Below, in pieces: positions 1 to 64,000 of a stretch of DNA of 64,000 bases; position 1 is the first letter of the stretch, and each line of letters starts with the position of its first letter. A program made the position numbers and the translations under genes. Source of the stretch: Hungatella sp. (GTDB lineage: Bacteria; Bacillota; Clostridia; Lachnospirales; Lachnospiraceae); the NCBI GenBank assembly GCA_022792815.1, contig JAAWBS010000057.1, positions 1 to 64,000 on the forward strand. Reading direction: 5' to 3'. The notes under the pieces were generated by a model. That model made no database searches, had not been told where the DNA came from, and saw only the letters and a list, made by a program, of their open reading frames with translations.

Positions 1-2
1 CG

Positions 3-86
3 GACGAGATCATACAAGAATATATCAAAAATCAGGATTTAGAAGAACGAAAGAAGAGCGATAACTTCGAGGTCGGACAACTTTAG
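3..86 (+). CDS. C-terminal end of a probable IS200-type transposase (partial)
   Basis: Only the last 27 codons are in the window, read in the frame that starts at base 3 and stops with TAG at 84-86. The residues EYIKNQ followed by a charged tail resemble the C-terminal helix of the small Y1 (HUH) transposases of the IS200 group, which cut and join single-stranded DNA with a tyrosine nucleophile. The catalytic residues lie upstream of the window. The call rests on this short match plus the hairpins immediately downstream, so it is an inference; another small protein ending here cannot be excluded. Confidence 0.5.
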   Translation, partial: DEIIQEYIKNQDLEERKKSDNFEVGQL

Positions 87-101
87 GCTGCTTCAGCAGC
101 C
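86..101. repeat. Hairpin GGCTGC-TTCA-GCAGCC
   Basis: A perfect 6-bp stem with a TTCA loop overlaps the last base of the transposase stop codon. It has the same loop as the larger hairpin 10 bases downstream. It could be part of the IS end or a terminator without a T-run. Confidence 0.5.
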
Positions 102-110
102 AGTCCAAAC

Positions 111-130
111 CCACCGGCTTCAGCCGGTGG
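111..130. repeat. Hairpin CCACCGGC-TTCA-GCCGGTGG, probable IS200/IS605 right-end structure
   Basis: A perfect 8-bp GC-rich stem with a TTCA loop, about 25 bases past the transposase stop. Its place and form fit the subterminal recognition hairpin of an IS200/IS605 right end. Confidence 0.6.
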
Positions 131-254
131 TGGTTTAGTTTCAGAGAAATAAGGGTTACATCGGATAGTCATTTTAGTAAAGGCCAAAAGCAGATCTATG
201 AAGTCATGGCATAACAGCAATATAAACGACATATACAGATGAGGCAGGTGCATT

Positions 255-1379
255 ATGGAGAAAATGACATCAGGAATGATGGGGGATTTTAATCGAAGGC
301 AGATCTACCATCTGATCTATCAAAGACAGAGGATTTCCCGTATCGGGATAGCGAATGAGCTGAGGCTGAGCCTTCCCACGGTTAACCAGAAGCTGAAAGC
401 CCTGGAGGAGGAGAAGCTGATCGAGAGGAACGGCTTTTTCGAGTCCACAGGAGGAAGAAAATCCATCGTGTACAGCTGTGTCACCAATGCGCGGGTGGCT
501 GTAGGAGCGCACATTACGGTTCACTATATCCGGCTGGTAGCTGTGGATATGTACGGGAAGATTTTACGGAGGGTCCAGATCGACGAGGACTATGAGCATG
601 CAGAAGACTACTATCGCCGTTTCGGGGAACATGTCAATGCATTTATAAAGACGTTAAATATGTCCACGAAGAAGATCATGGGGGTTGGGATCGCGCTGGT
701 GGCGCTTTTGTCTAAGGACCGACAGTCTGTGGCCAAGAGTGTTTTGCTGGGCAGCTCCGAGGGGACTCTGGCAGATTTTGGCCGGTGGGTGGATGTTCCC
801 TGTCAGATGTTTCATGACAGTGAGGCGGCGGCCATGGCGGAGATGTGGTTTTCTCCCGGAATCACAGATGCCATGTATCTGGGGCTGAATTATCACTTAA
901 ACGGAATGCTGATCCTCAACGGAAAGATTCATGTGGGAAAGGAGTACACAGGGGGGCTGGTGGAGCACATGACCCTTCATCCTGGAGGGGCTCTGTGTTA
1001 CTGCGGGAAACGGGGGTGCTTTACCACGTACTGTTCCGGCCGTGTACTGTTTGAGGACAAAGAGGGAGCGTGCCAGGAATTTTTTGTGCGGCTTCGCGGC
1101 GGGGATCGGGAGATTGGGGATAAATGGAGTGAATTTATGGAACAGCTGGCCATTGCCATCGGCAGTCTCAGCGCGGTGTTGGACTGCGATATCATTTTGG
1201 GCGGCCAGATCGGTGCATTCATGACTCAGGAGGATGTCTCTTCCCTGCAGCGGATGGTCAGGGAGCAGTTTCAGTATGCGCCCTCCACAGATTTTATCTG
1301 TCTGGGGTACAAGGACGAGGATGTCTGCGCCTGCGGGGCGGCGCTTGCCTACATATCAGAGTTTATGGAAGAGATGTAA
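255..1379 (+). CDS. ROK-family transcriptional regulator (NagC/XylR type)
   Basis: A 374-residue protein with an N-terminal winged helix (about residues 15-65, with SLPTVNQKLKALEEEKLIER as the recognition part) joined to a ROK sugar-sensing domain. The ROK zinc motif is seen as CYCGKRGC, preceded by the EHMTLHP segment; the sugar-site motif is the variant HDSEAAAMAE in place of the usual NDANAAALAE. The kinase phosphate loop is degenerate, as in ROK repressors that bind but do not phosphorylate sugar. It lies immediately upstream of, and in the same orientation as, the tct-sulfatase locus and is probably its local repressor. The predicted palindrome at 1731-1747 is a candidate target. The start at 255 has only a weak GAGG upstream. 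The effector is unknown. Confidence 0.88.
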   Translation: MEKMTSGMMGDFNRRQIYHLIYQRQRISRIGIANELRLSLPTVNQKLKALEEEKLIERNGFFESTGGRKSIVYSCVTNARVAVGAHITVHYIRLVAVDMYGKILRRVQIDEDYEHAEDYYRRFGEHVNAFIKTLNMSTKKIMGVGIALVALLSKDRQSVAKSVLLGSSEGTLADFGRWVDVPCQMFHDSEAAAMAEMWFSPGITDAMYLGLNYHLNGMLILNGKIHVGKEYTGGLVEHMTLHPGGALCYCGKRGCFTTYCSGRVLFEDKEGACQEFFVRLRGGDREIGDKWSEFMEQLAIAIGSLSAVLDCDIILGGQIGAFMTQEDVSSLQRMVREQFQYAPSTDFICLGYKDEDVCACGAALAYISEFMEEM

Positions 1380-1610
1380 GTCTGTGTATTGACCTGCCCG
1401 CAGTCAGGCTGACAGCGCCGCCCGGACTGTGATCTGCTGTGCAGGTGTCGGCCGGTGCTGCTGCCGCATATCGCCTTCTTCCTCTGTCCTGCAGGGGGAC
1501 GGTATGTCCGTCACTGTCAGCTGTAAGGGGAACATGTCAGTACATCAGGCAGAGATGAGTGACCATAGGAATGGATAGAAACTTTAGAAAATATCATTTC
1601 AGAAAGTGTT

Positions 1611-1653
1611 TGAGAGGCAGCCAGAAGAGGACTGGACAGGCCTCTCATTTTTT
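1611..1653 (+). terminator. Rho-independent terminator downstream of the ROK gene
   Basis: TGAGAGG at 1611-1617 pairs with CCTCTCA at 1641-1647, with an inner CCAG/CTGG stem, followed by six T. It separates the ROK transcript from the promoter at 1690. The stretch 1380-1610 holds no gene I can support. Confidence 0.75.
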
Positions 1654-1689
1654 GTGCAAAAATTATAAAAAAAGAAATAATAAAATTCC

Positions 1690-1718
1690 TTGACAGTATA
1701 AAATTAACATGATATACT
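1690..1718 (+). promoter_or_regulatory. Strong sigma-A type promoter for the tct operon
   Basis: TTGACA (1690-1695), 17-bp spacer, TATACT (1713-1718). Close to consensus, so strong unless repressed. Transcription would start near 1725, about 225 nt before tctC. Confidence 0.85.
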
Positions 1719-1730
1719 GGAAGAGACTTA

Positions 1731-1747
1731 AGTAAATATATTTTACT
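1731..1747. promoter_or_regulatory. Predicted repressor operator AGTAAA-N5-TTTACT
   Basis: A perfect 6-bp inverted repeat spaced by 5 AT bases, just downstream of the predicted transcription start and so well placed for repression. AT-rich palindromes with TTTACTAA-like arms resemble operators of ROK repressors such as XylR, and a ROK regulator gene lies just upstream. A related half site, TTTTAGTAAA, lies at about 172-181, upstream of the ROK gene itself. Binding by that regulator is an inference. Confidence 0.5.
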
Positions 1748-1852
1748 AAAGTGAGCACATCGGAATGGGGAAAACTGCCGGAGGCAAGTCGGTCTAACCT
1801 TGGCTTCCTGCCGTCACCAGACCAATGAGGATATCGCAGATGTCTGACCAGA

Positions 1853-1931
1853 TGATAGGTAATTGCGAAAGTCAAAGTTGAGAGAATATTCAGCCAAGTT
1901 TTGAGTTTCGCGGATGTCTATCACCAGATGA
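1853..1931. repeat. Dispersed inverted-repeat element, copy 1 (core GAATATTC at 1884-1891)
   Basis: An imperfect inverted repeat of about 35-bp arms around GAATATTC. Its reverse complement matches 40867-40916 at about nine bases in ten, and its right arm matches 37641-37683 in direct orientation. A near-direct repeat overlaps its right end: TCGCAGATGTCTGACCAG at 1834-1851 recurs as TCGCGGATGTCTATCACCAG at 1908-1927. Confidence 0.65.
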
Positions 1932-1950
1932 AAAGGAAGGGAGAAAAATC

Positions 1951-2997
1951 ATGAAGAAACCATTGGCAATGTTGTTGACCGTTTCTGTGGTGTTGGGGCT
2001 TTCGGGGTGTTCTGGTGCACAGGGAGGCAGCACGGCAGCCGCCACCACCGCCGCTGCCGGGGGCGGTGGAGTCTCGGCAGCGGCCGAGAAATACCCGTCG
2101 GAGAAGGTGATCACCTGGTATACCCAGGCGGCAGGTTCCGCCTCCGACGTGATCGCCAGGATCGTAGGACCGAAACTGGGGGAGATCTTGGGACAGACCG
2201 TGGTGTATGAGAATTTAGGAGGTGCCGGTGGGATGAATATGCTGAACCCGGTTTATAAGAACCCGGCAGACGGATATTCCATCGCCAGTCTGACGGTTCC
2301 GGCGCTGTGCATGACACCGTACTCCGAGGATTGTCTCTATACCTATGAAGATTTTACCGCGCTGTACTGTGTACAGAAGCAGCCCCAGTGCCTGACTGTC
2401 CGGGCGGACGCACCCTACGACACCATTGAGGAATTGATCGACTATATGAAAGCCAATCCGGATACGGTCCGTCTGGGATCGCCGGGAGTCAGCTCCGTTC
2501 ACTATATCGCTTTGGCCGGATGGAAGATGGAAGCAGAGCTGCCCTTCCAGGTGGTAGCGTACGACGATGCGCCCACGCTGAATGCGGCGCTTCTCGGCGG
2601 CCATATCGAGGGCCTTGCCCTGGGATATTCGGAGGTGGCGCAGTATCTGGATTCCGGAGATTTTAAGATCCTGGCATTTACCACCCACGACGAGGTGAAG
2701 CCGGCCGGGTATGAGTCCCTTCCCACCTTTGGAGAGCTGGGCTATACGGCCAAAGGCGTGGCGTTCCAGGGGATCTGCATGAAGGCGGGGACAGACCCGG
2801 ATATCTATGACAAGATCGTAGCTGCGTTTGAACAGATCTGGACAGACCCGGACATCATCGCTCAGCTGACAGAGGCCAATATCTGGATCGAGGGGACCCT
2901 GGAAGGACCGGAGGATTTCGCTCAGACTGTCAAAGAGGACTATGAATATTACGGGAAGGTTCTGACGGAGACAGGGCTGATGGAGGAGCTGTACTGA
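1951..2997 (+). CDS. tctC: Tripartite tricarboxylate transporter, substrate-binding lipoprotein (TctC/Bug family)
   Basis: A 348-residue extracytoplasmic solute receptor. A lipoprotein signal peptide ends in LSGC with the lipidated cysteine at residue 20, followed by an Ala/Thr/Gly-rich tether (about 27-45). The mature domain has the Bug-family pattern: SASDVIARIVGPKLGEILGQ near the start and a VVYENLGGAGGM segment, which in the family line the carboxylate-binding cleft. It would capture an organic acid and hand it to the TctA/TctB membrane pair encoded next. The ribosome site GGAAGGGAG is 7 nt before ATG. Substrates of Bug proteins cannot be read from sequence; the neighbouring sulfatases and sugar genes suggest an acidic sugar rather than citrate. 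Confidence 0.9.
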   Translation: MKKPLAMLLTVSVVLGLSGCSGAQGGSTAAATTAAAGGGGVSAAAEKYPSEKVITWYTQAAGSASDVIARIVGPKLGEILGQTVVYENLGGAGGMNMLNPVYKNPADGYSIASLTVPALCMTPYSEDCLYTYEDFTALYCVQKQPQCLTVRADAPYDTIEELIDYMKANPDTVRLGSPGVSSVHYIALAGWKMEAELPFQVVAYDDAPTLNAALLGGHIEGLALGYSEVAQYLDSGDFKILAFTTHDEVKPAGYESLPTFGELGYTAKGVAFQGICMKAGTDPDIYDKIVAAFEQIWTDPDIIAQLTEANIWIEGTLEGPEDFAQTVKEDYEYYGKVLTETGLMEELY

Positions 2998-3062
2998 GAC
3001 AGCCGTCCGGGGACGAAAGCCTGAGTCGTGAAGCGAAATACCGGAGAGAAAGCAGGGAAGAC

Positions 3063-3521
3063 ATGGTGAAAGAAAAACATGTGAATCTGGCAGTGGCCGC
3101 GGTGCTGCTGTGCCTGGATGCCGTATATCTGTATACGGCATTCCACGGGCGCCAATACAAGGGAAGTGTGGTGGGACCTTTTGAGTTTGCAAAGTACCTG
3201 GGCATCGCCCTGGCCTGCCTGTGCGGGGCGGTGATCGTCCAGACATTGAGAGATCGCAGAGAGGACGGCAGATTCGAGATCAAACGCCTGGATCTGGTCT
3301 GTATCACTCTGGGAGGGACTGCGCTGTTTCTCCTCTTGTGGCAGGTGACGGGGCTGTTTTATCTGTGGGCGTTCTGTTATGTAGAAGGGCTTTTGCTGGC
3401 TTTCGAGGGAAAGCAGCAGGATTCTGCAAAGAAGGCAGTGCTGGGCAGTGCGGTCATTGCGGCAGGTGTGACGCTGACCGTGTATCTGCTGTTTGCAGTC
3501 GGGATGAAAATTTATCTGTAG
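3063..3521 (+). CDS. tctB: Tripartite tricarboxylate transporter, small membrane subunit (TctB)
   Basis: A 152-residue protein with about four hydrophobic helices (roughly residues 8-25, 42-60, 78-105, 120-148) and a charged loop RDRREDGRFEIKRLD in the middle. This size and layout match TctB, the small and poorly conserved integral membrane subunit of tripartite tricarboxylate transporters. Identification leans on its place between tctC and tctA, since TctB sequences vary widely. It is 65 nt after tctC and 24 nt before tctA and is surely in the same transcript. Confidence 0.85.
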   Translation: MVKEKHVNLAVAAVLLCLDAVYLYTAFHGRQYKGSVVGPFEFAKYLGIALACLCGAVIVQTLRDRREDGRFEIKRLDLVCITLGGTALFLLLWQVTGLFYLWAFCYVEGLLLAFEGKQQDSAKKAVLGSAVIAAGVTLTVYLLFAVGMKIYL

Positions 3522-3545
3522 CGGCGGGAATGGAGGGATGGAGAG

Positions 3546-5054
3546 ATGACAATATTTGGATTTAATCTGCTGGAACTGTTTCAGCCGCTTAATATGGTGC
3601 TCTGTTTTGCGGGAGTGTTTATCGGCCTGTTGGTCGGCGCTCTCCCTGGGCTGGGGACAACTCTGGCCATTGCCCTGGTTCTTCCGTTTACCTGGAGCCT
3701 GAAACCGCTGACAGCTATCCTGCTTCTTCTGTGCGTGTATCAGGGGGCAGAGTACGGCGGGTCCATTTCTTCGATTATTCTGGGGATTCCCGGGACGGCG
3801 GGGGCAGCGGCCACTGCGCTGGACGGCAATGCTCTGGCAAAGCAGGGGAAACCGTCGGAGGCCATCCGATATTCCCTGGCAGCTTCGACGGTGGGAGGAT
3901 TGGCGGGAGCCGCGGTGATGCTGTTTTTCACCAAACCCATCGGGACCTTCGCCCTGGGCTTTTCGGCGCCGGACTACTGCATGCTGGGATTGATCGCCTG
4001 TATCGCCGTGATCTCCATGAGCAGCGGAAGCTATGTGAAAGGTCTGATCAGCGTGATCATCGGGGCAATGCTGAGCATGGTGGGGACAGATGTGATCAAC
4101 GGAGCGGTGCGTTTTGCCTACGGGAGGCCGGAGCTTTATGACGGAGTGGACACGGTATGTCTGATCGTGGCAGTGTTCGCCATACCGGAGCTTCTCAGCG
4201 TGATATGCGACAACTTAAACACCCGATATGTGGTGAGTACTCAGAAGGAAAAGGTAAAGATACCCCTCAGGGAGTTTGCAGACAACATGAAACCGGCGGC
4301 TTCCGGCAGCCTCATCGGGATCGTCATCGGCATTTTCCCGGGCCTGGGCGGAGGCGTGGCCGCGTGGCTGTCCTACATGTTTACATCCCGGACCTCGAAG
4401 AATCCCGAGAGCTTCGGCAAGGGCAATCCCCGGGGCATCACTGCGCCGGAGTCTGCCAACAATGCGTCTGTGGCAGGGTCCATGATCCCCATGCTGTCCA
4501 TGGGAATCCCCGGCTCCAGCGCGGCAGCCATCATCGGCGCGGCATTTACCATGCAGGGAATTCAGGTGGGGCCCATGCTGTTTAACTCGGATCCCCATCT
4601 GGTTTACGGAATCTTCTTTGGATTCTTCTTGTCCGTGATTGCACTGTATCTGCTGGGGCGGGCTCTGACCCCCTTCTTTTCCAGGATCCTGGTGATCCGC
4701 AATTCGATTTTGGTGCCGATTTTATTGCTCCTTTGTCTCATCGGAGGCTTTGCCTCGAAGAAGCTGTTTCTTCATCTGTGGATCGCGCTGATACTCGGGA
4801 TACTGTTTTTTGCGATGAAACGGCTTTCCTACCCTCTGGCTCCGGTGATCATCGCATTTATCCTGGGCCCCATCATCGAGAAGAATTTCCGCAGAGCGCT
4901 TTCTCTGTCCATGGGAAGTTATTCCATCTTTTATCAGAGTCTGTGTTCTAAGGTGATCCTGGCTGTTTTGGTATTAGTTATCTGTTATCCGCTCCTGAAA
5001 CGGGCGGCTGACAGGAGGAAGGGGGCGGAAGATGAGAATATCGGCAGAGACTAA
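3546..5054 (+). CDS. tctA: Tripartite tricarboxylate transporter, large membrane subunit (TctA)
   Basis: A 502-residue integral membrane permease with about ten to twelve hydrophobic helices. Family signatures are plain: GLLVGALPGLGTTLAIALVLP near the N-terminus and its inverted partner GIVIGIFPGLGGGVAAWLSY at about residue 255, plus the stretch GITAPESANNASVAGSMIPML followed by GIPGSSAAAIIGA. It moves substrate with a cation gradient after delivery by TctC. The 3' end overlaps the next gene by 23 nt, so translation is probably coupled. Length is normal for the family. Confidence 0.93.
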   Translation: MTIFGFNLLELFQPLNMVLCFAGVFIGLLVGALPGLGTTLAIALVLPFTWSLKPLTAILLLLCVYQGAEYGGSISSIILGIPGTAGAAATALDGNALAKQGKPSEAIRYSLAASTVGGLAGAAVMLFFTKPIGTFALGFSAPDYCMLGLIACIAVISMSSGSYVKGLISVIIGAMLSMVGTDVINGAVRFAYGRPELYDGVDTVCLIVAVFAIPELLSVICDNLNTRYVVSTQKEKVKIPLREFADNMKPAASGSLIGIVIGIFPGLGGGVAAWLSYMFTSRTSKNPESFGKGNPRGITAPESANNASVAGSMIPMLSMGIPGSSAAAIIGAAFTMQGIQVGPMLFNSDPHLVYGIFFGFFLSVIALYLLGRALTPFFSRILVIRNSILVPILLLLCLIGGFASKKLFLHLWIALILGILFFAMKRLSYPLAPVIIAFILGPIIEKNFRRALSLSMGSYSIFYQSLCSKVILAVLVLVICYPLLKRAADRRKGAEDENIGRD

Positions 5055-5919
5055 TTTCCTCAGCCGGCGGTTCGGAGACGAAGCGGCAGTCCGGATGATC
5101 GCCGAGGCAGGATTTGACTGTGTGGACTATACCATGACCCTGATGTGTGAGGAGGGACATATCTTAAATTCGGATGCCGCGTTTGAACACCTGAACCATT
5201 TGAAAAAACTGGGTCAGGAACTGGGGATTGTCTATGGACAGGCCCATGCGCCCTTCCGGTTTGACTTAAGCTGTGTGAGCAGCGGGCTGGAACGGGCAAG
5301 GCAGAGTGTGGTGCGCTGTTTCGAGTATGCGGCTGTCTTGGAGATCCCGATTGTGGTGGTGCACCCTCTCCAGCATCTGCCCTACCGTACCAACCAGCAG
5401 GCGGTGTGGGATCTGAATATGGCGTATTACCGGGACTTAATCCCCTATGCCAGGCATTTCGGCATAAAAATTGCTCTGGAAAATCTGTTTGACCGGGACG
5501 GGCGTGATATTCTGGTTGCAGGGGTCTGTGCGGATCCCCGCAGGTATGTGGAGGCCATCGACCGGCTGGACAGCCCACAGATCGTGGCCTGTGTGGATAT
5601 CGGGCATGGGGTGCTCATCGGGGAGGACCCGGGGGAGCTGATCCGCGCGCTGGGCCATGACCGCCTGAAGGCACTGCACGTCAATGACAATAACCAGATA
5701 TCGGACGAGCACACCATCCCGTATCTGGGGAAGGGGGACTGGGAAGAGGCGGCGCGGGCTTTGGCAGATATCCGGTATGACGGTGACTTTACCTTCGAGG
5801 CATTTGCCTTTCACAATTGTTTTCCGGATCCCATGAAACAGGCTGCCTTAAGGTTTACGGCAGAGCTGGGACGGTATCTGACAGGGCGGATTGAAACATA
5901 CAGAAAAGAGGCACAGTAA
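5032..5919 (+). CDS. Sugar phosphate isomerase/epimerase-like TIM-barrel protein
   Basis: A 295-residue protein of the xylose isomerase-like/AP endonuclease 2 superfamily. The metal-site pattern of that fold is visible: a histidine in QAHAPFR, VVHPLQH, the glutamate in ALENLFD (about residue 150), then CVDIGHG, ALHVNDN and the C-terminal FEAFAF. Such enzymes isomerise or epimerise keto sugars or inositols with a divalent metal. It overlaps tctA by 23 nt and abuts the kinase gene with no gap, so its substrate is likely the compound imported by TctABC or its breakdown product. Exact activity cannot be told. The ribosome site is GGGGGCGGAAG. Confidence 0.8.
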   Translation: MRISAETNFLSRRFGDEAAVRMIAEAGFDCVDYTMTLMCEEGHILNSDAAFEHLNHLKKLGQELGIVYGQAHAPFRFDLSCVSSGLERARQSVVRCFEYAAVLEIPIVVVHPLQHLPYRTNQQAVWDLNMAYYRDLIPYARHFGIKIALENLFDRDGRDILVAGVCADPRRYVEAIDRLDSPQIVACVDIGHGVLIGEDPGELIRALGHDRLKALHVNDNNQISDEHTIPYLGKGDWEEAARALADIRYDGDFTFEAFAFHNCFPDPMKQAALRFTAELGRYLTGRIETYRKEAQ

Positions 5920-6894
5920 ATGACCGATTATTATATAGGAATTGACTCCGGAGGGACAAAGACGGAGATTATTCTCACAGACGGCAGAGGGCAGATTCTG
6001 TCGAAAGCCCTTACCTGCGGCTGCAATCCTCTGGATGTGGGCACGGAGACGACACGGGAGACTCTGCTGTCCGGACTTAAGGCGCTGCAGATCCCAGAGG
6101 AAGGACGGGTATCTGCCCTTTATGCGGGGATTGCCGGGGCCAATCACGTGGATTTGAATATGGAGGAGACCCTTGAAACCATGTATCCGGGGATCAAGGC
6201 ACAGATCGACGATGACCGGCGTATGGTGCTGTCGGGCACCTTGGGACATGTGGATGGCTGCGGGATGATCTGCGGAACAGGTTCCTCTCTTTCTATCATC
6301 GTGGAGGGCTGCCCGATCCGCCAGGTGGGAGGCCTGGGATACCTGGTAGACACCGGGGGAAGCGGCTACGAGCTGGGGCAGGCAGGCCTGAAATATGCCT
6401 TTCGGTATCTGGACGGAAGGGGAGAGTACACGGTTCTGGCCAAAGCCATAGAGGATATCCTGGGAGTGGGACTCTGGGAAGGTCTGGGGAAGATCTATGA
6501 AGGAGGAAGGGCCTTTATCGCCTCCTTGGCCCACACCGTGTTTGAGGGAGCCGACAGCGGCGATGAGGTGTGCCAAAAGATTCTGGATGAGTCCTCCTAT
6601 CGGCTGTCAGAGCTGACCTTTGCCGCGGAACGGCATTTTGACGGGACATTTCCGGTGGTGATGTCAGGAGGGATCTTCAGACAGTATCCGGATTATGCCC
6701 GGATGGTGTGCGCCAGAGCCTCCGCCAGGGCCCACATGATCCAAGCCCAGGTGCCCCCCGTCTACGGAGCTCTGGTGGAGGCCATGTGGCAGAGAGGCGT
6801 GAAGGCAGACGACGATGTGAGAAGGAGATTTATGGAAAATTACGAGAACTGCGTGAGCACGGAGTGCAGAGCAGTCCGCAGGTATGCGGGCTAG
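5920..6894 (+). CDS. BadF/BcrA/NagK-type sugar kinase
   Basis: A 324-residue actin-fold ATPase. The phosphate-1 loop is GIDSGGTKTEIILTD at residues 6-20; DLNMEE and CGTGSSLSIIVE (about 115-126) form further parts of the ATP site, and GGLGYLVDTGGSGYELG is the family glycine-rich stretch. The closest well-known members are N-acetylglucosamine kinases, so it probably phosphorylates an amino sugar or related hexose released by the locus. The ATG follows the stop of the isomerase gene directly. The alternative, a BcrA-like activator ATPase, is unlikely because no dehydratase genes are nearby. Confidence 0.82.
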   Translation: MTDYYIGIDSGGTKTEIILTDGRGQILSKALTCGCNPLDVGTETTRETLLSGLKALQIPEEGRVSALYAGIAGANHVDLNMEETLETMYPGIKAQIDDDRRMVLSGTLGHVDGCGMICGTGSSLSIIVEGCPIRQVGGLGYLVDTGGSGYELGQAGLKYAFRYLDGRGEYTVLAKAIEDILGVGLWEGLGKIYEGGRAFIASLAHTVFEGADSGDEVCQKILDESSYRLSELTFAAERHFDGTFPVVMSGGIFRQYPDYARMVCARASARAHMIQAQVPPVYGALVEAMWQRGVKADDDVRRRFMENYENCVSTECRAVRRYAG

Positions 6895-6975
6895 TACTGC
6901 AGCGTGTCTGAAGATTCATGCTGCGTCATTTGGCTGAAAGGAAATGTGTCATTATTGTAGTAGGAGGAAAATATC

Positions 6976-8433
6976 GTGAGACAGCCCAATATTTTGTGGT
7001 TCTGTACGGACCAGCAGAGATATGACACCATAGGGAGCCTGGGGAATCCCCATCTCCATACGCCCAACATCGATCGTCTTATCCGGGAGGGAGTGGCATT
7101 CACCAGAGCTTACTGCCAAAACCCGATCTGCACTCCGAGCCGGGCCAGTTTCCTGACGGGTAGGTACCCCAGGACAGCCAGGGCCTCCATCTGTGGAAAC
7201 AGCCATTTTTCCAGAGACGAGACTCTGGTGACTAAGATGTTTGCGGACAGCGGTTACCGCTGCGGACTGGTGGGGAAACTGCACTTGACTTCCCACTACC
7301 ATCGGGAGGAGGAGCGCACAGATGACGGCTACACCAGTTGGGAGTACAGTCCTCAGCCCTGTGACGACTGGGAGCCCGGGATCAATAAGTACATGGACTG
7401 GCTGAAAGAGAAAGGGTTTGACTGGCATAAGGAGTATGTGATGCCCTGTCAGTGGCCGCCGCGAAACGGCTACGTGATTCCGGAGCGGATCAAGGGGATC
7501 CCGGAGCCGTTTCACCAGACTACCTGGTGTGTGGACAAGGCCATGGAATTTATCGACCGGCAGGAGGACGAAACCCCGTGGCTCCTCAGTGTCAATCCCT
7601 TTGACCCCCATCCGCCCTTTGACCCGCCCGAAGAATACAAGGATCGCTTGAAGATTCAGGATATGCCCCTTCCCCTCTGGAAGGAGGGAGAGCTGGACAA
7701 CAAGCCCTTTGCCCACAAGGACTGTTACCTCCACGGGTCCCAGAAGGGAATGGTCCGGGATACGGTACATATGACGGACGACGAGAAGCGGGAGTGCACC
7801 AGAGATTATTATGCCGAGATCGAGCTGATGGACCATCAGGTGGGACGGCTTCTGGACTTTCTGGAGGAGAGGGGCCTGAGAGAGAACACGATCATCGTCT
7901 TCATGAGCGATCATGGGGAGATGCTGGGGGATCACGGCATCTACTGGAAAGGGGGCTATTTCTATGAGGGCCTGATTCGGGTGCCTCTGATTGTCTCCTG
8001 GCCCGGGACGGTCAGGGAGGGGCTTAAAAGCAGCGCACTGGTGGAGTTGGTGGACGTGGCGCCCACACTCCTGGAGCTGGCCGGCCTTCCGGTGCCGGAA
8101 TATATGCAGGGAAAGAGCCTGAAATCCCTCCTTATAGGGGAGACATCGGCAGATCACCACAAGGATAAGATTTATACGGAATTCTATTTTTCCACTATGT
8201 TGATGCATCAGATCTATGCTACAATGATGTTTGACGGACGCTATAAGATTGCGGTTCACCACGGAGAGGAGATCGGAGAGCTCTATGACCTTAAGGAGGA
8301 CCCGGAAGAATTTCACAATCTATGGAACGAAGAGGGATACGAGGGCCTGCAGAGCCGTCTGGTGCGGGAGTGCTTCGACCATTCCGTGCTGTGCAATATC
8401 GACAAGGTGATGGGCCGCAGTTTCAACTATTGA
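6976..8433 (+). CDS. Type I sulfatase, cysteine type
   Basis: A 485-residue arylsulfatase-superfamily hydrolase that removes sulfate esters from a glycan or sugar. The N-terminal metal site is TDQQR (Asp12), and the formylglycine motif is CTPSRASFLTG with Cys52 as the residue to be oxidised. GKLHLTSHYH and FMSDHGEMLGDHG supply further metal and sulfate ligands. There is no signal peptide, so it acts in the cytoplasm, in line with import of a sulfated mono- or oligosaccharide first. Translation begins at GTG 6976, 9 nt after TAGGAGG. A maturase (anSME) is required and none is in the window. It is 15 nt before a second sulfatase. Confidence 0.92.
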   Translation: MRQPNILWFCTDQQRYDTIGSLGNPHLHTPNIDRLIREGVAFTRAYCQNPICTPSRASFLTGRYPRTARASICGNSHFSRDETLVTKMFADSGYRCGLVGKLHLTSHYHREEERTDDGYTSWEYSPQPCDDWEPGINKYMDWLKEKGFDWHKEYVMPCQWPPRNGYVIPERIKGIPEPFHQTTWCVDKAMEFIDRQEDETPWLLSVNPFDPHPPFDPPEEYKDRLKIQDMPLPLWKEGELDNKPFAHKDCYLHGSQKGMVRDTVHMTDDEKRECTRDYYAEIELMDHQVGRLLDFLEERGLRENTIIVFMSDHGEMLGDHGIYWKGGYFYEGLIRVPLIVSWPGTVREGLKSSALVELVDVAPTLLELAGLPVPEYMQGKSLKSLLIGETSADHHKDKIYTEFYFSTMLMHQIYATMMFDGRYKIAVHHGEEIGELYDLKEDPEEFHNLWNEEGYEGLQSRLVRECFDHSVLCNIDKVMGRSFNY

Positions 8434-8448
8434 CATGAAGGAGAGGCT

Positions 8449-9876
8449 ATGGACAAACGGAAAAATGTGTTGTTTCTGTTCACGGACCAGCAGAGGGCGG
8501 ACACCATACACTGCCTTGGCAATGAAAGGATCTGCACGCCGGCATTGGATGAGATCGCCGGTGAGTCGCTGGTTTTCGATCACTGTATCACGCCGGCGCC
8601 GGTGTGTGTGCCGGCCAGATTCTCTATGTATTCCGGAAGATATCCGGGGCATGTGGGGTGCTGTAACAATAATTTCAGCTTCGGCTACGAGGGGGACGGT
8701 TTCTACGGGAAATTCACGGAAAGCGGATACCGGACCTGCTGTGTGGGAAAGATGCACCACTTAAAAGACCCCTATGGCCCCATGGGATTTGAGAGGAGGC
8801 ACACCCAGGAGGAGATGGCGGATTTTGCGGACGATTACACCAGGTTCATCATGGACTCCCCCTACCGCCATGTGTTTGACTACAACGGGATGCGCAGTGA
8901 GATGTACTATATGCCCCAGGTATCCCAGCTGCCTGCAGAGTTTCACCCCACCCAGTGGGTGGGCGACCGCAGCGTGGAATTTTTGAGAGAGTGTGACGAA
9001 GACAGGCCGTTTTTCCTTATGTCCTCCTTCATTCATCCCCATCCTCCCTTTGCGCCGCCGGCTCCCTGGAACAAGATGTACCGGACCGTGAGCCAGGATC
9101 CCTATATGCCGGAGAATCCGGAGGAGTTTGAGGTGTTTCTGAGTGACCGTTTCACCTATGACAAGCTGGGGATCAGCCGCCAGGATTTAACCCTTTTAAG
9201 GAACTACTATTACTCCTGTATCTCCTTTGTGGATTATCAGATCAGCCGGATCGTGAAAGTATTAAAGGAGCGGGGGATGTTTGAGAATACCATCATTCTC
9301 TTCTCATCCGACCACGGGGAGATGCTGGGGGATTTCGGGACCATGGGCAAGCGGTCCATGTTAGACGGCGCCGTCCGGATCCCCTTCCTTCTGAAAGTTC
9401 CGGGGATGGAGGGCGGACACAGGCAGGATGTATGTTCTCTGGTAGATGTGGCTCCGACTCTGCTGAAGGCTGCCGGGATTCGGTATGACAGGGAGGAGTT
9501 TGACGGGATCGATCTGTTGGGAGAAGAGAGGCACACAGAGGTCTATTCCCAGTTTTCTACCGGCGAGAAAGGGACATACATGGTGGCTTCCAACCATGAC
9601 AAGCTGATCTGGTCAGGCCCGGCAGGGAAGTATTACTATTTTAATACCTCTCCGGAGGACACCGACAGATATGATGAGCGTGATGAGCGGGTCGGGGAAC
9701 TTAAAAAGCTGCTGGAGAGATACAGGAGCGAGGATATCTGCCGGGACGGCAGCGGAAGCGGGGACAGCTTTTCCGGTGTGAATAAGTTTCCCTACGGACC
9801 CAAGAGAGGGGACCACGGACGGAGGCGTGAGGAAGAGCTGGCCAGGATGCCAAAAGGCTACGAGATCGACTTATAA
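8449..9876 (+). CDS. Type I sulfatase, cysteine type
   Basis: A 475-residue sulfatase, distinct from its upstream neighbour but of the same superfamily. TDQQR is at residues 12-16, and the catalytic formylglycine precursor is Cys53 in CVPARFSMYSG. GKMHHLKD and FSSDHGEMLGDFGTMGK carry the remaining metal ligands. No signal peptide. The C-terminal part, YYYFNTSPEDTDRYDER and a Gly/Ser-rich segment, differs from the first enzyme, suggesting a different sulfate position or sugar. AAGGAG precedes the ATG. It ends the tct-sulfatase transcript, followed by a terminator. Confidence 0.92.
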   Translation: MDKRKNVLFLFTDQQRADTIHCLGNERICTPALDEIAGESLVFDHCITPAPVCVPARFSMYSGRYPGHVGCCNNNFSFGYEGDGFYGKFTESGYRTCCVGKMHHLKDPYGPMGFERRHTQEEMADFADDYTRFIMDSPYRHVFDYNGMRSEMYYMPQVSQLPAEFHPTQWVGDRSVEFLRECDEDRPFFLMSSFIHPHPPFAPPAPWNKMYRTVSQDPYMPENPEEFEVFLSDRFTYDKLGISRQDLTLLRNYYYSCISFVDYQISRIVKVLKERGMFENTIILFSSDHGEMLGDFGTMGKRSMLDGAVRIPFLLKVPGMEGGHRQDVCSLVDVAPTLLKAAGIRYDREEFDGIDLLGEERHTEVYSQFSTGEKGTYMVASNHDKLIWSGPAGKYYYFNTSPEDTDRYDERDERVGELKKLLERYRSEDICRDGSGSGDSFSGVNKFPYGPKRGDHGRRREEELARMPKGYEIDL

Positions 9877-9914
9877 GATACCGGTGATTTTCGGTTACAA
9901 GCCCATAGAGATCA

Positions 9915-9949
9915 GGGGAGCGTCTGCAGGCAGCAGGCGCTCCCCTTTT
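9915..9949 (+). terminator. Rho-independent terminator of the tct-sulfatase operon
   Basis: A 13-bp stem (GGGGAGCGTCTGC with GCAGGCGCTCCCC, one G-U pair), 5-nt loop and TTTT. A very stable structure about 40 nt after the sulfatase stop. Confidence 0.9.
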
Positions 9950-10043
9950 GCGGTCCGGCGTTTGAATCGGACGATCTGTGAAGGCAGGCGTGCGGCAGAC
10001 AGGGTTATGGTGGAATACTTTTACAGTTTTTGAAAATTAACAC

Positions 10044-10072
10044 TTGGATATGAATGGGTATTTTGCTATAAT
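10044..10072 (+). promoter_or_regulatory. Sigma-A type promoter of the PRD regulator gene
   Basis: TTGGAT (10044-10049), 17-bp spacer, TATAAT (10067-10072). Start of transcription near 10079, about 70 nt before the ATG. Confidence 0.8.
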
Positions 10073-10147
10073 GATATTGATCTATAGGGCGAAAATACCG
10101 TAAATAAGTCATGGCAGGTGCTGATGGCGTAGGACTGGAGATTGCAC

Positions 10148-12109
10148 ATGGTTAGCAGACAGATGGGTGATATTTATCGAAGACTGTCGGAAAACGAATA
10201 TCAGACAGCAGAGGTTTTGGCAGAAGAGCTGGGAGTCAGCAGCAAGACGGTTCGTAACCAGTTGAAGAATTTAAACGAATTGTTAAGCGATTTTGGTGTG
10301 TGTGTAGAGTCCAAGCACGGGGCAGGCTACCGGCTGGTGGTGGAGGATGCGGGGCGGCAGAAGGATTTGGAAGAGCTGATGCACAAGAGAGAACTTCAGA
10401 CATCGGCCATCCCCAACTCTTCTGAGGAGAGAGTGGAGTATCTGCTGGAATACCTTCTCAACGCGGAAGGGTATGTGAAGCTGGACGATCTGAGCAAGAT
10501 GCTCTATATCTCCAAAAAGACTTTGACAGGCAACTTAAAGGAAGTCGAGAATCTTCTGGGAGAATACCATCTCAAACTTCAGAGAAAGCCTAATTACGGG
10601 ATCCGGATTGAGGGAAAGGAATTTAATCGGCGGCTCTGTATCGCAGGGTTTGTGGCAAAGAAGGTCCGGATGATGGAAAAGCTGGGAGGAGATCAGGACG
10701 TGACGGAGGAGATCCGGTGGATCCACCAGTGTGTACAGGGCTGTCTTTCCAAATATAATTTCGACATTTCCAGCGTGGCGTTTCAGAATCTGGTGCTCCA
10801 CATCCAGATCGCCATTCTGAGGATGCGTGGCGGACACTATGTGCCGGCAGTGGAGGATGACTGCGACCGGATCCGGGATAAAAAGACTTACCGGCTGGCA
10901 GAGGAGATCCTGTGCCTGATCAAGGATAAATTTCAGGTGGAATTTCCGGAGAGCGAGATCGAGTACATCGCCATCCATTTGGAGGGAAAGAAGATGGTCA
11001 TCAGCCCGGAGACCCCGGAGGAGGGGGAGGGGAATCTGATCATCAGCCAGGAGATCAGCGACGTGGTGGATCTGATGCTCTCGGTGGTCTATGATGCCTT
11101 CAAATTTGATTTTCGGGATGATCTGGAGCTGCGGATGTCCTTAAGCCAGCATCTGGTGCCCCTGGTGGTGCGCCTCCAGCATGATATGAAACTGACCAAT
11201 CCTCTTTTGAAGGATATCAGGGAGCGATATTCCCTGGCGTACAGCATGGCCACCACGTCCTGTGTGATTCTCAACCACAAGTATCACAAGACCGTAAAGG
11301 AGGATGAGATCGGCTATATCGCGCTTCTCTATGCCCTGGCACTGGAGCGGAAAAAGACAGAGATTGCAAAAAAAAATATCCTCCTGGTGTGCGCTTCCGG
11401 AAAAGGCAGCGCACAGCTGCTTCTCTACCGGTATAAGACCGAGTTCGGTCCCTATATCAACAAGATCAGCGTCTGTGATGTGGGGCGGATTAAGGAGCAG
11501 GATTTTGCGGACATTGACTACATATTTACCACAGTGCCCATTCCGGTGAAGGTGCCGGTGCCCATCCAGGAGGTGGAATATTTTCTCAAAAGCTCCGATG
11601 TGCAGGCGGTGAAGAGAACCCTTATGGGCAAGACGGACAGCCCGGTGCTGGATATTTATCCCAGAGAGCTGTTTCTGCCCCATATGAGATTTGCGGATAA
11701 AGAGGAGGCCCTCCAGACTCTCTGCGGCTTTGTCTATGAGCGCGGTCTGGTACCCCGGGAGTTTCTGGCTTCGGTCCGCGCCCGGGAGGTGCTGGCCAAG
11801 ACGGCATTCGGCAATATGGTGGCCATGCCTCATCCCATCGAGATGATGGGAAAGACGCCTTTCGTCTGCGTGGCGGTTCTGGACGAGCCGATCCTGTGGA
11901 CAGCCGATGCCCCGGACAGCTTGGTTCAGGCCATCTTTCTGGTGTCAGTGGCCAATTACGGTCATTTTGATGTCCAGAAATTCTATCAGGTGACTGCCAA
12001 ACTTCTCTTAGACGGTGCCAGTATGAAGGAGCTGATCCGAAATCAGGACTATGAGACGCTGAAGAATCTTTTGCTCAGGATGGAAGAACAGGTGGATGAG
12101 GAGATATAG
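10148..12109 (+). CDS. PRD-domain transcriptional regulator with EIIB-like and EIIA domains (LicR/MtlR type)
   Basis: A 653-residue PTS-controlled activator. Domains in order: DNA-binding helix-turn-helix (about 5-60, with VLAEELGVSSKTVRNQLKNL), a second helical HTH-like part (about 90-160), PRD1 (about 170-270) and PRD2 (about 290-395) with regulatory histidines in LSQHLVPLVVRLQHDM, an EIIB-like domain with Cys415 in VCASGKGSAQ, and a mannitol/fructose-type EIIA domain with His562 in AMPHPIE. Phosphorylation by HPr and EIIB sets its activity. It probably controls the PTS operon starting at 12399. ATG 10148 is chosen over the upstream TTG because GGAG lies 7 nt before it. It binds DNA rather than RNA, lacking a CAT domain. 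Confidence 0.88.
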   Translation: MVSRQMGDIYRRLSENEYQTAEVLAEELGVSSKTVRNQLKNLNELLSDFGVCVESKHGAGYRLVVEDAGRQKDLEELMHKRELQTSAIPNSSEERVEYLLEYLLNAEGYVKLDDLSKMLYISKKTLTGNLKEVENLLGEYHLKLQRKPNYGIRIEGKEFNRRLCIAGFVAKKVRMMEKLGGDQDVTEEIRWIHQCVQGCLSKYNFDISSVAFQNLVLHIQIAILRMRGGHYVPAVEDDCDRIRDKKTYRLAEEILCLIKDKFQVEFPESEIEYIAIHLEGKKMVISPETPEEGEGNLIISQEISDVVDLMLSVVYDAFKFDFRDDLELRMSLSQHLVPLVVRLQHDMKLTNPLLKDIRERYSLAYSMATTSCVILNHKYHKTVKEDEIGYIALLYALALERKKTEIAKKNILLVCASGKGSAQLLLYRYKTEFGPYINKISVCDVGRIKEQDFADIDYIFTTVPIPVKVPVPIQEVEYFLKSSDVQAVKRTLMGKTDSPVLDIYPRELFLPHMRFADKEEALQTLCGFVYERGLVPREFLASVRAREVLAKTAFGNMVAMPHPIEMMGKTPFVCVAVLDEPILWTADAPDSLVQAIFLVSVANYGHFDVQKFYQVTAKLLLDGASMKELIRNQDYETLKNLLLRMEEQVDEEI

Positions 12110-12124
12110 CCGTCTTTTTCGTAG

Positions 12125-12150
12125 CAGTTCGGCTAAGCCGGACTGTTATT
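12125..12150 (+). terminator. Probable terminator after the PRD regulator
   Basis: CAGTTCGGC pairs with GCCGGACTG (one G-U pair) around a TAA loop, followed by TTATTTATT. A short, interrupted T-tract makes it moderate in strength. Confidence 0.6.
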
Positions 12151-12271
12151 TATTCTAAAGAGAGAGAAGAAAAGCGGGAGTGACTCTGTCTGTTTTGAAC
12201 AAATTAAGTCGGCAGTTTCTCTCCGAAAACCGACATAATAACGGTTAAAATGACGAGTGAAGGGAAAAAGG

Positions 12272-12329
12272 TTCCACTTTACAAATGGAAAAAGTTGATA
12301 TGGAGTTTCTGTTTTTTTGATGCTATGAT
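12272..12329 (+). promoter_or_regulatory. PTS operon control region: inverted repeat and extended -10
   Basis: TTCCA-N9-TGGAA at 12272-12290 is a candidate activator site, followed about 30 nt later by an extended -10, TGCTATGAT, at 12321-12329. No good -35 lies at 17 bp (TTGATA at 12295 is 23 bp away). This is typical of an activator-dependent promoter, and a PRD activator is encoded just upstream. Confidence 0.45.
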
Positions 12330-12398
12330 AAATAACAGTCAATATGACAGACCTAATGAGCGCGCATATTAGGGAACGAAAACTTAGGAGGGTTCGCT

Positions 12399-13670
12399 AT
12401 GAAAGATCAAATGATGAATGGTTTTCTTGCGTTTGCGACCAAGATTCAGAGTCAAAGGCACATCAACGCAATTAAAAATGGTTTTACCAACTTAATGCCT
12501 ATCATCATTGTAGGTTCCATCTGTGTACTGCTTTCCAATGTTGTGTGCAACACCACAGAAGGTTATGTCAGCCTTGCCAATGTACCCGGTATGTCCTGGC
12601 TGGGCGCATTAAAGCCTATTTTCGATGCCGCCAACTACGGTACGATGAATATGCTGGCGATCGGTGCATGTCTTTTGGTGGCCATGGAGCTGGGAACGAG
12701 TCTGGGACAGAGCGACTGGGCGATTCCGGTTACCTCTTTGGCCTGCTATATTTCTGTAGTTGATTTGAGCAACGGTTATCTGGACACCAGTGTGACTGCA
12801 GCGGCCGGATTATTCGTGGCTCTGATGGTTGCTCTGGTTTCGACAGAGCTCTACTGCAAGCTGGTTTCCAGCGGTAAGCTGTCCATCCATATGCCGGACA
12901 GCGTTCCGTCCAATGTTGCGAAGTCTTTCAGCATTTTGCTTCCCTGTGCGATCACGATCTTTGCGATATCTGGATTTGGCTTTGCATTTTCCGCCATCAC
13001 CGGCATGAAGGTTCCGGAGGCCATTATCAAGTTTATCCAGACTCCGCTGAGCGGTGTTATGACACATCCGCTGGGAATTATTTTGATCGCGTTTGTGATC
13101 TGTCTTCTGTGGATGTTTGGTATTCACGGAGCAAACACCATGTCCGGTATCATCGAGCCGGTCTTCCTGGCAGCATATGCTCAGAACGCAGAAGCTTATG
13201 CGGCAGGTACTGCGGCTCCCAACATCGTTTGTACTCCGTTCTGGAGCTGCTTCTTCTCAACTACCGGAAGCGGACTGACAGGCGGACTCTTGATCGCGAT
13301 CTTCCTGTTCTCCAAGAGAGAGGACTTTAAGGCGATTGCCAAGCTGGCACTTCCCTGCGGAATTTTCAATATCAATGAGCCCTTGATCTTTGGTATCCCG
13401 ATCGTTATGAACCCGATCCTGGGTATCCCGTTCCTCATTGCGCCCATGGTTTCCGTAGGTCTGGCTTATTTCCTGACAGCGATCGGATTCTGTTCCAGGA
13501 TGGTAGTGAACGTACCGTGGACGACGCCTCCTCTGCTGTGTGGTTTCCTGGCCGGCGGCGGCAGTATCACCGGAGCTTTGACACAGCTGATCGTGATTCT
13601 TGTGTCGGCGGTCATCTATGCCCCGTTTGTTATCATGCTGAACAGCCAGCAGGCACCTTCAGAGGAATAA
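12399..13670 (+). CDS. PTS transporter subunit IIC, lactose/cellobiose family
   Basis: A 423-residue membrane permease with about ten helices, the channel part of a sugar phosphotransferase system. It starts with the family's amphipathic segment (KIQSQRHINAIKNGF) and carries the substrate-site motifs FGIHGANTMSGIIEP and NINEPLIFGIPIV near the C-terminus. It works with the IIA and IIB proteins encoded 400-700 nt downstream to import and phosphorylate a disaccharide or similar sugar. AGGAGG precedes the ATG. It is a separate polypeptide, not fused to IIB, as in cellobiose/chitobiose systems. The specific sugar cannot be read from sequence. Confidence 0.92.
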   Translation: MKDQMMNGFLAFATKIQSQRHINAIKNGFTNLMPIIIVGSICVLLSNVVCNTTEGYVSLANVPGMSWLGALKPIFDAANYGTMNMLAIGACLLVAMELGTSLGQSDWAIPVTSLACYISVVDLSNGYLDTSVTAAAGLFVALMVALVSTELYCKLVSSGKLSIHMPDSVPSNVAKSFSILLPCAITIFAISGFGFAFSAITGMKVPEAIIKFIQTPLSGVMTHPLGIILIAFVICLLWMFGIHGANTMSGIIEPVFLAAYAQNAEAYAAGTAAPNIVCTPFWSCFFSTTGSGLTGGLLIAIFLFSKREDFKAIAKLALPCGIFNINEPLIFGIPIVMNPILGIPFLIAPMVSVGLAYFLTAIGFCSRMVVNVPWTTPPLLCGFLAGGGSITGALTQLIVILVSAVIYAPFVIMLNSQQAPSEE

Positions 13671-13732
13671 TTACTGCTTAACTACATATTGACAGAACAG
13701 AACTGGTTATTTATGGTTTTGGAGGAGACAGA

Positions 13733-14026
13733 ATGAGTTCGAAAGTCAGCAAGAAGAACAGATTTCAGTTAAAAAAGCCGGAACTCAGTGAGCGGAATCA
13801 GAAGCTGAAGGAGGAGCTGGCGGCGGCACCACCGCAGCGCAATGTGATGGAGGGATTTACCAAGTGGCGCATGATCACTTATGCATGGCTGATCTTCCTT
13901 CCGCCCTATGGACTGTACCGTGTCTGGTCAAAGGAGTCTACATTCACCCGGCCGGAGAGAGTAGTCTGGACTTTTATGATGATCGTTTATATGCTGCGCT
14001 TTTTATGGGTCATTCTGCTTTCATAG
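13733..14026 (+). CDS. Small membrane protein of unknown function inside the PTS operon
   Basis: A 97-residue protein that I do not recognise. The first 45 residues are strongly charged (KVSKKNRFQLKKPELSERNQKLKEE). Two hydrophobic segments follow, MITYAWLIFLPPYGLYRVW and VVWTFMMIVYMLRFLWVILL, with a basic turn between, so it is probably a two-helix inner-membrane protein with a cytoplasmic N-terminus. GGAGGAGA precedes the ATG. It sits between PTS IIC and IIA in the same transcript, which is not the usual order for this operon type, and could be an accessory or regulatory partner of the permease. No function is claimed. Confidence 0.75.
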   Translation: MSSKVSKKNRFQLKKPELSERNQKLKEELAAAPPQRNVMEGFTKWRMITYAWLIFLPPYGLYRVWSKESTFTRPERVVWTFMMIVYMLRFLWVILLS

Positions 14027-14075
14027 GGGATAAAATACTTTTTGCCCCCAATCTATAAAAGAGGAGGGATTACCG

Positions 14076-14375
14076 ATGGACGAGATGGCGATTATGAATT
14101 TAGTTGTCAACAGCGGCAACGCCAGAAGCCTTGCTCTTGAGGCTTTTCGGGATGCCAGGGCAGGTAAGTTTGATGATGCTGAGGCAAAGTTGAAAGAGGC
14201 CGACGAGGTTCTGTTAGGGGCTCATGAGGTGCAGACCGAGCTGATTCAGAATGAATTAAACGGAAAAGGAATTAATATCAGTCTTCTGGTTGTTCATTCC
14301 CAGGATCATCTGATGTGCGCAATGGTTGTGATCGACCTGGTAAAAGAGATGGTCGATATGCTGAAAAACAAATAA
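14076..14375 (+). CDS. PTS subunit IIA, lactose/cellobiose family
   Basis: A 99-residue cytoplasmic phosphocarrier of the LacF/ChbA type, forming a trimer of three-helix bundles. The active-site pattern VVHSQDHLM gives His74 as the phosphorylated residue, with Asp77 as the metal-binding aspartate of this family. It accepts phosphate from HPr and passes it to the IIB protein encoded 29 nt downstream. GAGGAGGG is 7 nt before the ATG. Length and motif are typical. Confidence 0.93.
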   Translation: MDEMAIMNLVVNSGNARSLALEAFRDARAGKFDDAEAKLKEADEVLLGAHEVQTELIQNELNGKGINISLLVVHSQDHLMCAMVVIDLVKEMVDMLKNK

Positions 14376-14404
14376 ATTCATAGTACTTGAAAGGAGATTT
14401 TATC

Positions 14405-14707
14405 ATGAGAAAGATTGTATTATTATGTGCGGCAGGTATGTCCACCAGCCTTCTGGTTAACAAGATGAAGGCGGCAGCGGCAGACGAGGGTTATGAGTGC
14501 GATATCGCAGCATTCCCGGTTGCCACAGCAAGAGATCACACAGACGCTGACATCATCCTCTTAGGGCCCCAGGTTCGTTTCGCCAAGGGAAAAGTTCAGG
14601 GTGAGGTTGGAGCCGATAAAATCGTTCAGGATATCGATATGCAGGCTTATGGAACGATGAACGGCAAGAAAGTTATCGCTCAGGTCAAGAAGGCTTTGGG
14701 AGACTGA
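14405..14707 (+). CDS. PTS subunit IIB, lactose/cellobiose family
   Basis: A 100-residue IIB protein with the N-terminal phosphate loop LLCAAGMSTSLLV; Cys8 is the phosphorylated residue. It takes phosphate from IIA and gives it to sugar bound by IIC. The start is set at ATG 14405 because GAAAGGAG lies 7 nt upstream; an in-frame TTG at 14387 overlaps that ribosome site and is rejected. It is the last gene of the PTS operon, followed by a strong terminator. Confidence 0.93.
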   Translation: MRKIVLLCAAGMSTSLLVNKMKAAAADEGYECDIAAFPVATARDHTDADIILLGPQVRFAKGKVQGEVGADKIVQDIDMQAYGTMNGKKVIAQVKKALGD

Positions 14708-14738
14708 TCAGTCACACACAGAAAGCGTTAGAGAAGGT

Positions 14739-14780
14739 AAGGCCGGGCGGATAAAGGGGGTTGTCCTTCCCGGCCTTTTT
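14739..14780 (+). terminator. Rho-independent terminator of the PTS operon
   Basis: AAGGCCGGG (14739-14747) pairs perfectly with CCCGGCCTT (14769-14777), followed by a T-run. Confidence 0.88.
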
Positions 14781-14891
14781 ATGGGGTGTATTAAATAAGG
14801 AACCTTTGCAGCTGTCATCTATTTGGGGAGAGAGTATGATCACGATTGGAAAGGGACCGGGTTGCCAGTTTTGACTACGAGGAGTACGGAG

Positions 14892-15461
14892 ATGGAAAAG
14901 ACATTATATTTGATGCGTCATGGGCAGACACTATTTAACGTAAGGCGCAAAATACAGGGGGTGTGTGATGCGCCGCTGACAGAATTGGGGATTGAGCAGG
15001 CGGGGAGAGCCGCTCAGTACTTCCGTGAACATCAGATTCATTTTGACTACGCTTATTCATCCACCTCAGAGAGGGCCTGTGATACGTTGGAACTGGTTAC
15101 ACAGATGTATTACAAGAGGGTAAAGGGCCTGAAAGAATGGAACTTCGGTGTCTTCGAAGGGGAGAGCGAAGACCTGAATCCAAAACTTCCTTATGGAGAT
15201 TTTTTTAAGGCCTTCGGCGGTGAGAGTGAAATAGAGGTACGGGAACGCATGAACCGGACATTGACCGACATCATGGACCAGGAGGGACACGGGTCGGTAC
15301 TGGCGGTATCTCATGGCGGTGCCTGCAGACAGTTTATGAGGCATTGGGAGCATAAAAGTGACGTAAGGCCCCAGGGGCGCCTCGGGAACTGCTGTATCCT
15401 GAAATTTAAGTATAGTGACGGTGAGTTCGAACTGTTAGAGATCGTGAACCCGAATCCGTAG
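14892..15461 (+). CDS. Histidine phosphatase family protein (phosphoglycerate mutase-like)
   Basis: A 189-residue enzyme of the branch-1 histidine phosphatase superfamily. The catalytic LMRHGQT holds His10, TLFNVRRKIQG follows as in cofactor-dependent mutases and sugar phosphatases, and the second catalytic histidine is in VSHGGACR. EWNFGVFEGE is the usual acid/base segment. Such short members are mostly phosphatases for small sugar phosphates. ATG 14892 is preferred over a TTG at 14823, since GGAG is 7 nt before it and homologues begin at this RHG-containing strand. It lies alone between two terminators, so probably has its own promoter. Confidence 0.85.
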   Translation: MEKTLYLMRHGQTLFNVRRKIQGVCDAPLTELGIEQAGRAAQYFREHQIHFDYAYSSTSERACDTLELVTQMYYKRVKGLKEWNFGVFEGESEDLNPKLPYGDFFKAFGGESEIEVRERMNRTLTDIMDQEGHGSVLAVSHGGACRQFMRHWEHKSDVRPQGRLGNCCILKFKYSDGEFELLEIVNPNP

Positions 15462-15487
15462 GGGGACAGGAGAACTTTCCGGTTGAG

Positions 15488-15520
15488 AGTGCTGCAGATG
15501 GGGGTCTGCGGCACTTTCTG
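15488..15520 (+). terminator. Probable rho-independent terminator after the phosphatase gene
   Basis: AGTGCTGCAGA pairs with TCTGCGGCACT (one G-U pair) around a TGGGGG loop, followed by TTCTGTCT. Confidence 0.75.
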
Positions 15521-15534
15521 TCTCAAGGGAAATC

Positions 15535-15563
15535 TTGAAATTCTCATGACTTGATAGTATACT
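15535..15563 (+). promoter_or_regulatory. Sigma-A type promoter of the third sulfatase
   Basis: TTGAAA (15535-15540), 17-bp spacer, TATACT (15558-15563), about 30 nt before the start codon. Confidence 0.8.
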
Positions 15564-15599
15564 GAGGATTACGGAAGGAAGAAACAAGGAGGGTTTGTG

Positions 15600-17063
15600 A
15601 TGGCAAAGAAACCAAATGTATTATTTATTCTCACGGACGATCAGGGAGCCTGGGCGATGCATTGTGCCGGAAATCCGGATATCTATACGCCCAATCTGGA
15701 CCGGATCGCCGCTTCCGGAATGCGGTTTGACAACTTTTTCTGTGCTTCCCCGGTGTGTTCCCCTGCCAGGGCATCTCTTCTCACCGGGAAGATTCCGTCA
15801 GGCCATGGAGTTCTGGACTGGATCCGCAGCGGAAATGTGGATGGAGCCAAGTTTGCCGCCCAGGGAAAGGAAAACCCCTATGCAGACGGCTATGACCAGG
15901 AGAGACTGCCCATCGCCTATCTGGAGGATCAGGTCGGATACACGGATGTGCTGGCGGAACACGGATATCACTGTGCCCTTTCCGGAAAATGGCATCTGGG
16001 GGACAGTGTGAGGCCTCAGCACGGATTCGAAAAGTGGTATACATTGGGCCTGGGAGGCTGCTGTTATTATCACCCTGATATCGTGGAAAACGGAACCATA
16101 GAGGTAAAACACGGGACCTATGTGACGGAGCTTTTTGCCCAAAAGGCTCTCGAGTATCTGGATGAACTGTCGGGAGGGGACCGGCCGTTTTATCTGGCCG
16201 TTCATTTTACGGCCCCCCATTCTCCGTGGGAGAAGGAGCACCATCCGAAAAAATGGATTGATTATTATGAGGACTGCCGGTTTGAGAGTGTGCCGGATGT
16301 GCCGGATCACCCGGACCTGCTGACAGGTCCGGTATACGGAACCGAGAAACGCAGGGAAAATCTGAGGGGATACTATGCGGCCGTCAGCGCGATGGACGAG
16401 CAGGTAGGACGGATTTTGGATGCGTTGGAGGCGAAAGGGCTGAGAGAGGACACGGTAGTGGTGTTTACGGCCGATAACGGCATGAGCATGGGCCAGCACG
16501 GCATATGGGGAAAGGGGAATGCCACCTTCCCTATGAATATGTATGATTCGGCAGTGAAGGTACCCTTTTTGATCTCCTGGCCGGGAAGGATCCCCCAGGG
16601 CAGAGTGTGCAGCCATATGGTCAGCGCCTATGACTGGTTCCCCACATTGCTGGAGCTGTTGGACATCGACAATCCTCATGGGGCAGAGCTCCCGGGAAAA
16701 AGCTTCCTGTGCAGCCTGGAAGGAAACGGGGCGAAGCAGGAAGGGGAGGTCGTGATTTTTGACGAATACGGACCGGTGAGAATGATCCGGAACCGGGAAT
16801 GGAAATACATACACCGCTATCCCTATGGCCCACACGAACTGTACCATCTGACAGAGGATCCGGAGGAACAGAATAACCGATACGGCCAGCCGGAATACGA
16901 GGAAAAGTCTCTGGAGCTGAAGAGAAAGCTGGAGCAGTGGTTCCTGCGGTATGTCAATCCGGAAATAGACGGCACCAGGGAAGGGGTAACCGGTTCCGGT
17001 CAGCTCTGCAGACCCGGAATCTACGCTTGCCGTACTGATGTCTATCCGCCGGTGGGGACCTGA
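15600..17063 (+). CDS. Type I sulfatase, cysteine type
   Basis: A 487-residue sulfatase with TDDQG (Asp13, Asp14) as the N-terminal metal site and Cys53 in CSPARASLLTG as formylglycine precursor. GKWHLGD and FTADNGMSMGQHGIWGKGN carry the remaining ligands; the Asp-Asn pair here, in place of Asp-His in the two earlier sulfatases, is the common form. Without a signal peptide it acts in the cytoplasm. AAGGAGGG is 6 nt before ATG 15600; a GTG directly upstream is possible. It has its own promoter, 6 kb away from the other two sulfatases, and may serve a different sulfated sugar. Confidence 0.92.
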   Translation: MAKKPNVLFILTDDQGAWAMHCAGNPDIYTPNLDRIAASGMRFDNFFCASPVCSPARASLLTGKIPSGHGVLDWIRSGNVDGAKFAAQGKENPYADGYDQERLPIAYLEDQVGYTDVLAEHGYHCALSGKWHLGDSVRPQHGFEKWYTLGLGGCCYYHPDIVENGTIEVKHGTYVTELFAQKALEYLDELSGGDRPFYLAVHFTAPHSPWEKEHHPKKWIDYYEDCRFESVPDVPDHPDLLTGPVYGTEKRRENLRGYYAAVSAMDEQVGRILDALEAKGLREDTVVVFTADNGMSMGQHGIWGKGNATFPMNMYDSAVKVPFLISWPGRIPQGRVCSHMVSAYDWFPTLLELLDIDNPHGAELPGKSFLCSLEGNGAKQEGEVVIFDEYGPVRMIRNREWKYIHRYPYGPHELYHLTEDPEEQNNRYGQPEYEEKSLELKRKLEQWFLRYVNPEIDGTREGVTGSGQLCRPGIYACRTDVYPPVGT

Positions 17064-17156
17064 ACGAAAGGGGCAAGGAGAGATCAAGGAGAGAGGCTGA
17101 CACGTGAGCAGACTAACGCCCCGCGGGAATGGCGGGAAATAAGGAGGATTTATAAC

Positions 17157-17852
17157 GTGATTGGGATTATCGGAGCCATGAGCCAGGAAGTGGCCAAGTT
17201 AAAAGCCGTGATGAGCGGTGTGGAAGTGGAGAACAGGGCAGGCATGGAATTTTTTAAAGGAACCATAAACGGCAAGGAGATCGTGGTGGTGCGTTCCGGC
17301 ATCGGAAAGGTCAATGCGGCCGTCTGCAGCCAGATCCTGGCGGACTGCTACCATGTGACAGCGATTATCAACACGGGAATCGCCGGTTCTCTGAGAAATG
17401 AGATCAATATCGGAGATATCGTGCTGTCCGAGGATACACTTCAGCATGATATGGATGCCACCGGCTTCGGTTATCCGTTGGGGCATATCCCCCAGATGGA
17501 TCAGTCTGTCTTTGAGGGGGACAAAAGGATGATCGAAGCGGCCAAAGCATGCTGCGCCAGGGTGGTGCCGGAGATCGGGGTCCATGTGGGACGGGTACTC
17601 AGCGGAGACCAGTTTGTGTCCGATATCGTGAAGAAGGCCTGGCTGACAGAGACCTTTGACGGGTACTGCACCGAGATGGAGGGGGCAGCCATCGCTCAGA
17701 CCGCGTTCTTAAACAAGATTCCGTTTCTGATCATCCGGGCCATCTCCGACAAGGCGGACGACAGCGCGGAGATGGACTATGAGGTATTTGAGGAGAAGGC
17801 TATCAAGCACAGTGTCAAGCTGGTTTTGGCTCTCCTTGAGACTTTGGATTAA
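17157..17852 (+). CDS. mtnN: 5'-methylthioadenosine/S-adenosylhomocysteine nucleosidase
   Basis: A 231-residue cytoplasmic hydrolase that cleaves adenine from MTA and SAH, feeding methionine salvage and, through S-ribosylhomocysteine, autoinducer-2 formation. Clear motifs: IGIIGAMSQEV at the start (with the catalytic glutamate), RSGIGKVNAA, INTGIAGSL, a SGDQFV segment, EMEGAAIAQ, and RAISDKADD with the catalytic aspartate. It begins with GTG, 9 nt after AAGGAGG. Length is typical. It follows the sulfatase by 93 nt and may be read from the same promoter. Confidence 0.95.
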   Translation: MIGIIGAMSQEVAKLKAVMSGVEVENRAGMEFFKGTINGKEIVVVRSGIGKVNAAVCSQILADCYHVTAIINTGIAGSLRNEINIGDIVLSEDTLQHDMDATGFGYPLGHIPQMDQSVFEGDKRMIEAAKACCARVVPEIGVHVGRVLSGDQFVSDIVKKAWLTETFDGYCTEMEGAAIAQTAFLNKIPFLIIRAISDKADDSAEMDYEVFEEKAIKHSVKLVLALLETLD

Positions 17853-17928
17853 GCTGACAATCGATTCGAGGGAGAATTTGACGAGCGATTCTAGGCTCTC
17901 TGAACTTCCCAAATGAAAATCGGGCGGT

Positions 17929-17934
17929 TATAAT
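17929..17934 (+). promoter_or_regulatory. Candidate -10 element TATAAT inside an inverted repeat
   Basis: TATAAT with TTCCCA at 17906-17911 (17-bp spacing). The -10 sits in the loop of CGGGCGGT/ACCGTCCG (17921-17946), so a protein or structure at the repeat could affect initiation. Confidence 0.4.
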
Positions 17935-17978
17935 AAAGACCGTCCGAAAATCATTTTGTGAAGAAAGGGGAGCTTTTT

Positions 17979-19073
17979 ATGATGCTGGAATTTTTGGAGA
18001 CAGGAAAAGGCCTGTATGTGCTTGCAGCCGTCTGCGCTCTGGGGATCATAGGCAGGCTGGTGGCGAAAAGCCTCTACAAAAGACTGATGAAGGAAACAGA
18101 CAACATGACACTGACGAAGAACCGTTATCTGAGGGATTTGAAGCAGAAGACGGAAAATACATATCGGCTGAACCAGGGGATCAATAACAGTAGGGTGTAT
18201 CTGGAGAAGCAGCTGTCCGCGTATCGCTTTCTGGGGATGACCTTAAGCGGCTGGGGATGTTTCGGGGGCCAGATGACGATTCTGTGCTTTTTGCTTGGGG
18301 GTGCGGCTTCCTTTGGGGCTTACTGGTACCGCTGCGACAGCTATTATATCGTGCTCTACGGTTCTGTCGGAATCCTGGCAGGCCTTGGAACCATGGTGGT
18401 GGATTACTGGGCGAATCTGACGGAGAGGCGGCAGCAGCTTTTGAATGCGCTCCAGGATTATATGGAAAATTCCCTGTTTAACCGCCTGGTGCGGGAGACG
18501 TCGGCAGCTTTGGAGGATTCCAGACGAGGCGCCGGTGCCGGGCGGGATTCGGTGCGGGGGCTGGATCGGAGAAGCCGGACAGAGAGAAGGAACAGTACGG
18601 ACCAGGACGAGACGGACGGCGAACCCCAGAGAGGACTGACAGACCGGAGTGAACGGGCGGATCGAAGCGACAGGACAGATCTAAGTGAGTTGGAGGATCT
18701 GGATGAAGAGGATCGGGATTTTATAGGACAGGATCTGGAGAGCTTAGGACGGGCCAGGTTTGTATCTTACAGCGGTGGTCTGGAGCGTCAGGGCAGAGCG
18801 GGAGGCGAAGAGCGCACTGCCGCGGCAGAACGGGCGGAGCGAGACGGAGACGGAAAAGAGCGAAGCCAGAGGCGCGGCATCGCGGCGGCTAAGAAGAAGC
18901 AGCCGGTCAGCGAGGCAGATCTGCCCCGCCGGGATGCAGAGTATCTGAAAACCAGTCTGGAGCAGATCGCGGCAACCAGGGAGCGAGGTAAATCTGACGG
19001 GGAATGGATCAAGGACTTGTCTCCGGATGAACTGGAGCTGATGGGACAGATTTTGAAGCAGTATTTGGTGTAG
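17979..19073 (+). CDS. Membrane-anchored protein with long charged, disordered C-terminal half, function unknown
   Basis: A 364-residue protein I do not recognise. Residues 8-30 form one hydrophobic helix; two or three more (about residues 83-140) flank GAYWYRCDSYYIVLYGSVGI. A basic stretch RNRYLRDLKQKTENTY links them. After about residue 170 the protein is almost all charged residues (RRGAGAGRDSVRGLDRRSRTERR and similar), without predicted fold, ending in a short ordered piece, SDGEWIKDLSPDELELMGQILKQYLV. Similar membrane proteins are common near envelope genes of Lachnospiraceae. ATG 17979 follows AAAGGGGAG; an upstream GTG overlaps that site. Confidence 0.7.
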   Translation: MMLEFLETGKGLYVLAAVCALGIIGRLVAKSLYKRLMKETDNMTLTKNRYLRDLKQKTENTYRLNQGINNSRVYLEKQLSAYRFLGMTLSGWGCFGGQMTILCFLLGGAASFGAYWYRCDSYYIVLYGSVGILAGLGTMVVDYWANLTERRQQLLNALQDYMENSLFNRLVRETSAALEDSRRGAGAGRDSVRGLDRRSRTERRNSTDQDETDGEPQRGLTDRSERADRSDRTDLSELEDLDEEDRDFIGQDLESLGRARFVSYSGGLERQGRAGGEERTAAAERAERDGDGKERSQRRGIAAAKKKQPVSEADLPRRDAEYLKTSLEQIAATRERGKSDGEWIKDLSPDELELMGQILKQYLV

Positions 19074-19118
19074 AACGGCAAAATTTTTAGAAAATATATC
19101 GCCAATACCAGAAGAAAG

Positions 19119-19127
19119 TGATATAAT
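19119..19127 (+). promoter_or_regulatory. Extended -10 promoter of pgi
   Basis: TGATATAAT with no good -35. Transcription would start near 19134, leaving about 100 nt of leader that includes a small GGGCC-A-GCCC-like hairpin. Confidence 0.55.
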
Positions 19128-19236
19128 ATCCACAGATGTGTTACCCTATGTCGCGGCGATCGTCTAAAAGAGGGCCAGCCCTGGGTATCAATCGCAGACA
19201 TGATTTTTACCAGAGTAGGAAAAGGAGAGAAACGCT

Positions 19237-20586
19237 ATGGGAAGAGAAGTAACTTTTGATTATTCCAAGACTGCCGGTTTTATCTCAGCAGAAGAAGTCA
19301 ATTACATGAAGGATGCTGTGATGTGCGCCAAAGAGTCATTGCTCAAGAAAACCGGAGCAGGCAATGATTTTCTTGGATGGATCGACCTTCCGGTCGATTA
19401 TGATAAAGAGGAGTTTGACAGAATCAAAAAAGCTGCCGCAAAGATCCAGAGCGATTCCGATGTTCTTCTGGTGATCGGCATCGGCGGTTCTTATCTGGGA
19501 GCCAGAGCGGCGATAGAGTTTTTGACTCACAGCTTCTACAACATCCTCGACAAGGAGGATCGGAAGGCTCCGCAGATTTACTTTGTGGGCAACAGCATCA
19601 GCAGCAAGTATATTACAGACCTGAAGGATATGTTAAAGGGCAAGGATTTCTCCATCAACATTATCTCCAAGTCCGGCACCACCACAGAGCCGGCCATCGC
19701 ATTTCGGGTGTTTAAGGAGATGCTGATGGAGAAGTACGGCAGAGAGGAAGCCAACAAGAGGATCTATGCCACCACAGACAAGGCCAGAGGAGCGTTAAAG
19801 AGCTTGGCCAATCAGGAAGGCTATGAGAGCTTTGTGGTGCCCGACGATGTAGGCGGACGTTTCTCTGTTCTGACCGCTGTGGGTCTGCTTCCCATCGCAG
19901 TCAGCGGTGCAGATATCAACCAGCTGATGGCAGGCGCTGCCTGCGGGAGAGAGAAGGCCCTGAATACTCCCTACGAGGAGAATCCGGCCCTGCTGTATGC
20001 GGCTGTCCGCAACATCCTTCTGAGAAAAGGAAAACAGGTGGAAGTGGTGGCTAACTATGAGCCCAGTCTTCACTATGTGTCCGAGTGGTGGAAGCAGCTG
20101 TACGGCGAGAGCGAGGGCAAAGACCAGAAGGGAATCTTCCCGGCTGCCGTGGACCTGACTACAGACCTGCACTCCATGGGACAGTTTATTCAGGACGGCG
20201 CACGGATCATGTTTGAGACAGTGCTGGAGGTTACGGAGTCCTCCGCCGAGGTGGTCCTCAAGGAGGAGGAAGTGGACACCGACGGCATGAACTACCTGGC
20301 CGGCAAGACCGTGGATTTTGTCAACAAGAGTGCCATGAACGGGACCATTCTGGCCCACACTGACGGGCAGGTGCCCAACCTGAAGGTGAACATTCCCGCT
20401 CAGGATGCCCACTGCTTAGGACAGCTGTTCTACTTCTTTGAGTTTGCCTGCGGTGTCAGCGGCTATCTGCTGGGTGTGAACCCCTTTAACCAGCCGGGCG
20501 TGGAGAGCTATAAGAAGAACATGTTCGCGCTGCTGGGCAAGCCGGGATACGAGGCCGAGAGAGAGGCCCTGTTGAAGCGGCTGTAA
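19237..20586 (+). CDS. pgi: Glucose-6-phosphate isomerase
   Basis: A 449-residue cytoplasmic enzyme interconverting glucose-6-phosphate and fructose-6-phosphate. It carries the SIS-fold signatures: [16 protein letters not shown] (about residues 74-89), the sugar-phosphate loop [14 protein letters not shown], the [16 protein letters not shown] pattern and the C-terminal [22 protein letters not shown]. The catalytic glutamate is expected near [10 protein letters not shown]. Short bacterial form, as in Bacillus and Clostridia. AAAGGAGAG precedes the ATG. It is followed by a double-stem terminator and probably forms its own transcript. Confidence 0.97.
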
Positions 20587-20629
20587 TCGAGATAGGATAA
20601 CAAGATAAAACTTTGCAGGTGAAAGATAA

Positions 20630-20677
20630 AAGGCAGAATCGAAGTTCTCTTTCAGAACTTTGGTTCTGCCTTTTTTG
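20630..20677 (+). terminator. Rho-independent terminator of pgi with a second internal stem
   Basis: AAGGCAGAA pairs with TTCTGCCTT, enclosing AAGTTCT/AGAACTT, followed by a T-run. Confidence 0.88.
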
Positions 20678-20735
20678 TGAGCGGCAGCGTTGAAGCGTGT
20701 TTGAAAAATAAGAGTTCTCTCCTTAAAAATGGGTA

Positions 20736-20888
20736 TTGACAAAATCAGGATTTCTATATAAACTAAACATAATCTTCACCGGAGATTCCCTCCGGCGGCT
20801 GTGGTCGTTGCAGATTCTGCAGATGTTCCATAAGATGATGAGTAATTTTGAGAAAATAGTTGAGCTATGGCGGAATTCTGCGTATAAT
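20736..20888 (+). promoter_or_regulatory. Two promoter candidates upstream of the Rpn-family gene
   Basis: The nearer is TTGAGC (20860-20865), 17-bp spacer, TATAAT (20883-20888), about 50 nt before the start codon and likely the main one. The farther has TTGACA at 20736-20741 but only TAAACT at 17 bp or TATAAA at 15 bp. Between them lies a small hairpin, CCGGAG/CTCCGG, near 20780. No gene is seen in 20678-20945. Confidence 0.55.
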
Positions 20889-20945
20889 GGTACTATACTC
20901 TTGTGACCTGACCCCGGATTCTGTCATGGGGAAAGGAGAGTTTGA

Positions 20946-21968
20946 TTGATTGTTTCACCGAGATGGGATTACGTTGTCAAAGAGCTGTTCCGTGATATCG
21001 AGGTACTTCGGTACTTTATCAGTGATATCTTGGGCATTCCCCTGAGCAGGATTCGGTCCCTGCGCTTAAAGAACACCTTCCTCTGGAAGCGGCGCAAAAA
21101 GGAAAAACAGGGGATTCTGGACGTGGTAGCCGAATTGAACGATGACACTGTCATCGACATCGAATTGCAGGCAAAGGTATATGACTGCTGGGATAAACGG
21201 CAGCTGTTCTATCTGTCGAAGCTGTACACCGAGGATCTGCAGACGGGACAGGATTACTCCTACCTGAGAAAGTGTGTGGGAATCAGTATCCTGAACTTTA
21301 ATCTAAGCGATCGGGAGAAGTACCACACGGTATACTGGCTTATGGACGAAGAGGGAAACAGGCTGTCGGATATTCTGGAGGTGCATGTGCTGGAGCTGAC
21401 GAAGAAGCCGGACGAAGCAGGCGCTGTGGAGGATTGGATCCGGTTCTTCAACGCAGAGACGGAGGAGGATTTAGAGATGATCAAGACGAGTGGTGTGAAT
21501 ATGGGGATTCTGAGAGCCATTGGGGTACTGGAGCGTCTGAGTATGAGCAATCCTTTGAGGCTGAGATTTGAAGCCTATCTGAAGAGCGTTCGGGATGAGA
21601 GAGCCTGGAAGATGCATGTCTGGAAGGAAGCGACTGCGGCGGGAATGGCCGCAGGCAGAGCTGAGGGAATGACCATTGGAAAAGCCGAGGGAATGACCAT
21701 TGGAAAAGCCGAGGGAATGACCATTGGAAAAGCCGAGGGAATGACCATTGGAAAGGCTGAGGGAATGGCCACAGGAAAGGCGGAAGACATTTTATATTTA
21801 TTGGAATCCCGGGGAGATCTTCCTGATGACCTGAGGACAGCGATTCTGTCAGAAAAGAATATGGATAAGCTTCACCAGTGGTTTATATTTGCAGTGGAGA
21901 GTCGATCTCTGGAAGAATTCCAGAAGAAGGCAGCGATAGAAAACGACAAAAGCCGATCAGAATTTTGA
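20946..21968 (+). CDS. Rpn/PDDEXK_2-family nuclease-transposase-like protein with octapeptide repeats
   Basis: A 340-residue protein of the recombination-promoting nuclease group. The N-terminal domain starts with the typical MIVSPRWDYVVKELF and carries the nuclease core GILDVVAELND...IDIELQAK (about residues 57-77), with Gln in the position of the usual lysine, as in this family. PRLKNTFLWK-like basic residues precede it. Residues 230-279 are tandem copies of AEGMTIGK (see repeat entry), followed by a helical tail. The start is TTG 20946, 7 nt after GGAG. Members are found as multicopy, mobile-like genes and may nick DNA or act in phage defence; none of this can be settled here. Confidence 0.82.
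   Translation: MIVSPRWDYVVKELFRDIEVLRYFISDILGIPLSRIRSLRLKNTFLWKRRKKEKQGILDVVAELNDDTVIDIELQAKVYDCWDKRQLFYLSKLYTEDLQTGQDYSYLRKCVGISILNFNLSDREKYHTVYWLMDEEGNRLSDILEVHVLELTKKPDEAGAVEDWIRFFNAETEEDLEMIKTSGVNMGILRAIGVLERLSMSNPLRLRFEAYLKSVRDERAWKMHVWKEATAAGMAAGRAEGMTIGKAEGMTIGKAEGMTIGKAEGMTIGKAEGMATGKAEDILYLLESRGDLPDDLRTAILSEKNMDKLHQWFIFAVESRSLEEFQKKAAIENDKSRSEF
21639..21782 (+). repeat. 24-bp tandem repeat encoding the octapeptide EGMTIGKA
   Basis: Six consecutive 24-bp units in frame. The four central ones (21663-21758) are nearly identical (GAGGGAATGACCATTGG core), and the outer two are diverged. Near identity at synonymous sites points to recent slippage or unequal exchange. Confidence 0.9.
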
Positions 21969-21997
21969 GGCAGAATCTTACCCAAAAGGAGGCCGCC

Positions 21998-22264
21998 ATG
22001 TTCCGCATGTGGGGGAAACTGATAAAAGACAATCATCTGTTAGACGACACCACCATCAGCATCAGAGACTACAGTCTAAGCCGCACCCAGATGGTGTTTC
22101 AGGCGTTGGATGAGATATGTTATCATTTTGACCTGGGGAAGCCCATCTGGCTGGAAGCCAATATCAGGGACTTTCAGCTCCATGCCAAGACCAGGTTCCG
22201 CCAGGATCATTTCATCGAGCATATCGAATTTGATTTTCTGGAGATTCAGGTCATCGAGGAATAG
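21998..22264 (+). CDS. Conserved small protein of unknown function
   Basis: An 88-residue acidic-to-neutral protein: a helix-rich sequence with FRMWGKLIKDNHLLDDTTI, SLSRTQMVFQALDEICYHFDLGKPIWL and a C-terminal FRQDHFIEHIEFDFLEIQVIEE. I do not recognise a named family, though small proteins of this form are found widely in Clostridia. ATG 21998 is taken because AAAGGAGG is 5 nt before it; the longer frame opening at 21878 overlaps the preceding gene and is unlikely to be used. The next gene follows after 37 nt. Confidence 0.75.
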   Translation: MFRMWGKLIKDNHLLDDTTISIRDYSLSRTQMVFQALDEICYHFDLGKPIWLEANIRDFQLHAKTRFRQDHFIEHIEFDFLEIQVIEE

Positions 22265-22301
22265 AAGAGATGAGCGGAGATATGCCAAGGAGGAAGCGCA
22301 G

Positions 22302-23393
22302 ATGGAGCAGGGTATTACAGATTACACCGCATTTTTGACAGAAGCAAAGCAGGCAGTGACAGATTTGCAGGAGATGGAGTTGAGGGAGAACGCTCTGTCC
22401 GGGCAGCTAAAGCAGAGCAGGCGCCAGTTGGAGACAGAGGAAAAGTCTGTTGCGGATCAGATCAGCCAGACGGTAAAGCGGAGGGCAGGGGATATTGCGG
22501 CCAGCTATGACAGAGAGCTTGGCAAGGGCCAGGAGCAGCTAAAGAAGGCCAAAGCCAGGAGAGAGAAGGCCAAGAGCCAGGGGATTCGGGAGCGGATCGC
22601 GGAGGAGACCGGGGCTTTTCGCGAGGAGAACCGGAAATTAAAGCTTCAGATGAAGACGGTCTTCCAGCAGAATCGGGTTCCGGCTTTCTGTCGGACCGAT
22701 TGGTATTACTGCTTGTTTTCTCCCAGGAGGATCGGGGAGTTTGGAGCTCTTTTTCTGACCCTTCTAGTGTGTTTCCTGGGGATTCCCTGTGGGAGCTATC
22801 TGTTGATTCCCCAGCAAAAGCCTCTGTATTTGGTGGTGATTTACTTTGTGTGCATCCTGGTGTTCGGAGGCTTGTATGTGGTGGTGGGCAACAGAACCAA
22901 GGACCGATATGCGGACACCATCAAGGCAGGGCGTCGGATTCGGGATCAGATTCACGCCAACGAGAAGAAGATCAGCAGGACTACCCGGGAGATCAGGCGG
23001 GACAGGAACGAGGCCATCTACAATCTCCAGAAGCACGATGACGAGATCGCCCGGATCGAGCACAGTATGTCAGAGACCGCGGCGAAAAAGAAAGAGGCTC
23101 TGAATACTTTTGAGACAGTGACAAAGAATATTCTTTCCGATGAGATCACCGCCAGCCACAGGGACCGGCTAGAACTGCTGAGAGAGACCTGTGAGTTTCA
23201 GGAGAGGGAGCTTAGGAGCCTTCAGGAGGAACTGAAGTCCAAGAATCTCCTGGTCACTGACCGGTTCGGCACCTATCTGGGGCGGGAATTTCTCACACCG
23301 GCCCGCCTGGATGCCCTCCTGGAGATCATCAGAGACGGGACGGCCGCGAATCTGAGTGAAGCGATAGAAGAATATAAAAAGCGCCACGCATAA
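22302..23393 (+). CDS. Coiled-coil membrane protein of unknown function
   Basis: A 363-residue protein with a long N-terminal coiled coil (about residues 10-125, rich in Lys, Gln, Arg, Glu), two adjacent membrane helices (GEFGALFLTLLVCFLGIPCGSYLL region and LYLVVIYFVCILVFGGLYVVV, about 145-195) and a second long coiled coil (about 205-320). A compact C-terminal part, GREFLTPARLDALLEIIRDGTAANLSEAIEEYKK, may be folded. Both coiled coils should face the same side, presumably the cytoplasm, since only two membrane passes are seen. No catalytic motif is visible. AAGGAGGA is 7 nt before the ATG. It is probably cotranscribed with the small protein upstream. Confidence 0.72.
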   Translation: MEQGITDYTAFLTEAKQAVTDLQEMELRENALSGQLKQSRRQLETEEKSVADQISQTVKRRAGDIAASYDRELGKGQEQLKKAKARREKAKSQGIRERIAEETGAFREENRKLKLQMKTVFQQNRVPAFCRTDWYYCLFSPRRIGEFGALFLTLLVCFLGIPCGSYLLIPQQKPLYLVVIYFVCILVFGGLYVVVGNRTKDRYADTIKAGRRIRDQIHANEKKISRTTREIRRDRNEAIYNLQKHDDEIARIEHSMSETAAKKKEALNTFETVTKNILSDEITASHRDRLELLRETCEFQERELRSLQEELKSKNLLVTDRFGTYLGREFLTPARLDALLEIIRDGTAANLSEAIEEYKKRHA

Positions 23394-23451
23394 TACCCGG
23401 ATGCCTGGTCTATAATAGGACTAAGTAAAAGAAAGACCAGGTGAGACATCG

Positions 23452-24051
23452 ATGAGTGTGTGGAAACGAATGGCTCCCTTCAGACAGAGGGAGCTTTACT
23501 ATTATGATACAAACCGGGAATTTGAGACGGCAGAGATGGCTGCCCGGCTGTATATGATGATACAGGAAGAAATGGACAGAAATCAGAAGGAAAATGTGCT
23601 GCTGCTGTGTATCGGCACGGACCGGTCTACCGGGGACAGCTTGGGGCCGCTGATCGGCCATCAGCTGAGGAACAGGGGGCTGAAGCATATTCAGGTCCTC
23701 GGGACCTTAAGCCGCCCGGTTCATGCCATGAATCTGGAAGATACCCTGGGGCTGGTGAGACAGTACTATCACGATCACCTGGTGATCGCCGTGGATGCCT
23801 CTGTGGGCATGAACGATCATATCGGCTGTATCACTCTGGGCCGGGGAGCCTTAAAGCCAGGTCTGGGTGTCAGCAAGGAGCTGAGATCCGTGGGAGATCT
23901 GTTCATCACGGGCATTGTCAGCGGCTGCGGCAACTACGACCCGGTGATGCTTCAGTCCATCCGCTTAAGCGTAGTCATGCGCATGGCGGAATGCATCAGC
24001 GAAAGCGTGTGTCTTGTCGAAAAATTATGGGAATCCATGGCCCTGGTTTGA
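23452..24051 (+). CDS. yyaC: YyaC-type spore protease-fold protein
   Basis: A 199-residue protein of the YyaC family, made in sporulating Firmicutes and related in fold to germination protease and hydrogenase-maturation proteases. Visible signatures are LLLCIGTDRSTGDSLGPLIG (about residues 51-70), LGTLSRPVHAMNLEDTL, VIAVDASVG and GRGALKPGLGVSKELRSVGDLFITGIVSG. The conserved aspartates fit a metal or active site. Its exact role in the spore is not known. A TATAAT at 23411-23416 lies between CCTGGTCT and AGACCAGG arms just upstream, a possible regulated promoter. It supports the view that the host forms spores. Confidence 0.9.
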   Translation: MSVWKRMAPFRQRELYYYDTNREFETAEMAARLYMMIQEEMDRNQKENVLLLCIGTDRSTGDSLGPLIGHQLRNRGLKHIQVLGTLSRPVHAMNLEDTLGLVRQYYHDHLVIAVDASVGMNDHIGCITLGRGALKPGLGVSKELRSVGDLFITGIVSGCGNYDPVMLQSIRLSVVMRMAECISESVCLVEKLWESMALV

Positions 24052-24119
24052 CATTTTTTGCATGGAAGCCGTGCTATGATTCATCTTAACGGAAAGAAGA
24101 ATGATAGTGGGGTGAACCT

Positions 24120-25361
24120 ATGGGAGAATTATATAATCCGTTTCCAAAGCTGCCCAAGAACATCAGGCAGATTGGAGAGAGAGATCAGACAGTCCGCTTA
24201 TACCTGGAGGACTATGTAAATACGTACTTGAAACGACTCTATCCCCGGGGTGGACAAGACCTGCGTGTGGGGATTCTGCTGGGCAATGTAGAAGAACACG
24301 ACGGCACGCCTTACCTCTTTGTGGACGGCGCCATGGAGATGGAGGAAGTGACGGAAAACGGAGAAAAAGTGGCATTTACGGAGCCGGCATGGAAGAAGAC
24401 TTACCAGAGTATGGAGCAAATGTTTCCGAAACGGGTCATCATGGGATGGTTTCTGTGCGGAGCGCCGGGAAGCACCCTGAGCCCCTTGAACTACTGGAAA
24501 GAGCACGGACAATATTTTGCCGGGAAGAATCAGCTGATGTACTTAAACTCCGGTCTGGAAGGGGAGGAGGCCGTATATGTGACTTCGGAAGACGGCTTCT
24601 ACAAACTTCGCGGCTACAGCATCTATTATGAGAGAAATCAGATGATGCAGGACTATATGATCCTGAGAAAAGATGCCAGGCGGGTGGAATCGGGGACAGG
24701 AGACACAGTGATACGGGATTTCCGCCAGAGAATGGAGGATAACAGGATCCAGGCAGTGTCCAGAAGAGGAACCATCCGAGTCCTGGGAAGTCTGTGCAGT
24801 GCCCTGTCCATCGTGGTGCTGGCGGGCGGAGTGGTGATGTTCAACAACTACGAAAAGATGCGGGAGATGGAATCTGTCCTCACATCCGCCTTGCCTGTTT
24901 CCGGGAAGGACAGCTCTAAGATCCTGTCAGAAGAATCCGTTCCAGGGAACGGGGAGGAAGAGGAACTTCTGATTGAGGAAGCCCAAGGACAAGTCTACCC
25001 CACTGCGGCAAGAGAGACCATGTCTGTTACCTATCCGCAGGAGTCCCGGTCAGATTCTGCCCGGCAGGAGGGACAAGCCTCCGGTGTGCTGCCCACCCAG
25101 GCCGAGATCACTTCCCAGGCCGAGACAGCTCCGGTTCAGACGGCCGAGACCACAGCGGCCCTGGAGACAGAGCCGGTCAAAGCCACTCAGGCTGCAGCCG
25201 ATCAGAGCCATACCGTCTACAAGGTACAGGACGGAGAGACGCTGTACAGCATCTGCCTCAAATTCTATCACAGCCTGAACCGGTTAGATGAGATATGCCA
25301 GTTAAACAACCTAGAAGACCAGGACAAGATTATATCCGGCCAAAATTTGATTCTTCCGTAA
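24120..25361 (+). CDS. Membrane protein with cytoplasmic N-domain and extracellular LysM domain
   Basis: A 413-residue protein. The N-terminal 200 residues form a soluble domain, VRLYLEDYVNTYLKRL...RVGILLGNVEEHDGTPYLFVDGAM, resembling loosely an MPN/JAB-like fold, though no metal motif can be made out. One membrane helix lies at about 219-242 (VLGSLCSALSIVVLAGGVVM). A disordered Thr/Ala/Gln/Pro-rich linker follows, then a single LysM peptidoglycan-binding domain at 364-413 (YKVQDGETLYSICLKFY). It should link cytoplasm to cell wall. It follows yyaC by 68 nt and may be sporulation-linked. The promoter region has TTGACA at 24048 and an extended -10 TGCTATGAT at 24072-24080. Confidence 0.8.
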   Translation: MGELYNPFPKLPKNIRQIGERDQTVRLYLEDYVNTYLKRLYPRGGQDLRVGILLGNVEEHDGTPYLFVDGAMEMEEVTENGEKVAFTEPAWKKTYQSMEQMFPKRVIMGWFLCGAPGSTLSPLNYWKEHGQYFAGKNQLMYLNSGLEGEEAVYVTSEDGFYKLRGYSIYYERNQMMQDYMILRKDARRVESGTGDTVIRDFRQRMEDNRIQAVSRRGTIRVLGSLCSALSIVVLAGGVVMFNNYEKMREMESVLTSALPVSGKDSSKILSEESVPGNGEEEELLIEEAQGQVYPTAARETMSVTYPQESRSDSARQEGQASGVLPTQAEITSQAETAPVQTAETTAALETEPVKATQAAADQSHTVYKVQDGETLYSICLKFYHSLNRLDEICQLNNLEDQDKIISGQNLILP

Positions 25362-25414
25362 ACCGCAGGGGTGTGGTATACTGTTGCTGTAGGCAATGGG
25401 GAGGAGAACCAAAG

Positions 25415-26677
25415 ATGAGCGACATGATGAGCAGAGAATCGAAAAAAGATCGGCTGCGCAGCCGAATCATCACCACCAACGCATCCCCAGGCCATGGAGA
25501 AGACAGTGAAGAGATCGTCAGCCAGGCCAGGCGCAGAGTGCGCCGGCGCTATCTCATCATCCTGCTGGCCATCCTGATTCTGATCACCATAGGGGCGATC
25601 CTGCTCTACTGGTATCAGCGCAGCTGGCAGTACAAAGAAGGGACGGTGGGCTGGGAGCGTCAGTTTGAGAGAGATGAGGCGGGATTTGTAGACTATGAAG
25701 CTTTTGGAGAGAACTTGCTGCGTTACAGCAAGGACGGGGCATCCTACATCGATGCCTCCGGCAAGGATATCTGGGTGGAAGCCTACCAGATGCGGACTCC
25801 CATCACGGCGGTCAACGGGGACTATGCGGCCATAGCCGACCAGCAGGGCAACAGCATCTACATATTTGACAAAAACGGCCTGCTGGGGATCGCCACCACC
25901 GTGCTGCCTGTCATAAAGATCACGATCTCGTCCAAGGGCCTGGTAGCAGCCATCCTGGAGGGGCAGACCACCAGCCATATCTACTATTACACAAAAGAGG
26001 GGACAGAGATGAAGGTCTACCTCACCGGTTTCCTCAACGGCGAGATCGGTTATCCTCTGGACATCAGCCTGTCCCCGGACGGGAATCTGCTGATGGGCTC
26101 CTTTACCTATCTGAGGGGAGGGGAAGTGCGAAACCGGGTGGCATTTTACAATTTTTCCGAGGTGGGAAAGAATGTCCCGGACCGCTTTGTAGGCGGGTTT
26201 CATGAGATGTACGGCAACAGCATGATCCCCAGGGTATGTTTCCTTGACAGCATCCATTCCGTGGCATTTGCGGACAGCAGCATATCCTTTTACAGTTCTT
26301 TGGATGTGATGTCACCGGTGCTGTTAAAACAAGTTCCCGTGGAGGATGAGATCCGGACGGTGTTCTATAACAGCCAGTATGCCGGTGTCGTCGTCCGGGA
26401 TGTGTCAGGAGAATATGACAGCCGCTTAGACCTCTATTCGTCAGAGGGGAACCATATATTCAGCCAGCCTTTCAGCTTTGACTACGAACATGTAGATATT
26501 GACGGAGATTACATCTTTTTGTATAATGAAAGCTCATGCAGGATCTATAACCGTTTCGGCAATCTGAAATACGAAGGTACTTTTGATTTTCCGGTGTCCA
26601 AGCTGACATGCGGCCGCCTTCCCAATCAGGTCATCGCGGCAGGACCCCAGGCAGTCAAAGAGATTAAACTACATTAG
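25415..26677 (+). CDS. DUF5711-like membrane-anchored beta-propeller protein
   Basis: A 420-residue protein with a basic cytoplasmic N-terminus (RRRVRRR), one membrane helix (about residues 45-67, YLIILLAILILITIGAILLYWY) and a large extracytoplasmic domain built of repeated beta strands (for example YAAIADQQGNSIYIFDKNG, GNLLMGSFTYL, VAFADSSISFYSS). The layout fits DUF5711 proteins, a family of unknown role common in Lachnospiraceae. ATG 25415 is preferred because GGGGAGGAG precedes it; the frame opens earlier but overlaps the LysM gene. Probably cotranscribed with the LysM gene and just ahead of transketolase. Confidence 0.78.
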   Translation: MSDMMSRESKKDRLRSRIITTNASPGHGEDSEEIVSQARRRVRRRYLIILLAILILITIGAILLYWYQRSWQYKEGTVGWERQFERDEAGFVDYEAFGENLLRYSKDGASYIDASGKDIWVEAYQMRTPITAVNGDYAAIADQQGNSIYIFDKNGLLGIATTVLPVIKITISSKGLVAAILEGQTTSHIYYYTKEGTEMKVYLTGFLNGEIGYPLDISLSPDGNLLMGSFTYLRGGEVRNRVAFYNFSEVGKNVPDRFVGGFHEMYGNSMIPRVCFLDSIHSVAFADSSISFYSSLDVMSPVLLKQVPVEDEIRTVFYNSQYAGVVVRDVSGEYDSRLDLYSSEGNHIFSQPFSFDYEHVDIDGDYIFLYNESSCRIYNRFGNLKYEGTFDFPVSKLTCGRLPNQVIAAGPQAVKEIKLH

Positions 26678-26688
26678 GAGGCTTACCA

Positions 26689-28668
26689 ATGAACAAAATT
26701 GACACATTGTCAGTAAATACCATCCGGGTGCTGTCGGCAGAGGCTGTTCAGAAAGCAAATTCCGGCCATCCGGGACTTCCTCTGGGCGCCGCACCTATGG
26801 CCTATGAGCTGTGGGCCAATCATATGAACCACAATCCGGCCGATCCGAACTGGCCCAATCGGGATCGTTTCGTCCTCTCGGGAGGCCACGGCTCCATGCT
26901 GTTATATTCCCTTCTTCACCTGTTCGGCTACGGCATATCCATGGAAGATATCAAGGACTTCCGCCAGCTGGGCTCCAAGACACCGGGCCATCCGGAGTAC
27001 GGTCACACCACAGGAGTGGAGGCCACCACGGGGCCGCTGGGAGCAGGCATGGCCATGGCGGTGGGGATGGCCATGGCAGAGGCTCATCTGGCCGCCGTAT
27101 TTAACAAAGACAATTATCCGGTAGTTGACCATTATACCTATGTGCTTGGCGGAGACGGCTGCATGATGGAAGGAATTTCTTCCGAGGCATTCTCTCTGGC
27201 AGGCACTTTGGGGTTGTCAAAGCTGATCGTGCTCTATGACTCCAACCGGATTTCCATAGAAGGCAGCACGGACATCGCTTTCCGGGAGGATGTGACAGGC
27301 CGCATGAAGGCCTTCGGCTTCCAGACCATCACCGTGGAGGACGGCAATGATCTGGCTGCCATCGGGCAGGCCATCGAGGAGGCCAAGGCAGACACGGCCC
27401 ATCCCTCCTTCATCACCATAAAGACTCAGATCGGCTACGGCTGCCCGGCCAAGCAGGGAAAAGCCAGCGCCCACGGCGAGCCCCTGGGCGCGGACAATGT
27501 GGCGGCTTTGAGGCAGAACCTTCAGTGGCCCTGTGAGGAGCCTTTCACGGTACCGAAACAGGTATATGATCACTTTGCCGCTCTCTCGGAGGACAAGGCA
27601 GAGACGGAGGCGGCCTGGAATGTGATGTTTGCCGCATACTGTCAGGAATATCCTCAGATGGAGGAGCTGTGGAACCAATATTTCCGCGATGCTGCCGGGG
27701 AAGAGCTGGCGGAGGATGAAGCATTCTGGGCGAGAGGGGACAAGCCGGAGGCCACCAGGAGCCTGTCAGGGAAGCTTCTGAACTACATAGCAGACAGGAT
27801 GCCGGGCTTTGTCGGCGGTTCCGCGGACTTAGCCCCATCCAACAAGACCAATATGGCCGGAAAAGGGGACTTCTCCAAAGAGACCCCCGAGGGAAGAAAT
27901 ATCCATTTCGGAGTCAGAGAGCTTGCTATGACCGCCATCGGCAACGGCCTTATGCTTCACGGCGGTCTCAGGGCCTATGTGGCTACCTTCTTTGTGTTCA
28001 GCGATTATATGAAGCCCATGGCAAGACTGTCGGCTCTCATGGGCCTGCCTCTGACTTATGTGCTGACCCATGACAGCATCGGCGTGGGGGAGGACGGGCC
28101 CACCCACGAACCGGTGGAGCAGCTGGCTATGCTGCGGTCCATTCCCAACTTCCATGTGTTCCGTCCCTGTGACGCTGTGGAGACCGCGGCTGCCTGGTAC
28201 AGTGCCGTCACTTCCCGCCATACCCCTACTGCCCTGGTCCTCAGCAGACAGAATCTGCCGCCGGTGGAGGGCACGGGAAAAGAGGCCTTAAAAGGTGGCT
28301 ATGTGCTGTCTGATTGCGTGGGAACTGCGGACGTGATCCTCATGGCCAGCGGCTCCGAGGTGGAGCTGGCAGTGAAGGCAAAGGCACTCCTCGAGGCGGA
28401 GGGGAAGAAGATTCGCGTCGTCTCTATGCCCTGTATGGACCTGTTTGAGGAGCAGCCTGCCGAGTATCGGGAATCCGTGCTTCCCAGGGCAGTGACAAAG
28501 AGGGTGGCCGTGGAGGCAGGAACCGATTTCGGATGGGGCAGATACACCGGCTTGGACGGGGCCTGTGTGACCATGGAGGGCTTCGGGGCCAGCGGCCCTG
28601 CAGGCCGGTTATTTGAGCACTTCGGCTTTACCGCGGATCATGTGGCAGACGTGGTGAGGTCGCTGTAA
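26689..28668 (+). CDS. tkt: Transketolase
   Basis: A 659-residue thiamine diphosphate enzyme of the pentose phosphate pathway that moves two-carbon units between ketoses and aldoses. N-terminal motifs are SGHPGLPLGAAPMAYELW, SGGHGSMLLYSLLHLFGY and the ThDP/metal motif GDGCMMEGISSEAFSLAG (GDG...N variant ending YDSNRIS). The pyrimidine domain has HFGVRELAM with the catalytic glutamate and HDSIGVGEDGPTHEPVEQL. It is 11 nt after the DUF5711-like gene, with TAGGAGG before ATG. Length and motifs are normal. Confidence 0.97.
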   Translation: MNKIDTLSVNTIRVLSAEAVQKANSGHPGLPLGAAPMAYELWANHMNHNPADPNWPNRDRFVLSGGHGSMLLYSLLHLFGYGISMEDIKDFRQLGSKTPGHPEYGHTTGVEATTGPLGAGMAMAVGMAMAEAHLAAVFNKDNYPVVDHYTYVLGGDGCMMEGISSEAFSLAGTLGLSKLIVLYDSNRISIEGSTDIAFREDVTGRMKAFGFQTITVEDGNDLAAIGQAIEEAKADTAHPSFITIKTQIGYGCPAKQGKASAHGEPLGADNVAALRQNLQWPCEEPFTVPKQVYDHFAALSEDKAETEAAWNVMFAAYCQEYPQMEELWNQYFRDAAGEELAEDEAFWARGDKPEATRSLSGKLLNYIADRMPGFVGGSADLAPSNKTNMAGKGDFSKETPEGRNIHFGVRELAMTAIGNGLMLHGGLRAYVATFFVFSDYMKPMARLSALMGLPLTYVLTHDSIGVGEDGPTHEPVEQLAMLRSIPNFHVFRPCDAVETAAAWYSAVTSRHTPTALVLSRQNLPPVEGTGKEALKGGYVLSDCVGTADVILMASGSEVELAVKAKALLEAEGKKIRVVSMPCMDLFEEQPAEYRESVLPRAVTKRVAVEAGTDFGWGRYTGLDGACVTMEGFGASGPAGRLFEHFGFTADHVADVVRSL

Positions 28669-28767
28669 TATATGCCCCGGGAGAGTCTCCCCGCAGCAGG
28701 GGGGACTGGAGGGTCCCGGCGGGCCTCGGCGCGCCGGAAACAATAACAGACAAAGGAGAGGAAGAGC

Positions 28768-29712
28768 ATGGGGAAAAAATGTATCGGAGTTGATGTGGGA
28801 GGGACAAGTGTCAAGTTAGGCCTTTTTGAGGTGACAGGGGAGCTTCTGAAAAAATGGGAGATTCCCACCAGGAAAGAGGAGCAGGGAAAGTACATCGTGT
28901 GGGATATCGCAGATTCCATCCGGCAGGTGCTGGGGCAGGAAGGCATCTCCCTGAAAGATGTGGAGGGCGCAGGCATGGGAGTGCCGGGTCCTGTGATGCC
29001 TGACGGCTATGTGGAAGTGTGCGTTAACTTGGGCTGGAGAGACAGATACCCGGCCAGAGAGCTGAGTGATGTCCTGGAGGGTCTTCCCGTGAGATGCGGC
29101 AATGACGCCAACGTAGCCGCACTGGGCGAGATGTGGCAGGGCGGCGGAAAAGGCCACACGGACATCGTCATGATCACCCTTGGCACCGGCGTAGGCGGCG
29201 GCGTGATCATCGACGAGAAGATCATCACCGGAAAGCACGGCCTGGGAGGAGAAGTGGGCCATATCCATGTGAGGGACGAGGAGAAGGAACACTGCAACTG
29301 CGGCGGTGTAGGCTGCCTGGAGCAGGTTGCCTCCGCCACCGGGATCGCCAGGGAAGCCAGGAGGAAGATGGCGGCCTGCGACACCCCGTCGGCCCTTCGC
29401 GAGGCGGGAGATCAGGTGACGGCCAAGGATGTGCTGGATGCGGCCAAGGCCGGCGACGCTCTGGCGCTGGAGGTTATGGAGGTCGTGGGACATTACCTGG
29501 GCGTGGCTCTGGCGTCCCTGGCCCTCACTGTGGACCCGGAGATGTTTGTCATCGGCGGCGGTGTGTCCAAGGCCGGCCAGTATCTGATCGAGGTCATCAA
29601 CCGACACTATGGTAAGTATATGACCATATCCGAGAACAGGGCAACCATCGGTCTGGCAAAACTCGGCAATGATGCGGGAATCTACGGCGCCGCCCGTCTG
29701 GTGTTAGGTTAG
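28768..29712 (+). CDS. glk: ROK-family glucokinase
   Basis: A 314-residue cytoplasmic kinase making glucose-6-phosphate. It has the ATP loop GVDVGGTSVKLGLF (residues 8-21), the catalytic NDANVAALGE (Asp near residue 113), the LGTGVGGGVI phosphate segment, and the ROK zinc motif CNCGGVGCLEQVAS with the preceding histidine in GHIHV. No DNA-binding domain, so it is a kinase and not a repressor, unlike the ROK protein at 255-1379. GGAGAGGAAG precedes the ATG. It is followed after 8 nt by the pyrophosphatase gene. Confidence 0.95.
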   Translation: MGKKCIGVDVGGTSVKLGLFEVTGELLKKWEIPTRKEEQGKYIVWDIADSIRQVLGQEGISLKDVEGAGMGVPGPVMPDGYVEVCVNLGWRDRYPARELSDVLEGLPVRCGNDANVAALGEMWQGGGKGHTDIVMITLGTGVGGGVIIDEKIITGKHGLGGEVGHIHVRDEEKEHCNCGGVGCLEQVASATGIAREARRKMAACDTPSALREAGDQVTAKDVLDAAKAGDALALEVMEVVGHYLGVALASLALTVDPEMFVIGGGVSKAGQYLIEVINRHYGKYMTISENRATIGLAKLGNDAGIYGAARLVLG

Positions 29713-29720
29713 AGGCTGTC

Positions 29721-31388
29721 ATGGAATACAACAAGAGAAAGACAGTAGTAATCGGGCACAAGAATCCAGACACGGACTCCATCTGCTCTGCCATCTGCTA
29801 CGCCGGGTTAAAGAGGAAGCTCACAGGTATGGATTTTGAGCCGGGCAGGGCCGGGCAGGTCAACGAGGAGACCCAGTTCGTGCTGAGTCATTTCGGGGTG
29901 GAGGCCCCAAGGCTGATCCGCCATGTGAAGACAGAGGTTCGGGATATCGAGATCCGGGAGACAAAAGGGGTCAAGAAAAACATTTCCCTGAAGAAGGCCT
30001 GGAACATCATGCAGGAAGCCAATGTGGTGACCCTTCCGGCTGTCACAGAGGACGGCATCCTGGAGGGGCTGATCACCGTAGGCGATATCACCAAATCCTA
30101 TATGAATGTCTATGACAGCAGCATTCTGTCCAAGGCCAACACTCAGTATTCCAACATCATCGAGACGGTAGAAGGGGATCTGTTCGTAGGAGATGGGGAT
30201 GCATACTTTTCCGACGGAAAGGTGCTGATCGCGGCGGCCAACCCGGACCTGATGGAATATTACATCAATAAAGGGGATCTGGTGATTCTGGGCAACCGGT
30301 ACGAGTCCCAGCTGTGCGCCATCGAGATGGAGGCGGCCTGCATCATCGTCTGTGAGGGAGCGGGAGTGTCCATGACCATCAAGAAGCTGGCCCAGGAGAG
30401 AGGCTGTACGGTCATCGCCACGGCCTATGACACCTATACGGTGGCCCGCCTGGTCAATCAGAGCATGCCCATCAGCTATTTCATGAAGACGGAAAATCTG
30501 ATCACCTTTGAGGAAAGCGATATTATCGACGAGGTGAAAGACGTGATGGCCAGCAAGAGGCACCGGGATTTCCCGGTGCTGGACAAAGACGGAAAGTATA
30601 AAGGCATGATCTCCCGCAGGAACCTGTTAGGGGCTCAGGGAAAGATGCTGATCCTGGTGGATCACAACGAGAAGACCCAGGCAGTGGACGGCATCGAGAA
30701 TGCCAGGATCATGGAGATCATCGATCACCATCGGCTGGGCACCATAGAGACTATGTCCCCGGTATTTTTCCGCAACCAGCCTCTGGGATGTACGGCCACC
30801 ATCGTGTACCAGATGTACCAGGAGGCCGGGGCAGCGGTGGATAAAACCATAGCAGGGCTCCTGTGCAGTGCCATCATATCAGACACCCTTCTGTTCCGCT
30901 CCCCCACCTGTACGGAGGTGGACAAAAGAGCAGCCATGGAGCTGGCAGCCATCGCCGAGATCAATCTGGAGGAGTATGCCGGGGAGATGTTTGCGGCCGG
31001 CAGCAACTTAAAGAGCAAGACCGACGAGGAGATCTTCTACCAGGACTTCAAGCGGTTTACGGCGGGCAAGGTATCCTTTGGCGTGGGACAGATCAGTTCT
31101 ATGAATGTGCAGGAGCTGGAGACCTTAAAAGAACGGCTTCTGCCCTACATAGAGAAGGCCCACAAGGACCAGAGGGGCATGGATATGATGTTTTTCATGC
31201 TGACCAATATTCTGGACGAGTCCACTACTCTGATCTGCGAGGGGATCGGGGCGAAGAAGATGATTCTCAGTGCGTTTCACATCGAGCAGGACGGCAGCGA
31301 CAGCCGCAGCGGTATCGTGCAGCTTCCGGGAGTAGTGTCCCGCAAGAAACAGCTGATTCCGGCCATCGGCATGGCGCTGCAGGTATAG
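29721..31388 (+). CDS. Manganese-dependent inorganic pyrophosphatase with CBS and DRTGG domains
   Basis: A 555-residue family II pyrophosphatase that hydrolyses pyrophosphate to drive biosynthesis. Domains in order: DHH catalytic half with the metal motif GHKNPDTDSI (residues 10-19), CBS1 (about 75-130), DRTGG (about 180-290, with the ATP-linked loop near GDLVILGNRYESQ), CBS2 (about 250-300), the second metal motif IIDHHRLG and the DHHA2 domain ending SRKKQLIPAI. The inserted CBS-DRTGG module lets adenine nucleotides and diadenosine polyphosphates set activity in Clostridia. It follows glk by 8 nt. Confidence 0.94.
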   Translation: MEYNKRKTVVIGHKNPDTDSICSAICYAGLKRKLTGMDFEPGRAGQVNEETQFVLSHFGVEAPRLIRHVKTEVRDIEIRETKGVKKNISLKKAWNIMQEANVVTLPAVTEDGILEGLITVGDITKSYMNVYDSSILSKANTQYSNIIETVEGDLFVGDGDAYFSDGKVLIAAANPDLMEYYINKGDLVILGNRYESQLCAIEMEAACIIVCEGAGVSMTIKKLAQERGCTVIATAYDTYTVARLVNQSMPISYFMKTENLITFEESDIIDEVKDVMASKRHRDFPVLDKDGKYKGMISRRNLLGAQGKMLILVDHNEKTQAVDGIENARIMEIIDHHRLGTIETMSPVFFRNQPLGCTATIVYQMYQEAGAAVDKTIAGLLCSAIISDTLLFRSPTCTEVDKRAAMELAAIAEINLEEYAGEMFAAGSNLKSKTDEEIFYQDFKRFTAGKVSFGVGQISSMNVQELETLKERLLPYIEKAHKDQRGMDMMFFMLTNILDESTTLICEGIGAKKMILSAFHIEQDGSDSRSGIVQLPGVVSRKKQLIPAIGMALQV

Positions 31389-31405
31389 AAGAAAGGGACG
31401 GGGAT

Positions 31406-31684
31406 ATGACATTTATTTATCCGGCAGTATTTACTCCCCACAAGGAGGATGAAGGGTATCACGGGTATTTTCCGGATCTGGAGGGCTGCGAGGCAGACGG
31501 CCCGGATCTGGAAGACACCATGGAGCAGGTCAAGGATGCGGCCCGCAGCTGGCTCATGGCAGAGCTGGAGGAGGAGACACCGGATTTCCCCTTTGTCAGC
31601 CATGAGGAGGATCTCTCCCTGGGGCCGGGAGAGTTTGTGCGTCAGATGATGATCGTCATCAAGCTGCTTCCGGACAATGACTGA
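31406..31684 (+). CDS. HicB-like protein, no HicA partner
   Basis: A 92-residue protein with the partial RNase H fold of HicB antitoxins: FIYPAVFTPHKEDEGYHGYFPDLEGCEADGPDLEDTMEQVKDAARSWL matches the substrate-like part of that family. It lacks the C-terminal ribbon-helix-helix or HTH DNA-binding part of true antitoxins, ending in QMMIVIKLLPDND. No HicA-like toxin (small dsRBD-fold protein) is on either side. It is therefore an orphan HicB-like protein whose role is unknown. ATG 31406 is chosen because GAAAGGGACGGGG precedes it and it lies just after the pyrophosphatase gene. Confidence 0.72.
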   Translation: MTFIYPAVFTPHKEDEGYHGYFPDLEGCEADGPDLEDTMEQVKDAARSWLMAELEEETPDFPFVSHEEDLSLGPGEFVRQMMIVIKLLPDND

Positions 31685-31699
31685 GAGGAGCGGGGTTCG

Positions 31700-32275
31700 A
31701 TGAACAGGGAAAAGGAATTGTGGAAGCCGGGCAATATGCTCTATCCGGTGCCGGTGGTCATGGTAAGCTGCCAGAGACCGGGTGAGACGCCCAATATCAT
31801 CACAGTGGCCTGGGCGGGGACCGTCTGCTCAGACCCGGTGATGTTGTCTGTCTCCGTGAGAAAAGAGCGGTACAGCCACGGGATCTTAACAGATACCGGG
31901 GAGTTTGTGGTGAATCTGGTGACAAAGGACCTGGCTTTTGCCACGGATTTCTGCGGCGTCAAGTCCGGCAGGGATGTGGACAAGTTTGCCGAGATGAAAC
32001 TGACGCCGCTGCCCTCTTCTCGTATCAGTGCACCGGGGATCCAGGAGAGCCCGGTGAACCTGGAATGCAGAGTCAGACAGGTCCTTCAGCTGGGCAGCCA
32101 CGACCTGTTTCTGGCAGAGGTGGTGGGAGTCACGGCAGACAAGAGGCTGATGGACGAGAAGGGGAAGCTTCACCTCAATGAGTCAGGGCTGGTGGCCTAC
32201 TCCCACGGCGAATATTTTGAGCTGGGGGAAAAATTGGGAAAATTCGGTTATTCGGTACAGAGGAGAAAAGCATGA
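31700..32275 (+). CDS. Flavin reductase-like/FMN-binding split-barrel protein
   Basis: A 191-residue cytoplasmic protein of the flavin reductase family. It begins with the family-typical YPVPVVMVSCQRPGETPNIITVAWAG, followed by SVSVRKERYSHGILTDTGEFVVNL and a C-terminal DLFLAEVVGVTADKRLMDEKG, which together make the FMN-binding barrel. These proteins reduce flavin with NAD(P)H or act in flavin-dependent reactions; the substrate is not known. It overlaps the next gene by the four bases ATGA, so the two are translationally coupled. Confidence 0.88.
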   Translation: MNREKELWKPGNMLYPVPVVMVSCQRPGETPNIITVAWAGTVCSDPVMLSVSVRKERYSHGILTDTGEFVVNLVTKDLAFATDFCGVKSGRDVDKFAEMKLTPLPSSRISAPGIQESPVNLECRVRQVLQLGSHDLFLAEVVGVTADKRLMDEKGKLHLNESGLVAYSHGEYFELGEKLGKFGYSVQRRKA

Positions 32276-32802
32276 CACCAAAAGACAGTAATATCACCCT
32301 GATCGGGATGCCATCCTCCGGGAAGAGCACGGCAGGCGTGCTGCTGGCCAAGCGGCTGGGATTTTCCTTTGTGGATGTAGATATCGTCATCCAGGAGCGG
32401 GAAAAACGGCTTTTAAAGGAGATCATCGCCCAGGAGGGGCTGGACGGATTTCTGGAAGTGGAAAACAGGGTCAATGCGTCCCTGGATGTGGATCATTCTG
32501 TCATAGCCCCCGGAGGCAGCGTCATCTACGGAAAAGAGGCTATGGAGCACTTAAGCCGGATCAGCACTGTGGTCTATCTCAAGCTGAGCTATGAGGAAGT
32601 GGAACGGAGGTTGGGGAACCTGGTGGATCGGGGGGTGGCGCTGAAAGACGGCATGACCCTGCGGGATCTGTACGACGAGAGGGTTCCTTACTATGAGAAA
32701 TATGCGGATATCACCGTGGATGAGACCGGACAGACGGTGGGGGATACGGTGGATTATCTGAGAGGCGTCATGGAGAGACGGCTTGGGTTATATGGCCGCT
32801 GA
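32272..32802 (+). CDS. Shikimate kinase-like protein lacking a key substrate arginine
   Basis: A 176-residue P-loop kinase of the shikimate kinase family. Walker A is GMPSSGKST (residues 11-19); DVDIVIQE supplies the substrate aspartate. At the position of the conserved GFRDREE the sequence is GFLEVEN, so the shikimate-binding arginine (Arg58 in E. coli AroK) is a leucine, and TGGGSV reads APGGSV. The C-terminal ERVPYYEKYADITV keeps the Arg of the RNPLYEE motif. The fold is clear but shikimate as substrate is doubtful. No other aromatic-pathway gene is nearby. It overlaps the flavin reductase gene by 4 nt and ends before a shared terminator. Confidence 0.8.
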   Translation: MTPKDSNITLIGMPSSGKSTAGVLLAKRLGFSFVDVDIVIQEREKRLLKEIIAQEGLDGFLEVENRVNASLDVDHSVIAPGGSVIYGKEAMEHLSRISTVVYLKLSYEEVERRLGNLVDRGVALKDGMTLRDLYDERVPYYEKYADITVDETGQTVGDTVDYLRGVMERRLGLYGR

Positions 32803-32816
32803 CAGATGATAACAGG

Positions 32817-32846
32817 AAAAGGAGCTGTGATTTGACAGCTCCTTTT
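32817..32846. terminator. Bidirectional rho-independent terminator between convergent genes
   Basis: AAAAGGAGCTGT pairs perfectly with ACAGCTCCTTTT around a 6-nt loop, giving a T-run on both strands, between the shikimate-kinase-like gene (+) and the membrane protein gene (-). Confidence 0.9.
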
Positions 32847-32853
32847 CTAACGG

Positions 32854-33405
32854 TTACAGCATCTCCATATAAGCCAGAACCCGGTCCAAAAACAGCATCC
32901 CATAGTGGAAAGCCACCGCCAGAATCGCCAGAGCCAGGATCAGGAATACCAGCTTATAGAGAATGTAAGCCCTGGCAAATTCCTTTTTCGGCCCTTTGGC
33001 CGAGAATGCGAGGATGAACAGGTAGATCCATCCGATCAGAGGGATATTCATACACATAAGGGTGACAAACCAGCTGTGCACCGGGACCAGGGCCGGGGTC
33101 TTAGACTTTTTGGACCTGTTTTTTTTGCGCCGGGAGCTGTCGGATGGGGCATCTTCCTCATGTGTATTATCGCCATCAGGAGACTGCGCGTCGGAATCCC
33201 CGGTTTCCGCCTGCGCAGGTTCTGCCTCCCGAGAACCGATCTCCCCACTCTCCTGGGCTGAGGGCCCTCCGAAGGCCTTCGGCCCGTCGCCGCTGTCTGA
33301 AAGGCCGGCTTCCGGGAGAGCGGCATAGAGTTCATCGGCAGCCTCCCTGACTTCCTGGCCGCGTTCCAAAGGCTGCTTGGGCCGCGGTGATAATTCGTTG
33401 TTCAA
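32854..33405 (-). CDS. Small membrane protein with acidic/basic linker, function unknown
   Basis: A 183-residue protein with a disordered, acidic N-terminal 100 residues, a basic cluster SSRRKKNRSKKSKTP, then two hydrophobic helices (LMCMNIPLIGWIYLFILAFS and LYKLVFLILALAILAVAFHYGMLFL). I do not recognise a family. The start is taken as TTG 33405: GGAGG lies about 7 nt upstream on the minus strand and it falls just 2 bases past the stop of the penicillin-binding protein gene, so the two are translationally coupled. The frame stays open further upstream inside that gene, but no better start is visible. It probably works with the cell-wall synthase. Confidence 0.68.
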   Translation of the reverse strand: MNNELSPRPKQPLERGQEVREAADELYAALPEAGLSDSGDGPKAFGGPSAQESGEIGSREAEPAQAETGDSDAQSPDGDNTHEEDAPSDSSRRKKNRSKKSKTPALVPVHSWFVTLMCMNIPLIGWIYLFILAFSAKGPKKEFARAYILYKLVFLILALAILAVAFHYGMLFLDRVLAYMEML

Positions 33406-33407
33406 GT

Positions 33408-36400
33408 TCAGTTCCTCCCCGGTCCGTAAGATTGTGGTTGATTCCAATAGTACCGTTCCGTCTGGTACAGCTGGTACAGTTCCTGCTGTTCCTTGGCGCC
33501 CTGAGAGATTGCATCGGCCTTCTGCTGGGCCTGATAAGTATTCCACTGGGCTTCCGTGGGAAGACTGCGGATGCGGCGGATGGCGTTCTCCAGCCGTGTA
33601 CGGTAGGTTTCTGTCTCCGTGTATCCGTACAGTTCGCCCAGCTTAGAGATGGCAGTGGACACCAGGGACTCGGCATCAGAGGTGCGGTACTGCATACCTT
33701 CCAGCATCTGGAGAGCGGTCTCAAAGGCAGTGATCCGGGTCTGGGCCTCCTGCTGCTTCCGGTTGGCCTCGGCCTGCTCGTCCGCCTTGCGGCGCTCCTG
33801 CTGCTGTAAAAGCTTCTGCTGTTCCTCATAGACCCGGATGGACTCCGACATGGTGTCGATGATGTCTGAGAATTCCTGCCATCTGGTCTCGACCCGGTCA
33901 AACAGTTCCTTTCGGTCCTCCCCGCTTTCCAGTTTTTTCAGTTTATCGGAGATGGCCTCATACTGGGACCGGATCTCATACACGTCTTCTGCGGAATCGA
34001 TGGTTTCTCCTTCAAATGCGGTGATCAGCTGGTCTAATTCGTTGTACAGCCGCTGCTGATTTTTATCAGAGATACTCTGCTGGGCTTTCAGCTGAGAGCT
34101 GGTGCTGAAATAGTCCACCAGGTTGCTGCCGGCCTGATCCTCCGGCTCTATGTACAGTCCTCCGGCAAGACGGATGACAGTCGGTGCCGGGGGCGGCGGC
34201 GGTTCCGGTGGGACCTCCTCCGCGGCAGGCTGGGTTTCGGCCGAGGCCTCTGCGGCAGGTTCTGTCTCAGAAGGGGTCACGCCGGGGCCTATGGGAGCCG
34301 GCGGATCCTGGGAGGCATCGGATGTACCGACTCCGGGTCCCACAGGCGGGGCATAGCCCGGCCCGATGGGGGTATCCGGCTGAGAGGGCTGCCCGCTCAC
34401 CCCAGGCCCGATCTCCTCGGAGCTTCCGGCTGCCGGTCCCTGGACTCCCGGCCCGGTCTGGGTATTCTCGTTCAAAAAGAACTGCCGGGAAAACGTCCCG
34501 AAGGTCTGGGGGAGGGAGGCGACCCGATAGACCGGTTCCCCGCTTGCCATGCTCTCAGGCTCCTTGATGACCGTATTCATGAGTCCGCTGCTCTCCGCCT
34601 CCTGGCGGGAGATGGATTTGAGGGACGGGTGAAGCCGCTCGCCGGTGACCGAGTCGTAGGTGTCCTTGACCACGGTTTCCGGTCTCTCCCAGTCCCAGGG
34701 CTCCAGCTCCTGGTGCAGGTCATTCATGATATTTTTCCAGATCACGCCTGCATAGGTGCTGCCGAAGATTCCGGGCATGGCTCTGGGAATGTCATACCCC
34801 ACCCACACGGCTCCGGTGTAATATCGGGTGTAACCGCAGAACCAGGTATCCTTGCTGCTGTTGGTGGTTCCCGTCTTTCCCGCCGCCGGCATACCGCCAT
34901 CCAGTTTTAGGCTGCGGCCCGTACCGTAGGGGGAAGTCATGGTACCTTTCAGCACATCGGTCAGCATAAAGGCGGTGTCCGTGCCGTAGACCTGTCTGGT
35001 GATGGCAGGGATCCGGAAGGTCAGGTTGCCGTCTCTCTCATGTTCGATTCGCAGGATGCAGGTGCTGTCATTGTAGACTCCGTTGTTGGCCAAAGTGCTG
35101 AAGCCCTTTGCCATATCCACCACCCGGACCCCGTTGGTGAAGCCGCCGATGCTTAAGGAGGACACCCCGTTGTCCACGTAGGTCAGCCGCTGAAACTGCA
35201 TGTTGTCCAGATAGCTTAATCCGGTGTCGATTCCGATGTCCTCCAGCACCTGCCAGGCTACCGTGTTCAGGCTGCGGTTTAAGGCCTCCCGGACCGTCAC
35301 GGGGCCGTGGTAGGAGCCGCCGCTGTTGGAAGGCCCGTCCTCCCATTTGTGGTCGTCTATGATTCGGGAGGGATAGTATTCGCCGGTGTCAAAAGCCGGG
35401 CCGTAGTCGATGAGAGGTTTGATGGTGCTTCCCGGCTGTCTGGCACTCAGGTATCCGCGGTTAAACTGATCCTCCGTACCCCGCCCTCCGACGATGGCCA
35501 CCACATAGTTGGTCTGGTTGTCCACGATGACGGCAGCCCCCTGGAGGGCAAACTTGCCGTTGGCCTGCAGCTCCGTAAAGGAGGACAGCACTTCGTCCAG
35601 CCTGGTCTGAACCGTCTCCTGGATGTCCTGGTCCAGGGAGGTGTAGATGTGGTAGCCTCCGCTGCGGATGGAGTCGTTCTTTTCATTGTAGACCGTGGTG
35701 TACTGTTCCATATAGGTCTCGTAATCCTGCTTGTCGTCAAAGGTATAGCGGAACGGGAAAGCGTCCTGCTTCATCAGCTCTAAAGATGCGCAGTGGATGG
35801 CATAGCTGGTCAGATAGCTGTCATCGGTTCCCTCCTGCTGCTCCCGAAGGATGCGGAATGGTTTGGAGACGGCCTTGTCGTACTCCTCCTGAGTCAGCAT
35901 CTGGACCTCCCGCATGCTCTTTAACACCTCATTGCGCTTATTTAAGGAAGCTTCCGGGTGAGTGATGGGATCATAGGCCGAGGGGCTGTTGCTGATCCCC
36001 ACTAAGACCGCAGCCTCATGAACCTCCAGATCCGCGGCTTCCTTGCCGAAATAATACCGGCTGGCGGCCTGAACCCCATAGCACTGATGCCCGTAAAAGT
36101 TGGTGTTGCAGTAAAACTCCATGATATCGGCTTTTGAGTAGGTTTTTTCGATCTCAGGAGCCAGAAGGATCTCCACCATCTTCCTGGTAAAGGTCTGTTC
36201 CTGGGTCAGATAGGTGTTTTTGATGACCTGCTGAGTGATAGTGCTTCCCCCCTGGGTGATGGCACCCCGATGCTTGATGAGGGCAAGTCCCGCCCGGGTG
36301 GTGGCGATCCAGTCGACACCGTTGTGAGTCTTGAAACGGCGGTCCTCCTGGGCGATATAGGCATTTTGAAGGTTGAGGCTGATGTGGGCGATGTCCACAT

Positions 36401-36698
36401 ACTCGTAATGGCCCGCATTGATCAAACCGATGCGCACTCCGTTTTTGTCAAAAATCTCCGTGTCCGACAGCATGCTGAAATCATCCCGCTCCATCTGGGC
36501 CAGGGTATCATAGGCTACCTGGCGGCTTCGCTCCAGATGGGGCTGAACCTTGATGAGCACGACGATACCGGCAGCCAGACACAGGAGAACGGTTATGGTG
36601 ACGACCTCCACCATGGTCTGGAACAGCCATCCCACAGCCCCCAGAAGGCTGAACACGATGGAACATACTATGCGGACGAATTTTTTAATAAAATTCAT
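33408..36698 (-). CDS. Class A penicillin-binding protein (transglycosylase/transpeptidase) with long C-terminal tail
   Basis: A 1096-residue bifunctional peptidoglycan synthase. One N-terminal membrane helix (about 20-60) is followed by the GT51 glycosyltransferase domain (about 95-270) with AYIAQEDRRFKTHNGVD (catalytic glutamate) and QGGSTITQQVIKNTYL. The transpeptidase domain has GSTIKPL (nucleophile Ser), SLN, and KTGTTNSSKDTW. After about residue 720 come a Pro/Gly-rich linker with repeated IGPGV-like units (about 755-850) and about 230 residues of coiled coil rich in Gln, Glu, Arg, both unusual for the family. ATG 36698 follows GAAAGGAC. The downstream membrane protein gene is coupled to it. 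Confidence 0.95.
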   Translation of the reverse strand: MNFIKKFVRIVCSIVFSLLGAVGWLFQTMVEVVTITVLLCLAAGIVVLIKVQPHLERSRQVAYDTLAQMERDDFSMLSDTEIFDKNGVRIGLINAGHYEYVDIAHISLNLQNAYIAQEDRRFKTHNGVDWIATTRAGLALIKHRGAITQGGSTITQQVIKNTYLTQEQTFTRKMVEILLAPEIEKTYSKADIMEFYCNTNFYGHQCYGVQAASRYYFGKEAADLEVHEAAVLVGISNSPSAYDPITHPEASLNKRNEVLKSMREVQMLTQEEYDKAVSKPFRILREQQEGTDDSYLTSYAIHCASLELMKQDAFPFRYTFDDKQDYETYMEQYTTVYNEKNDSIRSGGYHIYTSLDQDIQETVQTRLDEVLSSFTELQANGKFALQGAAVIVDNQTNYVVAIVGGRGTEDQFNRGYLSARQPGSTIKPLIDYGPAFDTGEYYPSRIIDDHKWEDGPSNSGGSYHGPVTVREALNRSLNTVAWQVLEDIGIDTGLSYLDNMQFQRLTYVDNGVSSLSIGGFTNGVRVVDMAKGFSTLANNGVYNDSTCILRIEHERDGNLTFRIPAITRQVYGTDTAFMLTDVLKGTMTSPYGTGRSLKLDGGMPAAGKTGTTNSSKDTWFCGYTRYYTGAVWVGYDIPRAMPGIFGSTYAGVIWKNIMNDLHQELEPWDWERPETVVKDTYDSVTGERLHPSLKSISRQEAESSGLMNTVIKEPESMASGEPVYRVASLPQTFGTFSRQFFLNENTQTGPGVQGPAAGSSEEIGPGVSGQPSQPDTPIGPGYAPPVGPGVGTSDASQDPPAPIGPGVTPSETEPAAEASAETQPAAEEVPPEPPPPPAPTVIRLAGGLYIEPEDQAGSNLVDYFSTSSQLKAQQSISDKNQQRLYNELDQLITAFEGETIDSAEDVYEIRSQYEAISDKLKKLESGEDRKELFDRVETRWQEFSDIIDTMSESIRVYEEQQKLLQQQERRKADEQAEANRKQQEAQTRITAFETALQMLEGMQYRTSDAESLVSTAISKLGELYGYTETETYRTRLENAIRRIRSLPTEAQWNTYQAQQKADAISQGAKEQQELYQLYQTERYYWNQPQSYGPGRN

Positions 36699-36841
36699 GA
36701 CGTAAAGTCCTTTCGTTTTATGGATCATAATATCGTTTGACCTTGGCATCACCATTATATATCATATTTAAAAAAAAGGGGATATAATTTCTGAAATTCA
36801 AGGAAAATGTAAGGAAAATCTTGATGCGCCGGGATTGATGC

Positions 36842-36847
36842 TATAAG
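36842..36847 (+). promoter_or_regulatory. Candidate -10 element for the AIM24-family gene
   Basis: TGC-TATAAG extended -10 with TTGATG 15 bp upstream, about 40 nt before the ATG. For the divergent penicillin-binding protein gene a TATAAT on the minus strand near 36753-36758 is possible. The 36699-36887 gap holds nothing else that I see. Confidence 0.4.
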
Positions 36848-36887
36848 ATGGTATCAGGGCCAGAGGCCGTAGAAGGAGGATAAGAGA

Positions 36888-37574
36888 ATGCAGTATCGGA
36901 TTATCGGAGACACCATGCCGGCTGTGGAGGTGATGTTTGACGCCCCGGGAGAGGGGATGTACACCCAGTCCGGAGGGATGGCTTGGCTGACAGAGGGGAT
37001 CGAGATGTCCACCAACACCAGAGGCGGTTTTATGAAAGGATTGGGCCGCATGTTTGCCGGGGAGTCTCTGTTTATGGCTACTTACCGGGCGTCACGTCCT
37101 GGGGCGATGATCGCCTTTGCCTCCACGGTCGCAGGGCGGATTCTCCCTGTGGACACAGGGGTGAACGGCGGGCTGATCTGTCAGAAAGGGGCATTTCTGT
37201 GCGCTCAGGAGAGCGTCAACTTAAAAGTCACATTTGCCAAAAAATTCTCCGCAGGACTTTTCGGAGGCGAGGGCTTTGTCCTCCAGGACATCAGCGGAAG
37301 CGGCATGGCGTTTCTGGAAGTGGACGGGGATATGATTGAGAAAAACTTAGGTCCCGGGGAGGTGCTGAAGGTGGACACCGGCAATGTGGTGGGATTCGAG
37401 CGGACGGTCAGCTATGAGGTGGAGACGGTCAAGGGGCTGGGCAATATTTTCTTCGGCGGCGAGGGACTGTTCCTCACCAGACTGACCGGGCCTGGGAGAG
37501 TGATCCTTCAGACTCAGAATATCGCGGAGTTTGCCGGGAGGATCGCACGGTTTATCCCCACAGGCGGCAATTGA
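36888..37574 (+). CDS. AIM24/TIGR00266-family protein
   Basis: A 228-residue all-beta protein of the AIM24 family (a double-stranded beta-helix fold), for which no biochemical function is established in bacteria. Typical parts are MPAVEVMFDAPGEGMYTQSGGMAWLTEGIEMSTNTRGGFMKGLGRMFAGESLFMATY near the N-terminus and FGGEGFVLQDISGSGMAFLEVDG in the middle. It has no signal peptide. It has a good ribosome site (GAAGGAGG) and its own terminator at 37697, with a dispersed repeat between them. It stands alone between a penicillin-binding protein and murC. Confidence 0.9.
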   Translation: MQYRIIGDTMPAVEVMFDAPGEGMYTQSGGMAWLTEGIEMSTNTRGGFMKGLGRMFAGESLFMATYRASRPGAMIAFASTVAGRILPVDTGVNGGLICQKGAFLCAQESVNLKVTFAKKFSAGLFGGEGFVLQDISGSGMAFLEVDGDMIEKNLGPGEVLKVDTGNVVGFERTVSYEVETVKGLGNIFFGGEGLFLTRLTGPGRVILQTQNIAEFAGRIARFIPTGGN

Positions 37575-37640
37575 CGACGGTTCCGGTTATTTATGGTCTT
37601 AAGCTCTGCGGCATAAGGGCGTTTCCCGGAACATATGGTC

Positions 37641-37683
37641 AGAATATTCAGCCAAGTTTTGGGTTTCACAAATGCCTAAATGA
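37641..37683. repeat. Dispersed repeat element, copy 2 (core GAATATTC at 37642-37649)
   Basis: Matches the right arm of copy 1 in direct orientation (ATTCAGCCAAGTTTTG then GGTTTCACAAATGCCTA with few differences). The left arm is missing. It lies about 110 nt upstream of murC. Confidence 0.6.
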
Positions 37684-37696
37684 AAAAGAGCAGGAA

Positions 37697-37732
37697 AGGA
37701 GAGAGAATCTGTAGATTTTCTCCCTTTTTTTT
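37697..37732 (+). terminator. Rho-independent terminator ahead of murC
   Basis: GAGAGAATC pairs with GATTTTCTC (one G-U pair) across TGTA, followed by CC and a run of eight T. Confidence 0.8.
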
Positions 37733-37790
37733 ATTATAATAAGGAAAGGGCAGAGGTATGCCTGTAGATTGAGTAAAGGCGGAGATGGGT

Positions 37791-39170
37791 ATGTATCAGA
37801 TAGATTTTAGCAGACCAAAACAGGTGCACTTTATCGGCATCGGCGGGATCAGCATGAGCGGGCTGGCGGAGATCCTTATGGAGGAGGGATTTGAGGTATC
37901 CGGATCAGATTCTCAGAGGTCAGAGCTGACGAGACACCTGGAGGAAAAGGGAGCCCGGGTGTTCTATGGGCAGCAGGCTTCCAATATACAGGATGGGGTT
38001 CATGTGGTGGTCTATACGGCGGCGGTGCACCCGGATAATCCGGAGTACCAGAGGGCTCAGGATCTGGGGATCCCCATGCTGAGCCGGGCAGAGCTTCTGG
38101 GACAGATGATGAAAAATTATAAGTACGCGGTGGGAATCGCGGGGACTCACGGAAAGACCACCACCACGTCCATGGTGACTGAGATCCTTTTAGAGGCGGG
38201 CAAGGATCCCACCATATCCGTAGGAGGAATCCTCCATTCCATCGGAGGCAACATCCGGGTGGGCAAATCGGATCTGTTTGTCACCGAGGCCTGCGAGTAC
38301 ACCAACAGTTTTCTGTCTTTTTTCCCCAACATGGAGGTGATCCTCAACATTGAGGAGGATCATCTGGACTTTTTTAAGGATCTTGAGGACATCAGAAACT
38401 CGTTCAGACTGTTTGCCGCGAGGCTTCCCGAGGATGGGGTTCTGGTGATCAACAGTGACATCAACGGATATGAAGAGATCACACAAGGTCTTTCCTGCCG
38501 TGTGGTGACGGTGGGGATGAGAGAGGGAAGCGATTACAGCGCAGGCCATATCACCTATGATACATTTGCCAGGGATACCTTTGATCTTCTGGTACACGGG
38601 GAGAAAGTGGAGACCATCACCCTGGGAGTGCCCGGGGATCACAATGTGTACAATGCTCTGGCCGCCATCGCCCTGTGCCGGGAGCTTGGCGTGGACATGG
38701 AGGACATCAGGAGAGGACTTTCACAGTTTACAGGAACAGAGCGGCGGTTTGAGAAAAAGGGGGAGGTGTGCGGTGTCACCATCATCGACGATTATGCCCA
38801 CCATCCCAGGGAGATTGCCGCCACACTGGCAGCGGCGAAGAATTATCCCCACAGAAAACTGTGGTGCGTATTCCAGCCTCACACCTACTCCAGGACAAAG
38901 GCCTTTTTGGATGCATTTGCCGAGAGCCTGGCGGCGGCAGACGGGGTGATTCTGGCAGACATCTATGCGGCCAGAGAGACGGACACACTGGGGGTCAGTT
39001 CCGCCGATATCGCGGTGCGTTTGGAGGCCCTGGGCACGGAAGTACGTCACTTTTCCACATTTGACGAAATCGAGACATTTATTTTAGAAAATTGTATCAA
39101 CGGTGATTTGTTGATAACTATGGGGGCCGGAGATATCGTAAAAGTGGGAGAAAGGCTGCTTGGAGAGTAA
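37791..39170 (+). CDS. murC: UDP-N-acetylmuramate--L-alanine ligase
   Basis: A 459-residue cytoplasmic Mur ligase that adds L-alanine to UDP-MurNAc, the first peptide step of peptidoglycan precursor synthesis. VHFIGIGGISMSGLAEIL is the N-terminal UDP-binding loop, GTHGKTTTTSM (about residues 118-128) the ATP loop, EACEYTNSFL the central metal/substrate part, and DDYAHHPREIAATLAAAK, FQPHTYSRT belong to the C-terminal domain. ATG 37791 is chosen since GGCGGAG lies 6 nt upstream; an ATG two codons earlier is possible. It is a single gene rather than part of a mur cluster. A DnaA-box cluster starts 2 nt after its stop. Confidence 0.96.
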   Translation: MYQIDFSRPKQVHFIGIGGISMSGLAEILMEEGFEVSGSDSQRSELTRHLEEKGARVFYGQQASNIQDGVHVVVYTAAVHPDNPEYQRAQDLGIPMLSRAELLGQMMKNYKYAVGIAGTHGKTTTTSMVTEILLEAGKDPTISVGGILHSIGGNIRVGKSDLFVTEACEYTNSFLSFFPNMEVILNIEEDHLDFFKDLEDIRNSFRLFAARLPEDGVLVINSDINGYEEITQGLSCRVVTVGMREGSDYSAGHITYDTFARDTFDLLVHGEKVETITLGVPGDHNVYNALAAIALCRELGVDMEDIRRGLSQFTGTERRFEKKGEVCGVTIIDDYAHHPREIAATLAAAKNYPHRKLWCVFQPHTYSRTKAFLDAFAESLAAADGVILADIYAARETDTLGVSSADIAVRLEALGTEVRHFSTFDEIETFILENCINGDLLITMGAGDIVKVGERLLGE

Positions 39171-39171
39171 G

Positions 39172-39368
39172 TTATCCACATTATCCACAGAGTTTTCAAC
39201 ATTTTACGCGGAAAACTCCTGTGGATTTTTTGATTTACATAAGAAGTTATCAGCAAATTGAAATTCCTTGGATTTATGGGAAAATCTACAAGATATGACA
39301 TTATTTTTACGATTATGTAGACCATTCGTCCACATTATCCACATTATCCACAATCCAACTGTGGATAA
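39172..39368. promoter_or_regulatory. Cluster of five perfect DnaA boxes upstream of the DnaD-like gene
   Basis: Consensus TTATCCACA occurs at 39172-39180, 39181-39189, 39335-39343 and 39344-39352, and inverted (TGTGGATAA) at 39360-39368. The first four form two pairs, each an abutted direct repeat TTATCCACATTATCCACA. Between the pairs are about 145 bp of AT-rich DNA. The near-box at 39220-39228 (TGTGGATTT) has two mismatches. Such density by chance is not credible. The cluster sits between murC and the dnaD/helicase-loader genes, with the last boxes about 35-60 bp upstream of the candidate promoter. Confidence 0.88.
39184..39230 (+). terminator. Terminator-like hairpin of murC overlapping a DnaA box
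   Basis: CCACAGAGTTTTC pairs with GAAAACTCCTGTGG (one bulged G) around AACATTTTACGCG, followed by ATTTTTTG. The 5' arm uses bases of the second DnaA box, so DnaA binding and RNA termination share sequence. Confidence 0.65.
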
Positions 39369-39398
39369 ATTCCGCCTATTTTCTTTTGGAAAGACATG

Positions 39399-39407
39399 TG
39401 ATATGAT
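39399..39407 (+). promoter_or_regulatory. Extended -10 promoter candidate of the dnaD-like gene
   Basis: TGATATGAT with a poor -35 region. Transcription would start near 39414, 23 nt before the ATG, placing the inverted DnaA box at about -46 to -54. Confidence 0.5.
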
Positions 39408-39436
39408 GGGAACAGAGAAGAAAGATAAGGTGAAAA

Positions 39437-40861
39437 ATGGATATGAGAAGCTGCTTGGAATGGAAGGACACCATGGTCCCAAACGAGTTTGTCGACCGGT
39501 TTATGGCGGCGGCAAACGGGGAATATGTGAAAGTATATCTGTATGTACTGCGGCACCAGGGCCGTGTCGGGGATGTGGGACGGATCGCCGATGATTTAAA
39601 CCACACAGAGGCCGACATTAAGAGGGCGCTGAACTATTGGGTGAAACAGGGGGTGCTGGCCCCAGAAGGCCTCATGACCGGTGAGATGGCCGGCGGGGGC
39701 AGCGGGAAGGGGCGCCAGGGAGTGAGACAGGAGCCGGCAAGGGAAGGTTTACCGGGAGTGACCGCCGGAGAGTGCCTGGATCATCGGGGAGAGACGCCCG
39801 GGGAAACCATGGCGGGAGGAGATGTGAGAAACGCCTCGGCTCCCGTACCGGGAGTCTCATTTGAGCCTCTGACGGAGGCGGAAGCGCCGTTCGGGATCGA
39901 GCGGGAGTCGCCGTCGGGCTGCGCGGCAGGGACCTCCACGAAACCCACAGCCAAGGATCCGATGGGAGCCTCGGTGGGGAGCGGAATGAGCGGGACTTCG
40001 GTGAGAACCGGGAGCGGAATGAGCGGGATTTCGATGGGGATCGGGAGCGGAATGAGCGGGACTTCGGTGTGCTCCGGATCCGGCATGGCCGGGACCGCGG
40101 CGTGTTCCGGGTCCGGTGTGGCAGCAGCTTCGGGGGTCAGGACATCTCCGGGAGCAGCAGCCAGGACTCAGGCAGTTCCGAGGAAGACTTACACGCCGGA
40201 ACAGGTGAGCCGCTTGGCGGATCAGGAGGATTTCACCCAGCTTCTGTACATATCTCAGAAATACATGAACAAGGTATTTACCCCCAGAGAGTGCGAGGTG
40301 TTCGCCTATCTCTATGACAGTCTCCGCATGTCCCCGGATCTTCTGGAGTATCTGGTGGAGTACTGCGTTCAGGGAGGACATTACAGCTTCCGCTATCTGG
40401 AGTCCGTAGCTCTGAACTGGCATGAGAACGGGATCCGCACGGTGGACAAGGCCAAGGAGCACACCGCAGCCTTCAATAAAGACGGATTTGCCGTCATGAA
40501 AGCCTTTGGGATCAACGACCGCAGGCCCGGTGAGGCGGAGCAGGAGATGATATGCAAATGGTTTCGGGAGTTTGGGTTTACCAGGGACATCGTTCTTGAG
40601 GCCTGCAGCAGGACACTGAAAGCCATCCACAAGCCGAGTTTTTCCTACGCGGACAAGATTCTGTCGGAGTGGAAAAAGGGCGGAGTCCGGATCCTGGCGG
40701 ATGTGGAGAAGATGGATGAGCGGCGGGAGAGCAGGAGGACGGAGAAGACAGCTGTGGCCGCGAAGCCTGGGAAAAATCAATTCCATAATTTTGAACAGAG
40801 AAACACAGACTATGATGCTATGGTGTTGGAGCGGCTGAAAGAGAGGCTGGGGGAGCATTAG
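39437..40861 (+). CDS. DnaD-domain primosome protein with repetitive linker
   Basis: A 474-residue protein with the DnaD layout. An N-terminal winged helix (about residues 5-80; KVYLYVLRHQGRVGDVGRIADDLNHTEADIKRALNYWVKQGVL) is joined by a very long Gly/Ser/Met-rich linker (about 80-250, with an 11-residue repeat) to two DnaD/DnaB2 helical domains (about 255-330 and 350-425; YISQKYMNKVFTPRECEVFAYLYDSL and RPGEAEQEMICKWFREFGFTRDIVLEACSRT, the latter with the conserved YADKILSEWKKGGV). DnaD proteins help load the replicative helicase and remodel DNA. Partner is the loader encoded 81 nt downstream. The linker is far longer than the usual one. Confidence 0.9.
   Translation: MDMRSCLEWKDTMVPNEFVDRFMAAANGEYVKVYLYVLRHQGRVGDVGRIADDLNHTEADIKRALNYWVKQGVLAPEGLMTGEMAGGGSGKGRQGVRQEPAREGLPGVTAGECLDHRGETPGETMAGGDVRNASAPVPGVSFEPLTEAEAPFGIERESPSGCAAGTSTKPTAKDPMGASVGSGMSGTSVRTGSGMSGISMGIGSGMSGTSVCSGSGMAGTAACSGSGVAAASGVRTSPGAAARTQAVPRKTYTPEQVSRLADQEDFTQLLYISQKYMNKVFTPRECEVFAYLYDSLRMSPDLLEYLVEYCVQGGHYSFRYLESVALNWHENGIRTVDKAKEHTAAFNKDGFAVMKAFGINDRRPGEAEQEMICKWFREFGFTRDIVLEACSRTLKAIHKPSFSYADKILSEWKKGGVRILADVEKMDERRESRRTEKTAVAAKPGKNQFHNFEQRNTDYDAMVLERLKERLGEH
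39977..40133 (+). repeat. 33-bp tandem repeat in the DnaD linker
   Basis: Units at 39977, 40010, 40043 and 40076, then a degenerate fifth, each coding for GSGMSGTSVxx-like undecapeptides. The first three share GGGAGCGGAATGAGCGGG exactly; the later ones are diverged. Confidence 0.9.
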
Positions 40862-40866
40862 AGGAG

Positions 40867-40916
40867 CTCAAAACTTAGCAGAATATTCTCCCAACTTAGA
40901 CTTTCACAATTACCTA
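40867..40916. repeat. Dispersed repeat element, copy 3 (core GAATATTC at 40881-40888)
   Basis: Equals the reverse complement of copy 1 over about 50 bp with only a few differences (CTCAAAACTT and CAATTACCTA ends are identical). It lies 27 nt upstream of the helicase-loader start. Confidence 0.65.
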
Positions 40917-40942
40917 ATGACCATTACCTGAAAGGAGAGATT

Positions 40943-41923
40943 ATGGCGCTGAGCAATTCTCAGTATAATGCAATCATGCGGATTTACAGTGAGCGGCAGT
41001 TTCAGGACAGGTATGAGCAGGAGCGGAGGGTGAAGGAGGTCTATGAGAAGATTCCTCAGATCAGGCAGATCGACGAGGCCGTCAGCACCCAGGCGGTGGC
41101 CTGCGCGAGACGGCTGTTAGATGGGGATAGGAAGGCCAGAGAGAGGCTGAGACAGCAGATTGAGGATCTCCGGGAGCAGAAGGAGGTGCTTTTGGGGGCG
41201 CTGGGGTATCCAGGCGATTATATGGAGCTTCATTATTTCTGCCCCCAGTGCCAGGATACCGGCTATGTGGACGGAAAGAAATGCCGCTGTTTTAAAAAGG
41301 AGGAGATCACCCTTCTCTACGCCCAGTCCAACATCCAGGAGGTTTTGGAGAGGGAGAATTTTGCCGCATTTACTTTTGACTACTATGACGATAAAGAGGT
41401 GATTCGGCAGATCGGCATGACGGTGGCAGACTACATGAGACAGGTCTACGGGTGGTGCATGGATTATGTGAAAGGGTTTCAGGCCAAGGGGGGCAACCTG
41501 ATCTTTACCGGGAGCACCGGTGTGGGGAAGACCTTTCTCACCAACTGTATCGCCAAGGAGCTGATCGACCGGTATCAGTCGGTGATCTATCTGTCAGCCA
41601 ATGATCTGTTTGACATTTTTTCGAAAAACAAGTTTCACTATGACACGGAGGAGGAGATGCGGGATATGTACCAGTATATCCTGGACTGCGATCTTCTGAT
41701 CATCGATGATCTGGGGACAGAGCTGAACAATACCTTTGTGTCATCTCAGCTGTTTTACTGTATCAACGAACGGCTGATTCGAAAGAAGGCAGTGATTATC
41801 TCCACAAATTTGTCCATGGACATGCTTCGGGACACCTATTCAGACAGAATTTCTTCAAGAATTATCAGTCAATATATGATCATTCCGCTGTATGGCGGAG
41901 ATATCAGGACAAAAAAGCGATGA
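40943..41923 (+). CDS. DnaC/DnaI-like helicase-loader ATPase
   Basis: A 326-residue AAA+ ATPase. A helical, zinc-type N-terminal region contains YFCPQCQDTGYVDGKKCRCFKKEE, four cysteines in the pattern of DnaI's zinc-binding domain. The ATPase core has Walker A GSTGVGKTFLTN (about residues 189-200), Walker B LLIIDDLGTE, sensor 1 in STNLS and an arginine finger region SDRISSRI. It would load the replicative helicase together with the DnaD-like protein encoded just upstream. AAAGGAG lies 7 nt before the ATG. It is probably cotranscribed with the dnaD-like gene, although repeat copy 3 lies between them. Confidence 0.93.
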   Translation: MALSNSQYNAIMRIYSERQFQDRYEQERRVKEVYEKIPQIRQIDEAVSTQAVACARRLLDGDRKARERLRQQIEDLREQKEVLLGALGYPGDYMELHYFCPQCQDTGYVDGKKCRCFKKEEITLLYAQSNIQEVLERENFAAFTFDYYDDKEVIRQIGMTVADYMRQVYGWCMDYVKGFQAKGGNLIFTGSTGVGKTFLTNCIAKELIDRYQSVIYLSANDLFDIFSKNKFHYDTEEEMRDMYQYILDCDLLIIDDLGTELNNTFVSSQLFYCINERLIRKKAVIISTNLSMDMLRDTYSDRISSRIISQYMIIPLYGGDIRTKKR

Positions 41924-41928
41924 TTGTC

Positions 41929-41957
41929 TTGACTATTTTTCAGCATAATGATATAAA
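41929..41957 (+). promoter_or_regulatory. Sigma-A type promoter of the PRPP synthetase gene
   Basis: TTGACT (41929-41934), 17-bp spacer, TATAAA (41952-41957), starting 6 nt after the loader's stop codon. Confidence 0.8.
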
Positions 41958-41995
41958 GAACATGTCGAAACAAACCGCATGGATGGAGGAAGAAC

Positions 41996-43168
41996 ATGAT
42001 ATACGAAGAGAAGACCATTGAAACGATTCCAGTTGGCCCCCTTGGACTTGTCCCGCTGAAAAGCTGTACAGAATTGGGAGAGAAAGTCAATGACTACCTT
42101 GTGACATGGAGACGAGAGAGAGAAAGCGAACATAAATCTACCATCGCATTTGCCGGCTATCAAAGAGATTCCTATATCATCGGCGCCAAGACACCGAGAT
42201 TCGGTTCGGGGGAGGCCAAAGGCACCCTGCAGGAGTCGGTACGCGGCGATGATCTGTATATCATGGTTGATGTCTGTAATTACAGCCTCACCTACTCCTT
42301 ATGCGGGATGACTAATCACATGTCTCCGGACGACCATTTTCAGGATTTAAAGAGGATTATCGCGGCAGCTGCGGGCAAGGCCCGGAGAATCAATGTGATC
42401 ATGCCGTTTCTATATGAGGGGAGACAGCACAGGAGGTCCAGCAGAGAGTCTTTGGACTGCGCCCTGGCGCTTCAGGAGATGGCCAATATGGGTGTGGAGA
42501 ATATCATCACCTTTGATGCCCATGATCCCAGAGTCCAGAATGCCATCCCCAGAAAAGGGTTTGAGACCGTGCAGCCCACCTACCAGTTTATCAAGCAGCT
42601 TCTCAAGGTGGAGACAGACCTTCAGATCGACAGTGACCATATGATGGTCATCAGTCCGGACGAGGGAGGCATGACCCGGGCCGTGTACTTTGCCAATGTG
42701 CTGGGGCTGGATATGGGGATGTTCTACAAGCGCAGGGACTATACCCGCATCGTGGATGGGCGGAACCCCATCGTAGCCCACGAGTTTCTGGGAACCAGCG
42801 TGGAGGGGAAAGATGTGATCATCGTGGACGATATGATCTCCTCCGGAGAGAGCATGCGGGATGTGGCTGCCGAGCTTAAGAGGCGGAAGGCCAGGAAGGT
42901 GTTTATCTTCTCCACCTTCGGCCTGTTTACCAATGGCCTTGAGAAGTTTGACAAGTTCCATGAAGACAAGATCATCGACCGGATCTTCACCACTAATCTG
43001 GTGTATCAGAGCCCGGAGCTTCTGGCCAGGCCTTACTATGCCAGCGTGGACATGAGCAAGTACATCGCCCTGATCATCGACAACCTGAATCACGATGCGT
43101 CCTTGAGCGAGCTGCTGAATCCGGCAGGAAGGATCAACCGGCTGCTGGAGAGGTATCGGAGCCGGTAG
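41996..43168 (+). CDS. prs: Ribose-phosphate pyrophosphokinase (PRPP synthetase)
   Basis: A 390-residue enzyme making PRPP from ribose-5-phosphate and ATP for nucleotide, histidine and tryptophan synthesis. It shows NVIMPFLYEGRQHRR (ATP-binding loop), ITFDAHDPRVQNAIP in the place of the family's DLH...QGFF, VISPDEGGMTRA and the PRPP-site VIIVDDMISSGESMRDVAAEL. The protein is longer than the usual 310-320 residues, with an N-terminal extension and an altered metal loop. This longer form is typical of a Clostridia subgroup. AGGAGGAAG precedes the ATG, and it has its own promoter and terminator. Confidence 0.92.
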   Translation: MIYEEKTIETIPVGPLGLVPLKSCTELGEKVNDYLVTWRRERESEHKSTIAFAGYQRDSYIIGAKTPRFGSGEAKGTLQESVRGDDLYIMVDVCNYSLTYSLCGMTNHMSPDDHFQDLKRIIAAAAGKARRINVIMPFLYEGRQHRRSSRESLDCALALQEMANMGVENIITFDAHDPRVQNAIPRKGFETVQPTYQFIKQLLKVETDLQIDSDHMMVISPDEGGMTRAVYFANVLGLDMGMFYKRRDYTRIVDGRNPIVAHEFLGTSVEGKDVIIVDDMISSGESMRDVAAELKRRKARKVFIFSTFGLFTNGLEKFDKFHEDKIIDRIFTTNLVYQSPELLARPYYASVDMSKYIALIIDNLNHDASLSELLNPAGRINRLLERYRSR

Positions 43169-43185
43169 GGAGATGTGGAAGAGAT

Positions 43186-43213
43186 GCCGCCGGTTTGTAT
43201 CGGCGGCTTATTC
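43186..43213 (+). terminator. Probable terminator of prs
   Basis: GCCGCCG pairs with CGGCGGC around GTTTGTAT, followed by TTATTCT. Confidence 0.65.
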
Positions 43214-43269
43214 TATCAGCTGTATTAAAATATCTGAGATGGTATCGGTGAAGATTTGCGATCATTAAT

Positions 43270-43949
43270 TTGTATTATCAGTACTCTCAAATATTACCTG
43301 TTACAAAGAGATTAGTTATGGGAGTACCTTCTCCAAGCGAGATATTGATATCCGTAAGACCATATCGATTGATCTATGAGCAAATGATCAGATGGTTCCA
43401 ATATGGAGTATATGATTTTAGATATGAAGATTTTTTGCTTCCAATGCTGCAATCCAATAAACTATACGAACTTTATGTTTTATTAAAGATTTATAATTAT
43501 ATCATAAATAAAGGGTATCATCTCCAGAAATCGGATTTGTATAGGTATAAAGCCTCTGAGGAATATTATCCTAATAGCGCTGCATTTAGCAATATGAAAA
43601 GTGATAATGTATTTCTATTCAAATTTGTAAGGGGGAATGTTGCCAATATATTATTCTTGATGCGAAGTTTTCAAATGGTCGAAGTGTAAAAGACTATTAT
43701 ATGCGTAAACTCTTGTATAGATATTTGATTTCAATTTCTACGATAGATTCGGAGGATGAGATATTAGGGCTGGTCATAGTAAACGGAAAGTCAAATGATA
43801 TAGAGGACGATATAGAGGATATTTATAATCGAACGAAGAGAGCTGTTTTTTCATTTGCAAAAATCGTTACATTGACAGAAAATCAAGAAGATAATTCTCT
43901 GATACACGAAGATTTAATGAATAACGTGTTCCAAACTGTAATTTTTTAA
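43270..43949 (+). pseudogene. Frameshifted remnant of a PD-(D/E)XK restriction-type nuclease (DUF524/DUF2357-like)
   Basis: Two short frames, 43270-43689 and a second ending at 43949, join into one protein if a frameshift near 43640 is allowed. The first ends FLFKFVRGN; the other frame continues at once with CQYIILDAKFSNGRSVKDYYMRKLLYRYL. The second part holds the nuclease-type LDAKF (D-x-K) and the first holds LYELYVLLKIYNYI, which resembles the helix before the nuclease core of DUF524/DUF2357 proteins that accompany McrB-like GTPases. The N-terminus and any partner gene are missing. Base composition is very low in GC (14 of 60 bases at 43441-43500 against 34 of 60 at 43081-43140 in prs), so it was acquired horizontally and is decaying. 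Confidence 0.65.
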
Positions 43950-44028
43950 TAACCTAATCATAAATGCAGTATAATACTTATATAGCACAGGAGCCTACAA
44001 TTACAAAATATTTGGAGGAAACGTGATT

Positions 44029-44580
44029 ATGCCATCAACAGCAGTTGAAAAAAAATATTACACTATTGATGATATCTATGATTTGCCCGAGGGAAGCAGG
44101 GCTGAGCTGGTCGATGGACAGATTTATTACATGGCGCCGCCCAGTACAATCCATCAGAGAATCCTGTCATTTCTGCATTTGGAAATAGGGCAACATATCC
44201 GCACCAACCATGGTACATGTGAAGTGTTTCCGGCCCCATTTGCGGTATTTCTTTCTGAGGGTGATTCCAAATACTTGGAACCGGATCTTTCAGTAATCTG
44301 CGATCAAGACAAAATAGATGATCGAGGATGCAATGGAGCGCCTGATTGGGTGATGGAAATCGTGTCCCCCAGCAGCCGCGCTATGGATTATTATACGAAA
44401 TTGTCCTTATATCGTTCGGCAGGGGTGAGAGAATATTGGATTGTGGATCCGATCAAAAAGACGATTCTGGTCTATGATATGGAGCATGATGCCGCACCTG
44501 TAATCTATTCCTTTTTTGATAAAATAAAGGCTAATATCTATGAGAATCTGGAAATTGATTTTTCCAAATTAGAGCTCTAA
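44029..44580 (+). CDS. Uma2-family (DUF820) endonuclease-like protein
   Basis: A 183-residue protein of the Uma2 family, PD-(D/E)XK fold. Typical sequence: YTIDDIYDLPEGSRAELVDGQIYYMAPPSTIHQRI, then LEPDLSVICDQDK and DWVMEIVSPSSRAMDYYTKLSLYRSAGVREYWIVDP, in which Asp, Glu and Lys form the nuclease triad. The family is greatly expanded in cyanobacteria and scattered elsewhere; the biological role is not known. The start may be GTG 44023 or ATG 44029, with GGAGG 4 or 10 nt upstream. A TATAAT at 43970-43975 may be its -10. GC content lies between the remnant upstream and the core genome. Confidence 0.85.
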   Translation: MPSTAVEKKYYTIDDIYDLPEGSRAELVDGQIYYMAPPSTIHQRILSFLHLEIGQHIRTNHGTCEVFPAPFAVFLSEGDSKYLEPDLSVICDQDKIDDRGCNGAPDWVMEIVSPSSRAMDYYTKLSLYRSAGVREYWIVDPIKKTILVYDMEHDAAPVIYSFFDKIKANIYENLEIDFSKLEL

Positions 44581-44587
44581 TCTGCCA

Positions 44588-44626
44588 ATAGGACAGGCGC
44601 CGTGATCACCACGGCGCCTGTCCTAT
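44588..44626. repeat. Perfect 17-bp hairpin between convergent genes
   Basis: ATAGGACAGGCGCCGTG and its exact complement flank the 5-nt loop ATCAC. It begins 8 nt after the uma2 stop and overlaps the last codons of the histidine kinase gene on the other strand. It lacks T-runs on both sides, so it is not a classical terminator, although it may still protect or end both transcripts. Confidence 0.8.
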
Positions 44627-46020
44627 GCTCTGGGCAGCGTAAAGATAAACTCCGTCCCCACCCCCTCGGTGCTGATGACATCGATGGTCTCCCCGTGGCC
44701 CTGGATGATCTCCTTGACGATGGCCAGTCCCAGCCCGGTTCCCTTCTTGTCCTTGCCTCTGGACGGATCCGTCTTGTAGAACCGTTCCCAGATCTTCTTC
44801 AGGCTCTCTTTTGGGATCCCCACGCCTGTATCCTTGACCGAGATGAAGGCCTTTTCATATTTCAGCGACGTCTGGATATAGATGACAGAGTCCGGATGGC
44901 TGAACTTGATGGCATTGTCGATCAGGTTGTAGAGCACCTGCTGGATCTTTCCAAGATCCGCGTGGACCATGGTGATGGTCTCCGAGAACGTCAGGTCCAG
45001 CACCAGGTTCTTGGCGTCGCAGGTGCCCTCGAAGGAGGCGGCCGTATCCTTGATAACCCGGTTGATGTCAAAATTGGTCCGGGACAGATACCCTTTGCTG
45101 TCCAGAGAATTGAGGGCCAGAAGTCCCTGGGTCAGCTTGTTGAGCCGGTCCGTCTCGGAGATGACCCTGTGTAAATATTTTTCATACATCTCAGGAGGGA
45201 TGGTGCCGTCTAAGATGGCCTCCAGGTATCCTTTGATGGATGTCAGGGGGGAGCGGAAGTCATGGGACACATTGGCGATGAAAACCCGCTGGTATTCCTC
45301 CATCTTATCCAGCTCGTCGGACATGTAATTTAAGGTGGCGGCCAGGTACCCCATCTCGTCCTGGGTGTGGATGGTGGTCTTGTACTTTAGGTTGCCCTCC
45401 GCGTACTGATTGGCAGCCTCGGTGATCTTCTTGAGGGGGATGTACACGGTCTTGGTAAACACCAGCAGGATGATCAGGGACAGCCCGAAGATGATCCCCG
45501 ATACGATGTACAAAATATTCAAAAATCCGTCCTTGGAATTCTGGATCTGGCTTAAAGGCAGGTGGATCAGCACATAGCCGTATGTGTTGTAATTGCCGGT
45601 GATGGGGGCTGAGACTGTCATCACCTCTTCCGTAAAACAGTTGTTATAGGTTCCGATGGTGTAGGGCCGATTGCCGTTAAAAGTAGGGTCAAATCCCTCG
45701 ATCACCATCCCTGTCCTTCCGGGGCGGCGGCTGTCCATGACGATGACGCCGCTGTGGTTGACGATCCAGATCTCCGACCGGAGATAGGTAGCCACCGCCT
45801 CCAGCTGAGGATATGTGGAGGCGATGTTGACCGTACGGCCCTTGTACACCTGGCTGCAGTTGGCGGCCAGAAGGCTGGCCTCATCGTATAGGGTGGCCGA
45901 TTCCTCCCGGATCAGCTGGTCGTAAGTCAGCTCCGAGGCTACAGTGGCGATAGCCAGAAAACCTACCAGACCGAAGACCAGATAGCCCAATATAAACTTA
46001 TAATATAGAGAATGCTTCAT
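44623..46020 (-). CDS. Sensor histidine kinase
   Basis: A 465-residue membrane kinase. It has an N-terminal helix (about 8-28), an extracellular sensor domain (about 29-160), a second helix (about 163-188), a HAMP domain (PLKKITEAANQYAEGNLKYKT), the HisKA box VSHDFRSPLTSIKGYLEAIL with the phosphorylated histidine, and the ATPase domain with NLIDNAIKFS (N box), VKDTGVGIP (G1) and KGTGLGLAIVKEI (G2). It would phosphorylate the response regulator encoded 76 nt upstream. ATG 46020 is taken although the ribosome site (GAGGCAGAG) is modest. Stimulus unknown. Confidence 0.94.
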   Translation of the reverse strand: MKHSLYYKFILGYLVFGLVGFLAIATVASELTYDQLIREESATLYDEASLLAANCSQVYKGRTVNIASTYPQLEAVATYLRSEIWIVNHSGVIVMDSRRPGRTGMVIEGFDPTFNGNRPYTIGTYNNCFTEEVMTVSAPITGNYNTYGYVLIHLPLSQIQNSKDGFLNILYIVSGIIFGLSLIILLVFTKTVYIPLKKITEAANQYAEGNLKYKTTIHTQDEMGYLAATLNYMSDELDKMEEYQRVFIANVSHDFRSPLTSIKGYLEAILDGTIPPEMYEKYLHRVISETDRLNKLTQGLLALNSLDSKGYLSRTNFDINRVIKDTAASFEGTCDAKNLVLDLTFSETITMVHADLGKIQQVLYNLIDNAIKFSHPDSVIYIQTSLKYEKAFISVKDTGVGIPKESLKKIWERFYKTDPSRGKDKKGTGLGLAIVKEIIQGHGETIDVISTEGVGTEFIFTLPRA

Positions 46021-46096
46021 AACCACCTCTGCCTCACTGCATTAAAATATTGTAACAGTTCGATTGGCCTTTTCGGGCCGGTTCCCCCAGTCCGCC

Positions 46097-46810
46097 TCAG
46101 CGCTTGACCTCGAATTTGTAGCCGATGCCCCAGACTGTGGTCAGGGACCAGTTGTCGTCGTCCTTGATCTTTTCTCTCAGACGCTTGATATGGACGTCCA
46201 CGGTTCTGGTGTCACCGATGTACTCATAACCCCAGATGTGGTCCAGAAGCTGTTCCCGGGTAAACACCTGGTTGGGGGAGGAGGCCAGGAAATATAAGAG
46301 CTCCAGCTCTTTGGGAGGCATCTCCACGGAGCGGCCGTGATAGGTTACCGAGTAGTTGGTCAGGTTTACGATGAGACCCGGGTACTCCACGTAATCTCCC
46401 TGCTGATCGGTGCTCAAGGCGGCAGGAGCAGCGGGGGCGGCATGGCACCTGCGCAGGACAGCCTTGACTCTGGCCACCAGCTCCTTGGAGTCAAAAGGCT
46501 TGATCATATAGTCGTCGGCCCCCAGCTCCAGCCCCAGCACCTTGTCGAAGATCTCTCCCTTGGCAGACAGCATGATGATAGGCACCTGGGAGGTGGTCCG
46601 CAGCTCTCTGCACACCTGATAGCCGTCGATGCCCGGAAGCATCAGGTCCAGCAGGATGATGTTGGGCTTAAACTCCGGAAATACGCGCAGGGCCTCCTCT
46701 CCGTCAAGGACAATCATGGTTTCATAGCATTCTTTGGTCAAATACAGGGAAATCAATTCCGCAATGTTGGCATCGTCATCAACGATCAGTACCCGCTGTT
46801 TTTCTGCCAT
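46097..46810 (-). CDS. OmpR/PhoB-family response regulator
   Basis: A 237-residue regulator. The receiver domain starts RVLIVDDDANIAELI with the acidic pair, has the phosphorylated aspartate in NIILLDLMLPGIDG (about residue 52), and the Thr/Ser and Lys in IIMLSAKGE and IKPFDSKEL. The C-terminal winged helix has PPKELELLYFLASSPNQVFTREQLLDHIWG and DTRTVDVHIKRLREKI. ATG 46810 is chosen because TAGGAGG is 7 nt upstream; the ATG at 46816 would be one base from it. It lies 11 nt after the mutS2 stop in the same direction. Confidence 0.95.
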   Translation of the reverse strand: MAEKQRVLIVDDDANIAELISLYLTKECYETMIVLDGEEALRVFPEFKPNIILLDLMLPGIDGYQVCRELRTTSQVPIIMLSAKGEIFDKVLGLELGADDYMIKPFDSKELVARVKAVLRRCHAAPAAPAALSTDQQGDYVEYPGLIVNLTNYSVTYHGRSVEMPPKELELLYFLASSPNQVFTREQLLDHIWGYEYIGDTRTVDVHIKRLREKIKDDDNWSLTTVWGIGYKFEVKR

Positions 46811-46821
46811 TTGCATACCTC

Positions 46822-49203
46822 CTACTTAAAAATCACGATGGTGACGCCGGAGTCGCCCTCTCCGAATTCTCCGAGGCGGAACTCCTTCACGTATTTCAGT
46901 TTCTTAAGTTTCCTGTGGACTGCGGCCCGGAGGGCGCCTGTCCCGCGGCCGTGGACTACCCGCACCTGGGGCAGGTGAGCCAGATAGGCGTCATCCAAAT
47001 ATTTGTCCAGCATGGGAACCGCCTCGTCGGTGGTCATGCCGATGAGATTGATCTCTGGCGACACGGAGAAGGACTTGGACATCTTGATCTTGCCGCCTCC
47101 GGTCTTTTGCTTCGGTCCCGCAGATTCAGAGGAAGTCTCCAGGCTCTGGACAGCCATCTCCAGGTCCTTTATGTTAACCTGAGAGCGGAGAATCCCGATC
47201 TGCACATACAGGTCTCCCTTGGCGTTGGGCAGTGTACTCACGGTCCCCTCCAGGTTCAGAGAGAGGACTCTGACGCTGTCTCCCACCTGGATCGTCTTGG
47301 GGGAGAGCGTCTTCTTCGGTCCTTTGGGCTTCATGGCCAGTTTCTGGTCTACCTGGTTCATCTTCTCCCGAAGTCTGGTCCGCTCGACCTCCAGCTCCCT
47401 GTTTACCCCGGAGGCTGAGGCCAGGCGGTTGATGTTCTTGATGGTCTGGTCCGCCGTCTCCTTGGCTTCCCGGAGGACTCTCTGGGCCTCCTCCTGAGCC
47501 TGTTTGATCAGCTTTTCCTTCCGCTCATCCAGCCGCTCCTCCTTCTGGGTGAGTCTGGCCCGAAGCCTGGCGGCTTCCTCCTTGTAGGCCCGCACTTCCT
47601 CCCGCTCTTTCTCGATGGTGACACGACTCTCCTCCAGGTGTGCCAGAAGGTCCTCGAAGGTTTCGTCGTTGGTCTCCAGATGGCTCTTGGCGTCCTCAAT
47701 GATAAAGTCTGGAAGCCCCAGCTTTTTGGAGATGGCGAAGGCATTGCTCTTGCCCGGGATACCGATGAGCAGCCGGTAGGTGGGCTTTAGGCTCTCCACG
47801 CTGAATTCGCAGCAGGCGTTCTCCACGCCAGGAGTGGTCAGGGCATAAACCTTCAGCTCGCTGTAATGGGTGGTGGCCACGGTGCGGCACTGCATGTTGT
47901 GGAGGAAGTTTAAGACGGCGATAGCCAGAGCCGCCCCCTCTGTCGGGTCTGTGCCTGCCCCCAGCTCATCAAACAGGCAGAGGGAGTGACTGTCCGCCTG
48001 GTCCAGGATGGAGACGATGTTGGTCATGTGGGCGGAGAAGGTGCTGAGGCTCTGTTCGATGCTCTGCTCATCTCCGATATCCGCGAAGACCTCCTCAAAT
48101 ACCGACAGCTCCGAACCGTCAAATGCCGGAATATGCAGCCCCGCCTGTCCCATGAGGGTGAAGAGTCCTACCGTCTTTAGGGACACGGTTTTGCCTCCCG
48201 TGTTGGGGCCGGTGATGATGAGCAGGTCAAACTCTTTCCCCAGATAGATGTTGGTAGGTACCACCGTGGCAGGGTCCAGAAGAGGATGACGTCCCTCCTT
48301 GATATTTAGATACCCGTTGGTATTGAAGACGGGCTCGCTGCACCGGTAATGCCTGGACAGCGCGGCCTTGGCAAAGATAAAGTCCAGCTTTGCAAGGAGC
48401 TGCTGATTCTGGCGGATCTCCTCCCCATAGGGGGCAGTCTGGTTGCTCAAATCTGCCAGGACGGCCTCGATCTCCTTCTTCTCCTGAAGCTCCAGCTCCC
48501 TCAGCTGATTGTTCAGCTGAATCACTGCCATGGGCTCGATAAACAGGGTAGAACCGGTGGCCGACTGGTCGTGAACCATGCCGGGGACCTGGTTTTTGCA
48601 TTCCGCCCTCACCGGCAGGCAGTAGCGCCCGTCCCTCATAGTGATCACCGCGTCCTGGAGGTAGATGCGGTTGGAATTTAAGAGGGAATTTAACTGGGTG
48701 TGGACCCGGTCACTGAGCACCTTCATGGACCGGCGTACACGGCGCAGCCCGGGGCTGGCGTCGTCGCTTATCTCCTCCTCCGACAGGATGCACCGCTTGA
48801 TCTCCGTGTTCAGCGGTGTTAGGGGTTCCAGCATGGAAAACCATCCCTCTAAAGAGTCATCAGGCAGCTCCGAATCCTCGTGCCTTCCGTAGGCCTTGGC
48901 CCGGGCGGCGATAGTCAGGACAGAGCTGACCGCCAAAAGCTCTGAGATCCCAAGAGAACTGCCGATCTCCAGCCGTTTCAGAGAATCGCCCACGTCCTTT
49001 AGGCCAGCAAATGAGATGCTGCCCTTCTGGCGCACCCGGGTCAGGGCATCTGATGTCTCGGCCTGATTTTCCCGAATCTCCCCGATGTCAGTGCTGGGAA
49101 GTAAGTTCCTGCATAATGTCTGTCCAAGGGTGGAGGTGGCGTACTCCGCCAGCTGGGAGATGATCTTGTCATATTCTAAGGTTTTTAGTGATTTTGCGTT
49201 CAT
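46822..49203 (-). CDS. mutS2: MutS2 family endonuclease/ribosome-rescue ATPase
   Basis: A 793-residue protein. It has the MutS-type clamp/lever helices (about 1-300), an ABC-type ATPase with Walker A GPNTGGKTVSLKTVGL (about 333-348) and LCLFDELGAGTDPTEGAALA (Walker B), a long coiled coil (about 510-620), a KOW-like segment, and a C-terminal Smr nuclease domain with ISLIGMT-type INLIGMTTDEA and VVHGRGTGALRAAVH. It lacks the mismatch-recognition domain of MutS. In Firmicutes MutS2 acts on recombination intermediates and on collided ribosomes. ATG 49203 follows GAGGAAC. It leads an operon with the two-component system. Confidence 0.95.
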   Translation of the reverse strand: MNAKSLKTLEYDKIISQLAEYATSTLGQTLCRNLLPSTDIGEIRENQAETSDALTRVRQKGSISFAGLKDVGDSLKRLEIGSSLGISELLAVSSVLTIAARAKAYGRHEDSELPDDSLEGWFSMLEPLTPLNTEIKRCILSEEEISDDASPGLRRVRRSMKVLSDRVHTQLNSLLNSNRIYLQDAVITMRDGRYCLPVRAECKNQVPGMVHDQSATGSTLFIEPMAVIQLNNQLRELELQEKKEIEAVLADLSNQTAPYGEEIRQNQQLLAKLDFIFAKAALSRHYRCSEPVFNTNGYLNIKEGRHPLLDPATVVPTNIYLGKEFDLLIITGPNTGGKTVSLKTVGLFTLMGQAGLHIPAFDGSELSVFEEVFADIGDEQSIEQSLSTFSAHMTNIVSILDQADSHSLCLFDELGAGTDPTEGAALAIAVLNFLHNMQCRTVATTHYSELKVYALTTPGVENACCEFSVESLKPTYRLLIGIPGKSNAFAISKKLGLPDFIIEDAKSHLETNDETFEDLLAHLEESRVTIEKEREEVRAYKEEAARLRARLTQKEERLDERKEKLIKQAQEEAQRVLREAKETADQTIKNINRLASASGVNRELEVERTRLREKMNQVDQKLAMKPKGPKKTLSPKTIQVGDSVRVLSLNLEGTVSTLPNAKGDLYVQIGILRSQVNIKDLEMAVQSLETSSESAGPKQKTGGGKIKMSKSFSVSPEINLIGMTTDEAVPMLDKYLDDAYLAHLPQVRVVHGRGTGALRAAVHRKLKKLKYVKEFRLGEFGEGDSGVTIVIFK

Positions 49204-49346
49204 AGATGGTCTGTTCCTCATTCCAAATGAAAATTCTGTTGTGTGAAAGGGGCCTTTTTATAGTATATCATAAATCGGCGGCATACTGGAAAAATTTTTT
49301 TCTTAATGTTCCGGGGACCTGAAATGGGAAGAAATTTTGCGCATAC

Positions 49347-49375
49347 TTGAAATGCGGGGGGATTTTTGATAGGAT
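49347..49375 (+). promoter_or_regulatory. Sigma-A type promoter of the phosphatase-GDPD fusion gene
   Basis: TTGAAA (49347-49352), 17-bp spacer, TAGGAT (49370-49375). This fits the ATG at 49440 and rules out an earlier start. Confidence 0.7.
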
Positions 49376-49439
49376 AGAAATAGAAAATCAGTGGGTCCGC
49401 AGCCTGAAAAATCCCGGCTGGGGACCGGCAGGAGGAAAC

Positions 49440-51707
49440 ATGGCGGACACACCTATGGAATACTTGAAACTTTCACCTGGATTTCGGACTGCCCTGGCCG
49501 ACGGGACCCTGGTCCCTGACTCGCCCAGGCACATGGCTACGAGGGGCTTTTACCGGGCGGCGCCGGGCAGCAGGATCCATCTGTGCCAGGAGGGATATCT
49601 GTTTGTGCCGGCTGTTTTTTCCCTGGAGCGGGATCCGGTGTACCAGTACACCTATGCCTATCAGCCGGAGGCCAACTGGGCCACCTACACCCGCAATGTG
49701 ACGCCGGACAGCTACGGCAGGGAGGACTATGTGTTTGCGGAGGACTGTTGGTTTCGGCTGTGTGTCAGGAGAGAGGACGGGGAGGAGCTGACAGAGGAGG
49801 ACCGGGAGGGCGCCGGGGATCTGGCCGCATTTTACTGTCCGGACATAGCCTACAAGGAGAAGCCCTGGTTTGCCCCGGAGATCCGGGCCGTGGCCGGCCG
49901 GGTGAGAGCCGCAGACCGCGGCGGCTGTGCCATGAAGCTGTGCCTCCTCACGGACACTCACTACACGGTCAACGGAACCTGGGAGGACACGGCCCACTGT
50001 ATCCAAAGCGTGGCCAGGCAGGTGCACTATGATGCCGTCATCCATCTGGGCGACCTGACCGACGGCATGTCCCCCAAAGACATTACTGCCGGCTATGTGA
50101 ACCGCATCCTGGGAGACTTGGACCGCTGTCAGGCTCCCGTGTACGTCACCCCGGGCAATCACGACAACAATTACTTCCGAAACCGGCCAAACGCATTTAC
50201 CGCCGGCGAGATGAGAGCCCTTTACCGCCTCTCTGGCGACGGAGATGACCGGGGCCAGGCGCCGGAGGGAGAGCGCAGCATCAATTATTATGTAGATATC
50301 CCCCGGTATTCGGTCCGGATGATCTTCCTCACCTCCTTCGACGATCAGGAGGCCATCCGCTACGGATATACGGAGTGGCAGCTGGTGTGGCTGAGGGGCA
50401 CTCTCGAGAGCGCCCCGAAAGGAACCCGGTTTTTGATCTTCTCCCACGACGCGCCGCTGGCCAGGCTGGACTACTGGAGTTTTTACGTGCGGAACGGGGA
50501 AGCGCTCTTAGACATTCTGGAGGAGTATAACGGCAGAGAGGAATATCAGGTCGTGGGGCTGTTCTACGGGCACACCCACAGTGACTATGTGTTTGAGAGG
50601 TGCAGCTTCCCGGTGATCTCCACCGGCTGCGCCAAGTTGGAATACATGCTGGAGAAAAAGCCGGACGGGGCCCTCACCTCCTATCGTGAGGCAGATCAGG
50701 TATCTCAGGAGCTGTGGGACAGCCTGGTGATCGATTTTGAAGCCCGGAAGCTGACCATGGTCCGCTTTGGGGCGGGTGAGGACCGGGAGATCTCCTTTAA
50801 AAGGAAGGAGCAGACCTACCAGGAATTTGCCTCCAGGGAGCGCACTGCCCGTACCACCAAGCTCTGGGCCCACCGGGGAGTCAGCGGACATGCCCCGGAA
50901 AATACCATTCCCGCCTTTCACCTGGCCTGTCTCATGGGAGCCGACGGTATCGAGCTGGACGTACAGCTGTCTAAGGACGGCGTGCCGGTGGTGATCCACG
51001 ACGAGGGCGTCGACCGGGTCAGCGACAGTATCGGATGGGTCCGGGATTTCACCTTAGAGCAACTGAAGGCCCTCAATGTCAACAAGCAGTTTCCCGCCTA
51101 CGGGAAGGTGGAGATTCCCACCCTGGAAGAGGTCTATGATCTGATAAAGCCCACGGATCTGACCGTCAACCTGGAACTGAAAAACAGCAGAGTCTTCTAC
51201 GAGGGCCTGGAGGAGAAGGTGTTGGCCCTGGCGCGGGAGAAGGGGATGGAGAGACGGATCCTGTACTCCTCCTTCAACCACTATTCTGTCCGCAGGATCC
51301 AGGAGCTGGACCCGGAGGCCCAAACCGCTTTTCTCTGCTCCGACGGGCTTCTGGATGTGGCCGGATACGCCGCCAAGTACGGCGTCTGCGCCGTCCACCC
51401 TCCGGTGGGCAATGTGGGGGGCAGCGTGGAAAAGTCTGGGGAAAGCGGCGGCACAGAGCCTGAGAAAGGCGGCGTGTCAGAATCCGGGAAAGACTGCGGC
51501 ACCGCCAGACGGGGCGGCGAGACGGCCGAACAGGAAGGTGTATCTTCCTGTTATCCCGACGTGATCCGGCAGTGCCACGAGAGACACATCAAGGTACATG
51601 TGTGGGCGGTCAATGAGCGGGCGGATTTCGAGAGGATGGCGGTGCTGGGGGCCGATGCGGTGATCACGGACTTTGTGGAGAGAGGGTTAAAGAAGCATAC
51701 CCGGTGA
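49440..51707 (+). CDS. Metallophosphatase-glycerophosphodiester phosphodiesterase fusion protein
   Basis: A 755-residue two-enzyme protein with no signal peptide. Residues 1-160 form a beta-rich N-domain with no family I recognise. A calcineurin-like phosphoesterase follows: DTHY (172-175), LGDLTDG, GNHD (239-242) and GHTH (377-380), all metal ligands present. The C-terminal half is a GDPD TIM barrel: HR at 478-479, ENT, EL-D with Glu505 and Asp507, and the catalytic His520 in VIHDE. A low-complexity insert (GGSVEKSGESGGTEPEKGG) sits between its last strands. Both parts split phosphodiesters, so a glycerophosphodiester or teichoic-acid-type substrate is likely. AGGAGG precedes ATG 49440. Confidence 0.85.
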   Translation: MADTPMEYLKLSPGFRTALADGTLVPDSPRHMATRGFYRAAPGSRIHLCQEGYLFVPAVFSLERDPVYQYTYAYQPEANWATYTRNVTPDSYGREDYVFAEDCWFRLCVRREDGEELTEEDREGAGDLAAFYCPDIAYKEKPWFAPEIRAVAGRVRAADRGGCAMKLCLLTDTHYTVNGTWEDTAHCIQSVARQVHYDAVIHLGDLTDGMSPKDITAGYVNRILGDLDRCQAPVYVTPGNHDNNYFRNRPNAFTAGEMRALYRLSGDGDDRGQAPEGERSINYYVDIPRYSVRMIFLTSFDDQEAIRYGYTEWQLVWLRGTLESAPKGTRFLIFSHDAPLARLDYWSFYVRNGEALLDILEEYNGREEYQVVGLFYGHTHSDYVFERCSFPVISTGCAKLEYMLEKKPDGALTSYREADQVSQELWDSLVIDFEARKLTMVRFGAGEDREISFKRKEQTYQEFASRERTARTTKLWAHRGVSGHAPENTIPAFHLACLMGADGIELDVQLSKDGVPVVIHDEGVDRVSDSIGWVRDFTLEQLKALNVNKQFPAYGKVEIPTLEEVYDLIKPTDLTVNLELKNSRVFYEGLEEKVLALAREKGMERRILYSSFNHYSVRRIQELDPEAQTAFLCSDGLLDVAGYAAKYGVCAVHPPVGNVGGSVEKSGESGGTEPEKGGVSESGKDCGTARRGGETAEQEGVSSCYPDVIRQCHERHIKVHVWAVNERADFERMAVLGADAVITDFVERGLKKHTR

Positions 51708-51736
51708 GGAGCAGGGCGGGAAGAGAGGTGCTGTCT

Positions 51737-53473
51737 ATGGAACATAAAAAAAGACTCCCTGTGGGGATGGAGGATTTTGCGGATATCCGCCGAGAGGATT
51801 TTTATTATGTAGATAAATCGGGGCTGATCGAAGAACTGATCGAGAACCGTGGGGCTGTAAATCTTTTTACCCGCCCCAGACGGTTTGGGAAAAGCCTGAA
51901 TATGAATATGCTTCGGCACTTTTTTGAACCAGGCTGTGACCGGACATTATTCACAGGGCTCAAAGTCTGGGAAAATGAACCGCTGTGCAGAGCATACATG
52001 GGGAAATATCCGGTGATATCCATGTCCTTGAAGGGAGTCCAGGGTGAGACCTATGAGACGGCAAGAGGGATGCTTGCCATGACCGTCAATGAGGAAGCGT
52101 ATCGGGTCGTAAAGAATATGGAGCTTCACCGGCTGCCGCAGTACCAACAGACCCGAGTGGGGCGATTGCTGGACCATGAGATGAGTGAAGAAGAACTTAT
52201 GAACTCCATCAGGATACTGTCCTCCGTTTTGCGGGATTATTATGGACAAAAGGTGATTATTCTTCTCGACGAATACGATGTGCCTCTGGACAAGGCATTT
52301 GAAAACAGATACTATGATTCGATGGTATCTTTGCTTAAGAACATGTTTGCCCAGGCATTAAAGACCAATGAAAACCTGTATTTTGCAGTGGTAACCGGGT
52401 GTCTGAGGATCGCGAAAGAAAGTATTTTCACGGGTTTCAATAATTTTAAAGTCTTTTCTGTCACTGATGTGCTGTATGACGAATATTTTGGCTTCACCGA
52501 TGAAGAAGTCCGCGCACTGCTTGAATATTATGGTCTTGAGAGCCAATGGGATAAGCTCAGACAGTGGTATGACGGGTATCGGTTTGGAAATGTGGACGTG
52601 TATTGTCCGTGGGATGTGATCTGCTGCTGTCAGGACATGAGGGTGAAACCGGAAACGGAGCCGAAAGGCTATTGGATCAACACCAGCGAAAACCGTATCG
52701 TAAGGCGGTTGGTAAAAAAGGCGGACCGAAAGACCAAAAGAGAGATTGAACAGCTGATCGCAGGGGAAACCGTGTTAAAGGAAATGCGCCAGGAACTGAC
52801 TTACCAGGAGATCGGAAACAGCATCGACAATCTGTGGAGCGTGCTGTTTACGACAGGGTATCTGACCATGAAAGGAGAACCCTCAGGAAAACAGCTTTCT
52901 CTCGTAATCCCCAATATGGAAGTACGGGATATCTTTGTGACTCAGATTCAGCAGTGGTTCCAGGAGCTGGCTTATGAGGATAAGCCACGCCTGGAGAGTC
53001 TGTGCAGGGCATTTCGACAGGGAGATGCCAAGGCGGTGGAGGAACAGTTTACCGCATATCTGAAGAAGACCATCAGCATCCGGGACATCGCAACAAAAAG
53101 CAAAAAGGAAAATTTTTATCATGGCATTTTGCTGGGTTTGCTGAACTATGATTCCGAGTGGGTCGTGATGTCCAACGCGGAGTCCGGAGACGGATACAGC
53201 GACATTCTGGTAGAGATCGAAGACGAGGACATGGGAATCGTCATAGAGATCAAATATGCGGAGGACGGAGTCCTGGAGACAGGATGCAGGCAGGCGTTGG
53301 AGCAGATCGAAAAAAAACAGTATGACGAAAAGCTGCGGCTGAAGGGAATGACGAGATCATCGCTTTCGGGATCGCCTGCTTTCGAAAACGGTGTATGGCA
53401 GTCTGTGAGGAATGATAGGGGGATTTTCATGACAGAAATCCCCTCTATTTTGGAAGGGGCACCGTACAGATGA
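51737..53473 (+). CDS. AAA-ATPase-like/PD-(D/E)XK nuclease-like protein (DUF1703 type)
   Basis: A 578-residue protein of a large, often multicopy family in Clostridia and Bacteroidetes. The N-terminal part has LPVGMEDFADIRREDFYYVDKSGLI and the Walker-A-like FTRPRRFGKSLNMNML; VIILLDEYDVPL is Walker B. The C-terminal domain has a PD-(D/E)XK pattern, GYSDILVEIEDEDMGIVIEIKY, with Asp and the Glu-x-Lys pair intact. No cellular function is established. ATG 51737 follows GAGAGGTG. It begins 30 nt after the fusion gene. The 218 bases after it contain no gene I can see. Confidence 0.88.
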   Translation: MEHKKRLPVGMEDFADIRREDFYYVDKSGLIEELIENRGAVNLFTRPRRFGKSLNMNMLRHFFEPGCDRTLFTGLKVWENEPLCRAYMGKYPVISMSLKGVQGETYETARGMLAMTVNEEAYRVVKNMELHRLPQYQQTRVGRLLDHEMSEEELMNSIRILSSVLRDYYGQKVIILLDEYDVPLDKAFENRYYDSMVSLLKNMFAQALKTNENLYFAVVTGCLRIAKESIFTGFNNFKVFSVTDVLYDEYFGFTDEEVRALLEYYGLESQWDKLRQWYDGYRFGNVDVYCPWDVICCCQDMRVKPETEPKGYWINTSENRIVRRLVKKADRKTKREIEQLIAGETVLKEMRQELTYQEIGNSIDNLWSVLFTTGYLTMKGEPSGKQLSLVIPNMEVRDIFVTQIQQWFQELAYEDKPRLESLCRAFRQGDAKAVEEQFTAYLKKTISIRDIATKSKKENFYHGILLGLLNYDSEWVVMSNAESGDGYSDILVEIEDEDMGIVIEIKYAEDGVLETGCRQALEQIEKKQYDEKLRLKGMTRSSLSGSPAFENGVWQSVRNDRGIFMTEIPSILEGAPYR

Positions 53474-53622
53474 AAGATTTGCCAGAACAGGAAACAGATC
53501 AGGGATTAATTTTTAGAAAATCATGCCGATATATGAAAATGAGATTTTACACATGAAATAGGTCGGATTTGCCCCAAAGATCTGAAAAGATCGCTTCGTT
53601 ACCCAGTTTGTCTATTTTTTAT

Positions 53623-53653
53623 TTGACAAATTAAAGTATATATATCATATTAT
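53623..53653 (+). promoter_or_regulatory. Promoter region of the polymer-synthesis locus
   Basis: TTGACA at 53623-53628, with AT-rich -10 candidates CATATT (17-bp spacing) or TATTAT (19-bp spacing). About 40 nt upstream of the first gene. Confidence 0.6.
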
Positions 53654-53691
53654 ATATATCCAATGATCATACAGAGAGGATAACAGCCCTA

Positions 53692-55041
53692 ATGAAGAAA
53701 GTCATTACATACGGGACCTTCGATTTGTTTCATGAAGGCCATTACAATCTGCTGAAGCGGGCCAAGGCCCTGGGAGACTACCTGATCGTGGGAGTCACCA
53801 CAGAGTACTACGATATGCAGAGAGGAAAGCTGAATGTGGTCAATCCTCTCCTGGAGCGGGTGGAGAATGTGAAAAAGACTGGTCTGGCAGACGAGATCAT
53901 CGTGGAGGATCACGAGGGACAGAAGCCGGAGGACATCCAGAAGATGGGAGTGGACATTTTTACCGTTGGCTCCGACTGGACCGGCATCTTCGATTACCTG
54001 GGGGAGTTCTGCCAGGTGGTATATCTGGATCGGACGCCAGAGATCTCCTCCTCCATCTTAAGGGCGGACAAATATCCCATTGTACAGATGGGAGTGGTGG
54101 GTTCGGGCCGCATTGCTCCCAGATTTCTGTCGGAGGCCAAGTTCGTCAGCGGGGTCAATGTGGGAGCTGTCTACAACCCCAACAGTCAGAGCGCTCAGGA
54201 ATTTGGTAGAAGTCACGAGCTGGATGCCTACTGGGGAGATTTCCGGGAGTTTTTAGAGCAGGTCGATGCCATCTACATCGCCTCTCCTCATGAGACCCAC
54301 CATGAATACGCCAGGGCGGCTATCGAGATGGGACGCCATGTGCTCTGTGAGAAGCCCCTCACCTTCACTGTGGCCCGGGCCAATGAACTGTATGATCTGG
54401 CCGGCGAGAACGACGTAGTTCTCATGGAGGGCATCAAGACTGCCTTCTGCCCGGGATTCATGCAGATGATGAACCTGGCCCGGAGCGGAGTCATCGGCGA
54501 GGTACGGGACGTGGAGGCCTGCTTTTCCAGGATCACCCAGCTGGGACTGCGGGAGATGAGAGACCGGGAGTATGGAGGGGCCTTCCTGGAGTTTGGCAGC
54601 TACACCCTGCTTCCCATCTTCAAGCTGCTTGGGTGTAAGTACGAGAGCGTGGAGTTTGACAGTATCTTGGCGGACAACGGCATCGATCTCTACAGCAAGA
54701 TTCATTTTCGGTTTAAGAACGCCCTGGCTATGTCCAAGACCGGCATCGGGGTCAAGTCCGAGGGACAGTTGGTGATCGCCGGAACCAAAGGATATATATT
54801 GGCAGAGTCGCCCTGGTGGCTGACCAAGTCTTTTGAGGTACGGTATGAGGATCCCACCAGGATCGACAAGTATTCTCCCAAGTTTCTGGGGGACGGCCTG
54901 CGGTACGAGATCGCGGATTTCGTGTCTAAGATCAACGGGACGGAGAAGATGTCCTACTGCCTGACCAAGGAGGAGTCCGTGGCCATGGCAGGGGTGGTGG
55001 AGAGGTTTATGGAGGAGCGGAAGAGACGCGGCAGGGCGTAG
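53692..55041 (+). CDS. Glycerol-3-phosphate cytidylyltransferase-like/Gfo-Idh-MocA oxidoreductase fusion
   Basis: A 449-residue fusion. Residues 1-130 are a nucleotidyltransferase of the TagD/GCT type: TYGTFDLFHEGHYNLLKRAK with the HxGH signature (HEGH) and RTPEISSSILR in place of RTEGISTT. Residues 138-449 are an NAD(P)-dependent oxidoreductase of the Gfo/Idh/MocA family: GVVGSGRIAPRFLSEA Rossmann loop, then the EKPL motif (HVLCEKPLTF). One half would make a CDP-activated polyol such as CDP-glycerol, the other reduces or oxidises a sugar. It opens the wall-polymer locus. GAGAGGATAA precedes the ATG. GC content is still that of the core. Confidence 0.85.
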   Translation: MKKVITYGTFDLFHEGHYNLLKRAKALGDYLIVGVTTEYYDMQRGKLNVVNPLLERVENVKKTGLADEIIVEDHEGQKPEDIQKMGVDIFTVGSDWTGIFDYLGEFCQVVYLDRTPEISSSILRADKYPIVQMGVVGSGRIAPRFLSEAKFVSGVNVGAVYNPNSQSAQEFGRSHELDAYWGDFREFLEQVDAIYIASPHETHHEYARAAIEMGRHVLCEKPLTFTVARANELYDLAGENDVVLMEGIKTAFCPGFMQMMNLARSGVIGEVRDVEACFSRITQLGLREMRDREYGGAFLEFGSYTLLPIFKLLGCKYESVEFDSILADNGIDLYSKIHFRFKNALAMSKTGIGVKSEGQLVIAGTKGYILAESPWWLTKSFEVRYEDPTRIDKYSPKFLGDGLRYEIADFVSKINGTEKMSYCLTKEESVAMAGVVERFMEERKRRGRA

Positions 55042-55253
55042 GGGAAAGAGAAAAGCGCGAGCCAGGGAAAGAGGCGCCGCATGAAAGGGCGGTGGGAGTG
55101 TGGGCCTGAGAGAGTGGCCGCACAGCAGGAGAACGAGAGCGTGGGCCTGCGAAAGAGAAGACGGATAGCGCGGAGAACGAGTTTGTAAAAAGAAGCGCCA
55201 TAGCAGGGCGGCGAGTGGCTGAATCTGCGCAAGAGAGAAAAAGGAGCGGCAGC
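55042..55253 (+). repeat. Purine-rich spacer with degenerate direct repeats
   Basis: This 212-bp gap holds no gene. It is rich in G and A, poor in T, and has short repeats: GGAGAACGAG at 55128-55137 and 55172-55181, GTGGGCCTG at 55100-55108 and 55141-55149, and two related GCGCC...GGGCGG stretches near 55070 and 55193. Confidence 0.55.
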
Positions 55254-57791
55254 ATGAGAAAGAAGATTAAGAACAATATCATAGAGATTTTAAAAACCCT
55301 GGCCAAGGCCCAGGATCATGCCGAGCTGCTTGCAGGCAGGAATCAGTTTGCTCAGGCCGCCGATCTGCTGGCCCAGTGCCAGGCCTGCGCCGTGGAAGCC
55401 GGGGAGGCCATCGAGAGAAGCGAGGGCGAGGGCACCGAGGCAGTGGCCTGTCTGGAGACCTACTGCGAACAGCTTTATCAGATGAGCCAGACCACCGACC
55501 GAAGAGCCATGGGGGCGCTCAGGCGGCATATGGAGACAACCTTAAAAGAGACAAAGCGAAAGATCGAAAAGTTGCCTCAGGATCCTATGAAGGTGGCCTT
55601 CATGCCCTACAAGGCCTCCATGTGGGACTGCATGGAGAGTGTGTGGGAGGCGGCCGCGGCCGACCCGGACTGTGAGACTTACGTGGTTCCTATCCCTTTT
55701 TACGAGAAGAACCCGGAAGGCGGGATCGCAAAGGAGTGCTATGAGGGAGCTCTGTTTCCGAAATATGTTCCTATTACCCACTATAAAGACTTCCCCCTAG
55801 AGAGGGAACAGCCGGATGTGATCTACATTCACAACCCCTACGATAACTGTAATTACGTCACCAGCGTATATCCGGAGTACTATGCCCCGAATCTGAAGAA
55901 GTATACAGATATATTAGTATATATATCATATTATTTTAATGGAAACGGACCATTGCCGGAATTTCACAGAGACCTGCCGGCCTATCACTATGCAGACAAG
56001 ATCATCCTTCAGGACCAGGAGAAGGTGGACTCCCTTGTAGAGAGCATCCCCCGGGAAAAGACGGCAGCTTTAGGATCGCCTAAGGTGGATCGGCTTCTGA
56101 AGCTGGAGAAGAGGCGTCAGGCGATCATAGATGAAGAGCTTCCGAAAGAGTGGAGAGAAAAGATCGCCGGAAAGAAAGTGATCCTCTTTAATATCAGTGT
56201 AACAGGTATCCTGGAAAACAGCAAGTGGGCCATGGACAAGATCCGCTACGTGCTGTCCCGCTTTAAGGGACGGGACGACGTGGTGCTGTGGTGGCGTCCC
56301 CATCCCCTGATCGAGGGCACCCTGAAATCCATGCGTCCGGAACTGTACGGGGAGTACATGGGGATTAAGAAGAAGTATGTGAAGGAAGGCTGGGGCATAC
56401 TGGATGAGACCGGGGACGCGGGTGTGGCCGCGGTGGTGGCGGACGCGTACCTTGGAGAGAATTCGTCTTCCATGGTGCATTACTTTGGGGTGCTGGGGAA
56501 GGCGGTGATGTTTATTGCATGGCAATTAACTGATGAAAGAACTGAAGAAGAGAGAAGAAAATTAAAATTTTGTGATTTCTATTGTGAAGGCAATAAGATG
56601 TATTTTGTTCCGAGAAATGCAGGTATGGAGCATTATTTATGTGTATTGGATTTGGAAAAAAATAATCTTAAAATAGATGTTGATATGCCAGGACAAAGGA
56701 CAGGAAGTTTGACTCAATCTCAGTATCTGAGTATAGATAAGTATGAGGATGATATCATCTTGACTCCGTATTTGGCGGAAGACATCTATGTATATAACAG
56801 AAGAAATAAAAGAGCTAGAAAATATGTTCTGAATACGATATGTGAAGGCGGTAAATTTGATAGGACAATTCGCTATAAAAATAGTTTGTTCTTAAAGCCC
56901 CAATGTTATCCGGCAATCGTCAAAATAGATTTGGAGACATTTAATATTACCGAATATGGGGATTGTATTCGTCCTTTTTTGGCAGAGAATAATGATAGAA
57001 AACCGTATTTTGTCGGCGATATAGCAATAAAAGGAAGCTCTTTGTATATGGCTGCATTTCGTGAGGACCAAATATTGATCTTCAATATGGAAAATGGCCA
57101 ATACGAGATTAAATCTGTTGGGGATTATGAATTTGGCTTCTGGTCGGTATCCTTTGACGGAAAAAATTTTTGGCTTGCGGCAGATGGAAAAAATTATATT
57201 GTTAAGTGGGATGAAGAAAGTGGAGAAAGCTGGAGGTATGAGTATCCTGTTGATACCGCGAGGGATTATACTCTCAATGCCTGTATGGTAAATATGGATG
57301 ACCATTTATTAATATACCAGCGAAACCATCAAACTATTTTCAAAATGGATAAAACAACAGGTCAAATTGAGAAAGTTGCAATTCATAGGAGCAAAGATGG
57401 GTGTCGTGATAATCAAAAATCGGGATACGTAATTGCGCGGCTTTTTCATGAAAAAGAAGTTATCTCTTTAAATGACTCAGATAATAGTATTTGCTTTTCG
57501 GATTTGGAAGGAAATGAGAAAAGAAGAATACTATGCAGAATAGACAGAAAAAAAATGGAGGATATAGAAAGAAGAATTATTAGGGATTATCAGCTGGTGA
57601 AGGAAACGCCATATTATATTGATGAAAGGAATGTCGGCATTTCGGAGTATATTGGTTTTATAAAAGGGGAAGATGATGATTTAAAAGATCAGATTATAGA
57701 TAAGTATAGAAAGATCTTGCTCTTGGATGAGACTTCAGGAGTAAGAATCCATAAGCACGTAAAAGATGGAAATTCGTTAAACGCTATATAG
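55254..57791 (+). CDS. CDP-glycerol glycerophosphotransferase-like protein with beta-propeller C-terminus; mosaic gene
   Basis: An 845-residue protein. A helical N-terminus (1-110) leads to a GT-B domain like that of TagB/TagF (about 115-430), with DVIYIHNPYDNCNYVTSV, DKIILQDQEKVDSL, WWRPHPLIEG and AYLGENSSSMVHYFG, the counterpart of the TDYSS motif. The C-terminal 415 residues consist of repeated beta strands (for example MYFVPRNAGMEHYLCVLDLE, FWLAADGKNYIVKWDEE), probably a propeller. GC content falls abruptly inside the gene, from 42 of 60 bases at 56401-56460 to 17 of 60 at 56521-56580. AAGGAG is 8 nt before ATG 55254. It would act in polymer transfer at the membrane face. Confidence 0.78.
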   Translation: MRKKIKNNIIEILKTLAKAQDHAELLAGRNQFAQAADLLAQCQACAVEAGEAIERSEGEGTEAVACLETYCEQLYQMSQTTDRRAMGALRRHMETTLKETKRKIEKLPQDPMKVAFMPYKASMWDCMESVWEAAAADPDCETYVVPIPFYEKNPEGGIAKECYEGALFPKYVPITHYKDFPLEREQPDVIYIHNPYDNCNYVTSVYPEYYAPNLKKYTDILVYISYYFNGNGPLPEFHRDLPAYHYADKIILQDQEKVDSLVESIPREKTAALGSPKVDRLLKLEKRRQAIIDEELPKEWREKIAGKKVILFNISVTGILENSKWAMDKIRYVLSRFKGRDDVVLWWRPHPLIEGTLKSMRPELYGEYMGIKKKYVKEGWGILDETGDAGVAAVVADAYLGENSSSMVHYFGVLGKAVMFIAWQLTDERTEEERRKLKFCDFYCEGNKMYFVPRNAGMEHYLCVLDLEKNNLKIDVDMPGQRTGSLTQSQYLSIDKYEDDIILTPYLAEDIYVYNRRNKRARKYVLNTICEGGKFDRTIRYKNSLFLKPQCYPAIVKIDLETFNITEYGDCIRPFLAENNDRKPYFVGDIAIKGSSLYMAAFREDQILIFNMENGQYEIKSVGDYEFGFWSVSFDGKNFWLAADGKNYIVKWDEESGESWRYEYPVDTARDYTLNACMVNMDDHLLIYQRNHQTIFKMDKTTGQIEKVAIHRSKDGCRDNQKSGYVIARLFHEKEVISLNDSDNSICFSDLEGNEKRRILCRIDRKKMEDIERRIIRDYQLVKETPYYIDERNVGISEYIGFIKGEDDDLKDQIIDKYRKILLLDETSGVRIHKHVKDGNSLNAI

Positions 57792-57803
57792 TGCTAGGAA
57801 GGG

Positions 57804-59078
57804 ATGCAGAGGCTAAAACATATGAGAACTACAGAAAAATACTACCTTTTTTATAGGAAGACTATTGCGGCGGCCACCAGGCTGGTATTTTTAGCGTGTA
57901 GTTTATTCCCTGTTCAAAAGAACAAGATTGTTATATGTACCTTTGAAGGAAAAACCGGGTTTGGGTGCAATCCCAAATATATTGTAGAAGAATTGCATAG
58001 GAGGAACAGCTCCTACAGGTTTGTCTGGTTAGTAAATGATACGGATAAGGAATTTCCTCAATATATTAAAAAGAAGAAAAATAACATATGGAATGGGGCG
58101 TGGCAGCTCTCAACAGCAAAAATATGGATAGATAATTATCGTAAGCCTTATGGAACAAGAAAAAGAAAAAGCCAGTACTATTTTCAGACGTGGCACGGAA
58201 CGATCGGGTTTAAAAGCACTGGACTCTGGAGAGGAACCGCTTTTTCACCGATGGCATATCTGGTTAGCAAAAGCGATTCAGATATGATTGATTATGTAAC
58301 AATAGACTCAGAGTGGTGCCGGCAGATGTTCCCAAAGGGATTAGTCTATGACGGGGAGTTTTTAAAAGTGGGAGCGCCGCGCTGTGATGTTTTGTATGGA
58401 GATAGAAAAGAACAGAAGAAAAAGTTTCTTGAAAGATTTGGTTTGGGGGATCAAGCACGGATAATAATGTTTGCGCCCACCTTTAGAGAAGGCAGTAAAA
58501 ATGGTGTAAGGACAGTATTTTCGGAGGAATGGTCTGTTGATTTTGAGCGTATGTTAAAGAATTTAGAGAAGCGTTTTGGAGGGGAATGGCATTTATGTGT
58601 CAGAATTCATCCACAGTTATCTTCTCAATTAAAGCAGGTTTTTAATCCTATGACGAGTAGGACAATTATCGATGTAAGCAAAGACGATGATATGTATGAA
58701 GTTCTGGCTGCAATGGATGCTTTAATTACGGATTATTCAAGCGTCGCAATGGATGCGGGTTTTACACATATGCCTGTATTCATTTATGCTGATGATATAG
58801 ATTGTTATATAAAGGATAGGGGAAGTATATTATGGAACCTATCTTCTGACTCCAGCGCAACGATTACTAACAACAAAAAAATGACACCGGGAATAGAGGC
58901 AACTTTGCCATATTCTGTGTCTCAGAATAATGAAGAGCTTGAAAAGAATATCTTGGAGTTTGATAAAGAAATTTATGAGGAAAAGTTAAGGGACTTTGAA
59001 TGTGCAGTAGGACTTGTATTTGATGGAAAAGCAAGCGAGAGGACTGCAGATAAAATAGAAGATTGTATGAGGCATTAG
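57804..59078 (+). CDS. CDP-glycerol glycerophosphotransferase family protein (TagB/TagF-like)
   Basis: A 424-residue enzyme that transfers a polyol phosphate from a CDP carrier onto a growing chain. A hydrophobic segment near residues 20-38 can hold it at the membrane. Signature parts: TFEGKTGFGCNPKYIVEELHRR, the acceptor-base motif FQTWHGTIGFKSTG, VGAPRCDVLYGDR, FAPTFREGS, RIHPQL and LITDYSSVAMDAG. AT-rich throughout, unlike the upstream half of its neighbour. The start may be ATG 57804 or ATG 57822. Whether glycerol- or ribitol-phosphate is moved cannot be told; the IspD-like/SDR pair next door suggests ribitol. Confidence 0.88.
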   Translation: MQRLKHMRTTEKYYLFYRKTIAAATRLVFLACSLFPVQKNKIVICTFEGKTGFGCNPKYIVEELHRRNSSYRFVWLVNDTDKEFPQYIKKKKNNIWNGAWQLSTAKIWIDNYRKPYGTRKRKSQYYFQTWHGTIGFKSTGLWRGTAFSPMAYLVSKSDSDMIDYVTIDSEWCRQMFPKGLVYDGEFLKVGAPRCDVLYGDRKEQKKKFLERFGLGDQARIIMFAPTFREGSKNGVRTVFSEEWSVDFERMLKNLEKRFGGEWHLCVRIHPQLSSQLKQVFNPMTSRTIIDVSKDDDMYEVLAAMDALITDYSSVAMDAGFTHMPVFIYADDIDCYIKDRGSILWNLSSDSSATITNNKKMTPGIEATLPYSVSQNNEELEKNILEFDKEIYEEKLRDFECAVGLVFDGKASERTADKIEDCMRH

Positions 59079-59094
59079 ATGGAGAAATGGCTGT

Positions 59095-59685
59095 ATGGAT
59101 GGAGCGATAATTTTAGCTGGTGGTCAAGGGGAACGATTCAAAAAGAAAAAGCAGTTTGAACTGATAGACGGAAAAGAAATGTGGCGATTTGTGTATGATA
59201 AAGCGGTTCAAGTGATCAGTAAAGAGATGACCAGAGTTGTTGGAATTGATATTCCTGGTGGGGATACAAGAAGTTTATCAGTGTATAATGGACTTATGGA
59301 ACTAAGTGAAAATTGTAAAAGAGTAATTATCATTGAGGCCGCAAGACCCCTGGTGACGGTTGAGCAGATTAAAAAGAGTATAGAAAGAAGTGAAAAATCA
59401 GTTACATATGCACTTCCATTAGTAAACACCGTAATCGGACGGGACGGTACATATTATAACAGAAATGAGTTTTATGATTTGTTGACGCCACAATCTTTTG
59501 ATTTTCAATTGCTCAGAGAGGCATATAAAACTGGAAAATATAAAGACACCACAGATGAGACAGTAGTCATGTTTCGAGAATATGGCATAAAACCTTACTT
59601 TTTGCTGGAAGGAGAAAATTTGTTAAAAGTTACATATAAAAGGGATATGGGTATAATTCAAAACCTATTAAGAAACGGGGAATGA
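59095..59685 (+). CDS. IspD/TarI-like cytidylyltransferase, short form
   Basis: A 196-residue nucleotidyltransferase of the IspD family. The CTP loop is ILAGGQGERFKKKKQFELIDGKEM, in which the usual P-K-Q-F is K-K-Q-F. RSLSVYNGL stands for the RxxSVxNGL motif and EAARPLV for DAARPLV; TPQSFDF is TPQxF. It is about 35 residues shorter than typical IspD or TarI. With the SDR encoded 4 nt downstream it resembles a split form of Bcs1-type enzymes that make CDP-ribitol from ribulose-5-phosphate. It lies in a polymer cluster, so the isoprenoid role is unlikely. Confidence 0.78.
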   Translation: MDGAIILAGGQGERFKKKKQFELIDGKEMWRFVYDKAVQVISKEMTRVVGIDIPGGDTRSLSVYNGLMELSENCKRVIIIEAARPLVTVEQIKKSIERSEKSVTYALPLVNTVIGRDGTYYNRNEFYDLLTPQSFDFQLLREAYKTGKYKDTTDETVVMFREYGIKPYFLLEGENLLKVTYKRDMGIIQNLLRNGE

Positions 59686-59689
59686 AAAT

Positions 59690-60307
59690 ATGGATAGAAA
59701 GCAGATAGTCGTAATAACTGGCGGTGCCGGAGATATTGCACAGGCAATAAAAGTAGAATTGACGGATGAATATGAGGTTTTGAGCCCTGGAAAAGAAGAG
59801 CTAGACGTTACTGATATTGAATCGTCAGAGAAGTATTTTTCTAATCATATTCCGGATATTTTGGTAAATAATGCAGGTTATGTTTTGCCAATGTCTATTG
59901 GAGAGTCAGATATTTATTCAGAAAAAAAGGCTATTGATATTAACCTTTTTGGAGTTTTTAATTGTACGGCAGCCGCGTTAAAACGAAACAGAAAGGCTAA
60001 AATTGTAAATATAGGATCATCTGCGGCAACAAAAGTCCACGGGACATGGAGTTCATATTGCGCCAGTAAGGCAGGGGTGGTTATGGCGACAAAATGCTGG
60101 GCGGACGACGGAGTTGATGCGGTTTGTATTTCACCAGGGAGAACTGCAACCAAAATGAGAAGGGGGTTGTTTCCTGAGGAGGATCAATGTACGTTATTGA
60201 CACCAGAAAAATTTGCAAAGGTGGTATGTATGGCGATCCATGGGAGATACAGAAGCGGTGAACATATTAATGTAACAAAGGACAATATAGAGGAGATCCT
60301 GCGGTGA
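59690..60307 (+). CDS. Short-chain dehydrogenase/reductase
   Basis: A 205-residue NAD(P)-dependent reductase. The cofactor loop TGGAGDIAQAI is at residues 10-20, LVNNAGY is the central motif, and the catalytic triad is in GSSAATKVHGTWSSYCASKAG (Ser, Tyr and Lys in YxxxK). It is a short SDR, lacking about 40 C-terminal residues. It lies 4 nt after the IspD-like gene and overlaps the next gene by 4 nt. The likely job is reducing a pentulose-5-phosphate to a polyol phosphate before CDP activation, as in Bcs1-type fusions. This is inferred from context. Confidence 0.82.
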   Translation: MDRKQIVVITGGAGDIAQAIKVELTDEYEVLSPGKEELDVTDIESSEKYFSNHIPDILVNNAGYVLPMSIGESDIYSEKKAIDINLFGVFNCTAAALKRNRKAKIVNIGSSAATKVHGTWSSYCASKAGVVMATKCWADDGVDAVCISPGRTATKMRRGLFPEEDQCTLLTPEKFAKVVCMAIHGRYRSGEHINVTKDNIEEILR

Positions 60308-60726
60308 TTGAAAGAAAAAAAGTTGTGATAAATACTGAAAAACAGTTCACCCCATTAGATCATATTATATCAGAATTTATAAAAGGAAAAAAGGGGGCAG
60401 GTATGGTTAATGTTTTCGTCGCCCATACCACTTGTGCCATAAAAGTAATGGAGGGTGAAATATTACTGTTAAGCGACGTAAACACATATTTAGACAAAAC
60501 ATTTCCAATGGATAAAAGATATATGCATAATATTATTGAAATAAGAGATGTTCCGATAAATGAAAGAATTAATGGGCATTCCCATATGCGGCAATTGTTT
60601 TTTGGAACAGATGTAAATATTCCGGTTCAAGATGGAAAAATGTTATTAGGGCAGTGGCAGACAGTATTTTTGATAGAATTTGATCCGGTAAGAGATAGGG
60701 ATGTTTATATTACGTATATGGATTAA
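60304..60726 (+). CDS. YjbQ-family (UPF0047) protein
   Basis: A 140-residue protein of the YjbQ family. The conserved core is present: VNVFVAHTTCAIKVMEGE, YMHNIIE, NGHSHMRQLFFGTDVNIPVQDGKMLLGQWQTVFLIEFDPVRDRDVYI. E. coli YjbQ has weak thiamine-phosphate synthase activity; the physiological role is not settled. Starting with GTG overlapping the SDR stop (GTGA), it is coupled to that gene. Finding it inside a wall-polymer operon is unusual and suggests a role in handling a phosphorylated intermediate. Confidence 0.88.
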   Translation: MIERKKVVINTEKQFTPLDHIISEFIKGKKGAGMVNVFVAHTTCAIKVMEGEILLLSDVNTYLDKTFPMDKRYMHNIIEIRDVPINERINGHSHMRQLFFGTDVNIPVQDGKMLLGQWQTVFLIEFDPVRDRDVYITYMD

Positions 60727-60755
60727 ACCCAAAAGGCTTATAGAGGGACAGGACT

Positions 60756-61580
60756 GTGGAAAATAATATAGTGATTAAAAACGATATAACAAACACCTTA
60801 AAAGACCAGAAAATTATGATTTATGGCACAGGCCATGTAGCGATGAAATTCTATAAAGGGTTGGCAATAAGAGGATTAGAAGGAAATGTTCTGTGTTTTA
60901 TAGTGAGTAAAAAACAAAGTGAAAAGGCAGATATAAATGGAATACCAGTCAAAGCCATAGAAGAAATAAGTCTGGATGAGAAGTCGATAATTTGCTTGGC
61001 AGTGCATGAGGTCTTAAAGGCACAAATAGAAGCTACGGTGAAAAAACATGGAATAGGTAACTATATTTGGATTTATCCATATTTATTTGAACTGGTTTTG
61101 GGACCGCCATTGAAACGCAATATTGAAGTTCCCCTAACAAAAATATTGAAGAGATGTGATGATTATAGGATTGCCATAAGGTATCTGGCTATAGAGAATT
61201 ATTTTGGCAAAAATAGTATTGGATTTAGAATTTATGAAAAAGCCCAGGCTGCATATTGCGGAGAAAAAACCGCAAGAAAGCGTACAGAGAAGTTTTGTGA
61301 GTTGATTGATAATTGGCAGATAAATGGTTATGATTCTGGAAAAGTAATTATGATTGATGACAATTATGAGATCTTAGATGGGACACATAGAGTAGCGGTA
61401 GCCCAATATTTTGGCGATAAAGTAATAAAATGTGATGTTTTTAAAAATTCGCCAGTTTTTGTGGAATGGACAGGTGAAACTGCGCTAATGTCAAGAAAAA
61501 CCATTTGGGATTTAGCGCTTACAAATGAGGAAATAAAAGCTATAGAGAATATTTATCAATTTATTAAGGAGAAGAGATAA
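60756..61580 (+). CDS. Rossmann-like plus ParB-like domain protein of unknown function
   Basis: A 274-residue protein. Residues 15-110 look like a nucleotide-binding Rossmann module (KIMIYGTGHVAMKFY, then IPVKAIEEI), related to the N-terminus of the FkbM protein at 63196. The C-terminal half has VIMIDDNYEILDGTHRVAVAQYFGDKVIKCDVF (about residues 200-235), which matches the DGxHR core of ParB/sulfiredoxin-fold proteins. That fold binds or hydrolyses nucleotides and is here out of its usual chromosome-partition setting. It starts with GTG after GAGGGACAGG. It is 29 nt after the YjbQ-like gene. No function can be assigned. Confidence 0.65.
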   Translation: MENNIVIKNDITNTLKDQKIMIYGTGHVAMKFYKGLAIRGLEGNVLCFIVSKKQSEKADINGIPVKAIEEISLDEKSIICLAVHEVLKAQIEATVKKHGIGNYIWIYPYLFELVLGPPLKRNIEVPLTKILKRCDDYRIAIRYLAIENYFGKNSIGFRIYEKAQAAYCGEKTARKRTEKFCELIDNWQINGYDSGKVIMIDDNYEILDGTHRVAVAQYFGDKVIKCDVFKNSPVFVEWTGETALMSRKTIWDLALTNEEIKAIENIYQFIKEKR

Positions 61581-63206
61581 ATGCATACTAGTCTACCAGA
61601 GAGTAAAGAGGTGTCTGTAAGTGTTATCGTCCCTGTTTATAATGTCTATGAATGGCTAGATACCTGCTTAGATTCTATAATAAACCAGACCTTTACAGAT
61701 TTTGAGGTATTGTTGATTAACGATGGGTCAACGGATGGTTCTTTTGATAAATGCCATGAGTGGGGAAAAAGAGATAATCGGATAAAAGTAATATCAAAGA
61801 AAAACGAGGGCCCTTCTATAGCGAGAAATTACGGGATTGAGCATGCCAAAGGGAAATATCTGGTTTTTATAGATGCTGATGACTGGGTTGATAGTACGTA
61901 TCTTCAAAAGTTATATGACGCAGTAACTGTAGGCAATGCTTCCATAGCAGAGTGCGATGTATATAGATTTAATAATGAGGCACAAGAAAAAACGTATCGC
62001 TGTTGTTCTGGAAGTATGGGATTAAAATATACTTTGGAAGAACATATGAAGTATGGTTATACAGCAATTTGGAAATGTATGATTAAGAGATCACTTTTAA
62101 TTAAATATAACATAAGGTTTCCTGACTGTCACAGTGAAGCAAGGGCAGTTTATCCATTGATACTTGCGGTAAGCGGAAAAGTGGAAAATGTAAACGAGGG
62201 CCTTTATTATTATCGAAAGTTTCGTTCAGGCTCTCTTTCTGAAAGTCCGCGTATTAATAATGGGGATGAAGATGCAATAGGTCTTCTGGCATTTGACCAC
62301 TTGATCAGAGGATTTGAAGTGTGTGGCCTTTATAAGCAGTATGAAAGATTATTGGAAGAGATAATAAAGTATAAACTGTCCGATTTGTTAGCTGGATTAT
62401 TTTATCGAAGAAGCGGTGAGGCATACTCTTGCTTGGCAGAAAGGTATTATAGATATGTTATAGAGAAATTTCCGAATTCAGATAGCTTTTATTATATTAC
62501 CGTGGGCGGATATAATTTGAATCGCATTTTGGCACATATGAATGTATTGCATAATCCGTATACTAGATTTAATTTTTCAAGTGTTATCAGTTTGATGCAT
62601 CCGATCCCCAAAACAGTAAAATTAATTCATAGCAATAAATATAGAGAGATTATGATTAAACGAGATATCGAATCTTCCTTTTGGAATATTATTTTGCATC
62701 ATCCTGTAAAATATATTTTTATGGATTTTATTGAGGAGAGATTTGATATATTAAAATATGCAGATGGATATATTACGAAAAGCGATGCATTAGATGGGGC
62801 TGATATAGATTTAAAACAATATCAACTTTTAAAAAGGAATTCCTTGGAATGTACTAAATTATGGAAAGATAGTGTGAGAAAATTTATAGAAAAAGTTAAT
62901 GCTTTGATTCCTGAGTGTAAAGTTGTAATTGTGCAGAACTATTTAAGCGAAGAAGTTGGAGATGCGTATCAAAAAGAATATTTTAAAAATATTGATGAAA
63001 TCCGAAATACAAATAGAATACTGAAGCAATATTACAATTGGGTTTCTCAACATTTTAAAGAGGTTATTTTAATTGATTTTGAGGCCTGTAAGTTCTATTA
63101 TACAGATAAGAAATATGAATATGGAGCAATACCATCTCATTTAAATGAAATTGCAAATCGCCAAATAGCAAAGAAAATAGAAGGGGTATTAAATTATGAT
63201 AATTAA
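61581..63206 (+). CDS. Family 2 glycosyltransferase with an extra C-terminal domain
   Basis: A 541-residue protein. The GT2 domain occupies about residues 10-240: VSVIVPVYNVYEWLDTCLDSI, LLINDGSTDGS, ISKKNEGPSIARNYGI and the DxD-type FIDADDW near residue 98, which binds the metal and nucleotide sugar. After a helical linker (about 240-340) comes a second domain beginning YIFMDFIEERFDILKYADGYITKSDAL and ending in NEIANRQIAKKI; it resembles the SGNH-like DUF6270 proteins of capsule loci, which may modify the glycan. It follows the ParB-like gene without a gap. Very AT-rich. Confidence 0.82.
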   Translation: MHTSLPESKEVSVSVIVPVYNVYEWLDTCLDSIINQTFTDFEVLLINDGSTDGSFDKCHEWGKRDNRIKVISKKNEGPSIARNYGIEHAKGKYLVFIDADDWVDSTYLQKLYDAVTVGNASIAECDVYRFNNEAQEKTYRCCSGSMGLKYTLEEHMKYGYTAIWKCMIKRSLLIKYNIRFPDCHSEARAVYPLILAVSGKVENVNEGLYYYRKFRSGSLSESPRINNGDEDAIGLLAFDHLIRGFEVCGLYKQYERLLEEIIKYKLSDLLAGLFYRRSGEAYSCLAERYYRYVIEKFPNSDSFYYITVGGYNLNRILAHMNVLHNPYTRFNFSSVISLMHPIPKTVKLIHSNKYREIMIKRDIESSFWNIILHHPVKYIFMDFIEERFDILKYADGYITKSDALDGADIDLKQYQLLKRNSLECTKLWKDSVRKFIEKVNALIPECKVVIVQNYLSEEVGDAYQKEYFKNIDEIRNTNRILKQYYNWVSQHFKEVILIDFEACKFYYTDKKYEYGAIPSHLNEIANRQIAKKIEGVLNYDN

Positions 63207-64000
63207 TTTGAACACTTTAAATAGAATATATAGTATGTTGGGGGATGATATATCCAAAGAAATATTTAAAAATCGTATTATGATGTCTGTTTCTAATAAT
63301 GAAATAAAATGGGAACGTGGTAACGTTATGACCAATAGAAGAATTAAAGAATTTATAGCTATAATGGAAGAACAGGCGAAGAATAGAGATATTGTTATAT
63401 TTGGAGGAGGGAAAAGAGGAAAAGATTTATATCAGATCATAAATAATATTCCATGGAAATATTTTATAGATACTAATCCTGTGGAGAAGAAAATAGGTAC
63501 AATTCCAGTTATTGCATATGAAAATTTCGTGAAAAATTATCACGGGGAATGTATCGTTATTTCTTCTAGGATATATCGCAAAGAGATGGAACGGCAGTTG
63601 CGCAGAGACGGAATTACGGATAATATATTTAATTTTGGAAATATATTGGAAAACATGATACAAGATCAATATTTTGATTTAGAGATTATGCGGCCAATAT
63701 CCAAGAACGAAGTTTTTGTAGATGTGGGATGCTACGATGGAATGAGTTCCTTGAATTTCGGAAAATGGTGTAAAAGAGATTTTACTGTATATGCATTTGA
63801 ACCACAAAAAGAAAATTTTTCTTTATGCAAGTCTACTTTGGAAAATAATAATATTTCATATAAATTAATACAGAAAGGTGCCTGGAGTGAGGAAACTACG
63901 CTAAAGTTTAAAATTAGTATGGGAATGGCTTCACAACTCTATGGGAAGGATGAGATAGAGGTTGATGTAACAAGGATAGATAAAATATTGGCTAATGAAA
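63196..64000 (+). CDS. FkbM-family methyltransferase (partial, runs off the window)
   Basis: Begins with ATG 63196, overlapping the glycosyltransferase stop by 11 nt, and stays open to the window edge (268 codons seen). The N-terminal 150 residues hold a Rossmann-like module, IVIFGGGKRGKDLYQI and IGTIPVIAYENF, similar to that of the protein at 60756. From about residue 170 comes an SAM-dependent methyltransferase of the FkbM type: NEVFVDVGCYDGMSSLNF (motif I), TVYAFEPQKENFSLC and KLIQKGAWSEETTLKF. FkbM enzymes O-methylate sugars. The end of the protein is outside the window. Confidence 0.85.
   Translation, partial: MIINLNTLNRIYSMLGDDISKEIFKNRIMMSVSNNEIKWERGNVMTNRRIKEFIAIMEEQAKNRDIVIFGGGKRGKDLYQIINNIPWKYFIDTNPVEKKIGTIPVIAYENFVKNYHGECIVISSRIYRKEMERQLRRDGITDNIFNFGNILENMIQDQYFDLEIMRPISKNEVFVDVGCYDGMSSLNFGKWCKRDFTVYAFEPQKENFSLCKSTLENNNISYKLIQKGAWSEETTLKFKISMGMASQLYGKDEIEVDVTRIDKILANE

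Follow-up and report, generated by a model that had tools for sequence, protein, structure and literature searches.

Results

Genes and DnaA boxes at the locus

The window (the whole stretch of DNA that was analysed, 64,000 nucleotides of a Hungatella sp. draft genome) carries, in order, AIM24, murC, a region containing DnaA boxes, a dnaD-domain gene, a DnaC/DnaI-type loader gene and prs. The upstream neighbour of the box region is murC, encoding UDP-N-acetylmuramate–L-alanine ligase (37785..39170, plus strand; NCBIfam TIGR01082, 493 bits). Downstream lie the dnaD-domain primosomal gene (39437..40861, plus strand, 474 aa; Pfam DnaB_2, 1.1e-37; NCBIfam TIGR01446) and the AAA+ helicase-loader gene (40943..41923, plus strand, 326 aa; NF005304, 4.7e-113; Pfam IstB_IS21 and Bac_DnaA). 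The DnaD and helicase-loader assignments of a preliminary description of this DNA therefore hold. The dnaD gene also contains a tandem 33-bp repeat (39977–40069, 2.8 copies) that encodes a Gly/Ser/Met-rich repeat.

Five perfect TTATCCACA boxes were found between murC and dnaD, at 39172, 39181, 39335 and 39344 on the plus strand and at 39360 on the minus strand, in agreement with the preliminary description. All five sit in one span of 197 bp and no other exact box occurs in the 64 kb window. Dinucleotide shuffles of the window gave a mean of 0.39 exact boxes and a maximum of three, and none of the 100 shuffles reached five. A chance origin of the cluster is excluded. The murC-side abutted pair (39172..39189, plus strand; exact-match scan) begins one base past the murC stop codon. 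The dnaD-side tandem array (39326..39352, plus strand) consists of a degenerate box with two mismatches (39326–39334), which turns the second pair into a tandem triple, and of the perfect boxes at 39335–39352. As had been described, the DNA between the two abutted pairs is AT-rich (39190..39334; 31.7% G+C vs 51.2% in the window). The inverted perfect box (39360..39368, minus strand), which is partly conserved, lies immediately upstream of the −35-like region of a predicted dnaD promoter (39379..39407, plus strand). This promoter was predicted from conservation and is made up of a −35-like TTTTCT (39379–39384) and an extended −10, TGATATGAT (39399–39407); it would place the start of the dnaD transcript at about 39413–39415.

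The draft genome (73 contigs, 3.8 Mb, 89% complete) was scanned with the same pattern and contained 64 exact boxes, vs 17 matches to the reversed control pattern. At least three exact boxes within about 200 bp were found at four places: the murC–dnaD cluster (five boxes in 197 bp), the oriC cluster upstream of dnaA (contig C7, five boxes in 201 bp), the intergenic region of the divergently oriented hpf and secA (C44, four boxes in 107 bp) and the interior of a pseudouridine-synthase gene (C72, three boxes in 177 bp), the genes at the last three being identified by Pfam. Clusters are thus few in the genome, and the interpretation of the preliminary description, which had proposed to look at box density, was left standing by this count. 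With several boxes, beyond chance and away from dnaA, the murC–dnaD site has the sequence marks of a DnaA-box cluster outside oriC. The run in the pseudouridine-synthase gene (L034:6376-6552) is probably a coding coincidence.

The abutted pair was searched throughout the order and was found in 99 of 245 genomes; the reversed control was found in one genome on each strand. Among the 30 abutted-pair loci listed, 17 were at murC, four at hpf/secA, two at dnaA and seven at none of these (L137, L138, L139, L142, L144, L155 and L165). The L165 pair is beside a thioredoxin-reductase-like ORF and the L155 pair between Fur-like and HIT-like ORFs, as read from translations.

The hpf/secA intergenic cluster (L033:7052-7158, i.e. 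G000:C44:31051-31157) has four exact boxes including one abutted pair, and relatives L136, L141, L148 and L156 have an abutted pair upstream of hpf, so that hpf is another possible conserved target of DnaA. The 600 bp preceding secA contained exact boxes in 10 of 20 genus loci (this genome among them, and with one locus cut near the secA start) and in one of 10 other family loci (two without a readable start). A single DnaA regulon made of hpf/secA and dnaD was examined on these counts and was not retained. Since the secA scan misses pairs upstream of an intervening hpf, and hpf/secA pairs are present in eight of the 40 hold-out stretches described below, this cluster cannot be called rarer than the dnaD cluster.

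Conservation among relatives

Loci were read in 58 of the 60 relatives sampled. In 50 of them murC was in reach, and 24 of these belong to the same genus. All 24 same-genus relatives have two to five exact boxes at the murC end. At least one exact box was found in 40 of the 50 relatives; beyond the genus, this was the case in 16 of 26, with none in the other 10. The murC-end windows of the 50 relatives contained 114 exact boxes in 14 500 bp, vs 16 in the 369 744 bp of the remaining locus, and the reversed control pattern occurred zero times in these windows and six times elsewhere. The cluster upstream of dnaD is thus kept in relatives, which had been proposed as a check of the preliminary description.

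No exact box was found in four relatives whose dnaD begins at most 20 bp after murC (G035, G055, G045 and G040), a spacing that leaves hardly any room for a separate dnaD promoter. Of the 50 with murC in reach, six more lack boxes and have a gap wider than 20 bp. The eight relatives (of 58) without murC in reach had no exact box in the 3–8 kb stretches read. At the level of the class, 65 outgroups were sampled, 56 had a loader match and 39 of those were read. In these 39, dnaD never followed murC in the stretch read and each stretch had at most one exact box, although dnaD itself was present in 38 of them. The cluster accompanies the murC–dnaD arrangement of this order, since it is absent from the stretches read in the outgroups, which do not have this arrangement. 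As correlates of the cluster, gene arrangement and shared ancestry appear not to be fully separable.

The murC-side pair and a predicted terminator

An intrinsic-terminator-like hairpin (39183..39231, plus strand) directly follows murC. Its arms are at about 39183–39197 and 39211–39226, followed by a T run (39226–39231), and the 85-base region folds with −20.4 kcal/mol. The 5′ arm contains most of the second murC-side box (39181–39189). The stem is preserved in the genus via paired letter changes, even where the sequence of the second box has diverged from a DnaA box: several genus members have lost this box and have retained the stem. According to the script used to follow the stem, pairing extends to the box arms in 24 of 25 genus members; in G022 it stops early by rule, and the fold of G022 nevertheless displays the stem. 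Hairpins with ATCCACA/TGTGGAT arms after murC were also found in several other genera of the family, though not in all. A hairpin and T run after a gene, with paired changes in relatives, are the marks of an intrinsic terminator, which is predicted here.

These observations would suit a mere murC terminator with arms that resemble DnaA boxes by accident. However, the box nearest to murC is exact in 24 of 25 aligned genus members (window included) and one mismatch off in the remaining member, and in most genus members this first box is outside the stem, the pair beginning one or two bases past the stop codon. In addition, the phasing with the promoter (see below) concerns the dnaD-side array, which is outside the hairpin. 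A terminator on its own is thus a very improbable explanation, and the murC-side structure is read as a putative terminator that overlaps DnaA boxes.

Distance to dnaA and GC skew

A single DnaA C-terminal domain was found in the genome, on contig C7, whereas the window is on contig C1. On C7, dnaN (Pfam) and a recF-like gene (read from its translation) adjoin dnaA, and the dnaA–dnaN region carries its own five-box cluster. Of 20 relatives, 15 have the loader and dnaA on the same contig, at a distance of 45–844 kb (contigs near genome length were treated as circles), and in all 15 the dnaD locus is on the origin side of the chromosome. Despite this spread, boxes are kept at dnaD in 14 of the 15; the exception, G123, has no box before dnaD. 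The murC–dnaD site is thus not adjacent to dnaA–dnaN, and the statement of the preliminary description that it is not the standard oriC was borne out. In another relative, G151, 21 exact boxes flank the DnaA C-terminal domain hit (G151:C1:653902-655715, partly L140), a box-rich origin.

GC skew was followed in the complete relative G198. On both sides of the dnaD locus, each of the ten surrounding 20-kb blocks has a skew of −0.12 to −0.18. Around dnaA, the skew runs from −0.31 to +0.05 and then stays positive, so that the sign change is at dnaA. In the window, the skew is positive on both flanks of the site. Neither in this one relative nor in the window flanks does the skew change sign at the site.

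A second replication origin, or a datA/DARS-like site acting on the nucleotide state of DnaA, would fit the AT-rich DNA between the box groups and the distance from first to last box, which is 171–175 bp in 23 of 25 genus members. Over 19 genera, however, this distance varies from 97 to 186 bp, and the genome already has a dnaA–dnaN region with a cluster of its own. Such a site is hardly credible, and the secondary origin-like locus suggested in the preliminary description has the skew of G198 and the variable distance to dnaA against it; as a main reading, a secondary origin was rejected on these two grounds.

The locus may also be considered as a DnaA-titration site, the boxes of which would hold free DnaA once this early-replicated region has doubled and so delay re-initiation, dnaD being a bystander. 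The density of boxes and the location on the origin side of the chromosome are in line with titration, and the loss of all six non-oriC clusters of B. subtilis leads to early initiation, according to the excerpt of PMC5295017 consulted. However, the distance to dnaA is not kept, whereas the position beside the dnaD promoter is; phasing with the −10 is not required of a titration site, and such a site should not vanish where the gap between murC and dnaD closes. A site at a fixed distance from the origin was ruled out because the distance to dnaA varies from 45 to 844 kb. Titration is unlikely as the main role of the boxes and may occur as a by-product.

Helical phasing between dnaD-side boxes and the predicted promoter

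Across genera, the dnaD-side array commonly has two or three boxes arranged head to tail at 9-bp intervals, with an extended −10 after them. The best −35 match has only two to four of six letters in 20 of 21 genera, and in most genera the boxes precede the predicted start by about 65–95 bp. Spacing between the last box and the −10 was measured in 25 genus representatives. Four in which no −10 of score 7 or more was recognized were left out, and two values with a doubtful choice of box or −10 (g8 and g122) were kept among the 21 remaining. In 19 of these 21 genera, the distance is 58, 67–68, 76–79, 86–88 or 96 bp, the exceptions being 65 and 71 bp. The phasing at period 10 (R 0.75) was matched by none of 20 000 random sets, a p value that, like those given below for phasing, is optimistic because the null model takes distances to be uniformly distributed and genera to be independent.

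As this phasing had been noticed post hoc, hold-out loci were then measured by the same rule. They came from 40 hand-picked stretches, most of which had been chosen for holding an abutted pair and which thus do not measure the frequency of the cluster. Twenty-five had murC and dnaD. Five of these without a recognizable −10, one distance over the limit (124 bp), genus repeats and two genera already used were excluded; g84 was kept and is probably wrong, its −10 match lying upstream of later boxes. For the 15 further genera thus obtained, R was 0.51 at period 10 (p 0.018). The phase was nearly equal to that of the first set (8.0 vs 7.6; directed test, p 0.003). The hold-out distances were looser: eight of 15 were 58, 67–68, 76–79 or 86–88 bp, and the others were 51, 57, 61, 65, 66, 89 and 91 bp. 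The murC stop codon served as a control reference point, and its distance to the −10 gave R 0.29 in the hold-out. Tandem 9-bp units alone give some periodicity; a 9-bp period fits the hold-out less well (p 0.20, vs 0.0004 in the first set). The murC-side box is unphased with the −10 at period 10 (15 genera, p 0.57), with a weak signal at 10.5 (p 0.019). Boxes are thus placed consistently with respect to a predicted downstream promoter, as would be expected at a DnaA-regulated promoter, the support from the hold-out being moderate.

Looping between the two box groups was also considered. For the distance from first to last box (19 genera), p was 0.034 at period 10.5, 0.003 at 11.0 and 0.56 at 10.0, and looping is unproven.

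Discussion

The gap between murC and dnaD is probably a DnaA-responsive regulatory region of the dnaD/helicase-loader operon. The preliminary description had proposed that DnaA controls the expression of its helicase-loading partners at this site. This proposal is strengthened by the conservation of the cluster and by the periodic spacing of the dnaD-side boxes relative to the predicted promoter; binding and regulation by DnaA are what we infer from this arrangement. DnaA would bind both box clusters. On the dnaD-side boxes, it would contact RNA polymerase from a single face of the helix and alter transcription of dnaD and the loader gene. The murC-side pair and the terminator would keep transcription of dnaD separate from that of murC and may contribute a further DnaA complex. 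The amounts of DnaD and helicase loader available would then be tied to the level or the nucleotide state of DnaA, and the cluster would also retain some DnaA as a side effect.

A protein bound on one helix face upstream of a promoter is placed like an activator. The best conserved boxes are upstream of the predicted promoter, not on it, and activation is for this reason narrowly favoured: on general principles, it is slightly more likely than repression. The strongest alternative, itself a variant of the explanation retained here and overlapping with it, is that DnaA represses dnaD and the loader gene as a negative feedback. The inverted box, which abuts the −35-like region and is exact in the window and in three of 12 named relatives (L075–L077), would agree with this. 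However, none of the best conserved boxes overlaps the predicted promoter, and among the 24 same-genus relatives the inverted box is one mismatch off in seven and unrecognizable in the other 17. Repression is possible, on the doubtful side.

Control of dnaD and of the loader gene by DnaA would have partial counterparts in known systems. The non-oriC clusters of B. subtilis (such as those at gcp/ydiF, ywlC, ywcI and yqeG-sda) likewise consist of grouped intergenic boxes away from dnaA, some beside promoters, as presented in parts of PMC4447404 and PMC5295017. The genes there are different, whereas the site considered here has predicted abutted head-to-tail boxes at dnaD and the loader gene, phased with a predicted −10. 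The gene sda is a checkpoint gene outside the primosome and in this differs from dnaD and the loader gene. Its promoter in B. subtilis has a box array and is reported to be activated by DnaA in the portion of PMC4447404 consulted; the likeness is in the box array at a promoter. Among the DnaA-bound loci of B. subtilis named in that portion, dnaD does not appear. Replication genes regulated by DnaA include gua, nrdAB and dnaN and, in Caulobacter, dnaQ and dnaB (excerpt of PMC8203912). Caulobacter dnaB, the replicative helicase gene, belongs to the DnaA regulon and has predicted boxes upstream of a gene of the replication machinery, as is the case here, according to the same excerpt. However, Caulobacter is of another phylum, and the genes concerned are a helicase gene there and those for DnaD and a loader here. 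E. coli datA, which is described with DARS and the six non-oriC B. subtilis clusters in the part of PMC5295017 consulted, also has five DnaA boxes at a non-coding locus. It is about 1 kb long and needs IHF, whereas the murC–dnaD site is short, beside a promoter and at a variable distance from dnaA. In Clostridioides difficile, oriC is treated in PMC7561715, the consulted part of which gives the DnaD homologue CD3653 as awaiting characterization. No description of a DnaA-box region at a promoter of dnaD and the loader gene was found, by title or start of the abstract, among the papers listed in searches of the open-licence literature.

A broader scheme can be put forward tentatively, as speculation from comparative data. 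In much of the order that contains the Lachnospiraceae, DnaA might govern the DnaD and loader genes via phased tandem boxes, a circuit that would have arrived with the murC–dnaD gene order, and the murC-side boxes in the terminator might let DnaA adjust read-through from cell-wall precursor synthesis into replication genes.

The matching of helicase-loader supply to the initiator is, in our judgement, little explored outside model species. DnaA control of dnaD and the loader gene predicts that insertion of a half turn of helix would break the control and that a full turn would restore it. If true, it would make initiator-to-loader control testable in a large group of gut bacteria.
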